This document shows, piece by piece, positions 1 to 48,073 of a stretch of DNA of 48,073 nucleotides; position 1 is the stretch's first letter; the number at the start of each line of letters is the position of its first letter. Below the pieces are notes generated by a model, which saw nothing but the letters and a program-made list of their open reading frames with translations, was not told the origin of the DNA and did not search any database. The stretch lies in contig JAGHRT010000011.1 in assembly GCA_018066245.1 (NCBI GenBank), forward strand, positions 1-48,073, given 5' to 3'. This DNA is from Candidatus Equimonas faecalis. Lineage in GTDB: Bacteria; Bacteroidota; Bacteroidia; Bacteroidales; Bacteroidaceae. Position numbers and translations under genes: made by a program.

Positions 1-195
1 ACTCTTGACGAAGCACTTGGCGTGAAAGCCTTGCAGTTCCGCTTCAATGATGAACCCGGCACGACGGGGATTAAAGCCCCCTCCAGCTCCTCCAAGGGGG
101 AGAATCCCGCAACCTATGACTTGAAGGGTATGCTCGTGAACGACGGCTACAGGGGCATCGTCGTCAGGAACGGCAAGAAGGCCTTAAAGAAGTGA
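1..195 (+). CDS. C-terminal end of a secreted or surface protein (partial)
   Basis: The frame is open from the first base to the TGA at 193-195, so only the last 64 residues are present. The visible end reads ATYDLKG, then GYRGIVVRNGKKALKK. This matches the C-terminal tail of many Prevotella secreted proteins (YDLxGR...GLYIxNGKKVxVK), also present on the sialidase at 25094-27805. Such tails are thought to act in export or anchoring, possibly through the type IX system; that role is inferred. A GC-rich imperfect palindrome (about 66-118) is translated in frame as the Ser/Lys-rich stretch before the tail. The function of the missing upstream part is unknown. Confidence 0.75.
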   Translation, partial: TLDEALGVKALQFRFNDEPGTTGIKAPSSSSKGENPATYDLKGMLVNDGYRGIVVRNGKKALKK

Positions 196-226
196 AGAGT
201 TAAACAGTGAACAGTGAAGAATAAAT

Positions 227-388
227 ATGAAAAAGACCTATATCACTCCCCTTGCCGACACCGTCGCCGCGCATCCTGCGCAGATGCTCTGCGGCAGCCT
301 TGACGGCTTGACAATAAACCTTGACGAAGGCGTATCGTCAGATGAAAACGCCTATTCCGGCAACGAAGGCTACGGCGACGCCTGGTAG
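227..388 (+). CDS. 53-residue MKKxYxxP-type miniprotein, function unknown
   Basis: An ATG at 227 opens 53 codons ending at TAG 386-388. The protein starts MKKTYITPLADTV, continues with QMLCGSLDG, and ends in an acidic Gly/Asp/Asn-rich tail closing with GYGDAW. The pattern (MKKxYxxP, a short hydrophobic stretch ending in ML-C/A-x-S, then a polar acidic tail) is one I recognise from many uncharacterised Bacteroidales miniproteins. It is not a good Sec signal peptide. It lies 31 bp downstream of the partial secreted-protein gene in the same direction, so the two may share a transcript. The single Cys at about residue 22 is notable. No function is claimed. Confidence 0.6.
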   Translation: MKKTYITPLADTVAAHPAQMLCGSLDGLTINLDEGVSSDENAYSGNEGYGDAW

Positions 389-1155
389 CCCTCGTCCGAC
401 ATAAAGGCAGAAGCGGATGCGTCCCAAGCAGGGGGAGTGTCCGCTTCTGTCAGTTATTTTATTCTATAGGTGTCCGGGAAAGCTTGAAAGTCCTGAAAGG
501 ACGGTATAACGGAGGGTAGGGCGTGAGCCCTACCTCACTCCAGCATCCTTTCCTTTGGGAGCACTGCAAGTGCGACACGTTTCAAGAAAAGTGGTAATTA
601 TATCGCACTTACAGCGCTCCCGTAAAGAATCAAACCCAAAAGATAGGGCTGATGCCCTATCCTCCAATCTGTCGCACCTTCGGTGCTTAGCCGCAGGGTC
701 GCAGGTGCGACAACCAATACTTTTCACCCTCTCATTGTTCACTCTCTCATTGTTTTGGTGCCAATGTTGTGGAAGGGAAAATGGGCTGAAGGCCCATTGG
801 TGTATAGCCCAGGGCAGAGCGACCGTAGGGAGCGCCGCCCTGGGTGTATGCACCTCTCTTTGTCCGCCGCAACGCGGCAATGCGTATGTCATCCTCCTTA
901 GGGCGGCGCGTCATCCTACTGTGTGAGTGTCTCCTACCTGCGGCGGCGCACCCTGCGGTCGCTCTGCCGCACGGTCGCAGGTGCGCCAACCAAAGCTTTT
1001 GACTCTCTCATTGTTCACTGTTCACGCTTTCACTGTTCACTCAAAAGCGGTCATTATGTCATTTGTCATTAAGGTCATTAAGGATTTCGGCAGGCAACGC
1101 CCCTTTGAAGCAAGGTAGTGTCTTTCAGGCACACAAGCAGGACAACATAACAAAG
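389..1155. other. Gene-free spacer rich in palindromes
   Basis: No credible gene is seen between the miniprotein and the galK terminator. Short open frames exist on both strands but consist of translated palindromes. The DNA holds the nested inverted repeats listed separately (557-987) and runs built on TTCACTGTTCAC and CTCTCATTGTTCACT, which look like slipped simple repeats. Confidence 0.7.
557..1029. repeat. Cluster of REP-like imperfect palindromes with a duplicated unit
   Basis: Several inverted repeats lie close together. 557-575 pairs with 603-621 (19 bp, two mismatches, core AAGTGCGA/TCGCACTT). GATAGGGC/GCCCTATC lies near 641-661. TGTCGCACC at 670-678 pairs with GGTGCGACA at 704-712. 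ATGGGC/GCCCAT lies near 781-798. AGCCCAGGGC pairs with GCCCTGGGTGT near 805-846. GGCGCACC at 945-952 pairs with GGTGCGCC at 980-987. The stretch GGTCGCAGGTGCG followed by CAACCAA and CTCTCATTGTTCACT occurs twice, near 698-745 and 974-1022, so part of the unit is duplicated about 280 bp apart. These resemble REP/BIME elements; no associated transposase is seen. Confidence 0.65.
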
Positions 1156-1187
1156 GAGGGCGTGTCAAAAGTAACTGACACGCCCTC
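1156..1187 (-). terminator. Terminator of the galactose operon
   Basis: A perfect 12-bp stem, GAGGGCGTGTCA at 1156-1167 with TGACACGCCCTC at 1176-1187, has an 8-base loop. Read on the minus strand it is followed by CCTTTGTT. It lies 46 bp beyond the galK stop, as expected for a factor-independent terminator. Confidence 0.75.
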
Positions 1188-1233
1188 ACTTGTCAAACGG
1201 ACAGGCCAAGATGCCTGCCTGCGGTGAATGGGA

Positions 1234-2394
1234 TTAGCAAAGCTTGCGGGCACCGTCGCCGATGACAACATCGATGACGATGGGCTTCTTGCCGAACTTC
1301 TGCTCAAACTTTTCTACAACGGCTTGCTTGAAGTGGGCTACGAGCTCGTCGGGGATGAGGTTGATGGTGCAGCCGCCGAAACCGCCGCCCATGATGCGGG
1401 AACCCGTTACGCCTTCCTCGCGGGCAATGTCGTTGAGGTAGTCGAGTTCTTCGCAGCTTACTTCATACTCCTTGGAGAGGCCGTAGTGGGTTTGATACAT
1501 CATCTCGCCTACGGTGTCGTAATCACCCTTTTCGAGGGCTTCGCAGACGGTGAGCACGCGTACCACCTCGCCGATGACATACTTGGCGCGGCTGTAGTCC
1601 TCGCTGGTTACCTCGCTCTTCACTTCCTCAAGCATCTCGTAGGTGGCGTCGCGGAGGCTGTCCACTTCGGGATGGTGGCGCTTGATGACTTCGGCCACGC
1701 GCTCGCAGGAGAGGCGACGGTCGTTGTAGGGGGAGCCTACGAGTTCGTGCTTCACGCAGCTGTTCACCAGCACGAGCTGGTAGCCTTTGGGATTCCAGGG
1801 GAAGTACTCAAATTCGCCGCTACGGCAGTCGAGGCGCATGAGGGAGCCTTTCTTGCCGTGGATGGAGGCGAACTGGTCCATGATGCCGCAGTTGCAGCCG
1901 AGGTACTTGTGCTCGGTGCGCTGTCCTACGCGGGCAAGCTCCATCTTTTCAATCTTATTCTCACCCCACAGGTCGTTGAGGGCGAAGGCATATACGCTTT
2001 CGAGTGCGGCGGAGGAACTCATGCCGGCACCGAGGGGCACGTCGCCGGAGAAGGCGGTGTTGAAGCCTTCAACGGGTACGCCGAGGGCCATCATCTCGCG
2101 GCATACGCCGAAGATGTAGCGTGCCCATGAGGCGGAGGGACCCTTCTCGTCGTCGAGGGAGAACTGTGCGCGGTCCTTGAGGTCGATGGAATAGGCATCA
2201 ACCATGCGGGTACCATTGGGCTTGATTTCGGCAATCATTCCCTGCTCTACGGCACCGGGGAATACGAAACCGTTGTTGTAGTCAGTGTGCTCACCGATGA
2301 GGTTGATACGGCCGGGGGAGGCATACACGCTGCCAGTAGTGCCGTCAAAGTGCTTGATGAAACGGCTGCGAACGTCGTCAATTGTAAGTTTCAT
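1234..2394 (-). CDS. galK: Galactokinase
   Basis: A 386-residue GHMP-family kinase that phosphorylates galactose to galactose 1-phosphate in the Leloir pathway. The sugar-binding signature GRINLIGEHTDYNNG is at about residues 28-42, the ATP-binding PLGAGMSSSAALE at about 120-132, and the C-terminal GSRIMGGGFGGC motif is complete. Length is normal for GalK. It is the last gene of a minus-strand operon after galM, a GxxExxY gene and a sugar permease, so galactose uptake, anomer conversion and phosphorylation are encoded together. The gap to the permease contains an octamer array and a hairpin that may tune galK expression. galT and galE are not in the window. Confidence 0.95.
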   Translation of the reverse strand: MKLTIDDVRSRFIKHFDGTTGSVYASPGRINLIGEHTDYNNGFVFPGAVEQGMIAEIKPNGTRMVDAYSIDLKDRAQFSLDDEKGPSASWARYIFGVCREMMALGVPVEGFNTAFSGDVPLGAGMSSSAALESVYAFALNDLWGENKIEKMELARVGQRTEHKYLGCNCGIMDQFASIHGKKGSLMRLDCRSGEFEYFPWNPKGYQLVLVNSCVKHELVGSPYNDRRLSCERVAEVIKRHHPEVDSLRDATYEMLEEVKSEVTSEDYSRAKYVIGEVVRVLTVCEALEKGDYDTVGEMMYQTHYGLSKEYEVSCEELDYLNDIAREEGVTGSRIMGGGFGGCTINLIPDELVAHFKQAVVEKFEQKFGKKPIVIDVVIGDGARKLC

Positions 2395-2403
2395 GATAGG
2401 AAT

Positions 2404-2485
2404 TGGAAATTTAGTAATTTAGGAAATTAGGGGAGAGGAATCGAGGATTCGAGAAATCGAGGAATCGGGAAAACTCCTCTCCCCT
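2404..2485. repeat. Octamer array and hairpin between the permease gene and galK
   Basis: From 2404 to 2475 nine 8-bp units lie in phase, for example TAGGAAAT, AGGAATCG, AGGATTCG, AGAAATCG, AGGAATCG. Overlapping this, AGGGGAGAGGA at 2429-2439 and TCCTCTCCCCT at 2475-2485 form a perfect 11-bp stem around a 35-base loop. In the mRNA this would be an intercistronic hairpin just before the galK start. Whether it is a processing site, an attenuator or only a repeat is unknown. Confidence 0.6.
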
Positions 2486-2495
2486 GGGTGAATTC

Positions 2496-3764
2496 TTATT
2501 CTTCGCGCTTGCTGACGCGGCTGCCGACGAGGGCATAGAACAGGATGTAGGCGGCGCAGAAGAGGACTACCCAGAAGCTATTCATGTAGCCGAAGATGTC
2601 AGCGGCATAACCCTGGATGGCCATCATAACGGCACAACCGAATACCATGGTCATAAAGATGCCGGATGCTATGGCGGTGTACTTGCCGAGGCCTTCAACG
2701 GCCATATTGAAGATGGCTCCCCACATCACGCTGGTGCAAAGGCCTACGAGCAGGAAACTGAAGATGCCGAGGCTTACGGGCTGCCAAATGACGCTCAAGT
2801 TGCCCCAATCGACACCGGGGAAATTAACCTGGACATCGGCAGGTGCATACATGCCGAAAAGTACGAGTATGATGGTAGCGGTGCTCACGGTAGTAATCAT
2901 GGCGCGGGCGCTGATCTTGTTGCCGATGGCAGCACCAACGAAACGGCCAATGAGCATCATGAACCAGTAAACAGCCACAATGAGACCTACCGTTGCAGCA
3001 GGTATGCCGTCGCCTACGAGCATGAGGTTTACAAAGTTAGGTACACCTACTTCAATACCCATGTAGAGGAAGATGGCCAGCGCACCGAGTGCGAAGTGGC
3101 GGTAGCTCATAGCGCCCTTGATGAGGTCCACGCGAACGGGAGCCTGCTCGGGTTCTTCAATCTTGGTGAAGCAGATTACGAGTTCGGCTACGATGAAAAT
3201 GGCGAGGGCTATTAAGAGAGCAGGAGTAGCATCGGCAATCTTGGCCTTGGTAGCATCGGCGATAAGAGCGCCCATGAGAATGTAGCAGCAAACGGCGGCA
3301 GAGCTGTTGAACACACCGCCAATCTGGATGAGCTGGTTACCCTTGTTGCCGCCACCGCCGAGGAGGTTGAGCATGGGGTTTACAACACAGTTGAGAATAC
3401 ACATGCAGAGACCTGCGATGAAAGCACCGATGAGGTAAACGGTGAAGACGAGGCCCAGATTTTCCTGAGCGTCAAGCAATCCACTGCACCACTGGATTAC
3501 AATGCCAATGATACCTACTGCAATGCCGATGAGGGCGGTCTTCTTGTAGCCGAACTTGGCGATGAGCATACCGGCGGGGATACCCATGACAAGGTAGGCG
3601 ATGAAGTTGCCGTAGTTGCCAATCTGAGCCAGCACATTGGAGATTTCTCCTTGGTTCTTGATGATGGTTGCCATAGGTGAGCACAGATTGGTCACGAAGG
3701 CAATCATTGCGAACAGGGCTATCATAACGATGATGGCGCCCCACTGTTTTGTTTGTTGTGACAT
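2496..3764 (-). CDS. Galactose/glucose MFS permease (FHS family)
   Basis: A 422-residue inner-membrane transporter of the major facilitator superfamily. The hydrophobic profile fits about twelve membrane segments, with AKFGYKKTALIG as the first cytoplasmic loop and a second charged loop near the middle (TKIEEPEQAPVRVDL). The FHS subfamily imports galactose, glucose or fucose with protons or sodium. Its place between galM and galK makes galactose the likely substrate; that is inferred from context. The ATG at 3764 has no competing upstream start. The C-terminus ends in a short charged SRVSKREE tail. Confidence 0.88.
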   Translation of the reverse strand: MSQQTKQWGAIIVMIALFAMIAFVTNLCSPMATIIKNQGEISNVLAQIGNYGNFIAYLVMGIPAGMLIAKFGYKKTALIGIAVGIIGIVIQWCSGLLDAQENLGLVFTVYLIGAFIAGLCMCILNCVVNPMLNLLGGGGNKGNQLIQIGGVFNSSAAVCCYILMGALIADATKAKIADATPALLIALAIFIVAELVICFTKIEEPEQAPVRVDLIKGAMSYRHFALGALAIFLYMGIEVGVPNFVNLMLVGDGIPAATVGLIVAVYWFMMLIGRFVGAAIGNKISARAMITTVSTATIILVLFGMYAPADVQVNFPGVDWGNLSVIWQPVSLGIFSFLLVGLCTSVMWGAIFNMAVEGLGKYTAIASGIFMTMVFGCAVMMAIQGYAADIFGYMNSFWVVLFCAAYILFYALVGSRVSKREE

Positions 3765-3830
3765 AGTGATTGAATGTTTAATGATTAATAGTTGTTATTT
3801 AGTGAGTTGTAGAATATATTGATTGAGGTT

Positions 3831-4046
3831 TTCTAGCCTACGGCGTTTTGATAATGATTTCTTCTGCGGAATCATAAGAATCATATTGTATCATTGTAAT
3901 CATTATGGCCAGCGCAGCGCCTACGGCGTTATGATGATTTTTAAGATTGCTTATGATTTATATGATTTTTCTGCGGAATCATAAGAATCATATTGTATCA
4001 TTGTAATCATTATGGCCAGCGCAGCGCCCCGGCGTTATGATGATTT
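3831..4046. repeat. Two and a half direct repeats of about 107 bp period
   Basis: A 79-bp unit at 3862-3940 (TTCTGCGGAATCATAAG, then TCATTATGGCCAGCGCAGCG, then GGCGTTATGATGATTT) recurs at 3969-4046 with only a one-base length change. A shortened copy of its right part (GCCTACGGCGTTTTGATAATG) lies at about 3835-3861. The second copy runs over the stop codon of the GxxExxY gene (4035-4037). AATCAT-rich sequence also flanks the other side of that gene (about 4477-4517). Confidence 0.8.
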
Positions 4047-4475
4047 GTGTGATTTTTTGTTTTTGGCGACGCGGCGAACGACTTGTGGTTCTTCACCAAA
4101 ATTGAGCAAGAGACCAACTTCGTAGTTCGTGGCTCGTAAATAGTTATACAACTGTCTTACATGGGCACTTGAGAGGGTCTTGCATGCCTTAAGCTCCAGA
4201 ATGATGGTGTCATTGACGATGATATCCGCTTTATATTGGCCTACAAGTTGGTCCTCAAAGTAAACATCAATGGGGTATTGTGCCTTGCAAGTGTATCCTT
4301 CTTTCATAAGGGCAAAGTATAACGCGTTTTGATATACCTGCTCCAGAAATCCGAATCCTAAAGTGTTGTAAACTTCATAATAGATTTTTATGATTCCTTC
4401 CGTCAGCTTTGAGTGGAGGTAGTTGATGTCGTAATCATTTAGCCAGTCTTCGTCCGTGTAATCGTTGCCTGTCAT
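4035..4475 (-). CDS. GxxExxY-family protein, PD-(D/E)xK nuclease-like
   Basis: A 146-residue protein with the family-defining motif GFLEQVY at residues 42-48. A nuclease-like core follows: Asp84 (YKADIIV), then Glu94-Leu-Lys96 in ILELKA, which resembles the D...ExK pattern of PD-(D/E)xK enzymes. The family is widespread in Bacteroidetes and its biological role is not established. Here it sits inside the galactose operon, between galM and the permease, in the same direction, flanked by AATCAT-rich direct repeats, with the last codons and stop inside a repeat copy. This suggests a small inserted cassette. A role in galactose use is unlikely. Confidence 0.85.
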   Translation of the reverse strand: MTGNDYTDEDWLNDYDINYLHSKLTEGIIKIYYEVYNTLGFGFLEQVYQNALYFALMKEGYTCKAQYPIDVYFEDQLVGQYKADIIVNDTIILELKACKTLSSAHVRQLYNYLRATNYEVGLLLNFGEEPQVVRRVAKNKKSHKSS

Positions 4476-4531
4476 AAAATCATAAAAATCATATCATCAT
4501 ATCATAGAAATCATCATAGCTTGCGCAACCA

Positions 4532-5617
4532 CTACTCCTTTACTCCGAACTTATAGATGGTCTTCTGGGTGTAAACCTCGCCGGGCTTGAGGACAACGGA
4601 GGGGAAGTGAGGCTTATTGGGGGAGTCGGGGAAGTGCTGGGCCTCGAAGCAGAGGGCACTGCGACGGGGGAAGGTGGCACCGTGCTGACCGCGGTAGCCG
4701 TCTGCCCAGTTGTCGGTGTAGAACTGTACGGCGGGCTCGGTGGTATAGACCTCCATGGTACGGCCGCTGACGGGCTCGGTAACGCGGGCGGCAAAGGCAA
4801 GGGCTTCTACCTCTTTTTTATTGACCACATAGCTGTGGTCGTAGCCGGCACCATAGCGGATCTGCTCGTTGTCGGCATCCCAGCGTTCGCCAACTTCGTG
4901 GGGCGTGCGGAAGTCGAAGGGAGTGCCTTCCACGCGGAGAATTTCGCCTGTCGGTATGTTCGTTTCATCGGTGGGCACATAGAAGTCGGCATTGATTTCT
5001 ACGATTTGCTTCTCGATGGAGGGGGTAGGATTGGCTATGCCCTGAAGTGAGAAGAAGCCGTGGTGGGTCATGTTGCACACGGTTTTCTTGTTGGTGTGGC
5101 CCTTATAGTCGATGATGAGCTCGTTGTCGTTGGTGAAGGTGAACATCACGTTCATCTGGAGCTCGCCGGGGAAGCCTTCTTCGTAGTAGGCGCTGGTGTA
5201 GCGCATCACTACGCAATGGTCGTTCACCTGTTCGGCATCCCATACGCGGGCATGGAAACCTGTGGGGCCTCCGTGGAGGTGGTTGGGGCCGTTGTTGATG
5301 GCGAGGTGGTAGTCCTTGCCGTTGAGCTGGAAGGTGCCGCGGCAGATGCGGTTGCCGTAGCGGCCCACGAGGGTGGAAAGGAAGGGCTCGGGGGAGGCGA
5401 TGCAGTCGTCGATGCAGTCGTGCCCTTGGATGACGTTGGCCATCTTACCGTCGCGGTCGGGTACCATAATGGCCACGATGCTGCCGCCATAGTTTGTGAC
5501 GGCCACTTCGCAGCCATTTTCATTTCTCAGGAAAAAGAGATCCACCTCTTTTCCATCTACAATCTTCTGGAAGTCAGCACGCTTCAAGCCGCTGACCGAT
5601 GCTACTGTGTTATCCAT
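4532..5617 (-). CDS. galM: Galactose mutarotase (aldose 1-epimerase)
   Basis: A 361-residue aldose 1-epimerase that interconverts beta- and alpha-D-galactose so that galactokinase can use the sugar. Family residues are visible: the first catalytic His in NHLHGG, a second His in MTHHGFFSLQG, the sugar-binding GYDHSYV, and the general-base Glu in CFEAQHFPDSPNKPHF. No signal peptide is seen, so it is probably cytoplasmic. It is the first gene of the gal operon. The 110-bp upstream gap is AT-rich and must hold the promoter, but no full TTTG/TANNTTTG pair is clear on the minus strand. Confidence 0.94.
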   Translation of the reverse strand: MDNTVASVSGLKRADFQKIVDGKEVDLFFLRNENGCEVAVTNYGGSIVAIMVPDRDGKMANVIQGHDCIDDCIASPEPFLSTLVGRYGNRICRGTFQLNGKDYHLAINNGPNHLHGGPTGFHARVWDAEQVNDHCVVMRYTSAYYEEGFPGELQMNVMFTFTNDNELIIDYKGHTNKKTVCNMTHHGFFSLQGIANPTPSIEKQIVEINADFYVPTDETNIPTGEILRVEGTPFDFRTPHEVGERWDADNEQIRYGAGYDHSYVVNKKEVEALAFAARVTEPVSGRTMEVYTTEPAVQFYTDNWADGYRGQHGATFPRRSALCFEAQHFPDSPNKPHFPSVVLKPGEVYTQKTIYKFGVKE

Positions 5618-5727
5618 ATTTTCGTTGAGTTTAGGAGTTATGGAAATGAATAGTTATGTTCAAGTAGCAAAATTGCAAATAATTTCCGAAAGCGCCAAAC
5701 TTCAACGCCTTTTTTTTCAGTTTTAGG

Positions 5728-6417
5728 TCATAAATAATAATCTTTGCACAGTTTTGCGTAGGTTTTGGAGCGTGTTCCGTCGTTATTAAGGAGTGTTATC
5801 TCACTTCTCTCGATGCTGGCGGCCTCTCCTTTGCGAAATTCCATGAGCACGCGGCGGGGAGGCTTTGCGTCTGTGGTTTTTACGCGCGTGATACGTGTGA
5901 GCGTGAGCCCCCGCCGATTGCATTCTTCGTGAAAGGCGGTTTCCGACCACGCAGGCAACACCACTTGCAACGTCCCCCCATCGGCCAGAAAACTATCGGC
6001 GCGATAGACAAAACTGTCGTAGGGCAAGAAAAAACTACTCCTGGACTTGGCTCGACTCTCCTTAGGGGAGAGCAAAGTCTCTGTGTGATAAGGCGGATTG
6101 CTCACCACGGCATCCACACGGAACGGTGGTTCGTAGGCCAGGAAGTCGGCCACGCTGAAAGCCACGTTGCGGAATGGTGAATTGGCGGCATTGTCAGTGG
6201 CCTGCTCCACTGAAGGCTCATCAATATCAATGCCGAGAATTTGGGCTTGGGGCGCACGCTGAGCCAGCATCAGGGCCACTACGCCGCTGCCGCAACCAAC
6301 CTCAAGAATGTGCCCGGTGGGAGGCAGTTGTGCCCATGCCCCCAAAAGGACGGCATCGGTGCCGACCTTCATGGAAGACCGGTCGTCGGCCACGGCAAAC
6401 TGCTTGAAACGAAACAT
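5728..6417 (-). CDS. tRNA1(Val) (adenine-N6)-methyltransferase, TrmN6/YfiC type
   Basis: A 229-residue class I SAM-dependent methyltransferase. Motif I is EVGCGSGVVALML, followed by an acidic motif II (GIDIDE), and the catalytic N6-adenine motif NPPY is in VVSNPPYHTE. The start MFRFKQFAV with VGTDAVLLGAWA is typical of TrmN6, which methylates A37 of tRNA-Val. Length fits the family. It lies downstream of the ABC exporter gene on the same strand, with a 70-bp gap. Confidence 0.88.
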   Translation of the reverse strand: MFRFKQFAVADDRSSMKVGTDAVLLGAWAQLPPTGHILEVGCGSGVVALMLAQRAPQAQILGIDIDEPSVEQATDNAANSPFRNVAFSVADFLAYEPPFRVDAVVSNPPYHTETLLSPKESRAKSRSSFFLPYDSFVYRADSFLADGGTLQVVLPAWSETAFHEECNRRGLTLTRITRVKTTDAKPPRRVLMEFRKGEAASIERSEITLLNNDGTRSKTYAKLCKDYYL

Positions 6418-6487
6418 GGATAATGGAAATGCAGAAAGCGCCGTATATGATACGCAATGTACAACGTCAGGCGCAGAAGCCTCGCCG

Positions 6488-8161
6488 TCAGATTCTGACG
6501 ACTTGCTTAGCGTAGGGCATAAGGGCTTCGCGGTGCGTTATATATATAATGGTGCGGTGGGGATAGGCAGCCAGGATATTGGTCATGGCCATAGTGGCCG
6601 TGTCGCTGTCCAACGAGGAAAAGGCCTCGTCGAGTATAAGTATGGGCGACTTGCGCAGGAGGGCACGTGCCAAACCTACACGCTGCGCCTGTCCTTCTGA
6701 CAAGCCGCCGCCACGCTCACCGCAGAGGCGGTCGAGGCCTTCGGGACTTTCGCGCACAAATCCTGCCTGCGCCATGTCCAAGGCTGCATACATTTCCTCG
6801 TCGGTGGCCTTGGGGTTGCCGAGGCGGAGGTTCTCGCGGATGCTGCCGCTCAGGAGGGTGTTGCCTTGAGGCACATAGCTGAAGAGATGGCGGGTGGATG
6901 CCCCAAGTCGGTAGGAGCCACCGCCCTCCGGCGTAGCAATGATCTTTCCCTTTGTGGGTTGCAACAAGCCCAGAAGGAGGCTGATCAATGTGGTCTTACC
7001 GCACCCGGTATGTCCCAGTATGGCGGTGATACTGCCTGGTTCAAAATCAACGCTGAAGTTGCGGAAGATTTCTTTTTCGGGGTCATCGCCTCTGGCTGCA
7101 TAGGCGAAAGAGATGTCCTGCACACTAAGTTGCACGCGCTGGTTCTCGTCATGGACAGGAGAGTCGTTGGGCTGCAACTGTATGTCCTCAAGCGGAAAAT
7201 CCTCCAGTTCCATGAGCCTTTCGGCAGCCGTGGCTGACGAAATGATGACGGGTATGAAGCGTGCCAGCGTGCGCACAGGTTGTTGCACCTGACCCACCAA
7301 CTGGACAAAAGCAATCAGGGCTCCGAAAGAAATGCGTCCCTGCTGCAAGCCATACACGCCCCAGAAAAAGGCAATGAGATAGCCTATGGCAAAAGCGGAG
7401 TTCATCAAGGCCAGCGAGGCACTGCTGTATTTGGTGCGATCCATCACCCGGGCACGCAACCAGGCATGGGCTTGCGCCAAGCGGCTGGATTGCAGGGATA
7501 TGCGTTCAAGCGTCTTGAGTATGAGAGTGTGCTGCAGGCTTTCCTGAATGATGCTCTGCACATTGCTTTCGGCATCGCGTACCTCGTGGCTTATGCGGCG
7601 CATCTTGTTGATATACAAACGACTGCAAAGGGCAAAGAAGGGAGCGATGGCCACCACCACAAGGGCCAGCGTCCTGTCCATATAGAAAAGAAGAATGAAA
7701 GCACCGACAAAGCGCATCAGCGTAGTGAAAAGCGTAGGTATATGCTCTGTGAGCAAAGCCATCACGTTGCTCACATCCTGTTCAAGCCGATTGACGAGGT
7801 GCCCCGTGTGGGTGTGACGGAGTTTCTGCCAGTCGGAACGCAACAGGCGCTCAAAAAAATGCTCCTGCATACGGTTCTGTCCGCGCACGCCAAGGATGGC
7901 ACGAATCCATCGGTTGGCAACGGTCATGCTGACCTGCACAAACACCACGCCCACCAGCATCAACATGACGTGCCAAAGCTGTAGGCCATGGCGCGAGCCC
8001 GATGTGGCAATATCGACGGCCACCTTCGTACACCAGACAAAGGCCAAATCTGTCAATACGACAATCATGCCGACAAGCGTATTGATGAAGGCTTGCGTGC
8101 GGTAGCCTTTCCATGTTTTCCACAGCCAGCGTGTGATGTTTCCGTAACTCTGTATCTGCAT
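6488..8161 (-). CDS. ABC exporter, fused membrane and ATPase domains
   Basis: A 557-residue half-transporter. The N-terminal half carries about six membrane helices typical of type IV (exporter-type) ABC proteins. The C-terminal half is a complete nucleotide-binding domain: Walker A GHTGCGKTTL, signature LSEGQAQR, Walker B ILILDEAFSSLD and H-loop ITHRE. All catalytic residues are present. It should act as a homodimer in the inner membrane. The substrate cannot be told from sequence; MsbA-like lipid or drug exporters are the nearest class. It follows nadK in the same direction after 72 bp. Confidence 0.88.
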   Translation of the reverse strand: MQIQSYGNITRWLWKTWKGYRTQAFINTLVGMIVVLTDLAFVWCTKVAVDIATSGSRHGLQLWHVMLMLVGVVFVQVSMTVANRWIRAILGVRGQNRMQEHFFERLLRSDWQKLRHTHTGHLVNRLEQDVSNVMALLTEHIPTLFTTLMRFVGAFILLFYMDRTLALVVVAIAPFFALCSRLYINKMRRISHEVRDAESNVQSIIQESLQHTLILKTLERISLQSSRLAQAHAWLRARVMDRTKYSSASLALMNSAFAIGYLIAFFWGVYGLQQGRISFGALIAFVQLVGQVQQPVRTLARFIPVIISSATAAERLMELEDFPLEDIQLQPNDSPVHDENQRVQLSVQDISFAYAARGDDPEKEIFRNFSVDFEPGSITAILGHTGCGKTTLISLLLGLLQPTKGKIIATPEGGGSYRLGASTRHLFSYVPQGNTLLSGSIRENLRLGNPKATDEEMYAALDMAQAGFVRESPEGLDRLCGERGGGLSEGQAQRVGLARALLRKSPILILDEAFSSLDSDTATMAMTNILAAYPHRTIIYITHREALMPYAKQVVRI

Positions 8162-8233
8162 AGCAAGAAGGTGTTTGGGGAGCGAAAGCCTGCCGAAAGG
8201 GCCAGGCGGTAGGGAAATAAAGATTGGGTGTTG

Positions 8234-9037
8234 TCAGCGAGAAGTGATTCCCCACTGCATCTTTTCGCGCAACGTATCAAAGATGTTGGGATGGCTTATC
8301 TTGATGACATTGACGGTGCGCGAAGCCTTGCGGATGCTCAGGGCGGTGTCGGCCTTCAGGCTCTGGCTGCGCCCGTCCACGGCCAAGAGGTAATGTTCGC
8401 TACGTGAGTGAATTTTCAAGGTTATTTCCACATCGTCGCGCACAATGACAGGGCGCACGTTGAGGCTGTGGGGAGCCACGGCAGAAAGGCAGAGAGCATG
8501 GCTGTCGGGCATCACAATGGGGCCGCCTACGCTGAGTGAATAGCCCGTGCTACCCGTGGGCGTTGAAACAATGAGGCCATCGGCCAGATAGCCGTTGAGC
8601 AAGGCTCCGTTGATATATGTTTCTATTTGAATAAGGGCCGACTTGTCTTGTTTTAGGATGGCCACTTCGTTGAGAGCGAATGGATTGTCAGAAAAAGCCT
8701 CTCCACTGGTCATCACTTCAATAACGGTTCGTGCCTCAACGATAAACTGCCCTTCGGCCAGAAGGCGCAGACTTTCGACAAGGCTTTCAGGTGCCACGTC
8801 GGCCAAGAAGCCAAGGTGCCCTGTGTTGATGCCGAGAATCGGCGTACCGGAGGCCCCTACCATGGAGGCCGCACGCAAGAACGTGCCATCGCCGCCAATG
8901 CTGAGTATGGCATCGGCACCCTCACTCTCAGGCTGCACTTCAAGAGAGCTAAGAGCAAGAGCTTTCTCTATATGTTCCACCAGTTCAGCCTTGGCGTAGG
9001 GGCTGATAATCAGGGCAACTGTCTTTATTGGAGGCAT
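8234..9037 (-). CDS. nadK: NAD kinase
   Basis: About 267 residues from the chosen ATG at 9037 ([16 protein letters not shown]). It phosphorylates NAD to NADP. Diagnostic motifs are [20 protein letters not shown], the NE pair in FALNEVAI, and [15 protein letters not shown]. An in-frame TTG at 9088 would add 17 residues unlike the family, so the ATG is preferred; AAGGA directly precedes it. The start overlaps the end of pdxJ by 13 bp, which suggests translational coupling. Confidence 0.93.
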
Positions 9038-9744
9038 TCCTTGTAGCGCTTGATGGTTTCTTGCAATCCTAAATAAAGGGCATCGCAAATGAGGGCGTGC
9101 CCTATGCTGACCTCATCCAGCCAAGGGATTTGCTGGTAGAGGTAGTTCAAATTTTCCAAACTGAGGTCGTGGCCAGCATTCAAGCCCAAGCCCAATTCAC
9201 GGGCACGCTCCGCAGCCACGACAAAGGGCCTAACAGCTTTTTCACGGTCGGAGGCATAGTTAGAGGCGTAAGGCTCGGTATAAAGTTCCACGCGGTCGGC
9301 TCCTAAAGCGGCAGCTCCCTCCACCATGGCAGGAAGGGCATCCACAAACACGCTGACACGAATGCCGGCCGCCTTGAAACGTGCAATCAGAGGGGCAAGA
9401 AAACGGCAATTTGCCTCATCCGTTGTGTTCCAACCATGGTTGGATGTGAGTTGTTCGGGGCTGTCGGGCACAAGCGTTACCTGCGCCGGACGCACTTGCA
9501 GCACAAGATTGACGAAACGCTCGTCGGGAAAGCCCTCCATATTGAACTCCGTAGTCAATCGCGGACGGAGGGCCAGTACGTCCATCTTGGTGATGTGTCG
9601 CTCATCGGGGCGCGGATGCACCGTAATGCCCTCCGCACCCATTGCTTCAAGGTCAAGGGCCACTTGCAGCACGTCGGGATTGTTTCCTCCCCTGGCATTG
9701 CGCAACGTGGCCACTTTGTTGATATTTACACTAAGTCTGGTCAT
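9025..9744 (-). CDS. pdxJ: Pyridoxine 5'-phosphate synthase
   Basis: A 239-residue TIM-barrel enzyme that condenses 3-amino-2-oxopropyl phosphate with deoxyxylulose 5-phosphate to make pyridoxine 5'-phosphate, the last step of the DXP-dependent vitamin B6 pathway. Family segments are intact: [16 protein letters not shown] at the N-terminus, [47 protein letters not shown] and [10 protein letters not shown]. It overlaps nadK by 13 bp, so cofactor genes are paired here. Confidence 0.95.
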
Positions 9745-9798
9745 AGTTGTAAGGTAATTCTGTAGGCGGCGGTACGACGGAAAATGTCTGTCAGAGGC

Positions 9799-10641
9799 CT
9801 AATTTTCGTAAGAAGTCAGAAGCCAGTCGCTGCCGCGCTTGTTGAAAACCATCGTTACGCCGGCATCGCCCGAAGGAGCGGAGATACTCACAATGCGCTG
9901 ACTGGACTTGTGGAAAGTACGTCCGTATTTGACACACATCACCTCATCTTTCGGAAGCTCAGGCGCAAAGTCAGGCCATTGCTCCGCATTGATGCTGCCC
10001 TCGATGTTTTCGCCTGTGCTTTCGTCCAATACGTTGATGTTCACCATTTCGGCGACATGGTGTTTCTGGAACTCGCCATCTACCGAGAACTTGCAGTAGA
10101 AATCGAGGAAGTCGGCATTTTCCTCAGCCATATCGGCCACGAATCCGTGGCTAATCTCCGTCAGCATCCACGAGGAGTTTACGCGATTGAAGTGGTACTG
10201 CTTCACTGTCTGCGTCTCAGGCTTTATCTCCAATATGGCTACATAGTTGATGCTCGTGTCCTTGGCCACGGCGGTCGCTTGCCTGCTGGAATTTACGGTA
10301 ATGTAAAGGTCGCGTTCAGAATACAACGGGTCGTGTCGCCACTGCCGCTTGCTAATGGGTTCATTGCTTCCGTCCACGATGTTGCGTAAGGGAAAACTGA
10401 TACGTGAAAGTTGGAATTTCTTGTTTCTCATAAAGGCATAGGCGAAGTCGTCGAAGAGTTCGTCGGCCTTCTTGGGCGGAGCGGCCACGGGCACGCTGTC
10501 TGTTTCAATCGTGTCCAAGCCTATCGTGTCTGAATCCGCTACGGCAATGCTGTCAGTGTCTTCTGTGTCTGTTTGTTTTCCTCCGCAAGCAGGCAGGAGG
10601 AAGCAGAGAAGCAACAGAAAGGGGAGTTGGCGAAATTGCAT
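9799..10641 (-). CDS. Lipoprotein of unknown function (DUF4348-like)
   Basis: A 280-residue protein with a lipoprotein signal: a hydrophobic stretch then LLPAC-GG, so Cys19 is the probable lipidated residue. An Asp/Thr-rich spacer follows (about residues 24-52), then a folded domain starting near LFDDFAYAFMRNKKFQLSRI and ending in FNKRGSDWLLTSYEN. Content and length match what I remember of DUF4348; no enzymatic role is known. It follows folC after 17 bp, so the two probably share a transcript. Confidence 0.75.
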   Translation of the reverse strand: MQFRQLPFLLLLCFLLPACGGKQTDTEDTDSIAVADSDTIGLDTIETDSVPVAAPPKKADELFDDFAYAFMRNKKFQLSRISFPLRNIVDGSNEPISKRQWRHDPLYSERDLYITVNSSRQATAVAKDTSINYVAILEIKPETQTVKQYHFNRVNSSWMLTEISHGFVADMAEENADFLDFYCKFSVDGEFQKHHVAEMVNINVLDESTGENIEGSINAEQWPDFAPELPKDEVMCVKYGRTFHKSSQRIVSISAPSGDAGVTMVFNKRGSDWLLTSYEN

Positions 10642-10658
10642 TATTATAATGTGTGTGA

Positions 10659-11906
10659 TTAGTATGTCTTTTGCAGAGAGGAAAGCAGGTCAGAGACCAC
10701 ATAGCAACTGCCGCCGATGAAGATGCAGTCTTCTTCTGCAGCGGCTTCACGCGCTGCGGCATAGGCTTCTTTGACTGTGGCGTAGGTTTTTCCCATCAAG
10801 CCGTGGCGTAGGGCTTTGGCGCAGACCTCGCTGGCGGGAATGGCGCGGTGGCTGTCGGCTTGTGTCCAATAGTATTCGGCAGTTTGCGGCAACATTCCCA
10901 GCACGGTGTCGATGTCTTTGTCGCTCACCATACCAAACACGATGTGCAGGCGTCTTTCTGCCGCTATTCTTTTCAGTCGCGTCCCAAGGTACTGCCAGGC
11001 GCCGGGGTTGTGCCCCACGTCGCAGAGGGTGAGCGGTGTCTCTGCCAGCGTCTGCCAGCGTCCGCGGAGCCCCGTGAGTTCACACACCTGCGCGATGCCG
11101 CTCTCTATGGCTGTCGGCGTGATGTCGTAGTGGGGTAGGGTGCGCAGCGTCTCTACGGCGGTGAGGATGGTGCGCATATTCTTTTCCTGACAATCGCCGA
11201 GGAGTTCTCCCTGCAGCACCTTGTCCTTGTATTCTTCGGCCTTCACCAGCGGGCATCCCACGCGCCGTGCCGTCGCTTCAAACACGGGCAGCGTCTCTGG
11301 CAGCGTCTCGCCCACCACACAGGGTACGCCGGGTTTCATAATGCCGGCTTTCTCGCTGGCAATCTCTGCCAGCGTCTTGCCGAGTAGGTCGGTGTGATCC
11401 AGCGAGATATTGGTGATGATGCAGAGGTCGGGGCGTATGATGTTGGTGCTGTCCAGGCGTCCGCCGAGGCCAGTTTCAATCACGGCGACATCGACCTCCT
11501 TCTCTGCAAAATATTCCAAGGCCATTGCCGTGGTCAACTCGAAGAACGACGGTTGCAGCGGTTCGAAGAAACAGCGGTGCTTCTCCACGAAATCTACCAC
11601 GTATTCCTCGCTGCACATTTCGCCGTTTACCTTGATACGTTCCCTGAAGTTCACGAGGTGGGGAGAGGTGAAAAGTCCCACTCTCATCCCTGCCTCTTGC
11701 AGAATGGCGGCCAGGGTGTGACAGGTGCTGCCTTTGCCGTTGGTGCCGGCCACGTGGATGGTGCGGTATTGGCGGTGTGGATGTCCCAGATGCTCGTCCA
11801 GAGCCTCAGTCGTGGCGAGCCCTGGCTTATACGCCGATGCCCCGGTCTTTTCAAACTGGGGCGTCTTCGTGAAGAGGTAGTCGCAGGTCTCGCGGTAGGA
11901 CAGCAT
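10659..11906 (-). CDS. folC: Dihydrofolate synthase / folylpolyglutamate synthase
   Basis: A 415-residue Mur-ligase-family enzyme that joins glutamate to dihydropteroate and to folates. The P-loop is HVAGTNGKGSTCHTLA near residue 50, followed by FTSPHLVNFRERI and LSLDHTDLLG, with the C-terminal ligase domain carrying LCDVGHNPGAWQYLG. Length is normal. It lies between dnaJ (68 bp upstream) and the lipoprotein gene on the minus strand. Confidence 0.93.
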   Translation of the reverse strand: MLSYRETCDYLFTKTPQFEKTGASAYKPGLATTEALDEHLGHPHRQYRTIHVAGTNGKGSTCHTLAAILQEAGMRVGLFTSPHLVNFRERIKVNGEMCSEEYVVDFVEKHRCFFEPLQPSFFELTTAMALEYFAEKEVDVAVIETGLGGRLDSTNIIRPDLCIITNISLDHTDLLGKTLAEIASEKAGIMKPGVPCVVGETLPETLPVFEATARRVGCPLVKAEEYKDKVLQGELLGDCQEKNMRTILTAVETLRTLPHYDITPTAIESGIAQVCELTGLRGRWQTLAETPLTLCDVGHNPGAWQYLGTRLKRIAAERRLHIVFGMVSDKDIDTVLGMLPQTAEYYWTQADSHRAIPASEVCAKALRHGLMGKTYATVKEAYAAAREAAAEEDCIFIGGSCYVVSDLLSSLQKTY

Positions 11907-11974
11907 GGGGATAAGTTAAAAGTTAAAAGTTGGGATGTTCAATATTCCGCGTCCTAATTCTTAATTCAAAATTC

Positions 11975-13147
11975 TCAGAAGTATCTCTTGAATGCTCTGA
12001 ATATCTGGTCTTTCACGCTGTCGGTGGCGGGTTTCATTGTCTTGTCCTCGGCAATGCCCTCCAGGGCTTTGCGCACATCCTTCGAGGGGTTTTCGGGGAT
12101 ATATACGCTGACATTCACAATGAGGTCGCCCTTGCCATAGCCATAGCCTTGCACGGCGGGCAGGCCTTTCTCGCGCAGGCGCAGGCAGGTGCCGGGTTGT
12201 GTGCCGGGTTTGATGGTGATGCGTGCCTTTCCGTCGAGGGTGGGGATTTCTATGCTGGCACCCATCATCGCCTGCGTCATTGTCAGCAGCAGGTTATAGA
12301 CGATGTTCTGATCCTGACGCACGAAGTCCTTGTGAGGCTCCTCGGTGATAATCACCTGGATGTCGCCGTTCACGCCACCGCGTGGGCCAGCATTGCCTTT
12401 ACCGCTGGCAGTCACTACCATACCTTCCTGCACGCCGGCAGGGATGCGTACCTCCACGACTTCCTCGCCTTTCTCCACGCCGGTACCATGGCAGCACGAG
12501 CATTTGTCCTTGATGATGGTGCCTTCGCCGTGGCATTGGGGGCAGGGGCTCTGCTGTTGCATCATTCCGAACATCGTCCTCTGCGCCGTGATGACATAGC
12601 CGCTGCCGTGACACTGCGGGCAGGTCTCGGGACGGCTGTTGCCGTGGCAGCCACTGCCGTGGCACTCGTGGCACTGCACATCCTTCTTCACCTTGAACTT
12701 CTTCGTCACGCCGGTGTTGATTTCTTCCAGCGTCAGGCGCACCTTCACGCGGAGGTCGTCGCCGCGGTACTGGCGAGGTCCACGGCTTCTGCTGCGTCCG
12801 CCGCCGCCGAAGCCTCCGAAGCCCATACCTTCGAAGATGTCGCCGAACTGTGAGAAGATGTCCTCCATCGAGAAGCCACCACCTCCGAAGCCACCGAAGC
12901 CTCCGGCGCCGTTCACGCCTTCTTCGCCGAACTGGTCGTAGCGCTGGCGCTTCTCGCTGTCGCTGAGCACGGAGTAGGCCTCCGCGGCTTCCTTGAACTT
13001 CTCCTCGGCTTTTTTCTTCTCCTCCTCGCTCTTGTCACCCTGGCGGTCGGGATGGTATTTTATGGCCAGTTTCTTATAGGCCTTCTTTATCTCGTCGGCC
13101 GAAGCATTGCGCTCCACACCGAGTATTTTGTAATAGTCTTTTCCCAT
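11975..13147 (-). CDS. dnaJ: Chaperone DnaJ
   Basis: 390 residues from ATG 13147 ([15 protein letters not shown]). The J domain has the HPD motif (KYHPDRQGD). A Gly/Phe-rich linker follows, then four CxxCxGxG zinc repeats ([32 protein letters not shown]) and the C-terminal substrate domains, so this is a complete type I DnaJ that works with DnaK and GrpE. A GTG at 13153 would add two residues and overlap the grpE stop; the ATG gives the canonical start. It is 5 bp from grpE, so the two are coupled. Confidence 0.96.
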
Positions 13148-13152
13148 TTGCA

Positions 13153-13776
13153 CTATTGTCCCACGACAACTTTTGCGTGTCTGATTACATTGCCGTTCAT
13201 CTTGTAGCCCTGCTGCACGCAGTCGATGACGCAGCCTTTCTGCTTTTCGTCCTCCACGGGGAACATTGTCACGGCCTCGTGCAGGTCGGTGTCGAACTTC
13301 TCGCCTTTGGCTTCTATCACTTCCAGACCTTGCTGTTGCAGGGTGGTGCGCAGTTTCTGGCTGATAAGCAGGAGTCCTTCTTTCAGGGCTTCCACGTCCT
13401 CGCTCTTGGCGATGTGTTGCTCGGCGCGGTCGAGGTCGTCGATGACGGGCAGGAGGGCCAGCATCAGGTTCTTGCCGCCCATCGTGATGAGGTCGGCCTT
13501 CTCCTTGATGACGCGCTTGCGGTAGTTCTCAAATTCTGCCACCTTGTAGAGCGCGTCCTTCTTCAACTGCTCGATGAGAGCCTCGGCTTCGGCCAGTTTC
13601 TCTTCGGCGGTCAGTTCCTTCGGTGTTTCTTCCTCTTTGGGAGCCGCTTCGGCGTCTTCGTTTTCGTTTCCGTTAACGTTTTCGTTTTCGTTAACGTTTT
13701 CGCTTTCGTTAACGTTTTCGTTAATGATTGTCTGCTCTTCAGGCAGTTCTTCTTGTGTCTTTTTGTCTTTACTCAT
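13153..13776 (-). CDS. grpE: Nucleotide exchange factor GrpE
   Basis: A 207-residue GrpE. A variable N-terminus precedes a long coiled coil ([20 protein letters not shown], then [17 protein letters not shown]) and the C-terminal beta domain with [13 protein letters not shown] and [14 protein letters not shown]. It releases ADP from DnaK. Residues about 18-40 are an Asn-Val-Asn-Glu repeat coded by hexamers (13659-13724), an unusual low-complexity insert in a region that is usually disordered. The gene lies 32 bp after the ABC-F gene, with no clear promoter in the gap. Confidence 0.95.
13659..13724. repeat. grpE: Hexamer tandem repeat inside grpE
   Basis: Eleven in-phase hexamers of the form CGTTTT, CGTTTC, CGTTAA or CGCTTT lie at 13659-13724. 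They encode the Asn-Val/Asn-Glu repeats of the GrpE N-terminus on the minus strand. Because the unit is 6 bp, gain or loss of units would keep the frame. Confidence 0.85.
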
Positions 13777-13808
13777 TGCCGGTTTTATATTTGGTTTTCG
13801 GAGCGCAA

Positions 13809-15637
<1,829 letters not shown>

Positions 15638-15651
15638 AAATGTGTTTTTTG

Positions 15652-15725
15652 AGCCTCTTGTCGGATTCGAACCAACGACCCCGAGATTACAAATCACGTG
15701 CTCTGGCCAACTGAGCTAAAGAGGC
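15652..15725 (-). tRNA. tRNA-Thr (anticodon TGT)
   Basis: On the minus strand the acceptor stem GCCTCTT pairs with AAGAGGC. The D arm contains AGCTCAGTTGG, the anticodon loop is TTTGTAA (anticodon TGT), and the T loop is GGTTCGAATCC. The anticodon stem has one T-T mismatch. No CCA is encoded. Its own promoter and terminator flank it. Confidence 0.92.
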
Positions 15726-15852
15726 GGGTGGGTAAGCTCTCTGTATCGCGCCGCTACAACCAACTACCTTTGCTGCGGTCAGGCCCTGGAGGATTCGAAG
15801 GGAGCTGGCCGTACAGCACTTACCCGTGGAGTGGCTTTTGCCTTTTCGACTG

Positions 15853-15884
15853 CAAAAGTACGACTATTTATCGGATTGGCCAAG
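15853..15884 (-). promoter_or_regulatory. Promoter of tRNA-Thr
   Basis: The minus strand reads CTTG (plus 15881-15884), 20 bp, then TACTTTTG (plus 15853-15860), which fits the Bacteroidetes consensus. It overlaps the stop codon of the DEAD-box helicase gene (stop at 15864-15866). Confidence 0.65.
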
Positions 15885-17210
15885 CTTTTCGGCGGTTTTT
15901 TTCTGCTTTTCTGCCCTTTGGGCCGTATTTTTGCTTTCCTGAGCTGACGCTTCGCGCTTCTTGTCTGCGTTATGCTTGCTTTTGTTGTTTTTAGAGGAGC
16001 GGTGCCCGCCTTTGCCGCCGCGATGATTGGAGCGACTGCGGCCGGGCTTGTCGGAGGCACCTGTATCGGCGGGCGCTTCAATGCCTTCGGGGAGCGTGAG
16101 ACGGGGCACCTTTTTTTCCAATAGGCGCTCAATGGAGCGCAGGGCAGGGCGGTCGCGCTCACTCACGAAGGTGATGGCTTGGCCTTGGCGACCTGCGCGT
16201 GCGGTGCGGCCTATGCGGTGGACGTAGTCCTCGGGATCGCGCGGGGCATCGTAGTTGATGACCATGGTAATGTCGTCGATGTCGATACCGCGGCTCACGA
16301 TGTCGGTGGCTACGAGAAGGTCTATTTGCCTGGCCTTAAATGCGTTCATCACTTCGTCGCGCTCCTTTTGATCAAGGTCGGAGTGCATGGCGTGGCAATT
16401 GTAGCCTTTGTGTGCAAGTTGGGAAGCGAGGAATTTGACGTCCTGCTTGCTTTTGGCGAAGAGTATGACGCGCTGGGGTGGAGTTTGTTGGAAAACGTGG
16501 AGTAGGATTTTCATCTTGTCCACTTCATGGCAAAGGTAGATGCCTTGCTGGATGTTTTCTGCGGGTTTGCTTACGGCTATCTTTACTTCGACGGGATTTT
16601 GCAGGATGCTGTGAGCGAGTGCGGTTATTTCCTTGGGCATGGTCGCGCTGAACAGGATGGTCTGCCGTTCACGGGGCAGGCATTTCACGATTTGCAGGAT
16701 GTCGTCGCTGAAGCCCATGTCAAGCATACGGTCGGCTTCGTCAAGGATGAGGTGGGTGGTGCGCGAGAGGTCGCAGTTGCCCAGGGAGATATGGCTGATA
16801 AGGCGGCCTGGTGTAGCTATGACGATGTCGGCTCCTTGTGCAAGGGCACGGCGTTCTTGCTCGTAGCGTTGGCCGTCGTTGCCGCCGTAGATGGCTACGC
16901 CGTTGATGTCCATGTAGTAGGAAAAGCCTTGCAGGGCCTGGTCGATTTGGCGTGCGAGTTCACGGGTGGGAGCCATGATGAGGCAGTTTACGGCATCGTG
17001 CGGGTGAGGTTCCTGTTGGAGCAGGGTGAGTATGGGGAGGAGATAGGCGGCGGTCTTTCCGGTGCCGGTTTGCGCTATGCCTATGACATCGCGCCCTGCG
17101 AGTAGGGGCGGGATGCACTTTTCCTGAATGGGGGTGCAGTTTTCAAAGTGCATATCGTAGATGGCATCGAGTACGTCGTCGGAGAGGGGGAGATCGTAAA
17201 AGGAGGACAT
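15864..17210 (-). CDS. DEAD-box RNA helicase, RhlE-like
   Basis: A 448-residue ATP-dependent RNA helicase. The Q motif region is TPIQEKCIPPLLAGRD, followed by AQTGTGKTAAY (motif I), PTRELARQ (Ia), LDEADRMLDMGF (II), FSATMPKE (III) and HRIGRTARAGRQGQA (VI). The last 75 residues are a Lys/Arg/Ser-rich tail typical of RNA-binding extensions. It probably acts in ribosome assembly or mRNA turnover. The upstream gap carries an octamer array at 17214-17253. Confidence 0.93.
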   Translation of the reverse strand: MSSFYDLPLSDDVLDAIYDMHFENCTPIQEKCIPPLLAGRDVIGIAQTGTGKTAAYLLPILTLLQQEPHPHDAVNCLIMAPTRELARQIDQALQGFSYYMDINGVAIYGGNDGQRYEQERRALAQGADIVIATPGRLISHISLGNCDLSRTTHLILDEADRMLDMGFSDDILQIVKCLPRERQTILFSATMPKEITALAHSILQNPVEVKIAVSKPAENIQQGIYLCHEVDKMKILLHVFQQTPPQRVILFAKSKQDVKFLASQLAHKGYNCHAMHSDLDQKERDEVMNAFKARQIDLLVATDIVSRGIDIDDITMVINYDAPRDPEDYVHRIGRTARAGRQGQAITFVSERDRPALRSIERLLEKKVPRLTLPEGIEAPADTGASDKPGRSRSNHRGGKGGHRSSKNNKSKHNADKKREASAQESKNTAQRAEKQKKTAEKLGQSDK

Positions 17211-17213
17211 GAG

Positions 17214-17253
17214 GGATAAATTAGCAAGTGGGGGAATTAGCGAATTAGTAAAT
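17214..17253. repeat. Octamer array upstream of the DEAD-box helicase gene
   Basis: Five 8-bp units in phase: GGATAAAT, TAGCAAGT, GGGGGAAT, TAGCGAAT, TAGTAAAT. The same octamer style occurs at 2404-2475 and 47816-47887. The array fills the gap between the lptF/G-type gene and the helicase start, where a promoter would be expected. Confidence 0.7.
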
Positions 17254-17273
17254 GGAGGTTTCCTAAGAGGGGG

Positions 17274-18482
17274 CTATTGTGGCGTGCGCCTATAGAGGAT
17301 GTAAGCGACGAGGGCGAATACTATGTTGGGAATCCATACGGCCAGCAGGGGCGGACAGCCTGCGTTGGTGGCGAAGGAGGCGGACACGCCTTGGAACAGG
17401 ATAAAGGCGAAGGCCAGAGCGAGGCCGAGGCCGAGGGCGGCGCCCATGCCGCCTTTACGTTTCTGAGAACTGAGACATACGCCTATGAGCGTGAGGATGA
17501 AGGCGGCAAAGGGGGCGGCCATTCGCTTGTGATATTCCACTTGGAAGATGGCTACGCCGGAGGCTCCGCGCAATTTTTGCCGGTTGATAAATTCGCGTAA
17601 CTGGGGCTGGGTGAGCGTTTCCTGCTGCCCTTTGACGTAGTAGAAGTCGGAGGGCTGAAGAAGGATGGTGCTATCAAGGCGTGCGCCCGAGGTGATGTAT
17701 TCACGATTGCCACGCAGAGTACGTATGCGGTAGTCGTTGATGGTCCAGGAGTAGGGATGGTCGGTCAGGGTGTCGTACTGGATGCTATAGGCCGTAAGGC
17801 GGGAAACGAGTTTCTTGTTCTCGAATTTGTCGAGGGAGAACTCGTAGCCCATCTTGGTGCTGTTGCTGAACCGGCCTATGTAGGCCACCACGCCCGTATC
17901 GACCTGCATCTGTATATTGACGGGGTCTTCTGAGAATGTATGCCGCTTTGCAATATATTGATTGTCAAAGTTTACTCGCTTTTCGTTGCAGTAAGGGATG
18001 ATATAGCAGCCCAACACGAAACTCAAGGCGGCTATGAGAGCCGCTCCCACCATATAAGGGCGAAGAAGCCGTCTGAACGACATGCCTGCCGACTTCATGG
18101 CAATGATTTCGGAGTGCCCCGCCATGTTGCTGGTGAAGAAGATGACGGCAATGAAGATGAAGAGCGGCGAAAAGAGATTGGCGAAGTAGGGAATGAAGTT
18201 GAGGTAGAAAGTTACCAGTATCTGATACCATTTGGCGGGGCTGGCAATGAACTTGTCGATGCGCTCGTTGAAGTCGAACAGTATGGCAATGCTGACGATG
18301 ATGGCAATCAGGAAGAGGTAGGTGGTGATGAAGCGCCGGATGATGTACCAGTCAATCTTACCCAGCCATGTGAAGTGCCACTTCTGTCGCCCAGACGCTT
18401 TGCTCGCGGGGCTTGTCGCGTCCCCCTTCTTATGGGGAAAGGGACGGTTCAACAGGGTGGAGAGGCGTGTGGGTAGGGACAT
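17274..18482 (-). CDS. LptF/LptG-family LPS export permease
   Basis: A 402-residue membrane protein of the YjgP/YjgQ family. With LptB it extracts lipopolysaccharide from the inner membrane. The family start WYIIRRFITTYLFLIAI begins only at about residue 45, followed by a periplasmic domain (about 150-290) and three C-terminal membrane helices. The first 44 residues (RPFPHKKGDATSPASKASG and neighbours) are not part of the family and overlap a GTCCC...GGGAC inverted repeat, so they may derive from a repeat. No other ATG is available. LptF and LptG cannot be told apart here. Confidence 0.87.
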   Translation of the reverse strand: MSLPTRLSTLLNRPFPHKKGDATSPASKASGRQKWHFTWLGKIDWYIIRRFITTYLFLIAIIVSIAILFDFNERIDKFIASPAKWYQILVTFYLNFIPYFANLFSPLFIFIAVIFFTSNMAGHSEIIAMKSAGMSFRRLLRPYMVGAALIAALSFVLGCYIIPYCNEKRVNFDNQYIAKRHTFSEDPVNIQMQVDTGVVAYIGRFSNSTKMGYEFSLDKFENKKLVSRLTAYSIQYDTLTDHPYSWTINDYRIRTLRGNREYITSGARLDSTILLQPSDFYYVKGQQETLTQPQLREFINRQKLRGASGVAIFQVEYHKRMAAPFAAFILTLIGVCLSSQKRKGGMGAALGLGLALAFAFILFQGVSASFATNAGCPPLLAVWIPNIVFALVAYILYRRTPQ

Positions 18483-18494
18483 GGTTGCGCTGTG

Positions 18495-18571
18495 GTATAG
18501 AGTAGTGATTCCTGTCGTATAGAGTAGTGATTCCTATTGTATAGAGTAGTTTTTCCTGTAGTATAGAGTAG
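18495..18571 (+). repeat. 22-bp-period array of GTATAGAGTAG, four copies
   Basis: The 11-mer GTATAGAGTAG starts at 18495, 18517, 18539 and 18561, exactly 22 bp apart, with variable 11-bp spacers such as TGATTCCTGTC, TGATTCCTATT and TTTTTCCTGTA. The array fills the gap between tgt and the lptF/G-type gene. A second array of the same 11-mer is at 28124-28178. The exact two-turn spacing suggests a protein-binding or tandem regulatory array. Confidence 0.8.
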
Positions 18572-18606
18572 GACCGTTTCCCGTAGGGAGTACGTAATCT
18601 TCTGGC

Positions 18607-19776
18607 CTATACGCGCTTGGTGAGTTCGGGGAGTATGCCGGCTTTCCATGCGGCAAAATCGTCGGCCAATATGTGGCGACGGGCCTCGCCCACCAGCCAG
18701 AGATAGAAACTCAGGTTGTGGATGGAGGCCACCTGCATGGCCAGTAGCTCCTTCGCTTTGAAAAGGTGGTGGATGTAGGCTTTGGTGTAGGCGGTATCAA
18801 CGTGGCTTGTGCCTTCGGGGTCGAGGGGCTCAAAGCAGTCGGCCCAGCGGGCGTTGCGCAGGTTGATGATGCCGCGTCGCGTGAATATCATGGCGTTGCG
18901 CCCGTTGCGTGTGGGCATGACGCAGTCGAACATGTCCACGCCGCGCTCTATGGCTTCCAGCAGGTTGGCGGGCGTACCCACGCCCATGAGGTAGCGTGGA
19001 CGGGAAGTGGGGAGTATTTCGTTCACCACCTCAATCATTTCGTACATCTGCTCAGCAGGTTCGCCCACGGCCAGTCCACCTATGGCATAGCCCTCGGCCT
19101 CTTTTTCCACGCAACGCTCCGCACTCTCACGGCGGAGGTCAGGATAGACGCAGCCCTGCACAATGGGAAATAGGGCCTGGTGGTAGCCGTACTGTTCGGG
19201 CGTATGGACAAAGCGATCCACGCAACGCTCCAGCCAGTGGAGGGTGAGGTTCAGCGACTTGCGGGCATACTGGCGGTCGGCGGTGCCTGGCGGGCACTCG
19301 TCGAAGGCCATCATGATGTCGGCCCCTATGGTACGCTCAATGTCCATCACACTCTCGGGTGAGAAAAAGTGCTTGCTGCCGTCGATGTGGCTGCGGAACT
19401 CGCAACCCTCGCGCCGCAGCTTGCGGATACCCGTGAGCGAGAACACCTGAAAGCCCCCGCTGTCGGTGAGCATGGGGCGCGGGAAACCATTGAACTTGTG
19501 CAGGCCGCCCGCGCGGTGGATGATGTCGGTGCCGGGGCGCAAGTAGAGATGGTAGGTGTTGCCGAGGATAATCTGGGCTTTGATGTCGTCCAGCAGTTCG
19601 CGCTGGTGCACGCCCTTCACGCTGGCTGCCGTACCCACGGGCATGAAGATGGGGGTGAGTATGTCGCCGTGGTCGGTATGGATGCGTCCGGCTCGTGCGC
19701 TGGAGCCCGTGTCGGTGTGTTCCAGTTGGAAGAAGTCGGCCTCGGGCCGCCAGCTATTTCTCAGCGTTGCCGTCAT
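18607..19776 (-). CDS. tgt: Queuine/preQ1 tRNA-ribosyltransferase
   Basis: A 389-residue enzyme that exchanges guanine 34 for preQ1 in GUN-anticodon tRNAs. Base-binding and catalytic segments are present: LTDSGGFQVFSL, FDECPPG, GGLAVGEP and the nucleophile region GVDMFDCVMPTRNGRN. The CxCxxC zinc-binding motif that normally follows (LDPECDCYTC in the E. coli enzyme) is replaced by LDPEGTSHVDTAY, so three zinc ligands are missing although the SIHNL His remains. The start overlaps the end of lon by 23 bp. Confidence 0.92.
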   Translation of the reverse strand: MTATLRNSWRPEADFFQLEHTDTGSSARAGRIHTDHGDILTPIFMPVGTAASVKGVHQRELLDDIKAQIILGNTYHLYLRPGTDIIHRAGGLHKFNGFPRPMLTDSGGFQVFSLTGIRKLRREGCEFRSHIDGSKHFFSPESVMDIERTIGADIMMAFDECPPGTADRQYARKSLNLTLHWLERCVDRFVHTPEQYGYHQALFPIVQGCVYPDLRRESAERCVEKEAEGYAIGGLAVGEPAEQMYEMIEVVNEILPTSRPRYLMGVGTPANLLEAIERGVDMFDCVMPTRNGRNAMIFTRRGIINLRNARWADCFEPLDPEGTSHVDTAYTKAYIHHLFKAKELLAMQVASIHNLSFYLWLVGEARRHILADDFAAWKAGILPELTKRV

Positions 19777-22249
19777 CGATGATGAAATTCAAAGGGTTAT
19801 CCACGCGTTCATCAAGCAGGGCATACTGCCACACCTCGCTCACCGTATCGACATAGTGGAATGTCAGGCCGGAACAATAGGCTGCGGGAATGTCCTCCAC
19901 GTTGCGCCTGTTGTCGCGGCACATGACGATGTCGGTGATGCCGGCCCGCTTGGCCGCCAGTATCTTCTCTTTGATGCCGCCCACGGGAAGCACCTTGCCG
20001 CGCAGGGTGATTTCACCAGTCATGGCGATATGCTTGCGCACGCGGCGCTGTGTGACGGCTGAAGCAATGCTTGTGGCTATGGTGATGCCCGCCGAGGGGC
20101 CGTCCTTGGGCGTGGCTCCTTCCGGCACGTGAATGTGTACGCCCCACTGGTCGAACACTCGGTAGTCAATGCCCAGCTCGTCGCAGTGTGCCCGCACGTA
20201 TTCCATGGCCAGCATGGCGCTCTCCTTCATCACGTCGCCCAGATTGCCCGTCAGGGTGAGGTGCGCTCCCTTCTGCCGGCTTAGCGAGGTCTCGATAAAC
20301 AGTATCTCACCGCCTACGCTTGTCCAGGCTAGGCCCGTAACCACGCCAGCATCGGCATTGCCCTGATAGATGTCGCGATTGAAGGGCGGCACGCCCAGAT
20401 AGCGCTCCACATCTTTCGGACGTAGGGCCTTCTGCTTGCGGGCGGTGGGCTTGTCGGTTGTGGCTGAGGGGATGCCGTCGGCATCGGCCTCGGTGGCTTC
20501 GACGGCCATCTTGCGCACGATTTTGTTAATTTGCTTGGCCAACTGGCGCACGCCGCTCTCGCGCGTGTACTTTTCTATTATGTATTCTATAGCGGTAGGA
20601 ACGAGACGCACGTCCAGGCTCTTCTCCACGCCAAGGCTTTGCAGCTCACGCGGAATCAGGTGGTGGCGGGCGATTTCCAGTTTTTCCTCAGTCAGATAGC
20701 CCTCCACGTTGATGAGCTCCATGCGGTCGAGTAGGGGAGCGGGGATGCCCTGCAGCGTGTTGGCCGTGGCGATGAAAAGCACGCGGCTCAGGTCGTAGTC
20801 AAAGTCGAAATAGTTGTCGTGGAACTGGCTGTTCTGCTCGGGGTCAAGCACTTCCAGAAGGGCGCTCTGCGGGTCGCCATGGTGCATATTGGCCGTAACC
20901 TTGTCAATCTCGTCGAGTACGAACACGGGGTTGTCCGTCTCGGCTTTTACGATGCCCTTCATGATGCGTCCGGCCATGGCTGCCACGTATGTGCGGCGAT
21001 GTCCGCGAATTTCGGCCTCGTCGTGTATGCCGGCAAGGCTCACACGCACATATTCGCGCCCCAACGAAGTGGCGATGCTGCGCCCCAGCGAGGTTTTGCC
21101 CACTCCCGGAGGACCCCAGAGGCAAAGAATGGGCATCCGGCGGCTGCCGGAGAGGCGCATGAGGGCAATTTGCTCAATGATGCGCTCTTTCACCTTGTCC
21201 AGACCGTAGTGATCCTTGTCTAACTGGCGGCGGGCATGGCGTATGTCCATGTTGTCGTCCGACACGGTGCCCCACGGCAAGTTCAGAGCCTGCGTCAGAT
21301 AGTCGTTCTGCACGCTGTAGTCGGGGCTACGCGTGTTGAGCATTTCCAGCTTGTCAATCTCCTTGGCCAGCATCCTGCGGGTGGCTTCCGGCATCAAGCT
21401 GAGGTTTTCGAGCTTCTCACGGAATGATTTGGCTTCGGCTGCCGCGCTGTCGCCCAATTCCTCCTGAATATTCTTCACCTGCTGCTGCAGGAAATACTCG
21501 CGCTGCTGCTTGTTCAGCTCCTGGTGGGCGGAACTGGCAATCTCGTGCTTCAGCTTGAGATACTGTACCTCGCGCCCCAACATGGACAGGAGCTGGTAGG
21601 CTCGGCGCTTGAGGTCGTTTTCCTCCAGCAACTTGTATTTTTCGTCCAGCGGGAAGGGGAGATTCGTACAAAGGAAATTGATGAAGAACACGGGGTTGCG
21701 GATGCCCATAATGTTGGCCACCACCTCGTCGGGCATACCCTCCTGAAACTGTAGGAAGTCATGCAACTCATCGCGGCAGGCACTCACGGCAGCCTCATAT
21801 TCTTTGTCTTTCTCCTTGGGCACGGCTTCTGAAATCGGCGTAACCTGACCTTTGAGATAGGAACGGCCATGTATGAGCTTGTCCAAGTGGAATTTACCGT
21901 AGCCTTGGAGAATGGCCGTCATCGTGCCGTCGGAAGTTTCAAAGTGCTGGAGAACTTTGGCCGCTATGCCGAGGTCGTAGAGATCCTGACGGCGCGGTGA
22001 GTCCACGTCAGGGTCGCGCTGCGTCACCACGCCGAACATCATGTCCTTCTTGATAGCCATCTCTATCAGACGGCGCGAAGAATCACGGCTCACGGCGATG
22101 GAGCCGAGGTTTACAGGGAATATCTGCATCCCCTTCATAGGCAGGATGGGCATCTCGGTGGGAAATTCCGTGTTAATGATATTCGAGAAGTTGCCATCGA
22201 AGTCCACGATGAGGCTGAAGGGATTTTTGTCGTTGCTTTTCTTGCTCAT
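19754..22249 (-). CDS. lon: ATP-dependent protease Lon
   Basis: An 831-residue Lon. The N-terminal substrate domain (about 30-230) and coiled coil precede an AAA+ module with [15 protein letters not shown] (Walker A), VFVLDEIDK (Walker B) and a sensor region. The C-terminal Ser-Lys protease domain has the catalytic Ser in [14 protein letters not shown] and Lys in [14 protein letters not shown]. It degrades misfolded and regulatory proteins. It lies 122 bp downstream of tRNA-Pro and overlaps tgt by 23 bp, so tRNA-Pro, lon and tgt may be read together. Confidence 0.96.
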
Positions 22250-22371
22250 AAAAAAGATGAAACCTTGGTTCTTTTCCCCGACCTTAGCTACTCGGAAAAA
22301 CGTGCATCACTGCAGTGTTTCCTGCTGTAGCAGTTAAGGTTAAGGTAAGGCCAAGGTTGCTGTTTATAGTG

Positions 22372-22444
22372 TCGGATAGAGGCGACTCGAACGCCCGACC
22401 CCCACGTCCCGAACGTGGTGCGCTACCAACTGCGCTACTATCCG
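22372..22444 (-). tRNA. tRNA-Pro (anticodon CGG)
   Basis: On the minus strand the acceptor stem CGGATAG pairs with CTATCCG. The D arm contains GCGCAGTTGGTAGCGC, the anticodon arm is CCACG-TTCGGGA-CGTGG (anticodon CGG), and the T loop is GCGTTCGAGTCGC. No CCA is encoded. Confidence 0.93.
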
Positions 22445-22544
22445 TTTCCTTTTGTTCTGCCCGCAAGTTCACTTTTCCGCTTTTGCGGCCATTGAAAAGC
22501 TGAAAAGCATGTCTCTCAGCGTCTCCCCGCAGGCATATCGGGTG

Positions 22545-22576
22545 CAAAAGTACGAATTTTCCGCGACACGTGCAAG
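22545..22576 (-). promoter_or_regulatory. Promoter of tRNA-Pro and probably lon
   Basis: The minus strand reads CTTG (plus 22573-22576), 20 bp, then TACTTTTG (plus 22545-22552). It lies about 100 bp upstream of the tRNA. The rest of the 22445-22763 gap shows no gene. Confidence 0.6.
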
Positions 22577-22763
22577 TATTTCCTTGAAAAAACATCCATT
22601 TTCTCGCTTTTTGTGCCAAAATTCTCGGTGTATGCCAAATAGCATTAATAGGAATTGTAGGATTCGGGATAGGATGTGAAGTGGGGAGGTTATATCAGAA
22701 TTGTTGCCAGAAGGCAATTGCCATATCTGATTCGTGGGCATGTATAGAGGGAAAAGGGAAAGA

Positions 22764-22796
22764 AAATGCTGCGCGGTTGTGAGCCGCGCAGCATTT
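22764..22796 (-). terminator. Terminator of the small-protein operon
   Basis: A perfect 13-bp stem, AAATGCTGCGCGG at 22764-22776 with CCGCGCAGCATTT at 22784-22796, has a 7-base loop. On the minus strand it is followed by TTTCTTTCCCTTTTCC. It lies 24 bp beyond the last small gene. The right arm (CGCAGCATTTGG.TGAAAG) recurs at 22964-22983, showing that it belongs to a duplicated unit. Confidence 0.85.
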
Positions 22797-22820
22797 GGAT
22801 GAAAGAGTAAATAGAATCAA

Positions 22821-22925
22821 CTAATCGTCATCTTCATCATAGTCGTTGCCGTTAATAAGCTGGTTGCCAATTTCTTGAAGTGCACCTCCAATAAAACCTT
22901 TGGCAAATTCGGAAAAGAGTCCCAT
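22821..22925 (-). CDS. 34-residue miniprotein with acidic tail, paralogue A
   Basis: An ATG at 22925 opens 34 codons to TAG 22821-22823. The start is MGLFSEFAKGFIGGALQEI and the end is NDYDEDDD: a probable amphipathic or hydrophobic helix followed by a strongly acidic tail. It shares MG-[FL]-[WF]-x-[DE]-F-x-x-GFIxG and an almost identical leader (ATTCACATTACTAAC ... ACATTACAACT before ATG) with the next gene upstream, so the two arose by tandem duplication. No signal peptide or known family is recognised. Conservation of the leader, start and acidic tail argues that it is translated. It is the last gene of the operon. Confidence 0.6.
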   Translation of the reverse strand: MGLFSEFAKGFIGGALQEIGNQLINGNDYDEDDD

Positions 22926-22991
22926 AGTTGTAATGTTTTAAGGGTTAGTAATGTGAATGATCACGCAGCATTTGGCTGAAAGCGGTCGTAG

Positions 22992-23069
22992 CTATTCATC
23001 GTCGTCGCTGCCACCACCGGAAATCCATCCTTCAATGAATCCTTCAATAAAATCTGTCCAGAATCCCAT
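22992..23069 (-). CDS. 25-residue miniprotein with acidic tail, paralogue B
   Basis: An ATG at 23069 opens 25 codons to TAG 22992-22994. The protein starts MGFWTDFIEGFIEGWISGGG and ends SDDDE. Frame extension upstream to 23186 is possible but crosses the conserved leader shared with paralogue A, so the short form is preferred. Two Phe-Ile-Glu-Gly repeats give an amphipathic aromatic helix, then a Gly hinge and acidic tail. It lies 46 bp downstream of the 48-residue gene. Function unknown; a membrane-associated peptide or a secreted peptide are both possible. Confidence 0.58.
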   Translation of the reverse strand: MGFWTDFIEGFIEGWISGGGSDDDE

Positions 23070-23115
23070 AGTTGTAATGTTTAAGTTAGTAATGTGAATT
23101 ATAAGGCGGGGGCGT

Positions 23116-23262
23116 TTAGTCCCTTTTGCTTTTCTTTGTGTAACGGGGCGTGTATATTGTTGGTTGGACAGGTTCGATGTATTCATTCATCCAATCTTCC
23201 ATCCAAGCGATGGCGGAACCTACAAGGCTTTTTGCCTTGCCTTTTAAATCATGCTGTAACAT
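23116..23262 (-). CDS. 48-residue small basic protein, function unknown
   Basis: An ATG at 23262 opens 48 codons to TAA 23116-23118. The start is MLQHDLKGKAKSLVGSAIAW, the middle holds MEDWMNEYIEP, and the end is TPRYTKKSKRD. A central Trp-rich amphipathic helix (AIAWMEDWMNEYIE) sits between basic ends. It lies 34 bp after the DUF1232 gene and 46 bp before miniprotein B, in the same direction. No known family is recognised. Confidence 0.55.
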   Translation of the reverse strand: MLQHDLKGKAKSLVGSAIAWMEDWMNEYIEPVQPTIYTPRYTKKSKRD

Positions 23263-23296
23263 AAAGCAAGAGAAATTTTATAGTGAGTAATAGAGT

Positions 23297-23581
23297 TTAC
23301 TGAAAGAGCGAGACGATAAATCCAGCCAGGAGGAAGAGCAGAAGAATGACTATGCCACCGAGGATGATACCTATCCATTTGAGTGTCTTTGCAATAGTAG
23401 ATAGCGTCTGACTGCTTTCGGCTGTGAATTGCTGAATACAGTTCAATCCCGTTGTGGCCGTTATGATGAAATCGTCTATCCAACCTACGACAGGAATGTC
23501 AGGAATGATATCTATGGGGCTGACATCGTAGAGCAAGGCCAATCCCATAAAGACGAGGGAGGATACTTCTTTGCCGTTCAT
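23297..23581 (-). CDS. DUF1232 (YkvA-like) small membrane protein
   Basis: A 94-residue protein with the DUF1232 signature YDVSPIDIIPDIPVVGWIDD at residues 18-37 and one C-terminal membrane segment at about 68-92 (IILGGIVILLLFLLAGFIV). DUF1232 proteins are small and usually membrane-bound; their function is unknown. It starts 12 bp after the zinc-ribbon gene and is the most recognisable member of this small operon. The ATG at 23581 gives the usual short N-terminus. Confidence 0.85.
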   Translation of the reverse strand: MNGKEVSSLVFMGLALLYDVSPIDIIPDIPVVGWIDDFIITATTGLNCIQQFTAESSQTLSTIAKTLKWIGIILGGIVILLLFLLAGFIVSLFQ

Positions 23582-23593
23582 TTTTATTGTTTC

Positions 23594-23839
23594 TTAGAGT
23601 GCAGGAGAGTGCCGGCCTTTGTTGCCTCCGTTGGGGTGGTAGGGGCAAGGGGCTGTTACCATTTGCATGATTGACGAGAAGGTGCGTCCGCAGTAGCGAC
23701 ATGTGTAGCGCGACTTGAGGCTTCCTTCGTAGAGTTTGTGATACCCTCGGTTACTGCCGTTAGGATGGTAGGGGCAGGGGGCGGTGGCGAGTTGCCGTAC
23801 ATCGTGGAACTGGCGTCCACAGTATTCGCAATATACCAT
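23594..23839 (-). CDS. 81-residue duplicated zinc-binding protein
   Basis: Two repeats of about 43 residues, each with CxxC, 14 residues, CPYH, 8 residues, His. Ligand candidates are Cys4, Cys7, Cys22, His25, His34 and Cys47, Cys50, Cys65, His68, His77. The repeats share YCGRxF, TAPCPYHPNG and N-x-G-x-H. Similar unnamed Bacteroidales proteins with CxYCGxxF...HPNGxNKGxH are familiar to me, but no function is known. Zinc binding is inferred from spacing. It is the first gene of the small-protein operon, 12 bp before the DUF1232 gene. Confidence 0.78.
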   Translation of the reverse strand: MVYCEYCGRQFHDVRQLATAPCPYHPNGSNRGYHKLYEGSLKSRYTCRYCGRTFSSIMQMVTAPCPYHPNGGNKGRHSPAL

Positions 23840-23852
23840 ACTGTTGGGGTTT

Positions 23853-23900
23853 TAAGAATTAGTAAATTAGCAATGGCGGATTTAGGAGATTTAGGGGAAT
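23853..23900. repeat. Imperfect octamer array in the small-protein operon leader
   Basis: TAAGAATT, AGTAAATT, AGCAATGG and later AGGGGAAT units lie roughly in 8-bp phase between the promoter and first start. They are more degenerate than the arrays at 2404 and 47816. Confidence 0.45.
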
Positions 23901-23907
23901 TGCGCTG

Positions 23908-23940
23908 CAAAAGTACAAAAAAGTGGATATGCGATGCAAG
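23908..23940 (-). promoter_or_regulatory. Promoter of the small-protein operon
   Basis: The minus strand reads CTTG (plus 23937-23940), 21 bp, then TACTTTTG (plus 23908-23915). It lies about 70 bp before the zinc-ribbon start. No other gene lies in the 23840-24084 gap. Confidence 0.6.
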
Positions 23941-24084
23941 AGCGTGTGGGGCGTTGTAGCACAATTTTGTAGCAAAACGTCAAAATTTACCGAAATGCCA
24001 CTGCCGCATCTTTCAAAAAGGAGATTACAAGCGAACGTACAGGATGCGAGAACATCCTCACGTAGGCGCGATAGATAATAAGGC

Positions 24085-24118
24085 ACGAGGCACCAAATCC
24101 TTGCGGATGGTGCCTCGT
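24085..24118 (-). terminator. Terminator of the outer-membrane protein gene
   Basis: A perfect 11-bp stem, ACGAGGCACCA at 24085-24095 with TGGTGCCTCGT at 24108-24118. On the minus strand it is followed by GCCTTATTATC. It lies 31 bp beyond the gene's stop. Confidence 0.75.
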
Positions 24119-24148
24119 CCTATATAAATAAATATGGAGAATTGCTTA

Positions 24149-24835
24149 TTAGAAGCGATAGCCCAAGGTGATGGCGCAGTTGAAAGTCTTGTACTTGGGA
24201 TAGACGTTGGCATAGGTGCTGCGGAAGGTGTCGCGCAGAATGTCTTCCACACCCCAGTCCATGGCTACGTTGAGGCTGTAGTGCTGATTGTATTCAGCAC
24301 CGAAGCGGATACCTATACCCCAGTCGAAGCGCTGGAAACCCAGTTCAGGCAGACCGTTGAAGAGGTCGTAGTCGCCAGTATGGTGGTTTTTCAGGATGTT
24401 GTAGTGGTGGTTGCCAATGGTATCATCGTCGAAGCTAAACACGCCACGACCGCCAGGAGCTACGGCAAAGAAAGGACCGAAGTCGGCAAACACGCCCAAC
24501 TCGGGGATGATGTTGTACTGGAAACCGATGTGAATGGGCACCTGGAGGTAGTGCAGGACATTCTTGTTCACGCAGATGCCAAGGTCTTTCCTATTGCCCT
24601 TCATGGCGTAGTTCAGGCCGCCCATAATATAGGTACCGTGGGCTTTCTCAAACATGTACTGAGCATAGATGCCGAGGTTGGCACCGGCTTTGGCGCTGTA
24701 CTCGCTGTTGCGGATGTTGCTGATGTCCACACCAACTTGTCCTTGGAAGGTAAGACCGGGTTTGGGCTCATTGTCAAGAGCCATGGCGCTGGTGAAACAG
24801 AAAAGTCCCAGTGCGGCTGCGATAAGTTTTTTCAT
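24149..24835 (-). CDS. Outer-membrane beta-barrel protein (PorT-like)
   Basis: A 228-residue protein with a clear signal peptide (MKKLIAAALGLFCFTSAMA, cleaved near ALA/LDN). Alternating strands follow, such as LTFQGQVGVDISNI, NLGIYAQYMFE, VPIHIGFQYNI and RFGAEYNQHYSL, with a terminal aromatic strand FNCAITLGYRF, as in eight-stranded barrels. It should sit in the outer membrane. No specific function can be given. It has its own -7 box upstream and a terminator downstream, so it is monocistronic. Confidence 0.82.
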   Translation of the reverse strand: MKKLIAAALGLFCFTSAMALDNEPKPGLTFQGQVGVDISNIRNSEYSAKAGANLGIYAQYMFEKAHGTYIMGGLNYAMKGNRKDLGICVNKNVLHYLQVPIHIGFQYNIIPELGVFADFGPFFAVAPGGRGVFSFDDDTIGNHHYNILKNHHTGDYDLFNGLPELGFQRFDWGIGIRFGAEYNQHYSLNVAMDWGVEDILRDTFRSTYANVYPKYKTFNCAITLGYRF

Positions 24836-24890
24836 GATTTTTTTGTTTGGAAATTTTGTTAGGTAAAAGGGAAATAATGGTTTTGCGCTG

Positions 24891-24898
24891 CAAAGATA
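24891..24898 (-). promoter_or_regulatory. -7 box upstream of the outer-membrane protein gene
   Basis: TATCTTTG on the minus strand fits TANNTTTG, 56 bp before the ATG. A -33 match is weak, so only the -7 element is claimed. Confidence 0.5.
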
Positions 24899-25010
24899 GG
24901 AATAACTGCCGAATAAATTGAGATTTTTATGGAAAAATACGCCAAAATCTTAGGAAAGCGTGCGAAAAGTGCCAATTCTGAGGGTTTGATGCGCATTTCA
25001 ATGTGTTTTC

Positions 25011-25042
25011 CTTGCCCAAGTGTGGGGATTTTACTATATTTG
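25011..25042 (+). promoter_or_regulatory. Promoter of the sialidase gene
   Basis: CTTG at 25011-25014, 20 bp, then TATATTTG at 25035-25042, matching the Bacteroidetes consensus on the plus strand. It lies 52 bp before the ATG at 25094, which rules out the longer in-frame start at 24929. Confidence 0.75.
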
Positions 25043-25093
25043 CCAACGAAATCAACCCAAACAAGCAAAAATCACCAAGAACAAACAAGACCT

Positions 25094-27805
25094 ATGCTTA
25101 ACAAGAAATCTCTCTTGTCCGTCCTTTGGATGGCATGCGGCTTTTTCTGCGCCGCTCTTCCGGCTTCTGCTGCCGACACTGACGAGTGGTACACGCTCCA
25201 GCTTGGCTCTGCAGGCTACTTCATCACTCCAAATGGTTCCGCCGACCGTATTAAACTCGACCGTACCACCACCGAACTGGCCGATGAGGATCTCTGGCGT
25301 CGAGAAGGCGACAACACAGAGGGCTATCGCCTCTACAACAAAAGCACGGGCGATGACATGGTGCTGGCCGCCCCTACTGCGATGAAAGGCACAACCGGTG
25401 CGGGTTCCTATCCCATAATGTGCAAGAAAGGGGACCTGCCTTCGGGCTACACCGACCTCTGGGTGTTCTCCGCCTCCACCAATCTGTTGGAAGAAGGCTG
25501 GTATATTGCCGAAAAAGGCTACCCCAGCAACGTAATGAACAACCGCGACGGCGTGCTGGCTTTCTGGACGGGCGGCAAAGATGCCGGTAGCACCTTTCGC
25601 TGGGTAAGCAGTAAGGCCGAGAGACCTGTACCGGAACCCTCCTTCACCGTGTTTCCCACGCCCCAGAGCGGTGTGCCCTATCGTATTCCCGCCATCGCAA
25701 GCACCAAGAACGGCGTGTTGATTGCCGCCGGCGACTACCGCTACAGCAAGGCTGACATCGGCAGCGGCCGCATCGACCTGCACATCCGCCGCTCGTTTGA
25801 TTACGGCAAAACCTGGAACGACATACAGATGCCTGCTAATATGGTAGGCGACGGAAACTGCTCAGGAGGCAACGATTACGCCGGCTTCGGCGATCCCTGC
25901 ATCGTGGCTGACCGCGAGAGCGAGCGCGTAATGATACTCTCCTGTGCAGGCTATCCTGGTTTTTGGAGCTGCACGCGTGAACAGCATCAACGCTGCGCCC
26001 GCTGGTATTCCGATGACGCAGGCGAGACCTGGACGGGACCTGAGTTCATTGACAACACTTACATCTTTGAGCCTCTCGACAGCAGCCCTCTCGGCCCAGG
26101 CAAAGGCATGTTCTTCGGATCGGGTAAGATTCATCAGAGCCGTTTCGTGAAGGTAGGCGACTATTACCGCCTCTATGCCGCCAATAGCGTGAACACGGCC
26201 AACGGCTGCATGAACTTCGTTCTCTATTCCGACGATTTCGGCGAGAGCTGGAAGTTCCTCGGAGGTACGAAGGTGTCCCCCATCCCTCCCAGCGGCGACG
26301 AGCCTAAATGCGAGGAACTGCCCGACGGCAATGTGCTCATCACAAGTCGTTGCGGCGGCGGTCGCAACATCAACATCTTCAAGTTCACCGACAGGGAGAA
26401 AGCTACGGGATCCTGGGGAACCAAAACCTTCTCCGGAGCAAGCAACAACGGCATAAAAGCCAGTTCCAATGCCTGCAACGGCGAGACTCTTGTCATTCCC
26501 GTTGTGCGTAAGGCCGACGGCGTGAAGACATGGCTCATCATGCAGAGTGTGCCCACAGGTACGGGGCGCGATAATGTGAGCATTTTCTATAAGGACCTTG
26601 AAAAATCCACCTCCTACAACACTTGCGCCAACCTGGCCAAGGACTGGACGGGGCACCACCGCAGCAGCCTCACCTCCTCTGCCTACAGCACCATGTGCGT
26701 GCAGGGCAACAAGCACATCGCCTTCTTCTATGAGGAAAACAGCAAGAACAGTGGCTATGATATGGTGTATAAGGACTACACCGTGGAGGATATCACCGAC
26801 TCTCTCTATACTTACGACCTTGAAACCGACCCCATCGTGGCAGTTCTGCCCTTTCACGTTGGCAACGTCATGCCTGCCAGCGGCACCGTGGAAGAAATAA
26901 GCACGTTCAGCCTTTGTTTCAACAAGCCTGTGGCCGACTGCATGGCAAGTGTTCAGCTGGCTGAAGGTGTGCACGGCACCTGCAATTTCGAGGAGAATGT
27001 ACTCATCATCACTCTTGACGAGCCCATCACAGCTGCCGGTAAATATACCTTCATCATCCCGGAGGGTGCTGCCATTGACTCGGACGGTCAGGCCAGCAAC
27101 CCTGTTACCCTTAACTATCGCATCTGGCCCACGGAAGTGGAGCCGCTCAAACCCGCCACGACGAAATTGGCCGAAGTGAACGACCACAAGGCTTACGCCC
27201 TCTACAACGACCATTTCACCGCCTACGCCACCTACGATTCTGACAAGAACCCCACCGCTCTCTGGACGGCAGGCATGAAGGGCGACAGCGGCCATAGCCT
27301 CAGCAATCCTGACTACGGCACAGCCCTCAACGTAGCCGACCCCTGCGGCGCGTGGATGCTGGTGGAGCATGATGGAAAGAGCTATATATATAATATAGGT
27401 GCGGAGAAGTTTCTCAAAACGGGTCAGCCCTGCACACTCGTTGCCGATCCTCAGCCCGTCACGGTGACAGCCGTCAGCGGCGGTTTCGCCTTCGTCAACG
27501 AGGGCGGCGGCGCGCAGGACTACATGTGTGCATCTCCTCAGCTTTCTGCTCCCATCAACAAGTGGACTTCCTCTGACTCTGGCTCCTGCTGGCAGTTTAT
27601 GGAAAATCCTAACGTAGCCGAGGATTACGATGCCTGCATAGCGAAGATCGTCCCTACTGGCATCGACCAGCTTCGTGCCTCATCATCAGCCACAGAGAGG
27701 AAGGGCACAACATATTCCTATGACCTTTCCGGTCGTGTCGTAGCCCCTGCCAACAGGCAGAAGGGCCTCTATATTAGTAATGGCCGAAAGGTAGCCGTGA
27801 AATAA
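25094..27805 (+). CDS. Secreted multidomain sialidase (exo-alpha-sialidase, GH33-like)
   Basis: 903 residues from ATG 25094, with a signal peptide (LLSVLWMACGFFCAALPASA). An N-terminal trefoil-like domain (about 30-175) precedes a six-bladed sialidase domain: YRIP at about 196-199, the acid region GDYRYSKADIGSGRIDL, and Asp boxes SFDYGKTW, SDDAGETW and SDDFGESW. An Ig-like domain (about 620-715), a second trefoil-like region and the tail YDLSGRV...GLYISNGRKVAVK follow. It should release sialic acid from host glycans at the surface or outside. It stands alone: no sialic acid uptake or catabolic gene is in the window. Confidence 0.92.
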   Translation: MLNKKSLLSVLWMACGFFCAALPASAADTDEWYTLQLGSAGYFITPNGSADRIKLDRTTTELADEDLWRREGDNTEGYRLYNKSTGDDMVLAAPTAMKGTTGAGSYPIMCKKGDLPSGYTDLWVFSASTNLLEEGWYIAEKGYPSNVMNNRDGVLAFWTGGKDAGSTFRWVSSKAERPVPEPSFTVFPTPQSGVPYRIPAIASTKNGVLIAAGDYRYSKADIGSGRIDLHIRRSFDYGKTWNDIQMPANMVGDGNCSGGNDYAGFGDPCIVADRESERVMILSCAGYPGFWSCTREQHQRCARWYSDDAGETWTGPEFIDNTYIFEPLDSSPLGPGKGMFFGSGKIHQSRFVKVGDYYRLYAANSVNTANGCMNFVLYSDDFGESWKFLGGTKVSPIPPSGDEPKCEELPDGNVLITSRCGGGRNINIFKFTDREKATGSWGTKTFSGASNNGIKASSNACNGETLVIPVVRKADGVKTWLIMQSVPTGTGRDNVSIFYKDLEKSTSYNTCANLAKDWTGHHRSSLTSSAYSTMCVQGNKHIAFFYEENSKNSGYDMVYKDYTVEDITDSLYTYDLETDPIVAVLPFHVGNVMPASGTVEEISTFSLCFNKPVADCMASVQLAEGVHGTCNFEENVLIITLDEPITAAGKYTFIIPEGAAIDSDGQASNPVTLNYRIWPTEVEPLKPATTKLAEVNDHKAYALYNDHFTAYATYDSDKNPTALWTAGMKGDSGHSLSNPDYGTALNVADPCGAWMLVEHDGKSYIYNIGAEKFLKTGQPCTLVADPQPVTVTAVSGGFAFVNEGGGAQDYMCASPQLSAPINKWTSSDSGSCWQFMENPNVAEDYDACIAKIVPTGIDQLRASSSATERKGTTYSYDLSGRVVAPANRQKGLYISNGRKVAVK

Positions 27806-27890
27806 GAAGCTTCCGACGGTTCAGCTGGCGGTTTCGCCCCTGAAGCCCCATTGAAACGAAAGCTACGCCTTTGCACTTCACAATCGGCTG

Positions 27891-27945
27891 AAACAAGAGA
27901 GTGTGCCAGAAGCCCGTATCAGGCTCGGCACACTCTCTCTTGTTT
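27891..27945 (+). terminator. Terminator of the sialidase gene
   Basis: AAACAAGAGAGTGTGCC at 27891-27907 pairs with 27927-27945 (GGCACACTCTCTCTTGTTT) with a 2-base bulge; an inner AGCC/GGCT stem lies in the loop. It is 85 bp beyond the sialidase stop. Confidence 0.7.
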
Positions 27946-28123
27946 ACCCCCTCACAGGGACGATTGACCATCGCCCCAGCAAGGTACACTTGTAAGGCAT
28001 GGTGCATTTCCTGTTGTGGCGAATAATGGCTGTGGTCAGCGTAGCTCCGTCAATTTAAGCGTCCAAAAGGATATAGGAAGCTTCCGTTACCACCCGTGAA
28101 GTCCTGAAGTACTAAAAAGTATT

Positions 28124-28178
28124 GTATGGAGTACGAAAAACTATTGTATAGAGTAGGGAAAACTATTGTATAAAGTAG
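28124..28178 (+). repeat. 22-bp-period array of GTATRRAGTAS, three copies
   Basis: GTATGGAGTAC at 28124, GTATAGAGTAG at 28146 and GTATAAAGTAG at 28168 lie exactly 22 bp apart, with spacers GAAAAACTATT and GGAAAACTATT. A degenerate unit ending AGTAC precedes them near 28102. This is the same family as the array at 18495-18571, with the middle copy identical to those units. Confidence 0.78.
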
Positions 28179-28293
28179 TAAATCAAAGCTGTGCTTATGG
28201 TTCTCGCACCATTCGGAAAAGATGTGAGGTTTGGGTGATGAATGAGACGATGTTCACTCATTCTCTGTTCTCTTTTTCATTCACACGTTTTAC

Positions 28294-28334
28294 AAACAAA
28301 GAAGCGCCGCAATCACTGCAACGCTTCTTTGTTT
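28294..28334. terminator. Probable terminator between converging genes
   Basis: A perfect 13-bp stem, AAACAAAGAAGCG at 28294-28306 with CGCTTCTTTGTTT at 28322-28334. It could end transcripts from mazG-murB, 157 bp away, or stop read-through from either side; the T-run lies mainly in the stem arms. Confidence 0.5.
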
Positions 28335-28490
28335 GGTAACCCTTTATTACCCCGATGGCTTAGTAAACAGTTGAAGAGTGAAGAATGAAAAAGTGAAACA
28401 TCAACTTGAGCCACTGAGCAAAAGTTAAATTACATTATGTCGGTGGCGGGTAAAGTCTAAGGCCTTGTTATACAACGTGTGGAAAGGGGT

Positions 28491-30284
28491 TTATACGTAG
28501 ATAACTTCGGGGGTGAGGGTGATGCCGAACTTTTCCTGCACGCTTTCCTGAATGGCGGTAGCGAGCCTGACGATGTCCTTGGGACGGGCACCGCCATGGT
28601 TAACGATGACGAGGGCTTGCTTGTCGTGGGTGCGCACTTTGGCATCGGCGGTGAGGCCGCGGCCTTTCCAACCTGCCTGTTCAATGAGCCAGGCGGCGGG
28701 GAGCTTTGTTCCCGAGGCATCGGGGTATTGCGGCATGTTCGGCCACAGTTCTTGCAGCTGCGCGGCCTTCGATGCGCTTACCACGGGATTCATGAAGAAG
28801 CTGCCTGCGGAGCCGAGGTGGGCGGGGTCGGGGAGCTTGGCTCGACGTACAGCCACTACGGCCTCACGCACGGCGGCTGCTGTAGTGAGGCCTTCTTGGA
28901 GCCCCCTGTGAGGCATAGCGGGTTGGAAGGCGGTGGAGAGGGCGTAATCCACATGGGTGATGATGTACTGCCCGGCCAAGGCGTGCTTGAATATGCTGCT
29001 GCGATAGCCGAACTGACATTCTGCTTTTGTGAATGTGCGCTCTTCGCCCGTAGCCGTGCTGACAGCATGGACGGCGTGGATGTACTGCCCGGCCTCACAG
29101 CCGTAGGCTCCGATGTTCTGGACGGCAGAAGCGCCCGCCTCGCCGGGGATGAGACTGAGCGGTTCCAGGCCGTAGAAGCCCTGCTGGAGTGTCCATGCCA
29201 CAAAGTCGTCCCACTGCTGCGCGGCACCTACCCTGACGACCACGCGGCCCTGGGCATCGGGGGGCTGCACAACACTGAGCCCTTTGATAGCTGACTTGAG
29301 AATGGTGCCGGCATAGTCGGCGGTGAACAGCAGGTTGCTGCCGCCGCCGATTGGCATGAAAGGTTCGTCGGGCCTTGCGCGAACGAGGTCAAGAGCTTCG
29401 CGGAGTTGTGCCTTGTCGTAGTAGGTGATGAAGCGCCGGCAATGGACGTCAAGGCCGAAGGTATTGTGGTGAAGCAGGGAGTAGTTTTCCCTGATATCCA
29501 AGTTGTACTCTAAGGCTTTGGCTTCGTTCCAGAGTGCATCCATTTCAGCGAGCGTCATCTGCTTGAGGTCGCGGCCCTGCTTGAGAGTCTTGGATTCAAG
29601 GTAGTTGAAGCGTCGTATGAATTTTTGGTTGGTTTGCTCCAGAGCGTTATCGGGATTGATGCCGTGGAGGCGGGCTACATTGATGAGCGAGAAAAGCACA
29701 TCACCAAATTCGGCCGTGGCCTTGTCCTTGTCCATTTGCGCCACTTCGGTCTCAAATTCGGCGATTTCTTCTTTCACCTTGTCCCACACTTGCTCTTTTT
29801 TCTCCCAGTCAAAGCCTACATTACGGGCTTTGTCCTGAATGCGGTAGGCTTTGATGAGAGAGGGTAGGGAAGAGGGAACTCCAGAGAGGACGGTCTTGTT
29901 ACCGTCCTTCTCCTTCTGCTTTATCTGCTCCCATAACTTGCTGACTTCTTCTGCATTGGACGCGGCCTCTTCTCCAAATACATGAGGATGGCGGAAGATG
30001 AGCTTATCGGTAAGCTTCTGGCACACGTCACCAATGTCGAAGTCGCCCGTCTCACTGCCTATTTTGGCGTAGAAGCACACATGGAGGAGCACATCGCCCA
30101 GTTCTTTGCAGATGTTGGGCTTATCGTTCTGCACGAGTGCATCGCATAGCTCGTAAGTCTCCTCAATGGTGTTGGGGCGCAGCGACTCGTTAGTCTGTTT
30201 GCGGTCCCACGGGCATTTTACGCGCAGTTCGTCCAGTACATCAAGAAGTCGGGCGAACTGTTCCAGCTGTTCCTGTCTTGTCAT
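28491..30284 (-). CDS. MazG-MurB fusion: NTP pyrophosphohydrolase plus UDP-MurNAc synthesis reductase
   Basis: A 597-residue single frame. Residues 1-259 are a full MazG: CPWDRKQT, the metal-binding TIEETYEL and ELGDVLLHVCFYAK, then a second EE..E / EFGDVLFSL set, ending in the usual WNEAKALE. From residue 260 the frame continues YNLDIRENYSLLHHNTFGL into a complete MurB: GGGSNLLF, IPGEAGASAVQNIGAYG, FGYRSSIFK, the catalytic-Ser loop GSAGSFFMNP, and C-terminal PEVIYV. MurB reduces UDP-GlcNAc-enolpyruvate for peptidoglycan. MurB could also start separately at TTG 29501. The gene starts 10 bp after carB. Confidence 0.88.
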   Translation of the reverse strand: MTRQEQLEQFARLLDVLDELRVKCPWDRKQTNESLRPNTIEETYELCDALVQNDKPNICKELGDVLLHVCFYAKIGSETGDFDIGDVCQKLTDKLIFRHPHVFGEEAASNAEEVSKLWEQIKQKEKDGNKTVLSGVPSSLPSLIKAYRIQDKARNVGFDWEKKEQVWDKVKEEIAEFETEVAQMDKDKATAEFGDVLFSLINVARLHGINPDNALEQTNQKFIRRFNYLESKTLKQGRDLKQMTLAEMDALWNEAKALEYNLDIRENYSLLHHNTFGLDVHCRRFITYYDKAQLREALDLVRARPDEPFMPIGGGSNLLFTADYAGTILKSAIKGLSVVQPPDAQGRVVVRVGAAQQWDDFVAWTLQQGFYGLEPLSLIPGEAGASAVQNIGAYGCEAGQYIHAVHAVSTATGEERTFTKAECQFGYRSSIFKHALAGQYIITHVDYALSTAFQPAMPHRGLQEGLTTAAAVREAVVAVRRAKLPDPAHLGSAGSFFMNPVVSASKAAQLQELWPNMPQYPDASGTKLPAAWLIEQAGWKGRGLTADAKVRTHDKQALVIVNHGGARPKDIVRLATAIQESVQEKFGITLTPEVIYV

Positions 30285-30294
30285 TCCTGCCGTT

Positions 30295-33200
30295 TTAGAA
30301 CTCTTGCCACGATTTTATTTCTAGGTCTGCGTCCTTTACGGTGCAGAAGGCCGTAATAAAGGCTGAGGCTAAGCGTGCGTTGGTAATAAGTGGGATGTTA
30401 AGGTCGATAGCGGCTCGTCGTATCTTGTAGCCGTTGGTTACAGATGAGCGACTCTGCACGCGCGGTACATTGACGACGAGTTCTATCTCCTTACGGTGCA
30501 GGAGGTCCAGCACTTGAGGCTCTCCTTGCTCTTCGGGCCAATAGACGCGCTTGCAGGGTATGTGCTCCTCAGTGAGGTAGTTGTATGTACCAGGCGTAGC
30601 ATAGATGGTATAGCCGTTTGCCACCAGCATTTGGGCAGCATCGGTCATTTCAGCCTTATGCTTGCCTTCTCCCGTGGACAGGAGGACGGTGTGCTTCGGT
30701 ATGCGATGGCCCACGGAGAGCATACTCTTCATCAAGGCCTTGCGGGCATCGTCGCCCAAGCAGCCCACTTCGCCCGTTGAAGCCATATCAACGCCCAGCA
30801 CGGGGTCGGCTTTCTGCAAGCGGTTGAAAGAGAACTGCGAAGCTTTCACGCCGACGTAGTCAAGGTCAAACACGTTTTTAGACGGCTTTTCCACAGGCAG
30901 GCCGAGCATAATGCGGGTGGCCATTTCAATGAAGTTCACTTTCAGCACTTTGCTAACGAAGGGGAAAGAACGGGAGGCGCGGAGGTTGCACTCAATGACC
31001 TTGATGTCGTTTTCACGAGCCAGATACTGGATGTTGAAGGGACCAGAAATATGAAGTTCCTTGGCTATCTGCTTGCTTATCTTCTTGATGCGGCGGGCTG
31101 TTTCCACATAGAGTTTCTGCGGCGGAAACTGTATAGTAGCGTCGCCGGAGTGTACACCGGCATACTCCACGTGTTCACTGATGGCATAGGCTATGATTTC
31201 ACCGTCGCGGGCCACGGCATCCATTTCAATCTCCTTTGCGTTCTGGAGGAAGCGGCTCACCACAACGGGGTGCTTCTTGCTGACGTTGGCAGCGAGTGTG
31301 AGGAAGCGCTCCAGTTCTTCCTGATTGGAGCAAACATTCATGGCGGCACCCGAAAGTACATAGCTTGGACGCACAAGCACGGGGAAGCCCACTTTCTGGA
31401 TGAAGGCATTGATGTCTTCCATGCTGGTGAGGGCTGCCCATTCGGGCTGGTCCACGCCTATGCGGTCGAGCATGGCGGAGAACTTGTCACGGTCTTCGGC
31501 ATTGTCGATGTAGCGGGCTTGGGTACCGAGGAGTTTCACATTCTCGGCATCGAGACGCATGGCCAGATTGTTGGGTATCTGCCCACCTGTACTTACGATG
31601 ACGCCTTTAGGGGCTTCCAACTCGATGATGTCCATTACGCGCTCAAAAGTGAGCTCGTCGAAGTAGAGGCGGTCGCACATGTCGTAGTCAGTGGAAACGG
31701 TCTCGGGGTTGTAGTTTATCATGATGCTCCGATAGCCTTCCTTACGAATGGTGTTGAGAGCCTGCACACCGCACCAGTCAAATTCTACGGAGGATCCGAT
31801 GCGGTAAGCTCCTGAGCCCAATACAACTACCGAGCGGCCATCGTGGTCAAACCGTATGTCGTGGGCTACGGCGGAGTAGGTCAGATAGAGGTAGTTGGCC
31901 TGGGCTGGGTACTCGCCGGCCAGGGTGTCAATCTGCTTAACATAGGGCAGGATACCGGCCTGCTTGCGGCGCTCGCGGATGACCATCTGAGCCTTTTCCA
32001 TGTCCATTTCGCTTTCAAGGCGGAGTGCGCGTGCGATTTGGAAGTCGGTGAAACCATAAACCTTGGCAGTGCGGAGCAAGTCGGTGCTAACGGTGTTGAT
32101 GTTGGCCGTGCGCAGTTCCTTATTGATATTATAGATATGGAGCAACTTATTAAGGAACCAGCGGTCAATCTTAGTTAAGTCGTAGATTTGGTCCACGGTG
32201 TAACCGGCAAAGAAAGCTTTTTCGATGACGAAGATACGTTTGTCCGTGGGGGCCTTGAGGGCATCCTCGATATTGTCAATAGTAAGTTCTTTGTTGCCTA
32301 CAAAGCCGTGCATACCCTGCCCAATCATGCGCAGACCTTTCTGAATGACTTCCTCAAAGTTGCGACCGATGGACATCACTTCACCGACCGATTTCATGGA
32401 GGAGCCTATCTCGCGATCCACGCCACGGAATTTGCCGAGATCCCAACGTGGAATTTTGCAGACCACATAGTCGATGGCTGGCTCAAAGAAAGCCGTGGTG
32501 GTCTTGGTTACAGAGTTTTTGAGGTCGAAAAGGCCATAGCCCAAACCGAGTTTGGCCGCTACGAATGCAAGAGGATAGCCCGTGGCCTTGGAGGCGAGGG
32601 CCGACGAACGGCTGAGACGGGCATTCACCTCAATGACGCGGTAGTCCTCGTTGTCGGGAGAGAAGGCGAATTGCACGTTGCATTCGCCGACGATGCCGAC
32701 ATGGCGCACAATACGCAAGGCCAGTTCGCGGAGTTTGTGGGTCTCGGAATCGGTGAGCGTCTGTGTAGGTGCTATTACGATGCTCTCGCCCGTATGGATG
32801 CCCAGAGGGTCAAAGTTTTCCATGTTGCACACGGCAATGCAGTTATCGTAGCGGTCGCGCACCACCTCGTATTCGATTTCTTTCCAACCTTTCAGGCTCT
32901 TTTCCACAAGCACCTGCGGGGAGAAGGAGAAGGCTTTTTCCGCCAATTTGTAGAGTTCCTCCTCGTTGTCGCAGAAGCCAGATCCTAAACCGCCAAGGGC
33001 ATAGGCGGCACGCAGGATGACAGGGTAACCCAGCTCCTTGGCAGCGCGGGCTGCATCTTCAATGCTCTCGCAAGCTTCGCTCTTGATGGTCTTAACATCT
33101 ATCTCGTTGAGCTTTTCCACGAACAGCTCACGGTCTTCCGTGTCCATAATGGCCTGTACGGGCGTGCCTAGTACTTGGATACCGTACTTTTCCAACACGC

Positions 33201-33513
33201 CGCTCTGGTAGAGAGCCACGCCGCAGTTGAGTGCGGTCTGTCCGCCGAAGGCCAACATAATGGCTTGCGGACGCTCCTTTTCAATGACGCGCTCCACAAA
33301 ATAGGGCGTTACGGGTAGAAAGTAAATTTGGTCGGCCACACCTTCGGAAGTTTGTACCGTAGCAATGTTGGGATTGATGAGTACGGTTTCAATGCCTTCT
33401 TCTTTGAGGGCTTTGAGAGCTTGCGAACCGCTGTAGTCAAACTCACCGGCTTCACCGATTTTCAAGGCTCCAGAACCGAGCAGGAGCACCTTTTTTATAG
33501 TTGTCGTTGCCAT
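30295..33513 (-). CDS. carB: Carbamoyl-phosphate synthase large subunit, CPS1-like
   Basis: A 1072-residue synthetase with both ATP-grasp halves, the oligomerisation domain and a C-terminal allosteric domain (about 930-1072). Segments such as GEAGEFDYSGSQALKALKEE, ENFDPLGIHTGES, NARLSRSSALASKATGYPLA, KIPRWDLGKF and IGSSMKSVGEVM are closer to animal CPS1/CAD than to E. coli CarB, from memory of those sequences. It makes carbamoyl phosphate for pyrimidines and arginine. It begins 8 bp after carA. Because the partner CarA appears to lack glutaminase residues, free ammonia is the likely nitrogen donor. Confidence 0.93.
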   Translation of the reverse strand: MATTTIKKVLLLGSGALKIGEAGEFDYSGSQALKALKEEGIETVLINPNIATVQTSEGVADQIYFLPVTPYFVERVIEKERPQAIMLAFGGQTALNCGVALYQSGVLEKYGIQVLGTPVQAIMDTEDRELFVEKLNEIDVKTIKSEACESIEDAARAAKELGYPVILRAAYALGGLGSGFCDNEEELYKLAEKAFSFSPQVLVEKSLKGWKEIEYEVVRDRYDNCIAVCNMENFDPLGIHTGESIVIAPTQTLTDSETHKLRELALRIVRHVGIVGECNVQFAFSPDNEDYRVIEVNARLSRSSALASKATGYPLAFVAAKLGLGYGLFDLKNSVTKTTTAFFEPAIDYVVCKIPRWDLGKFRGVDREIGSSMKSVGEVMSIGRNFEEVIQKGLRMIGQGMHGFVGNKELTIDNIEDALKAPTDKRIFVIEKAFFAGYTVDQIYDLTKIDRWFLNKLLHIYNINKELRTANINTVSTDLLRTAKVYGFTDFQIARALRLESEMDMEKAQMVIRERRKQAGILPYVKQIDTLAGEYPAQANYLYLTYSAVAHDIRFDHDGRSVVVLGSGAYRIGSSVEFDWCGVQALNTIRKEGYRSIMINYNPETVSTDYDMCDRLYFDELTFERVMDIIELEAPKGVIVSTGGQIPNNLAMRLDAENVKLLGTQARYIDNAEDRDKFSAMLDRIGVDQPEWAALTSMEDINAFIQKVGFPVLVRPSYVLSGAAMNVCSNQEELERFLTLAANVSKKHPVVVSRFLQNAKEIEMDAVARDGEIIAYAISEHVEYAGVHSGDATIQFPPQKLYVETARRIKKISKQIAKELHISGPFNIQYLARENDIKVIECNLRASRSFPFVSKVLKVNFIEMATRIMLGLPVEKPSKNVFDLDYVGVKASQFSFNRLQKADPVLGVDMASTGEVGCLGDDARKALMKSMLSVGHRIPKHTVLLSTGEGKHKAEMTDAAQMLVANGYTIYATPGTYNYLTEEHIPCKRVYWPEEQGEPQVLDLLHRKEIELVVNVPRVQSRSSVTNGYKIRRAAIDLNIPLITNARLASAFITAFCTVKDADLEIKSWQEF

Positions 33514-33521
33514 AGGAAAAG

Positions 33522-34649
33522 TTATTTCAGGTTGTTTATAAAGTCATCGTACAAATTGGTACCAATAGCGGTAGTAGAGGCTGTGTCGTCGGGCTGGAAT
33601 TGCGTGGCCCACCATGCCTTTCCGTTGTGCCTGATGCCCTCCAGCGAACCGTCGTTCATGTTGATGAACCACTTTTCCCAGTTCGCCGGCAGCGTGTCGG
33701 CCGCCACAGCGTAGGAATGGGTTTGCGCGGTAACGATGCAGTGGTTTGTGCCGACTTCGCGCACGGGTTGATTGTGTGAGTGGTGCCCGTATTTCAGTTT
33801 GTAGGTGTCGGCACCTTCGGCTAAGGCCATCAGCTGCATACCAAGGCCGATGCCCATACAAGGCTTTTCGGATGTTTGGAAGTATTGCTGCAAATGCTTG
33901 ACAGTGACTTCACACAAAGTGGGATTGGCTGGGCCATTGCTAATAACAAGTCCGTTGAAAGACAGGGTATTGAAGTCGTAGTCCCAAGGCACGCGCACCA
34001 CGTCCACACCACGGCGCAACAGGCTACGAATGATAGACTGACGCACACCGCAATCTACCAGCACCACACGTTTACCAAGAGGGCGGGATGGGGTAGGGGA
34101 GCTACCGTCCATAGACCTCTCAACATAGTCCTGAGCCTTGTACTCAATGACATCCTTGCAACTTACCTCGGCCACAGGATTAGGGATATCGGCCCGTATG
34201 TCCAGCTCTTCATCTTCCGTGCCAAAGAGAATGGTGCCTCGCATACTTCCCTGGTCGCGAAGAGTTTTAGTCAGTTCGCGCGTATCAATGCCCGTAATGC
34301 CTGTAACTTGTTCGCGCTTCAACCAATCGGCCAGACTTTCCTTGGCATTCCAGTTGGAAAATTCTTCACTGTAATCGCTGACTACCAAAGCCTTGACCTT
34401 GATGCTTTCACTCTCCATGAACGATGATAGTCCATTGGCTTCCGTACTCAGTTCGGGAACCCCGTAATTTCCAATAAGGGGATATGTGAGAACAAGAATC
34501 TGACCTGCATTGGAGGGGTCAGTCAAAAGTTCATTGTAGCCCATCATGGCTGAGTTGAACACAACTTCTCCTTTTACGGAGGCCTCGTAGCCAAAGCTAT
34601 AGCCTTCAAATTGTGTACCGTTGTCTAACTGTAGTTTAACCTTACGCAT
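33522..34649 (-). CDS. carA: Carbamoyl-phosphate synthase small subunit with inactive glutaminase site
   Basis: A 375-residue CarA homologue with the N-terminal CPSase domain (RKVKLQLDNGTQFEGYSFG...) and a class I amidotransferase domain. The nucleophile motif GICLGHQ reads GIGLGMQ, so catalytic Cys (269 in E. coli) is Gly268. The FQ-HPE motif reads TQFQPDD, so His353 is Gln352 and Glu355 is Asp354. The SNGPGDP loop reads SNGPANP. The fold residues around them are conserved (KLKYGHHSHNQP, ITAQ-like VTAQTHSYA), so this is loss of catalysis, not a broken gene. It should still pair with CarB structurally. Confidence 0.92.
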   Translation of the reverse strand: MRKVKLQLDNGTQFEGYSFGYEASVKGEVVFNSAMMGYNELLTDPSNAGQILVLTYPLIGNYGVPELSTEANGLSSFMESESIKVKALVVSDYSEEFSNWNAKESLADWLKREQVTGITGIDTRELTKTLRDQGSMRGTILFGTEDEELDIRADIPNPVAEVSCKDVIEYKAQDYVERSMDGSSPTPSRPLGKRVVLVDCGVRQSIIRSLLRRGVDVVRVPWDYDFNTLSFNGLVISNGPANPTLCEVTVKHLQQYFQTSEKPCMGIGLGMQLMALAEGADTYKLKYGHHSHNQPVREVGTNHCIVTAQTHSYAVAADTLPANWEKWFINMNDGSLEGIRHNGKAWWATQFQPDDTASTTAIGTNLYDDFINNLK

Positions 34650-34693
34650 AGTATTGTGGTTTAGTGTTTTAGTGATTGTACATTATGTTGTAT

Positions 34694-35110
34694 CTACTGA
34701 TTTTGCATTATATTGCAGTATTCCTCATAATTGTTGATGTAACCCTCTGCATCATAGTGTTGGGAAGCCAGACAAAGGCAGAGTGCATCTGGCGAGAAGC
34801 TGTGAAGTTCGCACCATGTATATGTCGGTATATACAAAGCTTTAGAGGGTGTATCAAGAAGGATTGAGACACGCTGATTGCCGTTTGTTACATCCACCTT
34901 GAAATGGCCATTGACAGCCACAATCAGCTCTGAACATGTCTTGTGGGCATGGGCACCGCGCGAGTGGCCGTGCGGCACGTCCTTTATCCAAAAGCAACGT
35001 GCCATGTTAAAAGGCAGTTCTGTGCCATTTTCCAGCACAAACAGCGCCCCACGCTCGTCTGCGATGTTTCTGACATTCAGAATGTCGTAGTATGGTTCCG
35101 TTTGTTTCAC
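34694..35110 (-). CDS. FdtA/QdtA-type cupin sugar-nucleotide ketoisomerase
   Basis: A 138-residue cupin of the WxcM-like family. The motif SRGAHAHKTCSELIVAVNG with its clustered His residues is typical of TDP-4-keto-6-deoxyglucose 3,4-ketoisomerases, which feed amino-deoxysugar synthesis for surface polysaccharides. YIPTYTWCELHSFSPDA matches the C-terminal substrate loop. No other sugar-nucleotide gene is nearby, so it is an orphan here; the exact substrate is unknown. It lies 44 bp upstream of carA on the same strand. Confidence 0.82.
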   Translation of the reverse strand: MKQTEPYYDILNVRNIADERGALFVLENGTELPFNMARCFWIKDVPHGHSRGAHAHKTCSELIVAVNGHFKVDVTNGNQRVSILLDTPSKALYIPTYTWCELHSFSPDALCLCLASQHYDAEGYINNYEEYCNIMQNQ

Positions 35111-35190
35111 TTGTCTTAGTGTTGTTTTCTTTTATTGTGAGGTGGTTTTTTCGTTTTCAGAAAACAAGCAACAACAATTAAACATAATCG

Positions 35191-36684
35191 TCATTGCTTA
35201 TTTTCCGGGGAGATATATTCATAGCAACCCATATCGCTCTTGCTGTCGGTCATGCGGCTGTGGCCGTTGCGGTCGTTGGGATAGGTCTGCCATGTAACTG
35301 TGGCGTCTGCTGAGCCAACAGCCTTTGATTTGGGATTTAGCGTGAAATCCCAAATGAGCTTGCCCTCGTTAAACAGCGGGTCAAAATTGTGTAAGCGGCT
35401 GCTGTCTTCGTCTTTTTCGGAGCCTGGAGCATCAGGCTTGTATTTGTCCCAAAGGCAACCTTCCTGACTGATATCCTCGCTTTCTGGCGTATTAAGCAGG
35501 CAGCTGTGGAAATGATAGTTGAAGGCCGTGAGGTCATCGGTGGTGCTGCAATCCTCGCCCATAATGTCATCATCCTCGGAGCCAGTGATGATACAATTGT
35601 AAAAGTCGCACAGCGTCAGGGGGTGCTTGTCATCGGGCTTCCCGTTGCTGAAGCGTAGAGCCACGGCAGGCTCTGTCATATAGGTCATGATTGGCATACA
35701 ACGTACAATGGTGCAATGTACCGCCATCAGGCTGCCACCTGTAATAATCATACAGTCACCACCCGATACCGTAACTTCTGAATTGCCTATATATATATCG
35801 GAGTCGATGCTTTCAACTAAATGCTCAACAAAATTGTGGACTGAACTGTTTTCTATTCTGAGTTCCGCTTTCGTAGCCTTTATGGCACTTGTTCCTCCGT
35901 GTATATCACAATAGGTTAATCTATTACCTACACTTCCTTCAACAAACACCAAACCGCCCCAATTACCTGGCACACGGTCATAGGGCTGGTTCTCAAACAT
36001 CAGGTCAAGGCGGTCGCAGCGGAAGGTTACGGGCTTGTCTTGAGTGCCTTCAGCAAGTAGCTTTCCGGCCACTTTTAGCGATGTACGCGCATGAAAAAGA
36101 AGTGTTGTGCCTGGCGCAACACGCAGTGTGGCTCCAGGGGCAACATACAGGGAATCAAGTATGCGGTAAGGTTTGCTTCCACTTAGTGTGAGCGTGTCGG
36201 ATACAATCACTCCCTTCAATGTGATAACATCTTGTGCCGCAGCGGTCAAAACTATTTTTGATGAAGCTCCACTTTCGGTTGTAAATATGAGTTTATCTTC
36301 TATCTTAATGAGACTGTCCGACTCCGTTTTTGGTGCTGTCATTTCTACGAATACACGGATAGAATCCCCTCCCGACACTTCAATGTTGGCATCGGGAGGC
36401 AACGTACCTCCTGGTAGAAACATGCCATCAACATTTACACGAAACGGAGAACCTGTACCTTTCTCCAGTTGTATCTGACGCAATCGCACAGCCTTCTTGT
36501 GTGGATTATAAGCCCAAAATTTATAGGTCGTGGTGCTCTCGCCAGAAATAACTGTGTCTAAGCTCAGTGTGTCGGAGCTAAGGGTAAGCGAATCTGTCGG
36601 CGAAGTAGAAAATTCTTCGTCGCCGAAACATCCACTTATCACTACGATAAGAAAAAGGCTCAGCAGAGGGGCAATTTTAGACAT
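35191..36684 (-). CDS. Surface lipoprotein with right-handed beta-helix
   Basis: 497 residues from ATG 36684 (MSKIAPLLSLFLIVVISGC). The lipobox is ISGC. After a Ser/Thr-rich linker there is an Ig-like region (TYKFWAYNPHKKAVRLRQI), then repeated strands typical of parallel beta-helices (GTTLLFHARTSLKVAGKL, GNRLTYCDIHGGTSAI, ELRIENSSVHNF). The closing TDSKSDMGCYEY is a common end of Bacteroidetes adhesin-like proteins. It is probably at the cell surface; ligand unknown. The start overlaps the end of pepD by 8 bp; a longer start at 36717 is rejected for lack of a leading signal. Confidence 0.8.
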   Translation of the reverse strand: MSKIAPLLSLFLIVVISGCFGDEEFSTSPTDSLTLSSDTLSLDTVISGESTTTYKFWAYNPHKKAVRLRQIQLEKGTGSPFRVNVDGMFLPGGTLPPDANIEVSGGDSIRVFVEMTAPKTESDSLIKIEDKLIFTTESGASSKIVLTAAAQDVITLKGVIVSDTLTLSGSKPYRILDSLYVAPGATLRVAPGTTLLFHARTSLKVAGKLLAEGTQDKPVTFRCDRLDLMFENQPYDRVPGNWGGLVFVEGSVGNRLTYCDIHGGTSAIKATKAELRIENSSVHNFVEHLVESIDSDIYIGNSEVTVSGGDCMIITGGSLMAVHCTIVRCMPIMTYMTEPAVALRFSNGKPDDKHPLTLCDFYNCIITGSEDDDIMGEDCSTTDDLTAFNYHFHSCLLNTPESEDISQEGCLWDKYKPDAPGSEKDEDSSRLHNFDPLFNEGKLIWDFTLNPKSKAVGSADATVTWQTYPNDRNGHSRMTDSKSDMGCYEYISPENKQ

Positions 36685-38116
36685 GCAGCAAGATGTCAAG
36701 AAGGTGATTCCAAACAAGTTTGACAGAGGGAATGTAGAGTCGCTCGTCGGGCGAGTGTACGCCGCGAAGGGTCGGGCCGATACTTATCATATCAAGGCCG
36801 GGGTACTTTTCGCTGAACAAGCCACATTCCAATCCAGCGTGGATAGCGAGAATCTTGGGCTCTTTATTGAACAGGCGTTCATAACTCTCCTTGGCTATAC
36901 GCAGGATTTCGCTCTTCGGGTTCATCTTCCAGCCGGGATAGCCTTCGTTGGTTACAGCTTCGGCTCCGCCAAGCTGGACAGTGGTACGGATAACACTGGC
37001 CATATATTCCAGATTGCTGGCCACGGAGGAGCGCTGGCTGGTGGTAACGACCACTACCCCACCCTCTCTTTTATGGATGCTGGCAAGGTTGCTGCTGGTT
37101 TCCACCAGCCAATCAAGATCCTGACTCATTGCGAACACACCGTTATGAATGCAGTGCAGTGTGCGCAACATCTTGTCGCTTACGGCCTTTTCTATGCACA
37201 GTTTGTGTTCATCATCGGTGAGGCTCTCCAGCGTCCATTCAATGGTGGGTTCTGTGGCGGAGAACTCTTCTTCCACCTGGGCGCTCAAGACATTCATCTT
37301 CACGCGCAGCGTTTCCTTATAGTCCATAGGAACGGCAATGAGTGCCCAACCTTCACGGGGAATGGCGTTGTGCAGTCCTCCGCTCTGGATATCCACGAGG
37401 CGCAGGTCCGTTTCTTCCTGTATCTGGCACAGGTAGCGCACGAGCAGTTTGTTGGCGTTGGCGAACTTCTTGTTGATGTCGTCACCGGAGTGGCCGCCGT
37501 GCAGGCCTTTCACGCCGACGCGTGCCATGAAGTAACCTGCGGGCACTTCTTCTTCCTTGAACTGGAAACGTGCCTCAGTGCGCACGCCACCGGCGCAACT
37601 CACGAAAATCTGTCCTTCGTCCTCGCTATCGAGGTTAATGAGGTACTGACCAGTCATAAATCCGCTTTCCAGTCCCTCCGCGCCAGTCAGGCCTGTCTCC
37701 TCGTCGCGCGTGAAGAGGCATTCCAGCGGGCCGTGCTGTATGTCGTTGCTCATCAGCACCGCCATCTGCATGGCTACGCCTATGCCGTCGTCAGCGCCGA
37801 GAGTAGTGCCTTTGGCGTGCATCCAATCACCTTCGATATAGGTTTGTATGGCCTCTTCGTCAAAATTGAAATCCACATCATTGTTTTTTTCGCACACCAT
37901 ATCCATGTGGCTTTGAAGCACAACTGTAGGGCGGTTTTCCATACCAGGCGTGGCGGGTTTGCAGATGAGTACATTACCTGTCTTGTCGGTCTTGGTAGCG
38001 AGTCCGAGCTCTTTGCCGAAATCTTCAAGGAACTTTATCATCTTCTCCTCGCGCTTAGAGGGGCGGGGAATCTCATTGACACGCTTGAAGCAGTCGAATA
38101 CTATTTGTGGTTCCAT
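36677..38116 (-). CDS. pepD: Cytosolic aminoacyl-histidine dipeptidase
   Basis: 479 residues from ATG 38116 (MEPQIVFDCFKRVNEIPRPS); an upstream frame to 38176 is not family-like. It is an M20-family metallodipeptidase. Metal and catalytic residues are visible in VVLQSHMDMV, LGADDGIGVAMQ, LFTRDEETGLTGA, NLDSEDEGQI and AIHAGLECGLF, with the dimerisation/lid region GLHGGHSGDDI. It cleaves Xaa-His and other dipeptides in the cytoplasm. The 56-bp upstream gap separates it from the glucosaminidase gene. Confidence 0.93.
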   Translation of the reverse strand: MEPQIVFDCFKRVNEIPRPSKREEKMIKFLEDFGKELGLATKTDKTGNVLICKPATPGMENRPTVVLQSHMDMVCEKNNDVDFNFDEEAIQTYIEGDWMHAKGTTLGADDGIGVAMQMAVLMSNDIQHGPLECLFTRDEETGLTGAEGLESGFMTGQYLINLDSEDEGQIFVSCAGGVRTEARFQFKEEEVPAGYFMARVGVKGLHGGHSGDDINKKFANANKLLVRYLCQIQEETDLRLVDIQSGGLHNAIPREGWALIAVPMDYKETLRVKMNVLSAQVEEEFSATEPTIEWTLESLTDDEHKLCIEKAVSDKMLRTLHCIHNGVFAMSQDLDWLVETSSNLASIHKREGGVVVVTTSQRSSVASNLEYMASVIRTTVQLGGAEAVTNEGYPGWKMNPKSEILRIAKESYERLFNKEPKILAIHAGLECGLFSEKYPGLDMISIGPTLRGVHSPDERLYIPSVKLVWNHLLDILLHV

Positions 38117-38172
38117 AATCTTTGAATCTTTCTTTGTCTTTATTATTATATATAATGTATCTTGTTGTTCTT

Positions 38173-39120
38173 TCACTTGCGTAACAGCAGAAAATCGCCA
38201 GGTCTTGGTTGGTAGGTATCAGGCAGTTTATTGACCTTGTAGAGCACCTTCATCTTTATGCCGTACAACTGCGAAATGCTGTGCATCGATTCGCCAGCTT
38301 TCACTTCGTGGAAGTAACCTTTCAGTTGCTTGGAGGCCTTGGAGGCTTTCTTGTCAAGATAGATGGGCGAACCTGCTTCCGGCTGCACGTTGTCCGGGTA
38401 CTCATTACGCTTACGAAGCTTCGTTTCGCTCACGCCATACCATCTCGACAGCGATTTCCATGTGTCGCCAGTACGGGCCAACACATAGCGTTTTCCATTG
38501 CACAGGCGAATGAGTTCACTCACTCTGTGAAGCACCGATGTAGTCTGCTTGGACTGATTTGCCGTTTGATTGACGGATGACGTACTTGAAGTGGTGGCAG
38601 CTGTCTGTAGCAAGGGGCGGTCGTACTGCTGCAAGTTGTAGAGTTCAATGAGCGAAATCAGGTTGTTGGCATAAGCTGGATTAGTGGCATAACCACAGCT
38701 CTTCAGCCCCTTGGCCCAACCCTTGTAGTCGTCAGCGGCAAGTGTGTGCAACTTCTGGTAACGCGGGCGACAAAGGAAACGGGAATGATCTTCATAACTT
38801 TCAGCTACGCTGTTGTATTGACGGAATTTCTCATTCGGTCGATCGTCATCACGCAGCACATAAGGGCCTGTCCACTCCGTAGTCACCTTGATGCCGAAAT
38901 GGTTGTTAGCTCTGGTGGCAAGTGTGCTCTGCCCTGCCCCACTCTCCAAAAGCCCTTGTGCCAGTGTTATGCTGGCAGGTATGCCATAACGGCGCATCTG
39001 ATCTTGCGCCATGGTGGCATAGGTATTGATATAGGCTTGATAGGCTGTGTTCTGGTGTTGAGCCGCTCCCGTAAAAGGATACAGGATCGCAACCAACAGG
39101 AAGAGCAAAAGTTTACGCAT
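38173..39120 (-). CDS. Secreted N-acetylglucosaminidase with LysM repeats
   Basis: 315 residues. A signal peptide (MRKLLLFLLVAILYPFTGAAQ) precedes a GH73/FlgJ-type domain (about 25-165) with the catalytic Glu in LAQGLLESGAGQS and the NNHFGIK signature. A Ser/Thr/Gln-rich linker follows, then a LysM (YVLARTGDTWKSLSRWYGVS) and a C-terminal LysM (HEVKAGESMHSISQLYGIK). It should cut the glycan strands of peptidoglycan during growth or division. Confidence 0.9.
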   Translation of the reverse strand: MRKLLLFLLVAILYPFTGAAQHQNTAYQAYINTYATMAQDQMRRYGIPASITLAQGLLESGAGQSTLATRANNHFGIKVTTEWTGPYVLRDDDRPNEKFRQYNSVAESYEDHSRFLCRPRYQKLHTLAADDYKGWAKGLKSCGYATNPAYANNLISLIELYNLQQYDRPLLQTAATTSSTSSVNQTANQSKQTTSVLHRVSELIRLCNGKRYVLARTGDTWKSLSRWYGVSETKLRKRNEYPDNVQPEAGSPIYLDKKASKASKQLKGYFHEVKAGESMHSISQLYGIKMKVLYKVNKLPDTYQPRPGDFLLLRK

Positions 39121-39164
39121 ACTTTTGTGGGCGTTTTCTCAAGTTTCCAGAGATTCTAGGCTTT

Positions 39165-41945
39165 CTATAGTTGCTTTTTCAAAGCCTCTATCTTCGACAG
39201 CGTGTCGGCTTCCTTCTTCCTCTCCATCTCTACGACGGCGGCGGGGGCACCGCTCACGAACTTCTCGTTACCGAGTTTCTTGCGGATGCCTACGAGGAAG
39301 CCTTCCAGGCGCTTTATTTCTGCCTCGGCGGCCTTGCGCTCGGCGTCCAGGTCGATGTGGCCTTCCATAGGCACGCCATATTCGTCGGTGCCCACGAGGA
39401 AACTAACGCTCGTCTTGCTCTTCTCGCTCACGGTGCGCACTTCCTCAATGATGGCCATCTTGCGGATGATGGGGCCCAAGGCGCGGCATTCTGTCACGCT
39501 GTGCTTGCAGCCGCAGGGGGAAGCCCCCTCCCCGCTCCCCCGGGGGAGAGCCGCAGCTTGGGTCTGACTCTCTTGGGAAGTCCCCCCAGAGGGGGGATTT
39601 TGGGGGGCCACCACCTCCAGCACCATCGGCGTCTTCGGCGGGATGTTCTTACTCTGGCGGGCACCGCGCACGCCGCTGATGATTTGCTTGGTCTGTTCGA
39701 AGCGGGCAAGAAGATGCTGTTCGTGCTCGTTGGGAGCGTCAAGGTGAAGGGTGGCGCGCATAATGCTTTCGCCGTCCTGACGCTCGCCCAGTTGCTGCCA
39801 CAGTTCCTCCGTGATGAACGGCATAAACGGGTGAATCATCTTCATCAGCGTCTCGAAGATTTCCAGCGTGCTTTCGAGCGTGGCCTTGTCGATGGGCTGC
39901 TGATAGGCGGGCTTCACCATTTCCAGGTACCAGCCGCTGAACTCGTCCGTGAACAGTTTGAAGATAGCCATCAGGGCTTCGGACAGGCGGTACTTGCTGT
40001 AAAGGTCTTTCAGTTCTTCGTTCGTTTCCTTGATCTTGGCCCAGAACCATTCCGCGGCCTTCACGTTGGAGCGTGTGGGCTCAAGGATCTCGTCCACGGG
40101 CCACTGCTTCACGAGACGGAAGGCGTTCCATATCTTGTTGCAGAAGTTGCGGCCTTGCTCACAGAGGCTCTCGTCGAAGAGGATGTCGTTGCCGGCGGGG
40201 GCAGAGAGCATCATACCCATTCTCACGCCGTCGGCGCCGAAGCGGTCGATGAGCTCCAGAGGGTCGGGGCTGTTGCCGAGCGACTTGCTCATCTTCCTGC
40301 CCAGCTTATCCCTCACGATACCTGTGAAGTAAACGTTGCGGAAGGGCATCTCTCCCCTGTATTCATAACCGGCCATAATCATGCGGGCCACCCAGAAGAA
40401 GATAATGTCGGGACCCGTCACGAGGTCGGCCGTGGGATAGTAGTAGTCCAGTTCGGCATTGTCTTCGGGCTTGTTGATGCCGTCGAAGAGCGAGATGGGC
40501 CACAGCCAGGAAGAGAACCACGTGTCCAGTGCATCTTCGTCCTGACGCAGGTCAGCCACGGTCAGAGCCTGGTTGCCGATCTTCTCCTTGGCCAGCACGA
40601 GGGCTTCCTCTGCCGTCTCGGCTACCACGTAGCCGCCTTCGGGCAGATAATACACCGGGATGCGGTGGCCCCACCACAGCTGGCGGCTGATACACCAGTC
40701 CTTGATGTTCTCCAGCCAAGCTCGGTAGGTATTCTTGTATTTTGCGGGATAGAATTTCAGTTCGTCGTTCATTACGGGCGGCAGGGCTATCTCGGCGAAG
40801 TGCTTCATCTTCAGGAACCACTGTGCGCTCAACTTCGGCTCTATGGCCACGCCGGTGCGCTCCGAAGTGCCTATCTTGTTATCGTATGGCTCAATCTTCT
40901 CCATCAGCCCGGCTTCCTGCATGTCCTTGGCAATTTGCTTGCGGCAGTCGAAGCGGTCCATGCCGATATACATTCCGGCGGCTTCGGATAGCGTACCGTC
41001 GTCGTTGAACACCTCAATGGCTTCCAGGTTGTACTTCTCGCCGAGCATGTAGTCGTTCACATCGTGGGCGGGCGTAACCTTCAGGCAGCCCGTGCCGAAC
41101 TCTATCTCTACGTATTCGTCCTCAATCACGGGAATCACGCGGCCCACCATAGGCACGACCACCTTGTGGCCCTTGAGCCAGTGGTTTTTGGCGTCGTTAG
41201 GGTTGATACACATAGCCACGTCGCCCATAATCGTCTCGGGGCGCGTAGTGGCCACCACGGCGTAGTAGCCCTTTTCGTCCTTGTGTATCACCTCGCCTTC
41301 GCAGCCGGTAGGAACGACTTCTTCGCCCTCGGCCACGTAGTACTTCATATAGTAGAGTTTCGTGTGCTCCTCCTTATAGATGACTTCCTCGTCGCTCACG
41401 GCCGTCTGGAGCTGGGGATCCCAGTTCACCATGCGCACGCCGCGGTAGATAAGGCCCTTGTTGTAGAGATCCACGAACACTTTGATAACGCTCTTCGAGC
41501 GCTCCTCGTCCATGGTGAAGGCCGTGCGGTCCCAGTCGCATGAGGCACCCAGGCGGCGCAACTGTTTCAGGATGATGCCGCCGTGCTCATCCGTCCACTC
41601 CCAGGCATATTTCAGGAATTCCTCGCGGGTGAGGTCAGTTTTCTTGATGCCCTTCTCGGCGAGGCGGTTCAGCACCTTCACCTCCGTGGCGATGCTGGCG
41701 TGGTCGGTGCCCGGCACCCAACAAGCGTTCTTGCCTTCCATGCGTGCCTTGCGCACCAGGATGTCCTGAATCGTCTCGTTGAGCATGTGGCCCATATGCA
41801 ATACGCCCGTCACGTTGGGTGGCGGGATGACGACGGTATAGGCCTCGCGGCCATCGGGTTTGCTACTGAAAAGTTTGTTGTCCAGCCAGTACTGGTACCA
41901 TTTGCTTTCCACCTCATGTGGGGTATATAGGGTAGCGAGTTCCAT
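39165..41945 (-). CDS. valS: Valyl-tRNA synthetase with repeat-derived insert
   Basis: A 926-residue class I synthetase that charges tRNA-Val. The HIGH motif is in [14 protein letters not shown] (about 41-54), editing-domain segments follow ([25 protein letters not shown]), and KMSKSLGN is near residue 552. The C-terminal coiled coil ([18 protein letters not shown]) is present. Between LEVV and ALGPIIRKM, residues about 778-816 (including [27 protein letters not shown]) are low-complexity and coded by GC-rich palindromes, an in-frame insertion not expected in the family. It starts 15 bp after the exporter permease gene. Confidence 0.95.
39511..39607. repeat. valS: Palindromic elements inserted in valS
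   Basis: Two adjacent palindromes: CTCCCCCGGGGGAG with GGGGGAAGCCCCC to its left (about 39517-39550), and CCCCCCAGAGGGGGG followed by TTTTGGGGGG (about 39582-39607). Similar GC-rich palindromes occur at 66-118, 46749-46806 and 47896-47935. They are read through in frame. Confidence 0.7.
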
Positions 41946-41960
41946 TTTAGGATTATAGGT

Positions 41961-43127
41961 TTATTTAGAATTGTTAGTAATTTCTTGCTGTTCGTCAGTG
42001 GGCTTTTCGTGGAAACTTTCGGGCCATAGCTGGCGAATTACGGAAAAGTATGCCAGCAGGAACCATCCCCCTGCCTGAATCCAGAGATTGCGCCATTCCG
42101 TCCATACTTCGGGGAGATGGGCACCCATGCTATTGAGTTTTATGTAACCCGTGATGCCATAAGTGGAAGGTATAACGGCGCTAAAGTTTTTCCAGAATGG
42201 GGGGAGATTGCTTCCAGGCCAACTTACGCCGCTAAGGAAGAGGAACGGGATGCTGGTAAAAACCGCCAGTAAGATGATACTTTCACGCTGACGACAAAGC
42301 GAGCCTATACTTAAGCCAAAGAAGATGCAGGCCAGAAGATAGGGCAACATAAACACCCATAGTTCCCAAAAGTTTCCGATAGTGTTGAGTGAGAACATCT
42401 TAGGAACAATGCCCAAGACATAGATGGTGATAGGGATATAGAGAAGGAGAAAAGCTCCCGTAGTAGCCAGAGTTACGCGTTGGGAATCACTGACGTTTAG
42501 GATTTGCTGGAAACCTGTGAATTGTTTAAGCTCCCTTTCTGTGCCTCGGGCGAGGCCGATGCCGAGAATGAGGGTTTGCTGGAGGATGAGCACGAGCACG
42601 GCAGGAATGAGGAAGCCTGCGAATCCGTTGGAGGGATTGTAGAGGCTGACGTCTTCATATTTGATGGCCCGCGTGGAGGCTTTAATCTTGGCATTCATCT
42701 CCAGCGACACGTTGGTGGCAGAAGTCAAAATGGACTTGTAATAAAGCATACCGCTCATATCCACAAAAACGCGCACGCTGCTCTGTTGCCCACGCAGGAT
42801 GTCGCGTTCAAAGTTCCTCGGTATAGCAATGACACCATAGGCTTCGCGACGACGAATGAAGTCCTGGCCACCATTGATGTCCTGAGCGTGGGCCACTATG
42901 CGGACATCGGGGCTGGCATCCACCTTACGAATGTATTCCCGGCTGAGGGCTGTATTGCACTGATCTACGACAACGGTGGGTACTTCGCGCACTGTCTCAT
43001 TGCTGTATAGCCATGTATATAGCAGCGGGTAGCCGAGCGGCAACAATATACAGAAAATGAGTACTCCTTTGTCGCGACCGAGAACGCGGAGCATGGAACA
43101 GAATATAATGTTAAGCTTCGTAAGCAT
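41961..43127 (-). CDS. ABC-2 type exporter permease (second)
   Basis: A 388-residue inner-membrane protein of the YhhJ/ABC-2 class. One N-terminal helix (GVLIFCILLPLGYPLLYTWL) is followed by a large periplasmic domain (about 40-170) and five helices, with SGVSWPGSNLPPFWKNFSAVIPSTYG as the typical late loop. It overlaps the first permease by 17 bp, so translation is coupled. With the HlyD-like and TolC-like proteins it forms an envelope-spanning exporter. No ATPase gene is in this operon; the substrate is unknown. Confidence 0.86.
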   Translation of the reverse strand: MLTKLNIIFCSMLRVLGRDKGVLIFCILLPLGYPLLYTWLYSNETVREVPTVVVDQCNTALSREYIRKVDASPDVRIVAHAQDINGGQDFIRRREAYGVIAIPRNFERDILRGQQSSVRVFVDMSGMLYYKSILTSATNVSLEMNAKIKASTRAIKYEDVSLYNPSNGFAGFLIPAVLVLILQQTLILGIGLARGTERELKQFTGFQQILNVSDSQRVTLATTGAFLLLYIPITIYVLGIVPKMFSLNTIGNFWELWVFMLPYLLACIFFGLSIGSLCRQRESIILLAVFTSIPFLFLSGVSWPGSNLPPFWKNFSAVIPSTYGITGYIKLNSMGAHLPEVWTEWRNLWIQAGGWFLLAYFSVIRQLWPESFHEKPTDEQQEITNNSK

Positions 43128-44262
43128 AGTGCTGTAGAGCGTATTTCAGTCTGGGGGTTAACAAAATAGCAAGAACTACAAAGAGCAACAGACACACGAC
43201 ATGAGGCCATGCGTTCAGCATAGGATAGCCGTCCAGCGCACAATTGACGTAGAGCAGGAAATAGTGGCGTAGCGGGAAGAACCAAGCCATGGCCTGTAGC
43301 GGAGCGGGTTGAGCCATCAGCGGAAAGCTCATGCCACAAATGCTAAATGACAGTACGCCCCACAATGAGGCGAAGGAGAGAGCCATGCGGGGGGTGGGGA
43401 GCGCCGAAAACATAAACACGCCCATGGCCTGCGAAGCGAGAATGAGCAACAGCATGGCTGCCCACATTACAGGCATTCCACAGTGGCACGGGAAAAGAAG
43501 GATTTCGTAGAACCAAACAACCATAATCGTGCCCACGGTAAACCACACGAGGAAGTGGACGAACATCTTGGCTGATACGGCCCGGAACATATTGCCGCCC
43601 GCCATGCGCAAGAGCTCGTCGGCTGTGCCGCGCTTCTGTTCCATACTGAAGGAATAGACCGTTACCATAAAGATGAAAAGCATAAGCATACCCGGCAGGA
43701 GCGTGTTGGAGAGATAGATGTTGTAATTAAGCCATGGATTGCCTATGGGGTGCGACTCCACCACGATGGGCTGAATGTAGGCCAGCGCCTGATTGTTGGT
43801 GGCCCCTCGGGCAAAGAGTGCGGTACGAATAGCCGCACCCGATGCGAGTTCGGACATGGTGCGCTGATCCTTATAGAGCAATGAGCCTGCCACTATGAAG
43901 GAGTAGTTCATATAGAACGATACGGTGGGCTGCTCCTGACGGTTAGCTTTCCGCTGCAAACCTTTGGGGATGTAATAGAAACCGTAGATGTCTCCGCGCT
44001 GCATGGCTTTCCGGGCTTCTCTGACATCGGTGTAGGATTCGGTGATATTCACCATTTGGAAGGCATCCAGATTGCGTTGCAACGAGCGCGACGTACTGCT
44101 GTTGTCCAAGTCCACCACGCCGAGCGGCAAATTCTCCGGCAGTCCTTCCTCCATCATGGAGGTAAAGAGAACGACACAGAAGAGGGGAGCCACAATCATG
44201 CAAAACCACATGAGGGGCTCATGCGCCAGTGCATAGATTTCGCGTTTCAGGATTTCAAGCAT
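43111..44262 (-). CDS. ABC-2 type exporter permease (first)
   Basis: A 383-residue homologue of the neighbouring permease with the same layout: one N-terminal helix (PLMWFCMIVAPLFCVVLFTSM), a periplasmic domain, then helices including LLPGMLMLFIFMVTVYS and the SMEQKRGTADELLRMAGG coupling loop that normally contacts the ATPase. The CGMSFPLMAQPAPLQAMAWF loop matches ABC-2 proteins. It starts 14 bp after the hlyD-like gene. The two permeases probably form a heterodimer. Confidence 0.86.
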   Translation of the reverse strand: MLEILKREIYALAHEPLMWFCMIVAPLFCVVLFTSMMEEGLPENLPLGVVDLDNSSTSRSLQRNLDAFQMVNITESYTDVREARKAMQRGDIYGFYYIPKGLQRKANRQEQPTVSFYMNYSFIVAGSLLYKDQRTMSELASGAAIRTALFARGATNNQALAYIQPIVVESHPIGNPWLNYNIYLSNTLLPGMLMLFIFMVTVYSFSMEQKRGTADELLRMAGGNMFRAVSAKMFVHFLVWFTVGTIMVVWFYEILLFPCHCGMPVMWAAMLLLILASQAMGVFMFSALPTPRMALSFASLWGVLSFSICGMSFPLMAQPAPLQAMAWFFPLRHYFLLYVNCALDGYPMLNAWPHVVCLLLFVVLAILLTPRLKYALQHYAYEA

Positions 44263-44276
44263 TGCGGGAAGGCTTT

Positions 44277-45251
44277 TTATTTAATGATGCTCATGCCGGG
44301 GCGCAGGTTGTTGATGGGCTTGGTGGGGCGAGCCTTCACCTCAAAAGTCTTCATGTCAAACTGGCCGTATGACTTCGTGGCCTTCCATGCCGCATAACTG
44401 CCGAGGTCGCGCATGGCATAGACCTTGAACTCCCCTTCTACGTCAAGGGCAGGAACGCGGGCTTTGAACACTTGGCCCATAGTGAACTCTTTCAACCGGT
44501 CCTCGCGGACGTTAAAGGTAATCCACATGTCTGCCATTTTTGCAATGCTCATGATGGGGGCTCCAGTACCTACCAGTTCGCCTATGCTGGGATAGATTTG
44601 TGTGATTTCGCCGTCTTCGCTGGCCGTGAGCACCGTTTCGTGGATGTAGCTCTTGACTTCATCCACAGCGCCTTGGGCGCGAGCCACCAGGCTTCGGGCA
44701 GCTTCCCTGTCTTCAATCTGCGCCCCGTTCTTAGCCATGTCATACTGGCTCTTGGCAGCACGCTCCGTAGCTGCAGCTGCATCATACTGTGCCTTGGCTT
44801 CGTCGTGCTTCTGGGCACTGATGACACCCTGGTCATAAAGGTTTTTCACGCGCTGGTAGCTTTTTTCCATAACTTCCAGACCTGCCTTAGCTTTTTGCCA
44901 CATTTCGTAGGCTCCGCGAATCTGCTCCTCACGCGCTCCCTTGTCGGCTTTGTGGCTCTGGGCCGCTGCGCCGGCTTCTGCCGCGCGTGCCTGGCTGAGT
45001 TTAGCGTCCACTTCGGGAGCATCAAGCAGAGCGAGAGTGTCGCCGGCATGGACATATTGGCCTTCTTCCACGAAGATGCGTGCTATGCGGCCCGGAACTT
45101 TGCTGCTGACGCGGTATTCGGTAACTTCAGCCTGCCCTTGCAGTGTGGTGTCCTCGTCTTGAAAGGAGATATAGCCGAATATGGCACTTATGGCTACGAC
45201 TAAAGCAAGGATTGTCAGGGCAGGAAGCAGATTGGGTATTTTCTTTTCCAT
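44277..45251 (-). CDS. HlyD/EmrA-type periplasmic adaptor
   Basis: A 324-residue membrane fusion protein. One N-terminal membrane anchor (LLPALTILALVVAISAIFGY) precedes a lipoyl half (KVPGRIARIFVEEGQYVHAGDTL), a long alpha hairpin (about 85-195, rich in Ala/Gln/Lys), and the beta-barrel region (TASEDGEITQIYPSIGELV, GTGAPIMSIAKMADMWI). It links the inner-membrane permeases to the TolC-like channel. It lies 29 bp after the tolC-like gene. Confidence 0.9.
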   Translation of the reverse strand: MEKKIPNLLPALTILALVVAISAIFGYISFQDEDTTLQGQAEVTEYRVSSKVPGRIARIFVEEGQYVHAGDTLALLDAPEVDAKLSQARAAEAGAAAQSHKADKGAREEQIRGAYEMWQKAKAGLEVMEKSYQRVKNLYDQGVISAQKHDEAKAQYDAAAATERAAKSQYDMAKNGAQIEDREAARSLVARAQGAVDEVKSYIHETVLTASEDGEITQIYPSIGELVGTGAPIMSIAKMADMWITFNVREDRLKEFTMGQVFKARVPALDVEGEFKVYAMRDLGSYAAWKATKSYGQFDMKTFEVKARPTKPINNLRPGMSIIK

Positions 45252-45280
45252 GATGGTATGTGTTTTTTATTGCGTTAAAT

Positions 45281-46855
45281 TTAGTAGCCTAATACATTGT
45301 TAAGTGTGGCACGGCTAATGTTTATATTGACTTGGGCATCGGTCTTGTCGTTCTGGGCGGAGAGCCAGGCGGTCTGGGCGGCAAGAAGGTCGGAGGTCGT
45401 GATAATGCCTTCCTTGTAGCCTATTTGGGCGGTGCGAAGGTTCTCCTCCGCCTTCTCAAGATTTCTGAGGCTCAGACGGTATTTGCGAACCGCATCGTTC
45501 ACGCAATTGGTCTGCTGGTTTACCTGAAGCTCTATTTTCTCCTTGGCTTCTTCCAATTTGTACCGGTATTCCATCGTTTCGGCTTTGGCGGCATTGACCT
45601 TGAACATTCCCTCGCCCCAATGGAACACGGGAATTTTCAGCAGGAGGCCTACGCTCCACATACCACGGAAACGCTTTTCAAAGCCATTGACCAACGAGGG
45701 GTTGGAAAATCCGTAACCGCCGATGAGAGCCAGCGAAGGCAGGAAGGCGGAGCGCTCTATCTTTACTTTTTGACTATAAATATCTGCGGCCAGCTGCAGC
45801 TGCTTGATTTCCGCACGGTTGGCCATTGCCTTTTCCGACATCACCGTCACGTCGGTCTGGTCCACGGGAATATCATCCGCAAGTTCCGCATCAAGCGCGG
45901 GAGCCGTGCCGAGCGGCAAGCCGCAGAGCTGACAGAGCAACATGCGCGACAGCGACAGGCCGTCTTCCACTTTGGCCAGCGTCATTTCGGCTTCATTCAG
46001 CTTCACGCTCACGGTCAATTCGTTGGCCTTGGTGGCCACGCCTTCTGCTACCATCTTCTGCACGTCCTCGTCCAATTTCCGGAGCATATCGCGGTATTGT
46101 TTGGCCAGTTTGTACTTGCCGGACAGGCTGACGATTTGCCAATAGGCCTTGTCCACCTCAAGTATCAGTTCACTGGCCACGCCTTGCTGTTTGGCAGCTT
46201 CCAGCTGTTCCTGATAACCCGTAATTTTGTAATAGGCCCTGATTTTGCCGCCCATATAGAGGGGCTGGGTGAGCAGTACGGCTCCGGCAAAGGCGTTGCG
46301 GGTGTCCGTCCGGAAGGCATCGGTTACGCTGCGCCCCACCCCATTGATGCTTTCCGCCGCACCGTTCAGCAGCCCCTTCACGTCGGCAGGCATCTGCTCA
46401 ATCAGGGGAGCCAGGTCGGGATGCCGCTCCAATATGCCCTGTATGCCCTGCTGCAGCATATTGGTGCCGAGGTTGTTGAAGGCATTCTTTTGGTCGTTGC
46501 TCAAAAGGCTGACTTCCTTACTCGTGAAAAGGTAGCCGCCGCTAAAGTCAATTTTCGGAAGAAAGTTGGTCACGGCTGCCTTATGCTCCCAATAGGCTTT
46601 TTCCTGACCGGCCTTCGACACCGCAAGCTGTTTGTTGCTGCGCATGGCCATGGCCCGGCACGAATCAAGCGTCAGCACGGTCTGCGCCTGCACGCCCGTT
46701 CCCAGCAGCGAAAGGACAAGGACCGCCACTCTTCCCCATCTTTCCAAACGGGGGAATCCTCTCCGTCCTTCGGACACCTCCCCCTCAAGGGGAATCAGAG
46801 GGGGCTCGCTAATTCTCACATTCGCAAATCCGCTACATTTCCTTTGAGTTTTCAT
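45281..46855 (-). CDS. TolC-family outer-membrane efflux protein
   Basis: 524 residues from ATG 46855 (MKTQRKCSG). The mature part begins at QTVLTLDSCRAMAMRSNKQL and contains the paired long helices of TolC (YRYKLEEAKEKIELQVNQQT; SLRNLEKAEENLRTAQIGYK). The hydrophobic signal core (VAVLVLSLLGTGVQA) starts only about 42 residues in, because a palindromic element encodes PPLIPLEGEVSEGRRGFP ahead of it. An upstream ATG at 46879 is in an octamer repeat and is rejected. It is the first gene of the export operon. Confidence 0.88.
   Translation of the reverse strand: MKTQRKCSGFANVRISEPPLIPLEGEVSEGRRGFPRLERWGRVAVLVLSLLGTGVQAQTVLTLDSCRAMAMRSNKQLAVSKAGQEKAYWEHKAAVTNFLPKIDFSGGYLFTSKEVSLLSNDQKNAFNNLGTNMLQQGIQGILERHPDLAPLIEQMPADVKGLLNGAAESINGVGRSVTDAFRTDTRNAFAGAVLLTQPLYMGGKIRAYYKITGYQEQLEAAKQQGVASELILEVDKAYWQIVSLSGKYKLAKQYRDMLRKLDEDVQKMVAEGVATKANELTVSVKLNEAEMTLAKVEDGLSLSRMLLCQLCGLPLGTAPALDAELADDIPVDQTDVTVMSEKAMANRAEIKQLQLAADIYSQKVKIERSAFLPSLALIGGYGFSNPSLVNGFEKRFRGMWSVGLLLKIPVFHWGEGMFKVNAAKAETMEYRYKLEEAKEKIELQVNQQTNCVNDAVRKYRLSLRNLEKAEENLRTAQIGYKEGIITTSDLLAAQTAWLSAQNDKTDAQVNINISRATLNNVLGY
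46749..46806. repeat. Palindromic element in the 5' part of the tolC-like gene
   Basis: The plus strand reads CGGGGGAATCC, GTCCTTCGGAC (small hairpin), then CCCCCTCAAGGGG and AGAGGGGGC. It resembles the elements in valS and at 47896-47935. It is translated on the minus strand as the extra n-region before the signal-peptide core. Confidence 0.6.
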
Positions 46856-46883
46856 TTCCTCATTTGCTAATTTGCCCATACAT
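46856..46883. repeat. Short octamer array upstream of the tolC-like gene
   Basis: On the minus strand, GGGCAAAT, TAGCAAAT and GAGGAAAT lie in 8-bp phase just before the ATG at 46855. It has the same consensus as the array at 47816-47887. Confidence 0.6.
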
Positions 46884-46893
46884 CTTTTATGTA

Positions 46894-47604
46894 TTACGCA
46901 TGTACAAAAGTACCGATGTCCTCACCTTCCATGATGCGGCGCAGATTGCCCACCTTGTCCATGTTGAACACATAGACAGGCAGGTTGTTTTCCTTACACA
47001 TGGCAGTGGCCGTGGCGTCCATCACGCGAAGGCCGCGCTTCAGCACCTCGTCATAACTGATGTCCCTGAACTTGGTGGCAGCGGGATCCTTTTCGGGGTC
47101 GGCCGTGTAGATGCCGTCCACGCGGGTGCCCTTCAGCATCACGTCGGCCTCTATCTCAATACCCCTCAGGCTGCTGCCCGTGTCGGTGGTAAAATAGGGA
47201 TTACCCGTACCGGCGCTCATAATGACCACTTCGCCCCGCTCCAGGGCTTCGACGGCCTTCCATTTGCTGTAAAACTCGCCGATGGGCTCCATCCGGATGG
47301 CCGTAAGCACGCGGCTCCGCACCCCCACGGCCTCCAGTGCCGAGGAAAGGGCCAACGAGTTGATGACCGTGGCGCACATGCCCATCTGGTCCCCCTTCAC
47401 GCGGTCGAACCCCTTGCCCGCACCCTGCAGGCCACGGAAAATGTTGCCGCCGCCGATGACGATGCCCATTTGCACGCCGAGGCCGTGCATCTCCTTAATC
47501 TGCAGGGCATATTCGCCCAGCCTTTCCGCATCGATGCCGTAGCCCTGGCCCCCCATGAGGCTTTCGCCCGACAACTTCAGCAGAATGCGCTTGAATCTAA
47601 GCAT
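46894..47604 (-). CDS. pyrH: UMP kinase
   Basis: 236 residues from ATG 47604 (MLRFKRILLKLSGESLMG). A hexameric amino-acid-kinase-fold enzyme that phosphorylates UMP to UDP. Family motifs are KLSGESL, IGGGNIFRG, GDQMGMCATVINSLAL, VIMSAGTGNPYFTTD, DGIYTADPEKDPAATKF and MDATATAMCKENNLPV. A longer frame to 47649 adds 15 residues unlike the family. It has a good promoter at 47723-47754 and lies 38 bp before the tolC-like gene start. Confidence 0.95.
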   Translation of the reverse strand: MLRFKRILLKLSGESLMGGQGYGIDAERLGEYALQIKEMHGLGVQMGIVIGGGNIFRGLQGAGKGFDRVKGDQMGMCATVINSLALSSALEAVGVRSRVLTAIRMEPIGEFYSKWKAVEALERGEVVIMSAGTGNPYFTTDTGSSLRGIEIEADVMLKGTRVDGIYTADPEKDPAATKFRDISYDEVLKRGLRVMDATATAMCKENNLPVYVFNMDKVGNLRRIMEGEDIGTFVHA

Positions 47605-47722
47605 ACCTTTTATGAGTTTTTTATGATTTTCCTTGAGAAGAGGCCGCAAGACCGAACTGTGAACATTAAACGTTGAACGTTAAACGTTGAAAGAGTACGA
47701 CCTTGCTTTCCCGTTTTGCGCA

Positions 47723-47754
47723 CAAAAATACGAAAAAAAAACATTCCCCCCAAA
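47723..47754 (-). promoter_or_regulatory. Promoter of pyrH
   Basis: The minus strand reads TTTG (plus 47751-47754), 20 bp, then TATTTTTG (plus 47723-47730), matching the consensus. The leader to the ATG is about 115 bases. Confidence 0.7.
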
Positions 47755-47815
47755 AAGACCGGGCAAAAAATCTCCTCGCCTTATAAAAAAAACATGCGCA
47801 CGCAGGAAACTGAAT

Positions 47816-47887
47816 GAGCAAATTAGCAAATTGGCGAATGAGCAAATGAGGAAATTAGCAAATGGGGAAATTAGCAAATGAGCAAAT
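47816..47887. repeat. Tandem octamer array, nine units
   Basis: Nine 8-bp units in perfect phase: GAGCAAAT, TAGCAAAT, TGGCGAAT, GAGCAAAT, GAGGAAAT, TAGCAAAT, GGGGAAAT, TAGCAAAT, GAGCAAAT. Variation is confined to positions 1, 2, 4 and 5. It lies upstream of the pyrH promoter. Confidence 0.85.
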
Positions 47888-48073
47888 GGAGTCTTCCCCG
47901 CTCAAGAGCGGATTCTTGCCCCAAAAGGGGGGGGTTGGAAACGGCAAAAATGCAGATGGCGGAGCCAGAAAGGAGCTGGGGGGGGGGGTTACGGTGTTAC
48001 AAAGTTACACGTTTGCCGTGAATTAAATGTTTCAGGCAGAAAAAAAACCGGGCCTTGAACGAAAAAAAGGCTT
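47888..48073. other. Non-coding right edge with a palindromic element and G-run
   Basis: A GC-rich element (about 47896-47935, CCGCTCAAGAGCGG and CCCCAAAAGGGG) resembles those in valS and the tolC-like gene. A run of 11 Gs lies at 47978-47988. No gene is seen up to the window end. Confidence 0.6.

Follow-up and report, generated by a model that had tools for sequence, protein, structure and literature searches.

The carbamoyl-phosphate synthetase of bacteria is generally regarded as glutamine-driven, and animal CPS1 is a known case in which the glutaminase site has been lost. A structure of the E. coli synthetase with the C269S substitution is present in the PDB (1c30), which we take to be the whole CarAB complex, so the complex forms without the catalytic Cys. 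Passages of one study state that E. coli CarAB can use ammonia (PMC3017870), citing a 1987 paper by Rubino that in its title credits the large subunit, and passages of another describe human CPS1 as keeping a dead amidotransferase domain, with Ser294 in place of the Cys, and propose an alternative ammonia entry (PMC4655335). A literature search whose coverage left most subscription journals outside found no bacterial CarA without the Cys and no CarB without CarA. Here we analysed a stretch of 48,073 nucleotides from Candidatus Equimonas faecalis (the window), probably an animal-gut bacterium, for which a preliminary description had claimed a carAB operon with an inactive CarA, likened it to animal CPS1, an apt comparison given the Ser294 of the human enzyme, and proposed an ammonia-dependent synthetase suited to an ammonia-rich niche.

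The glutaminase triad of the window CarA

The carA reading frame runs over 375 aa with 0 internal stops, its product carries the Pfam domains PF00988 (6-140) and PF00117 (196-360) of a CarA, and carB follows on the same strand 8 bases downstream (Table 1). The product scores 364 bits against TIGR01368, the model of the glutamine-hydrolysing small subunit, which is above the cut-off of 307, so annotation by this model would call it glutamine-hydrolysing and metabolic models of such species would therefore charge glutamine wrongly. Residues were matched through alignment to the E. coli CarA chains of the PDB and through a 29-row CarA alignment, and both agree with the preliminary description that Gly268, Gln352 and Asp354 occupy the places of Cys269, His353 and Glu355. 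The Cys-His-Glu triad of class I glutamine amidotransferases thus reads Gly, Gln and Asp in otherwise conserved surroundings, the change from Glu to Asp being conservative. Replacements were also seen at the place of Gly243, presumably part of the oxyanion/glutamine site, and at those of Asn311 and Gly313, which we take to belong to the glutamine-binding loop. The tunnel position Gly293 of E. coli was tried as a further marker and is uninformative, since the window and most intact relatives have His there; CPS1 has Gln at this position, as counted in the alignment (passages of PMC4655335).

Table 1. Features of the carAB operon, in window positions
Feature	Position	Strand	Basis
carB, complete large subunit, 1072 aa	30295..33513	-	ORF; TIGR01369
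carA, catalytically degenerate small subunit of carbamoyl-phosphate synthetase, 375 aa	33522..34649	-	ORF; TIGR01368, PF00988, PF00117; AlphaFold2
Asp354 (GAC), at Glu355 place of E. coli	33588..33590	-	codon + alignments
Gln352 (CAG), at catalytic His353 place of E. coli	33594..33596	-	codon + alignments
Thr310 + Ser312, at E. coli Asn311 + Gly313 places	33714..33722	-	alignments
Gly268 (GGC), at catalytic Cys269 place of E. coli	33846..33848	-	codon + alignments
Ala241, at E. coli Gly243 place	33927..33929	-	alignments
Linker between CarA domains, 29 aa	34068..34154	-	linker comparison

An AlphaFold2 model built from the 29-row alignment reached a mean pLDDT of 88.5 and a pTM of 0.90, and its best structural match in the PDB was E. 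coli CarA (1cs0_B, TM 0.87), with human CPS1 also matched. The triad and glutamine-site replacements, the model and the PDB matches together point to a CarA that is predicted to fold but in which no glutaminase site is plausible any longer. Judged by its sequence, this CarA is very unlikely to hydrolyse glutamine, as the preliminary description had held. An error of sequencing, assembly or binning is hardly credible as the source of the replacements. The window does come from a draft assembly of 62 contigs, but the reading frame is uninterrupted, an intact fold is predicted, and the operon continues into a CarB that shares 94% identity with the one of genome G009, a horse-faeces relative (MAG Horse_feces106, locus L112) whose CarA is also without the Cys; related Cys-less CarAs with different replacements occur in other genomes and contradict this objection.

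CarB of the window is complete, conserved and ordinary (1543 bits, passing TIGR01369), and it is the single CarB found in the genome (E 1e-100 or better). The preliminary description had made its reading depend on there being no second active CarA. This stands as far as the assembly goes: a PF00988 search of its 62 contigs, 89.8% complete, returned 1 match only, the window CarA. Of the three PF00117 domains found in the genome, one is that of CarA. The other two both have Cys, His and Glu; we read one as GuaA and the other as a C26-type peptidase joined to a dipeptidase-like portion. One transcarbamylase was found in the assembly, of the stronger-scoring kind found in 18/18 genomes tested, which from family knowledge we take to be PyrB; a second kind (13/18 genomes) was found neither in the window genome nor in G009, G008, G449 or the intact, 99%-complete G061. 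Since this one transcarbamylase is taken as PyrB, the carbamoyl phosphate would probably serve pyrimidine synthesis.

The operon is flanked by two further genes on the same strand. Directly after carB, a 597-aa ORF (28491-30284, -) joins a MazG-type pyrophosphohydrolase (residues 10-257) to MurB (263-595), and at the same place in the horse-faeces relative (L112, 8200-10029) lies a 610-aa ORF with a similar start. Just upstream of carA is a small FdtA/WxcM-like gene (PF05523; 34694-35110, -); L112 has an ORF of the same length at 3334-3747, and some relatives have a PurF-like gene there.

Distribution and origin of Cys-less CarA

The Bacteroidales-wide comparison of CarA suggested in the preliminary description was run and found a repeated change. 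In the window's genus, 45 of the 58 genomes searched have a CarA, with one match each; the Cys is lost in 4/45 (window, G009, G008, G019) and kept in 41/45, and no other CarA was found in G008, G009 or G019, whose genomes are 81-86% complete. Among 24 genomes from other families of the order, 18 gave a match and the triad is present in 18/18. CarA was also examined beside 80 named CarB loci, which were taken as the top-scoring hits of the window CarB among the matches listed and are not a random set: 77 show the Cys column, with Cys in 74/77 and absent in 3/77 (L112, L184, L185), and in the other 3/80 CarA is partial or absent from the stretch. L184 (Alistipes sp. RGIG9478, yak cecum) and L185 (Paludibacteraceae RGIG5388, sheep colon) are near-identical.

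A CarA match was found in 305 of the 399 family genomes searched, including 32 of genus g48 and 15 of g54. These two genera were picked for low scores or several matches and are not a fair sample of the family; the states of their 47 sampled genomes with CarA were tallied by hand. In g48 (n=32), 14 genomes have a Cys-less CarA only, 15 a Cys-less CarA plus an intact carAB, 2 an intact CarA only and 1 an intact CarA with a siteless fragment. In g54 (n=15), the Cys-less CarA is alone in 8, among them G208 with an additional siteless fragment; it is fused to CarB and accompanied by a separate intact carAB in 5, and 2 have an intact CarA only. The Cys-less form is therefore the only one in 22/47 and coexists with an intact carAB in 20/47 (5 of these fused), the fusions (L289-L293) being open frames of 1342-1450 aa. 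Among g48 genomes at least 90% complete, 5/8 have Cys-less CarA only, including G104, whose listed completeness is 100%; its sole CarA is Cys-less, and it gives two transcarbamylase matches.

Could a second, intact CarA in the missing tenth of the window genome supply the glutaminase, the window copy being a spare? The 20/47 genomes with both forms and the 89.8% completeness leave room for this, but we consider it decidedly unlikely: the intact copy of g48 brings its own carB in a separate operon and the window genome yielded just one CarB, a single CarA match came from each of the 45 genus genomes with a CarA, and G009, G008 and G019 each have a Cys-less CarA only.

The replaced residues differ between lineages. 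The Cys-less CarAs seen besides the window's keep the Glu, except for a distant second CarA in G448, and those of g48 have lost only the Cys and keep His and Glu. In nearly all cases Gly replaces the Cys, the exceptions being L249 with Asp and L285 and L286 with Glu; Gly would fit a strained nucleophile turn that relaxes once the Cys is not needed. A Cys three places past the lost one is found in many Cys-less CarAs of g48 and g54 (GIGMGCLL, GIGLGCQL) and was considered as a substitute nucleophile. It was rejected: Asn stands there in L273 and L277 of g54 and Met in the window, and the intact L060 of another family has both Cys.

Several unusual CarAs were met in the same searches. In L154, from a water-buffalo cecum MAG with a partial CarA, the Cys is kept and Leu and Thr replace His and Glu, possibly an early stage of loss. 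In G448, to which L184 belongs, the distant second CarA (L206/L300) is 33% identical to L006, has Asp-Gln-Asp at the triad places and adjoins a CarB 41% identical to the window's. Four loci of genus g37 (L193, L196, L197, L199) have a CarA just 37-38% identical to L006 with the triad intact, which may have replaced the original gene by transfer. Within the window's genus, L032/L067 (G071), L019 (G007) and L005 (G021) have open frames of 1490-1512 aa, which suggests that CarA and CarB are fused there with the triad intact.

CarB trees were built with FastTree on 91 picked rows and with an IQ-TREE mixture model on 38 of those. On these trees the Cys-less state needs four changes, and the starred branches force four, if carA and carB are assumed to travel together; the four groups are the window with G009, G008 with G019, L184 with L185, and the genera g48 and g54. 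AU tests on CarB rejected a single clade of all Cys-less rows (p 3.8e-59), as well as two groupings chosen after the first tree had been viewed, namely window, G009, G008 and G019 (p 1.7e-4) and window, G009, L184 and L185 (p 5.5e-56). A long-branch warning on the CarB tree concerns rows distant from the window, namely L270, and L255 together with the CarB-only rows. A 35-row CarA tree was judged uninformative for counting losses, the Cys-less rows being its longest branches: it joins all 13 Cys-less rows with the intact L081 among them, a single clade is not rejected (p 0.60), and a topology placing the window, G009 and the intact G071 together is slightly better, by 4.2 log units, than the free tree. 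Judged by the CarB sequences, Cys-less CarA appears to have arisen at least four times in Bacteroidales, with relatives changing separately; a single dead carA could conceivably have spread by transfer of carA alone.

The interdomain linker of CarA served as an independent character. It measures 29 aa in the window, G009 and the intact sister lineage G071 (L067) and 28 aa in four intact cousins, against 11-15 aa in the 20 remaining Cys-less rows; six intact rows further away have 31-35 aa of a different sequence. Taken together, CarB trees and linker indicate that CarA and CarB of the window were inherited jointly from an ancestor with an intact CarA, common to G071, and because G071, the sister lineage by CarB, keeps the complete triad, the triad was lost after the split from it.

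CarA of the window has diverged far more than its CarB. Compared with G009, CarB is 94% and CarA 60% identical; compared with the intact G071, 91% and 60%. The dN values for these two comparisons are 0.325 and 0.342 for CarA, and 0.043 and 0.067 for CarB. Thirteen pairs were computed. The five valid intact control pairs with enough divergence have a CarA/CarB dN ratio of 0.9-1.4 (e.g. 0.137 and 0.123; 0.091 and 0.097), two intact pairs, L039-L040 and L007-L008 (0.008 and 0.002), are too similar to judge, and the pair L018-L042, a Cys-less against a fast intact CarA, has dN of 0.274 and 0.097. One control pair (L032-L006 with L067-L091) combined CarA and CarB from different genomes, G032 and G062, and was left out. 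When CarA branch lengths were fitted on the CarB topology for 29 of the 91 CarB-tree rows, the CarA/CarB ratio was 10.0 for the window and 12.9 for G009, and summed to 5.08 over all Cys-less branches and 1.44 over all others. Some Cys-less branches have modest ratios (L073 1.5, L285 2.8, one internal zero), and some branches without loss are fast, namely one internal branch (7.2) and that of the intact L081 (G066; 3.4), which neighbours G008 and G019. CarA speed is not a clean marker of Cys loss.

Such speed, and the existence of relatives with CarB and no CarA, would be expected if carA were decaying, no longer needed by a large subunit that works alone. We regard decay as unlikely. The window frame is open and its full fold is predicted with confidence; Cys-less CarA is kept in 42/47 sampled genomes of g48 and g54; and between G008 and G019, where dS is not saturated (0.78) as it is in several other pairs, the dN/dS of the Cys-less CarA is 0.055, which indicates that it is not a pseudogene and is still under purifying selection after the loss. 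The tree position of the CarB-only relatives, too, speaks against decay. Of the 94 family genomes without a CarA match, 20 were tested and 15 have CarB, which is full-length in 13 and in pieces in 2 and shares 62-66% identity with the window CarB. PF00988 was absent from 11/12 of these genomes searched for it, including 9/9 at 90% completeness or more, while the twelfth, G021, has its own carAB in addition; no amidotransferase gene was apparent near carB in six loci whose neighbours were read by eye. The CarB-only rows form one clade apart from all CarA-linked CarBs (10 rows in FastTree, 2 in IQ-TREE), so these relatives are not the end state of the window lineage. Full-length CarB without CarA was seen in highly complete genomes of several genera (L095-L107; G090, G117, G083, G100, G082, G139 and others).

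Ammonium transport and operon neighbours

A search of the window genome for the ammonium transporter AmtB gave no match. Over 45 genomes, the transporter was found in 0/13 with Cys-less CarA only, 3/3 with both operons, 1/23 of the genus with intact CarA and 0/6 with CarB only; within g48 it is present in 3/3 tested genomes with both operons and 0/5 tested with the Cys-less one only. AmtB absence was rejected as a marker of the Cys-less state within the window's genus, as 22/23 of its intact-CarA genomes are likewise without it. The genus seems mostly to lack the transporter, CarA intact or not; therefore the ammonium-rich life put forward earlier is weakly supported, and its link to Cys loss inside the genus is unsupported. 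The earlier interpretation is probably right in its core, with the ecology unproven.

The intact second carAB of g48, with its own carB, lies in an island, in an operon apart from the Cys-less one. In G233 the island begins with a PII-like protein (84 bits, below the cut-off), the ammonium transporter, unrelated genes and asparagine synthase B, continues with a gene without NCBIfam match that we take to be a probable type III glutamine synthetase, the large and (by eye) small subunits of glutamate synthase and dapF, and ends with LL-diaminopimelate aminotransferase, carA, carB and purF. G180 has the same order up to the start of carB. In Prevotella ruminicola 23, a cluster of amtB, glnK, asnB, glnN-2, gltBD and dapF is reported to respond to ammonium; the direction of the response differs between passages of that source, and carA is not named in them (PMC5552732).

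The Cys-less operons have varied neighbours: purA, purB and purC (by our reading) in L299, unrelated genes in L276 and L301, and in L285, L290 and L302 a 631-640 aa PurF-like ORF directly upstream of carA. Such a class II protein raises the thought that another amidotransferase domain feeds CarB, the L302 ORF scoring 123.7 bits against the purF model, below its 350-bit cut-off. We hold this to be highly improbable, as a similar ORF stands beside the intact carA of L114 and none stands beside carA in the window, L112, L276 or L301.

Recurrence of glutaminase-site loss in Bacteroidales is more interesting than a single oddity would be. The lineages range over several states: an intact triad; in one lineage, a Cys retained without His and Glu; a CarA without the Cys; a Cys-less CarA fused to CarB; and a separate CarB clade with no CarA. 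The series is natural material on why a dead amidotransferase subunit is kept, and bears also on the tuning of an ammonia-dependent synthetase and on ammonium supply as a driver. One reading, to which we give an even chance, is that a bacterial equivalent of the CPS I/CPS II split seen in animals arose four times or more in Bacteroidales. A dead-CarA synthetase, fused in one lineage, would work on ammonia, and the glutamine-driven carAB, where kept, would sit in a nitrogen-assimilation island (PII, amtB, asnB, glutamate synthase) apparently gained or lost as a unit; the two would serve high- and low-ammonium modes, and the window lineage would have the ammonia mode only.

Comparison with known carbamoyl-phosphate synthetases

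We think it very probable from the sequence that the window CarA no longer hydrolyses glutamine yet continues to be produced and to fold as the partner of CarB, and that CarAB uses free cytosolic NH3, with bicarbonate and ATP, to form carbamoyl phosphate. The enzyme is read as ammonia-dependent because E. coli CarAB can use ammonia and CPS1 keeps a dead amidotransferase domain. CarA may be kept as a structural or regulatory partner, for the stability or regulation of CarB, and ammonia in the cell would have to be high enough for such synthesis.

The window operon resembles that of E. coli CarAB, of the CPS II type, in having separate CarA and CarB and the same CarA fold. It differs in that the triad and part of the glutamine site are naturally replaced, so that glutamine would not be the donor. 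Its nearest intact counterpart is the carAB of the sister lineage G071, with an orthologous CarB (91%) and the same 29-aa CarA linker; there, as in most other Bacteroidaceae seen, Cys, His and Glu are all present. The CarB-only synthetase of other genera of the family shares the want of a working glutaminase partner, but there no CarA was found and CarB belongs to the separate, 62-66% identical clade.

Among PDB sequences, human CPS1 is the best match to the window CarA (287 bits, against 216 for E. coli CarA). Both have an inactive amidotransferase domain beside the synthetase, in the window by its sequence only. Human CPS1 keeps His and Glu in the alignment, whereas the window has also lost His; it is a single chain that needs N-acetylglutamate, whereas the window has two ORFs. 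Because it has two chains and its ammonia use is an inference, we do not file the window enzyme as CPS I, although it would appear to work like one. A layout like that of CPS1 is seen in the five g54 genomes in which amidotransferase and synthetase form one chain and the Cys is lost.
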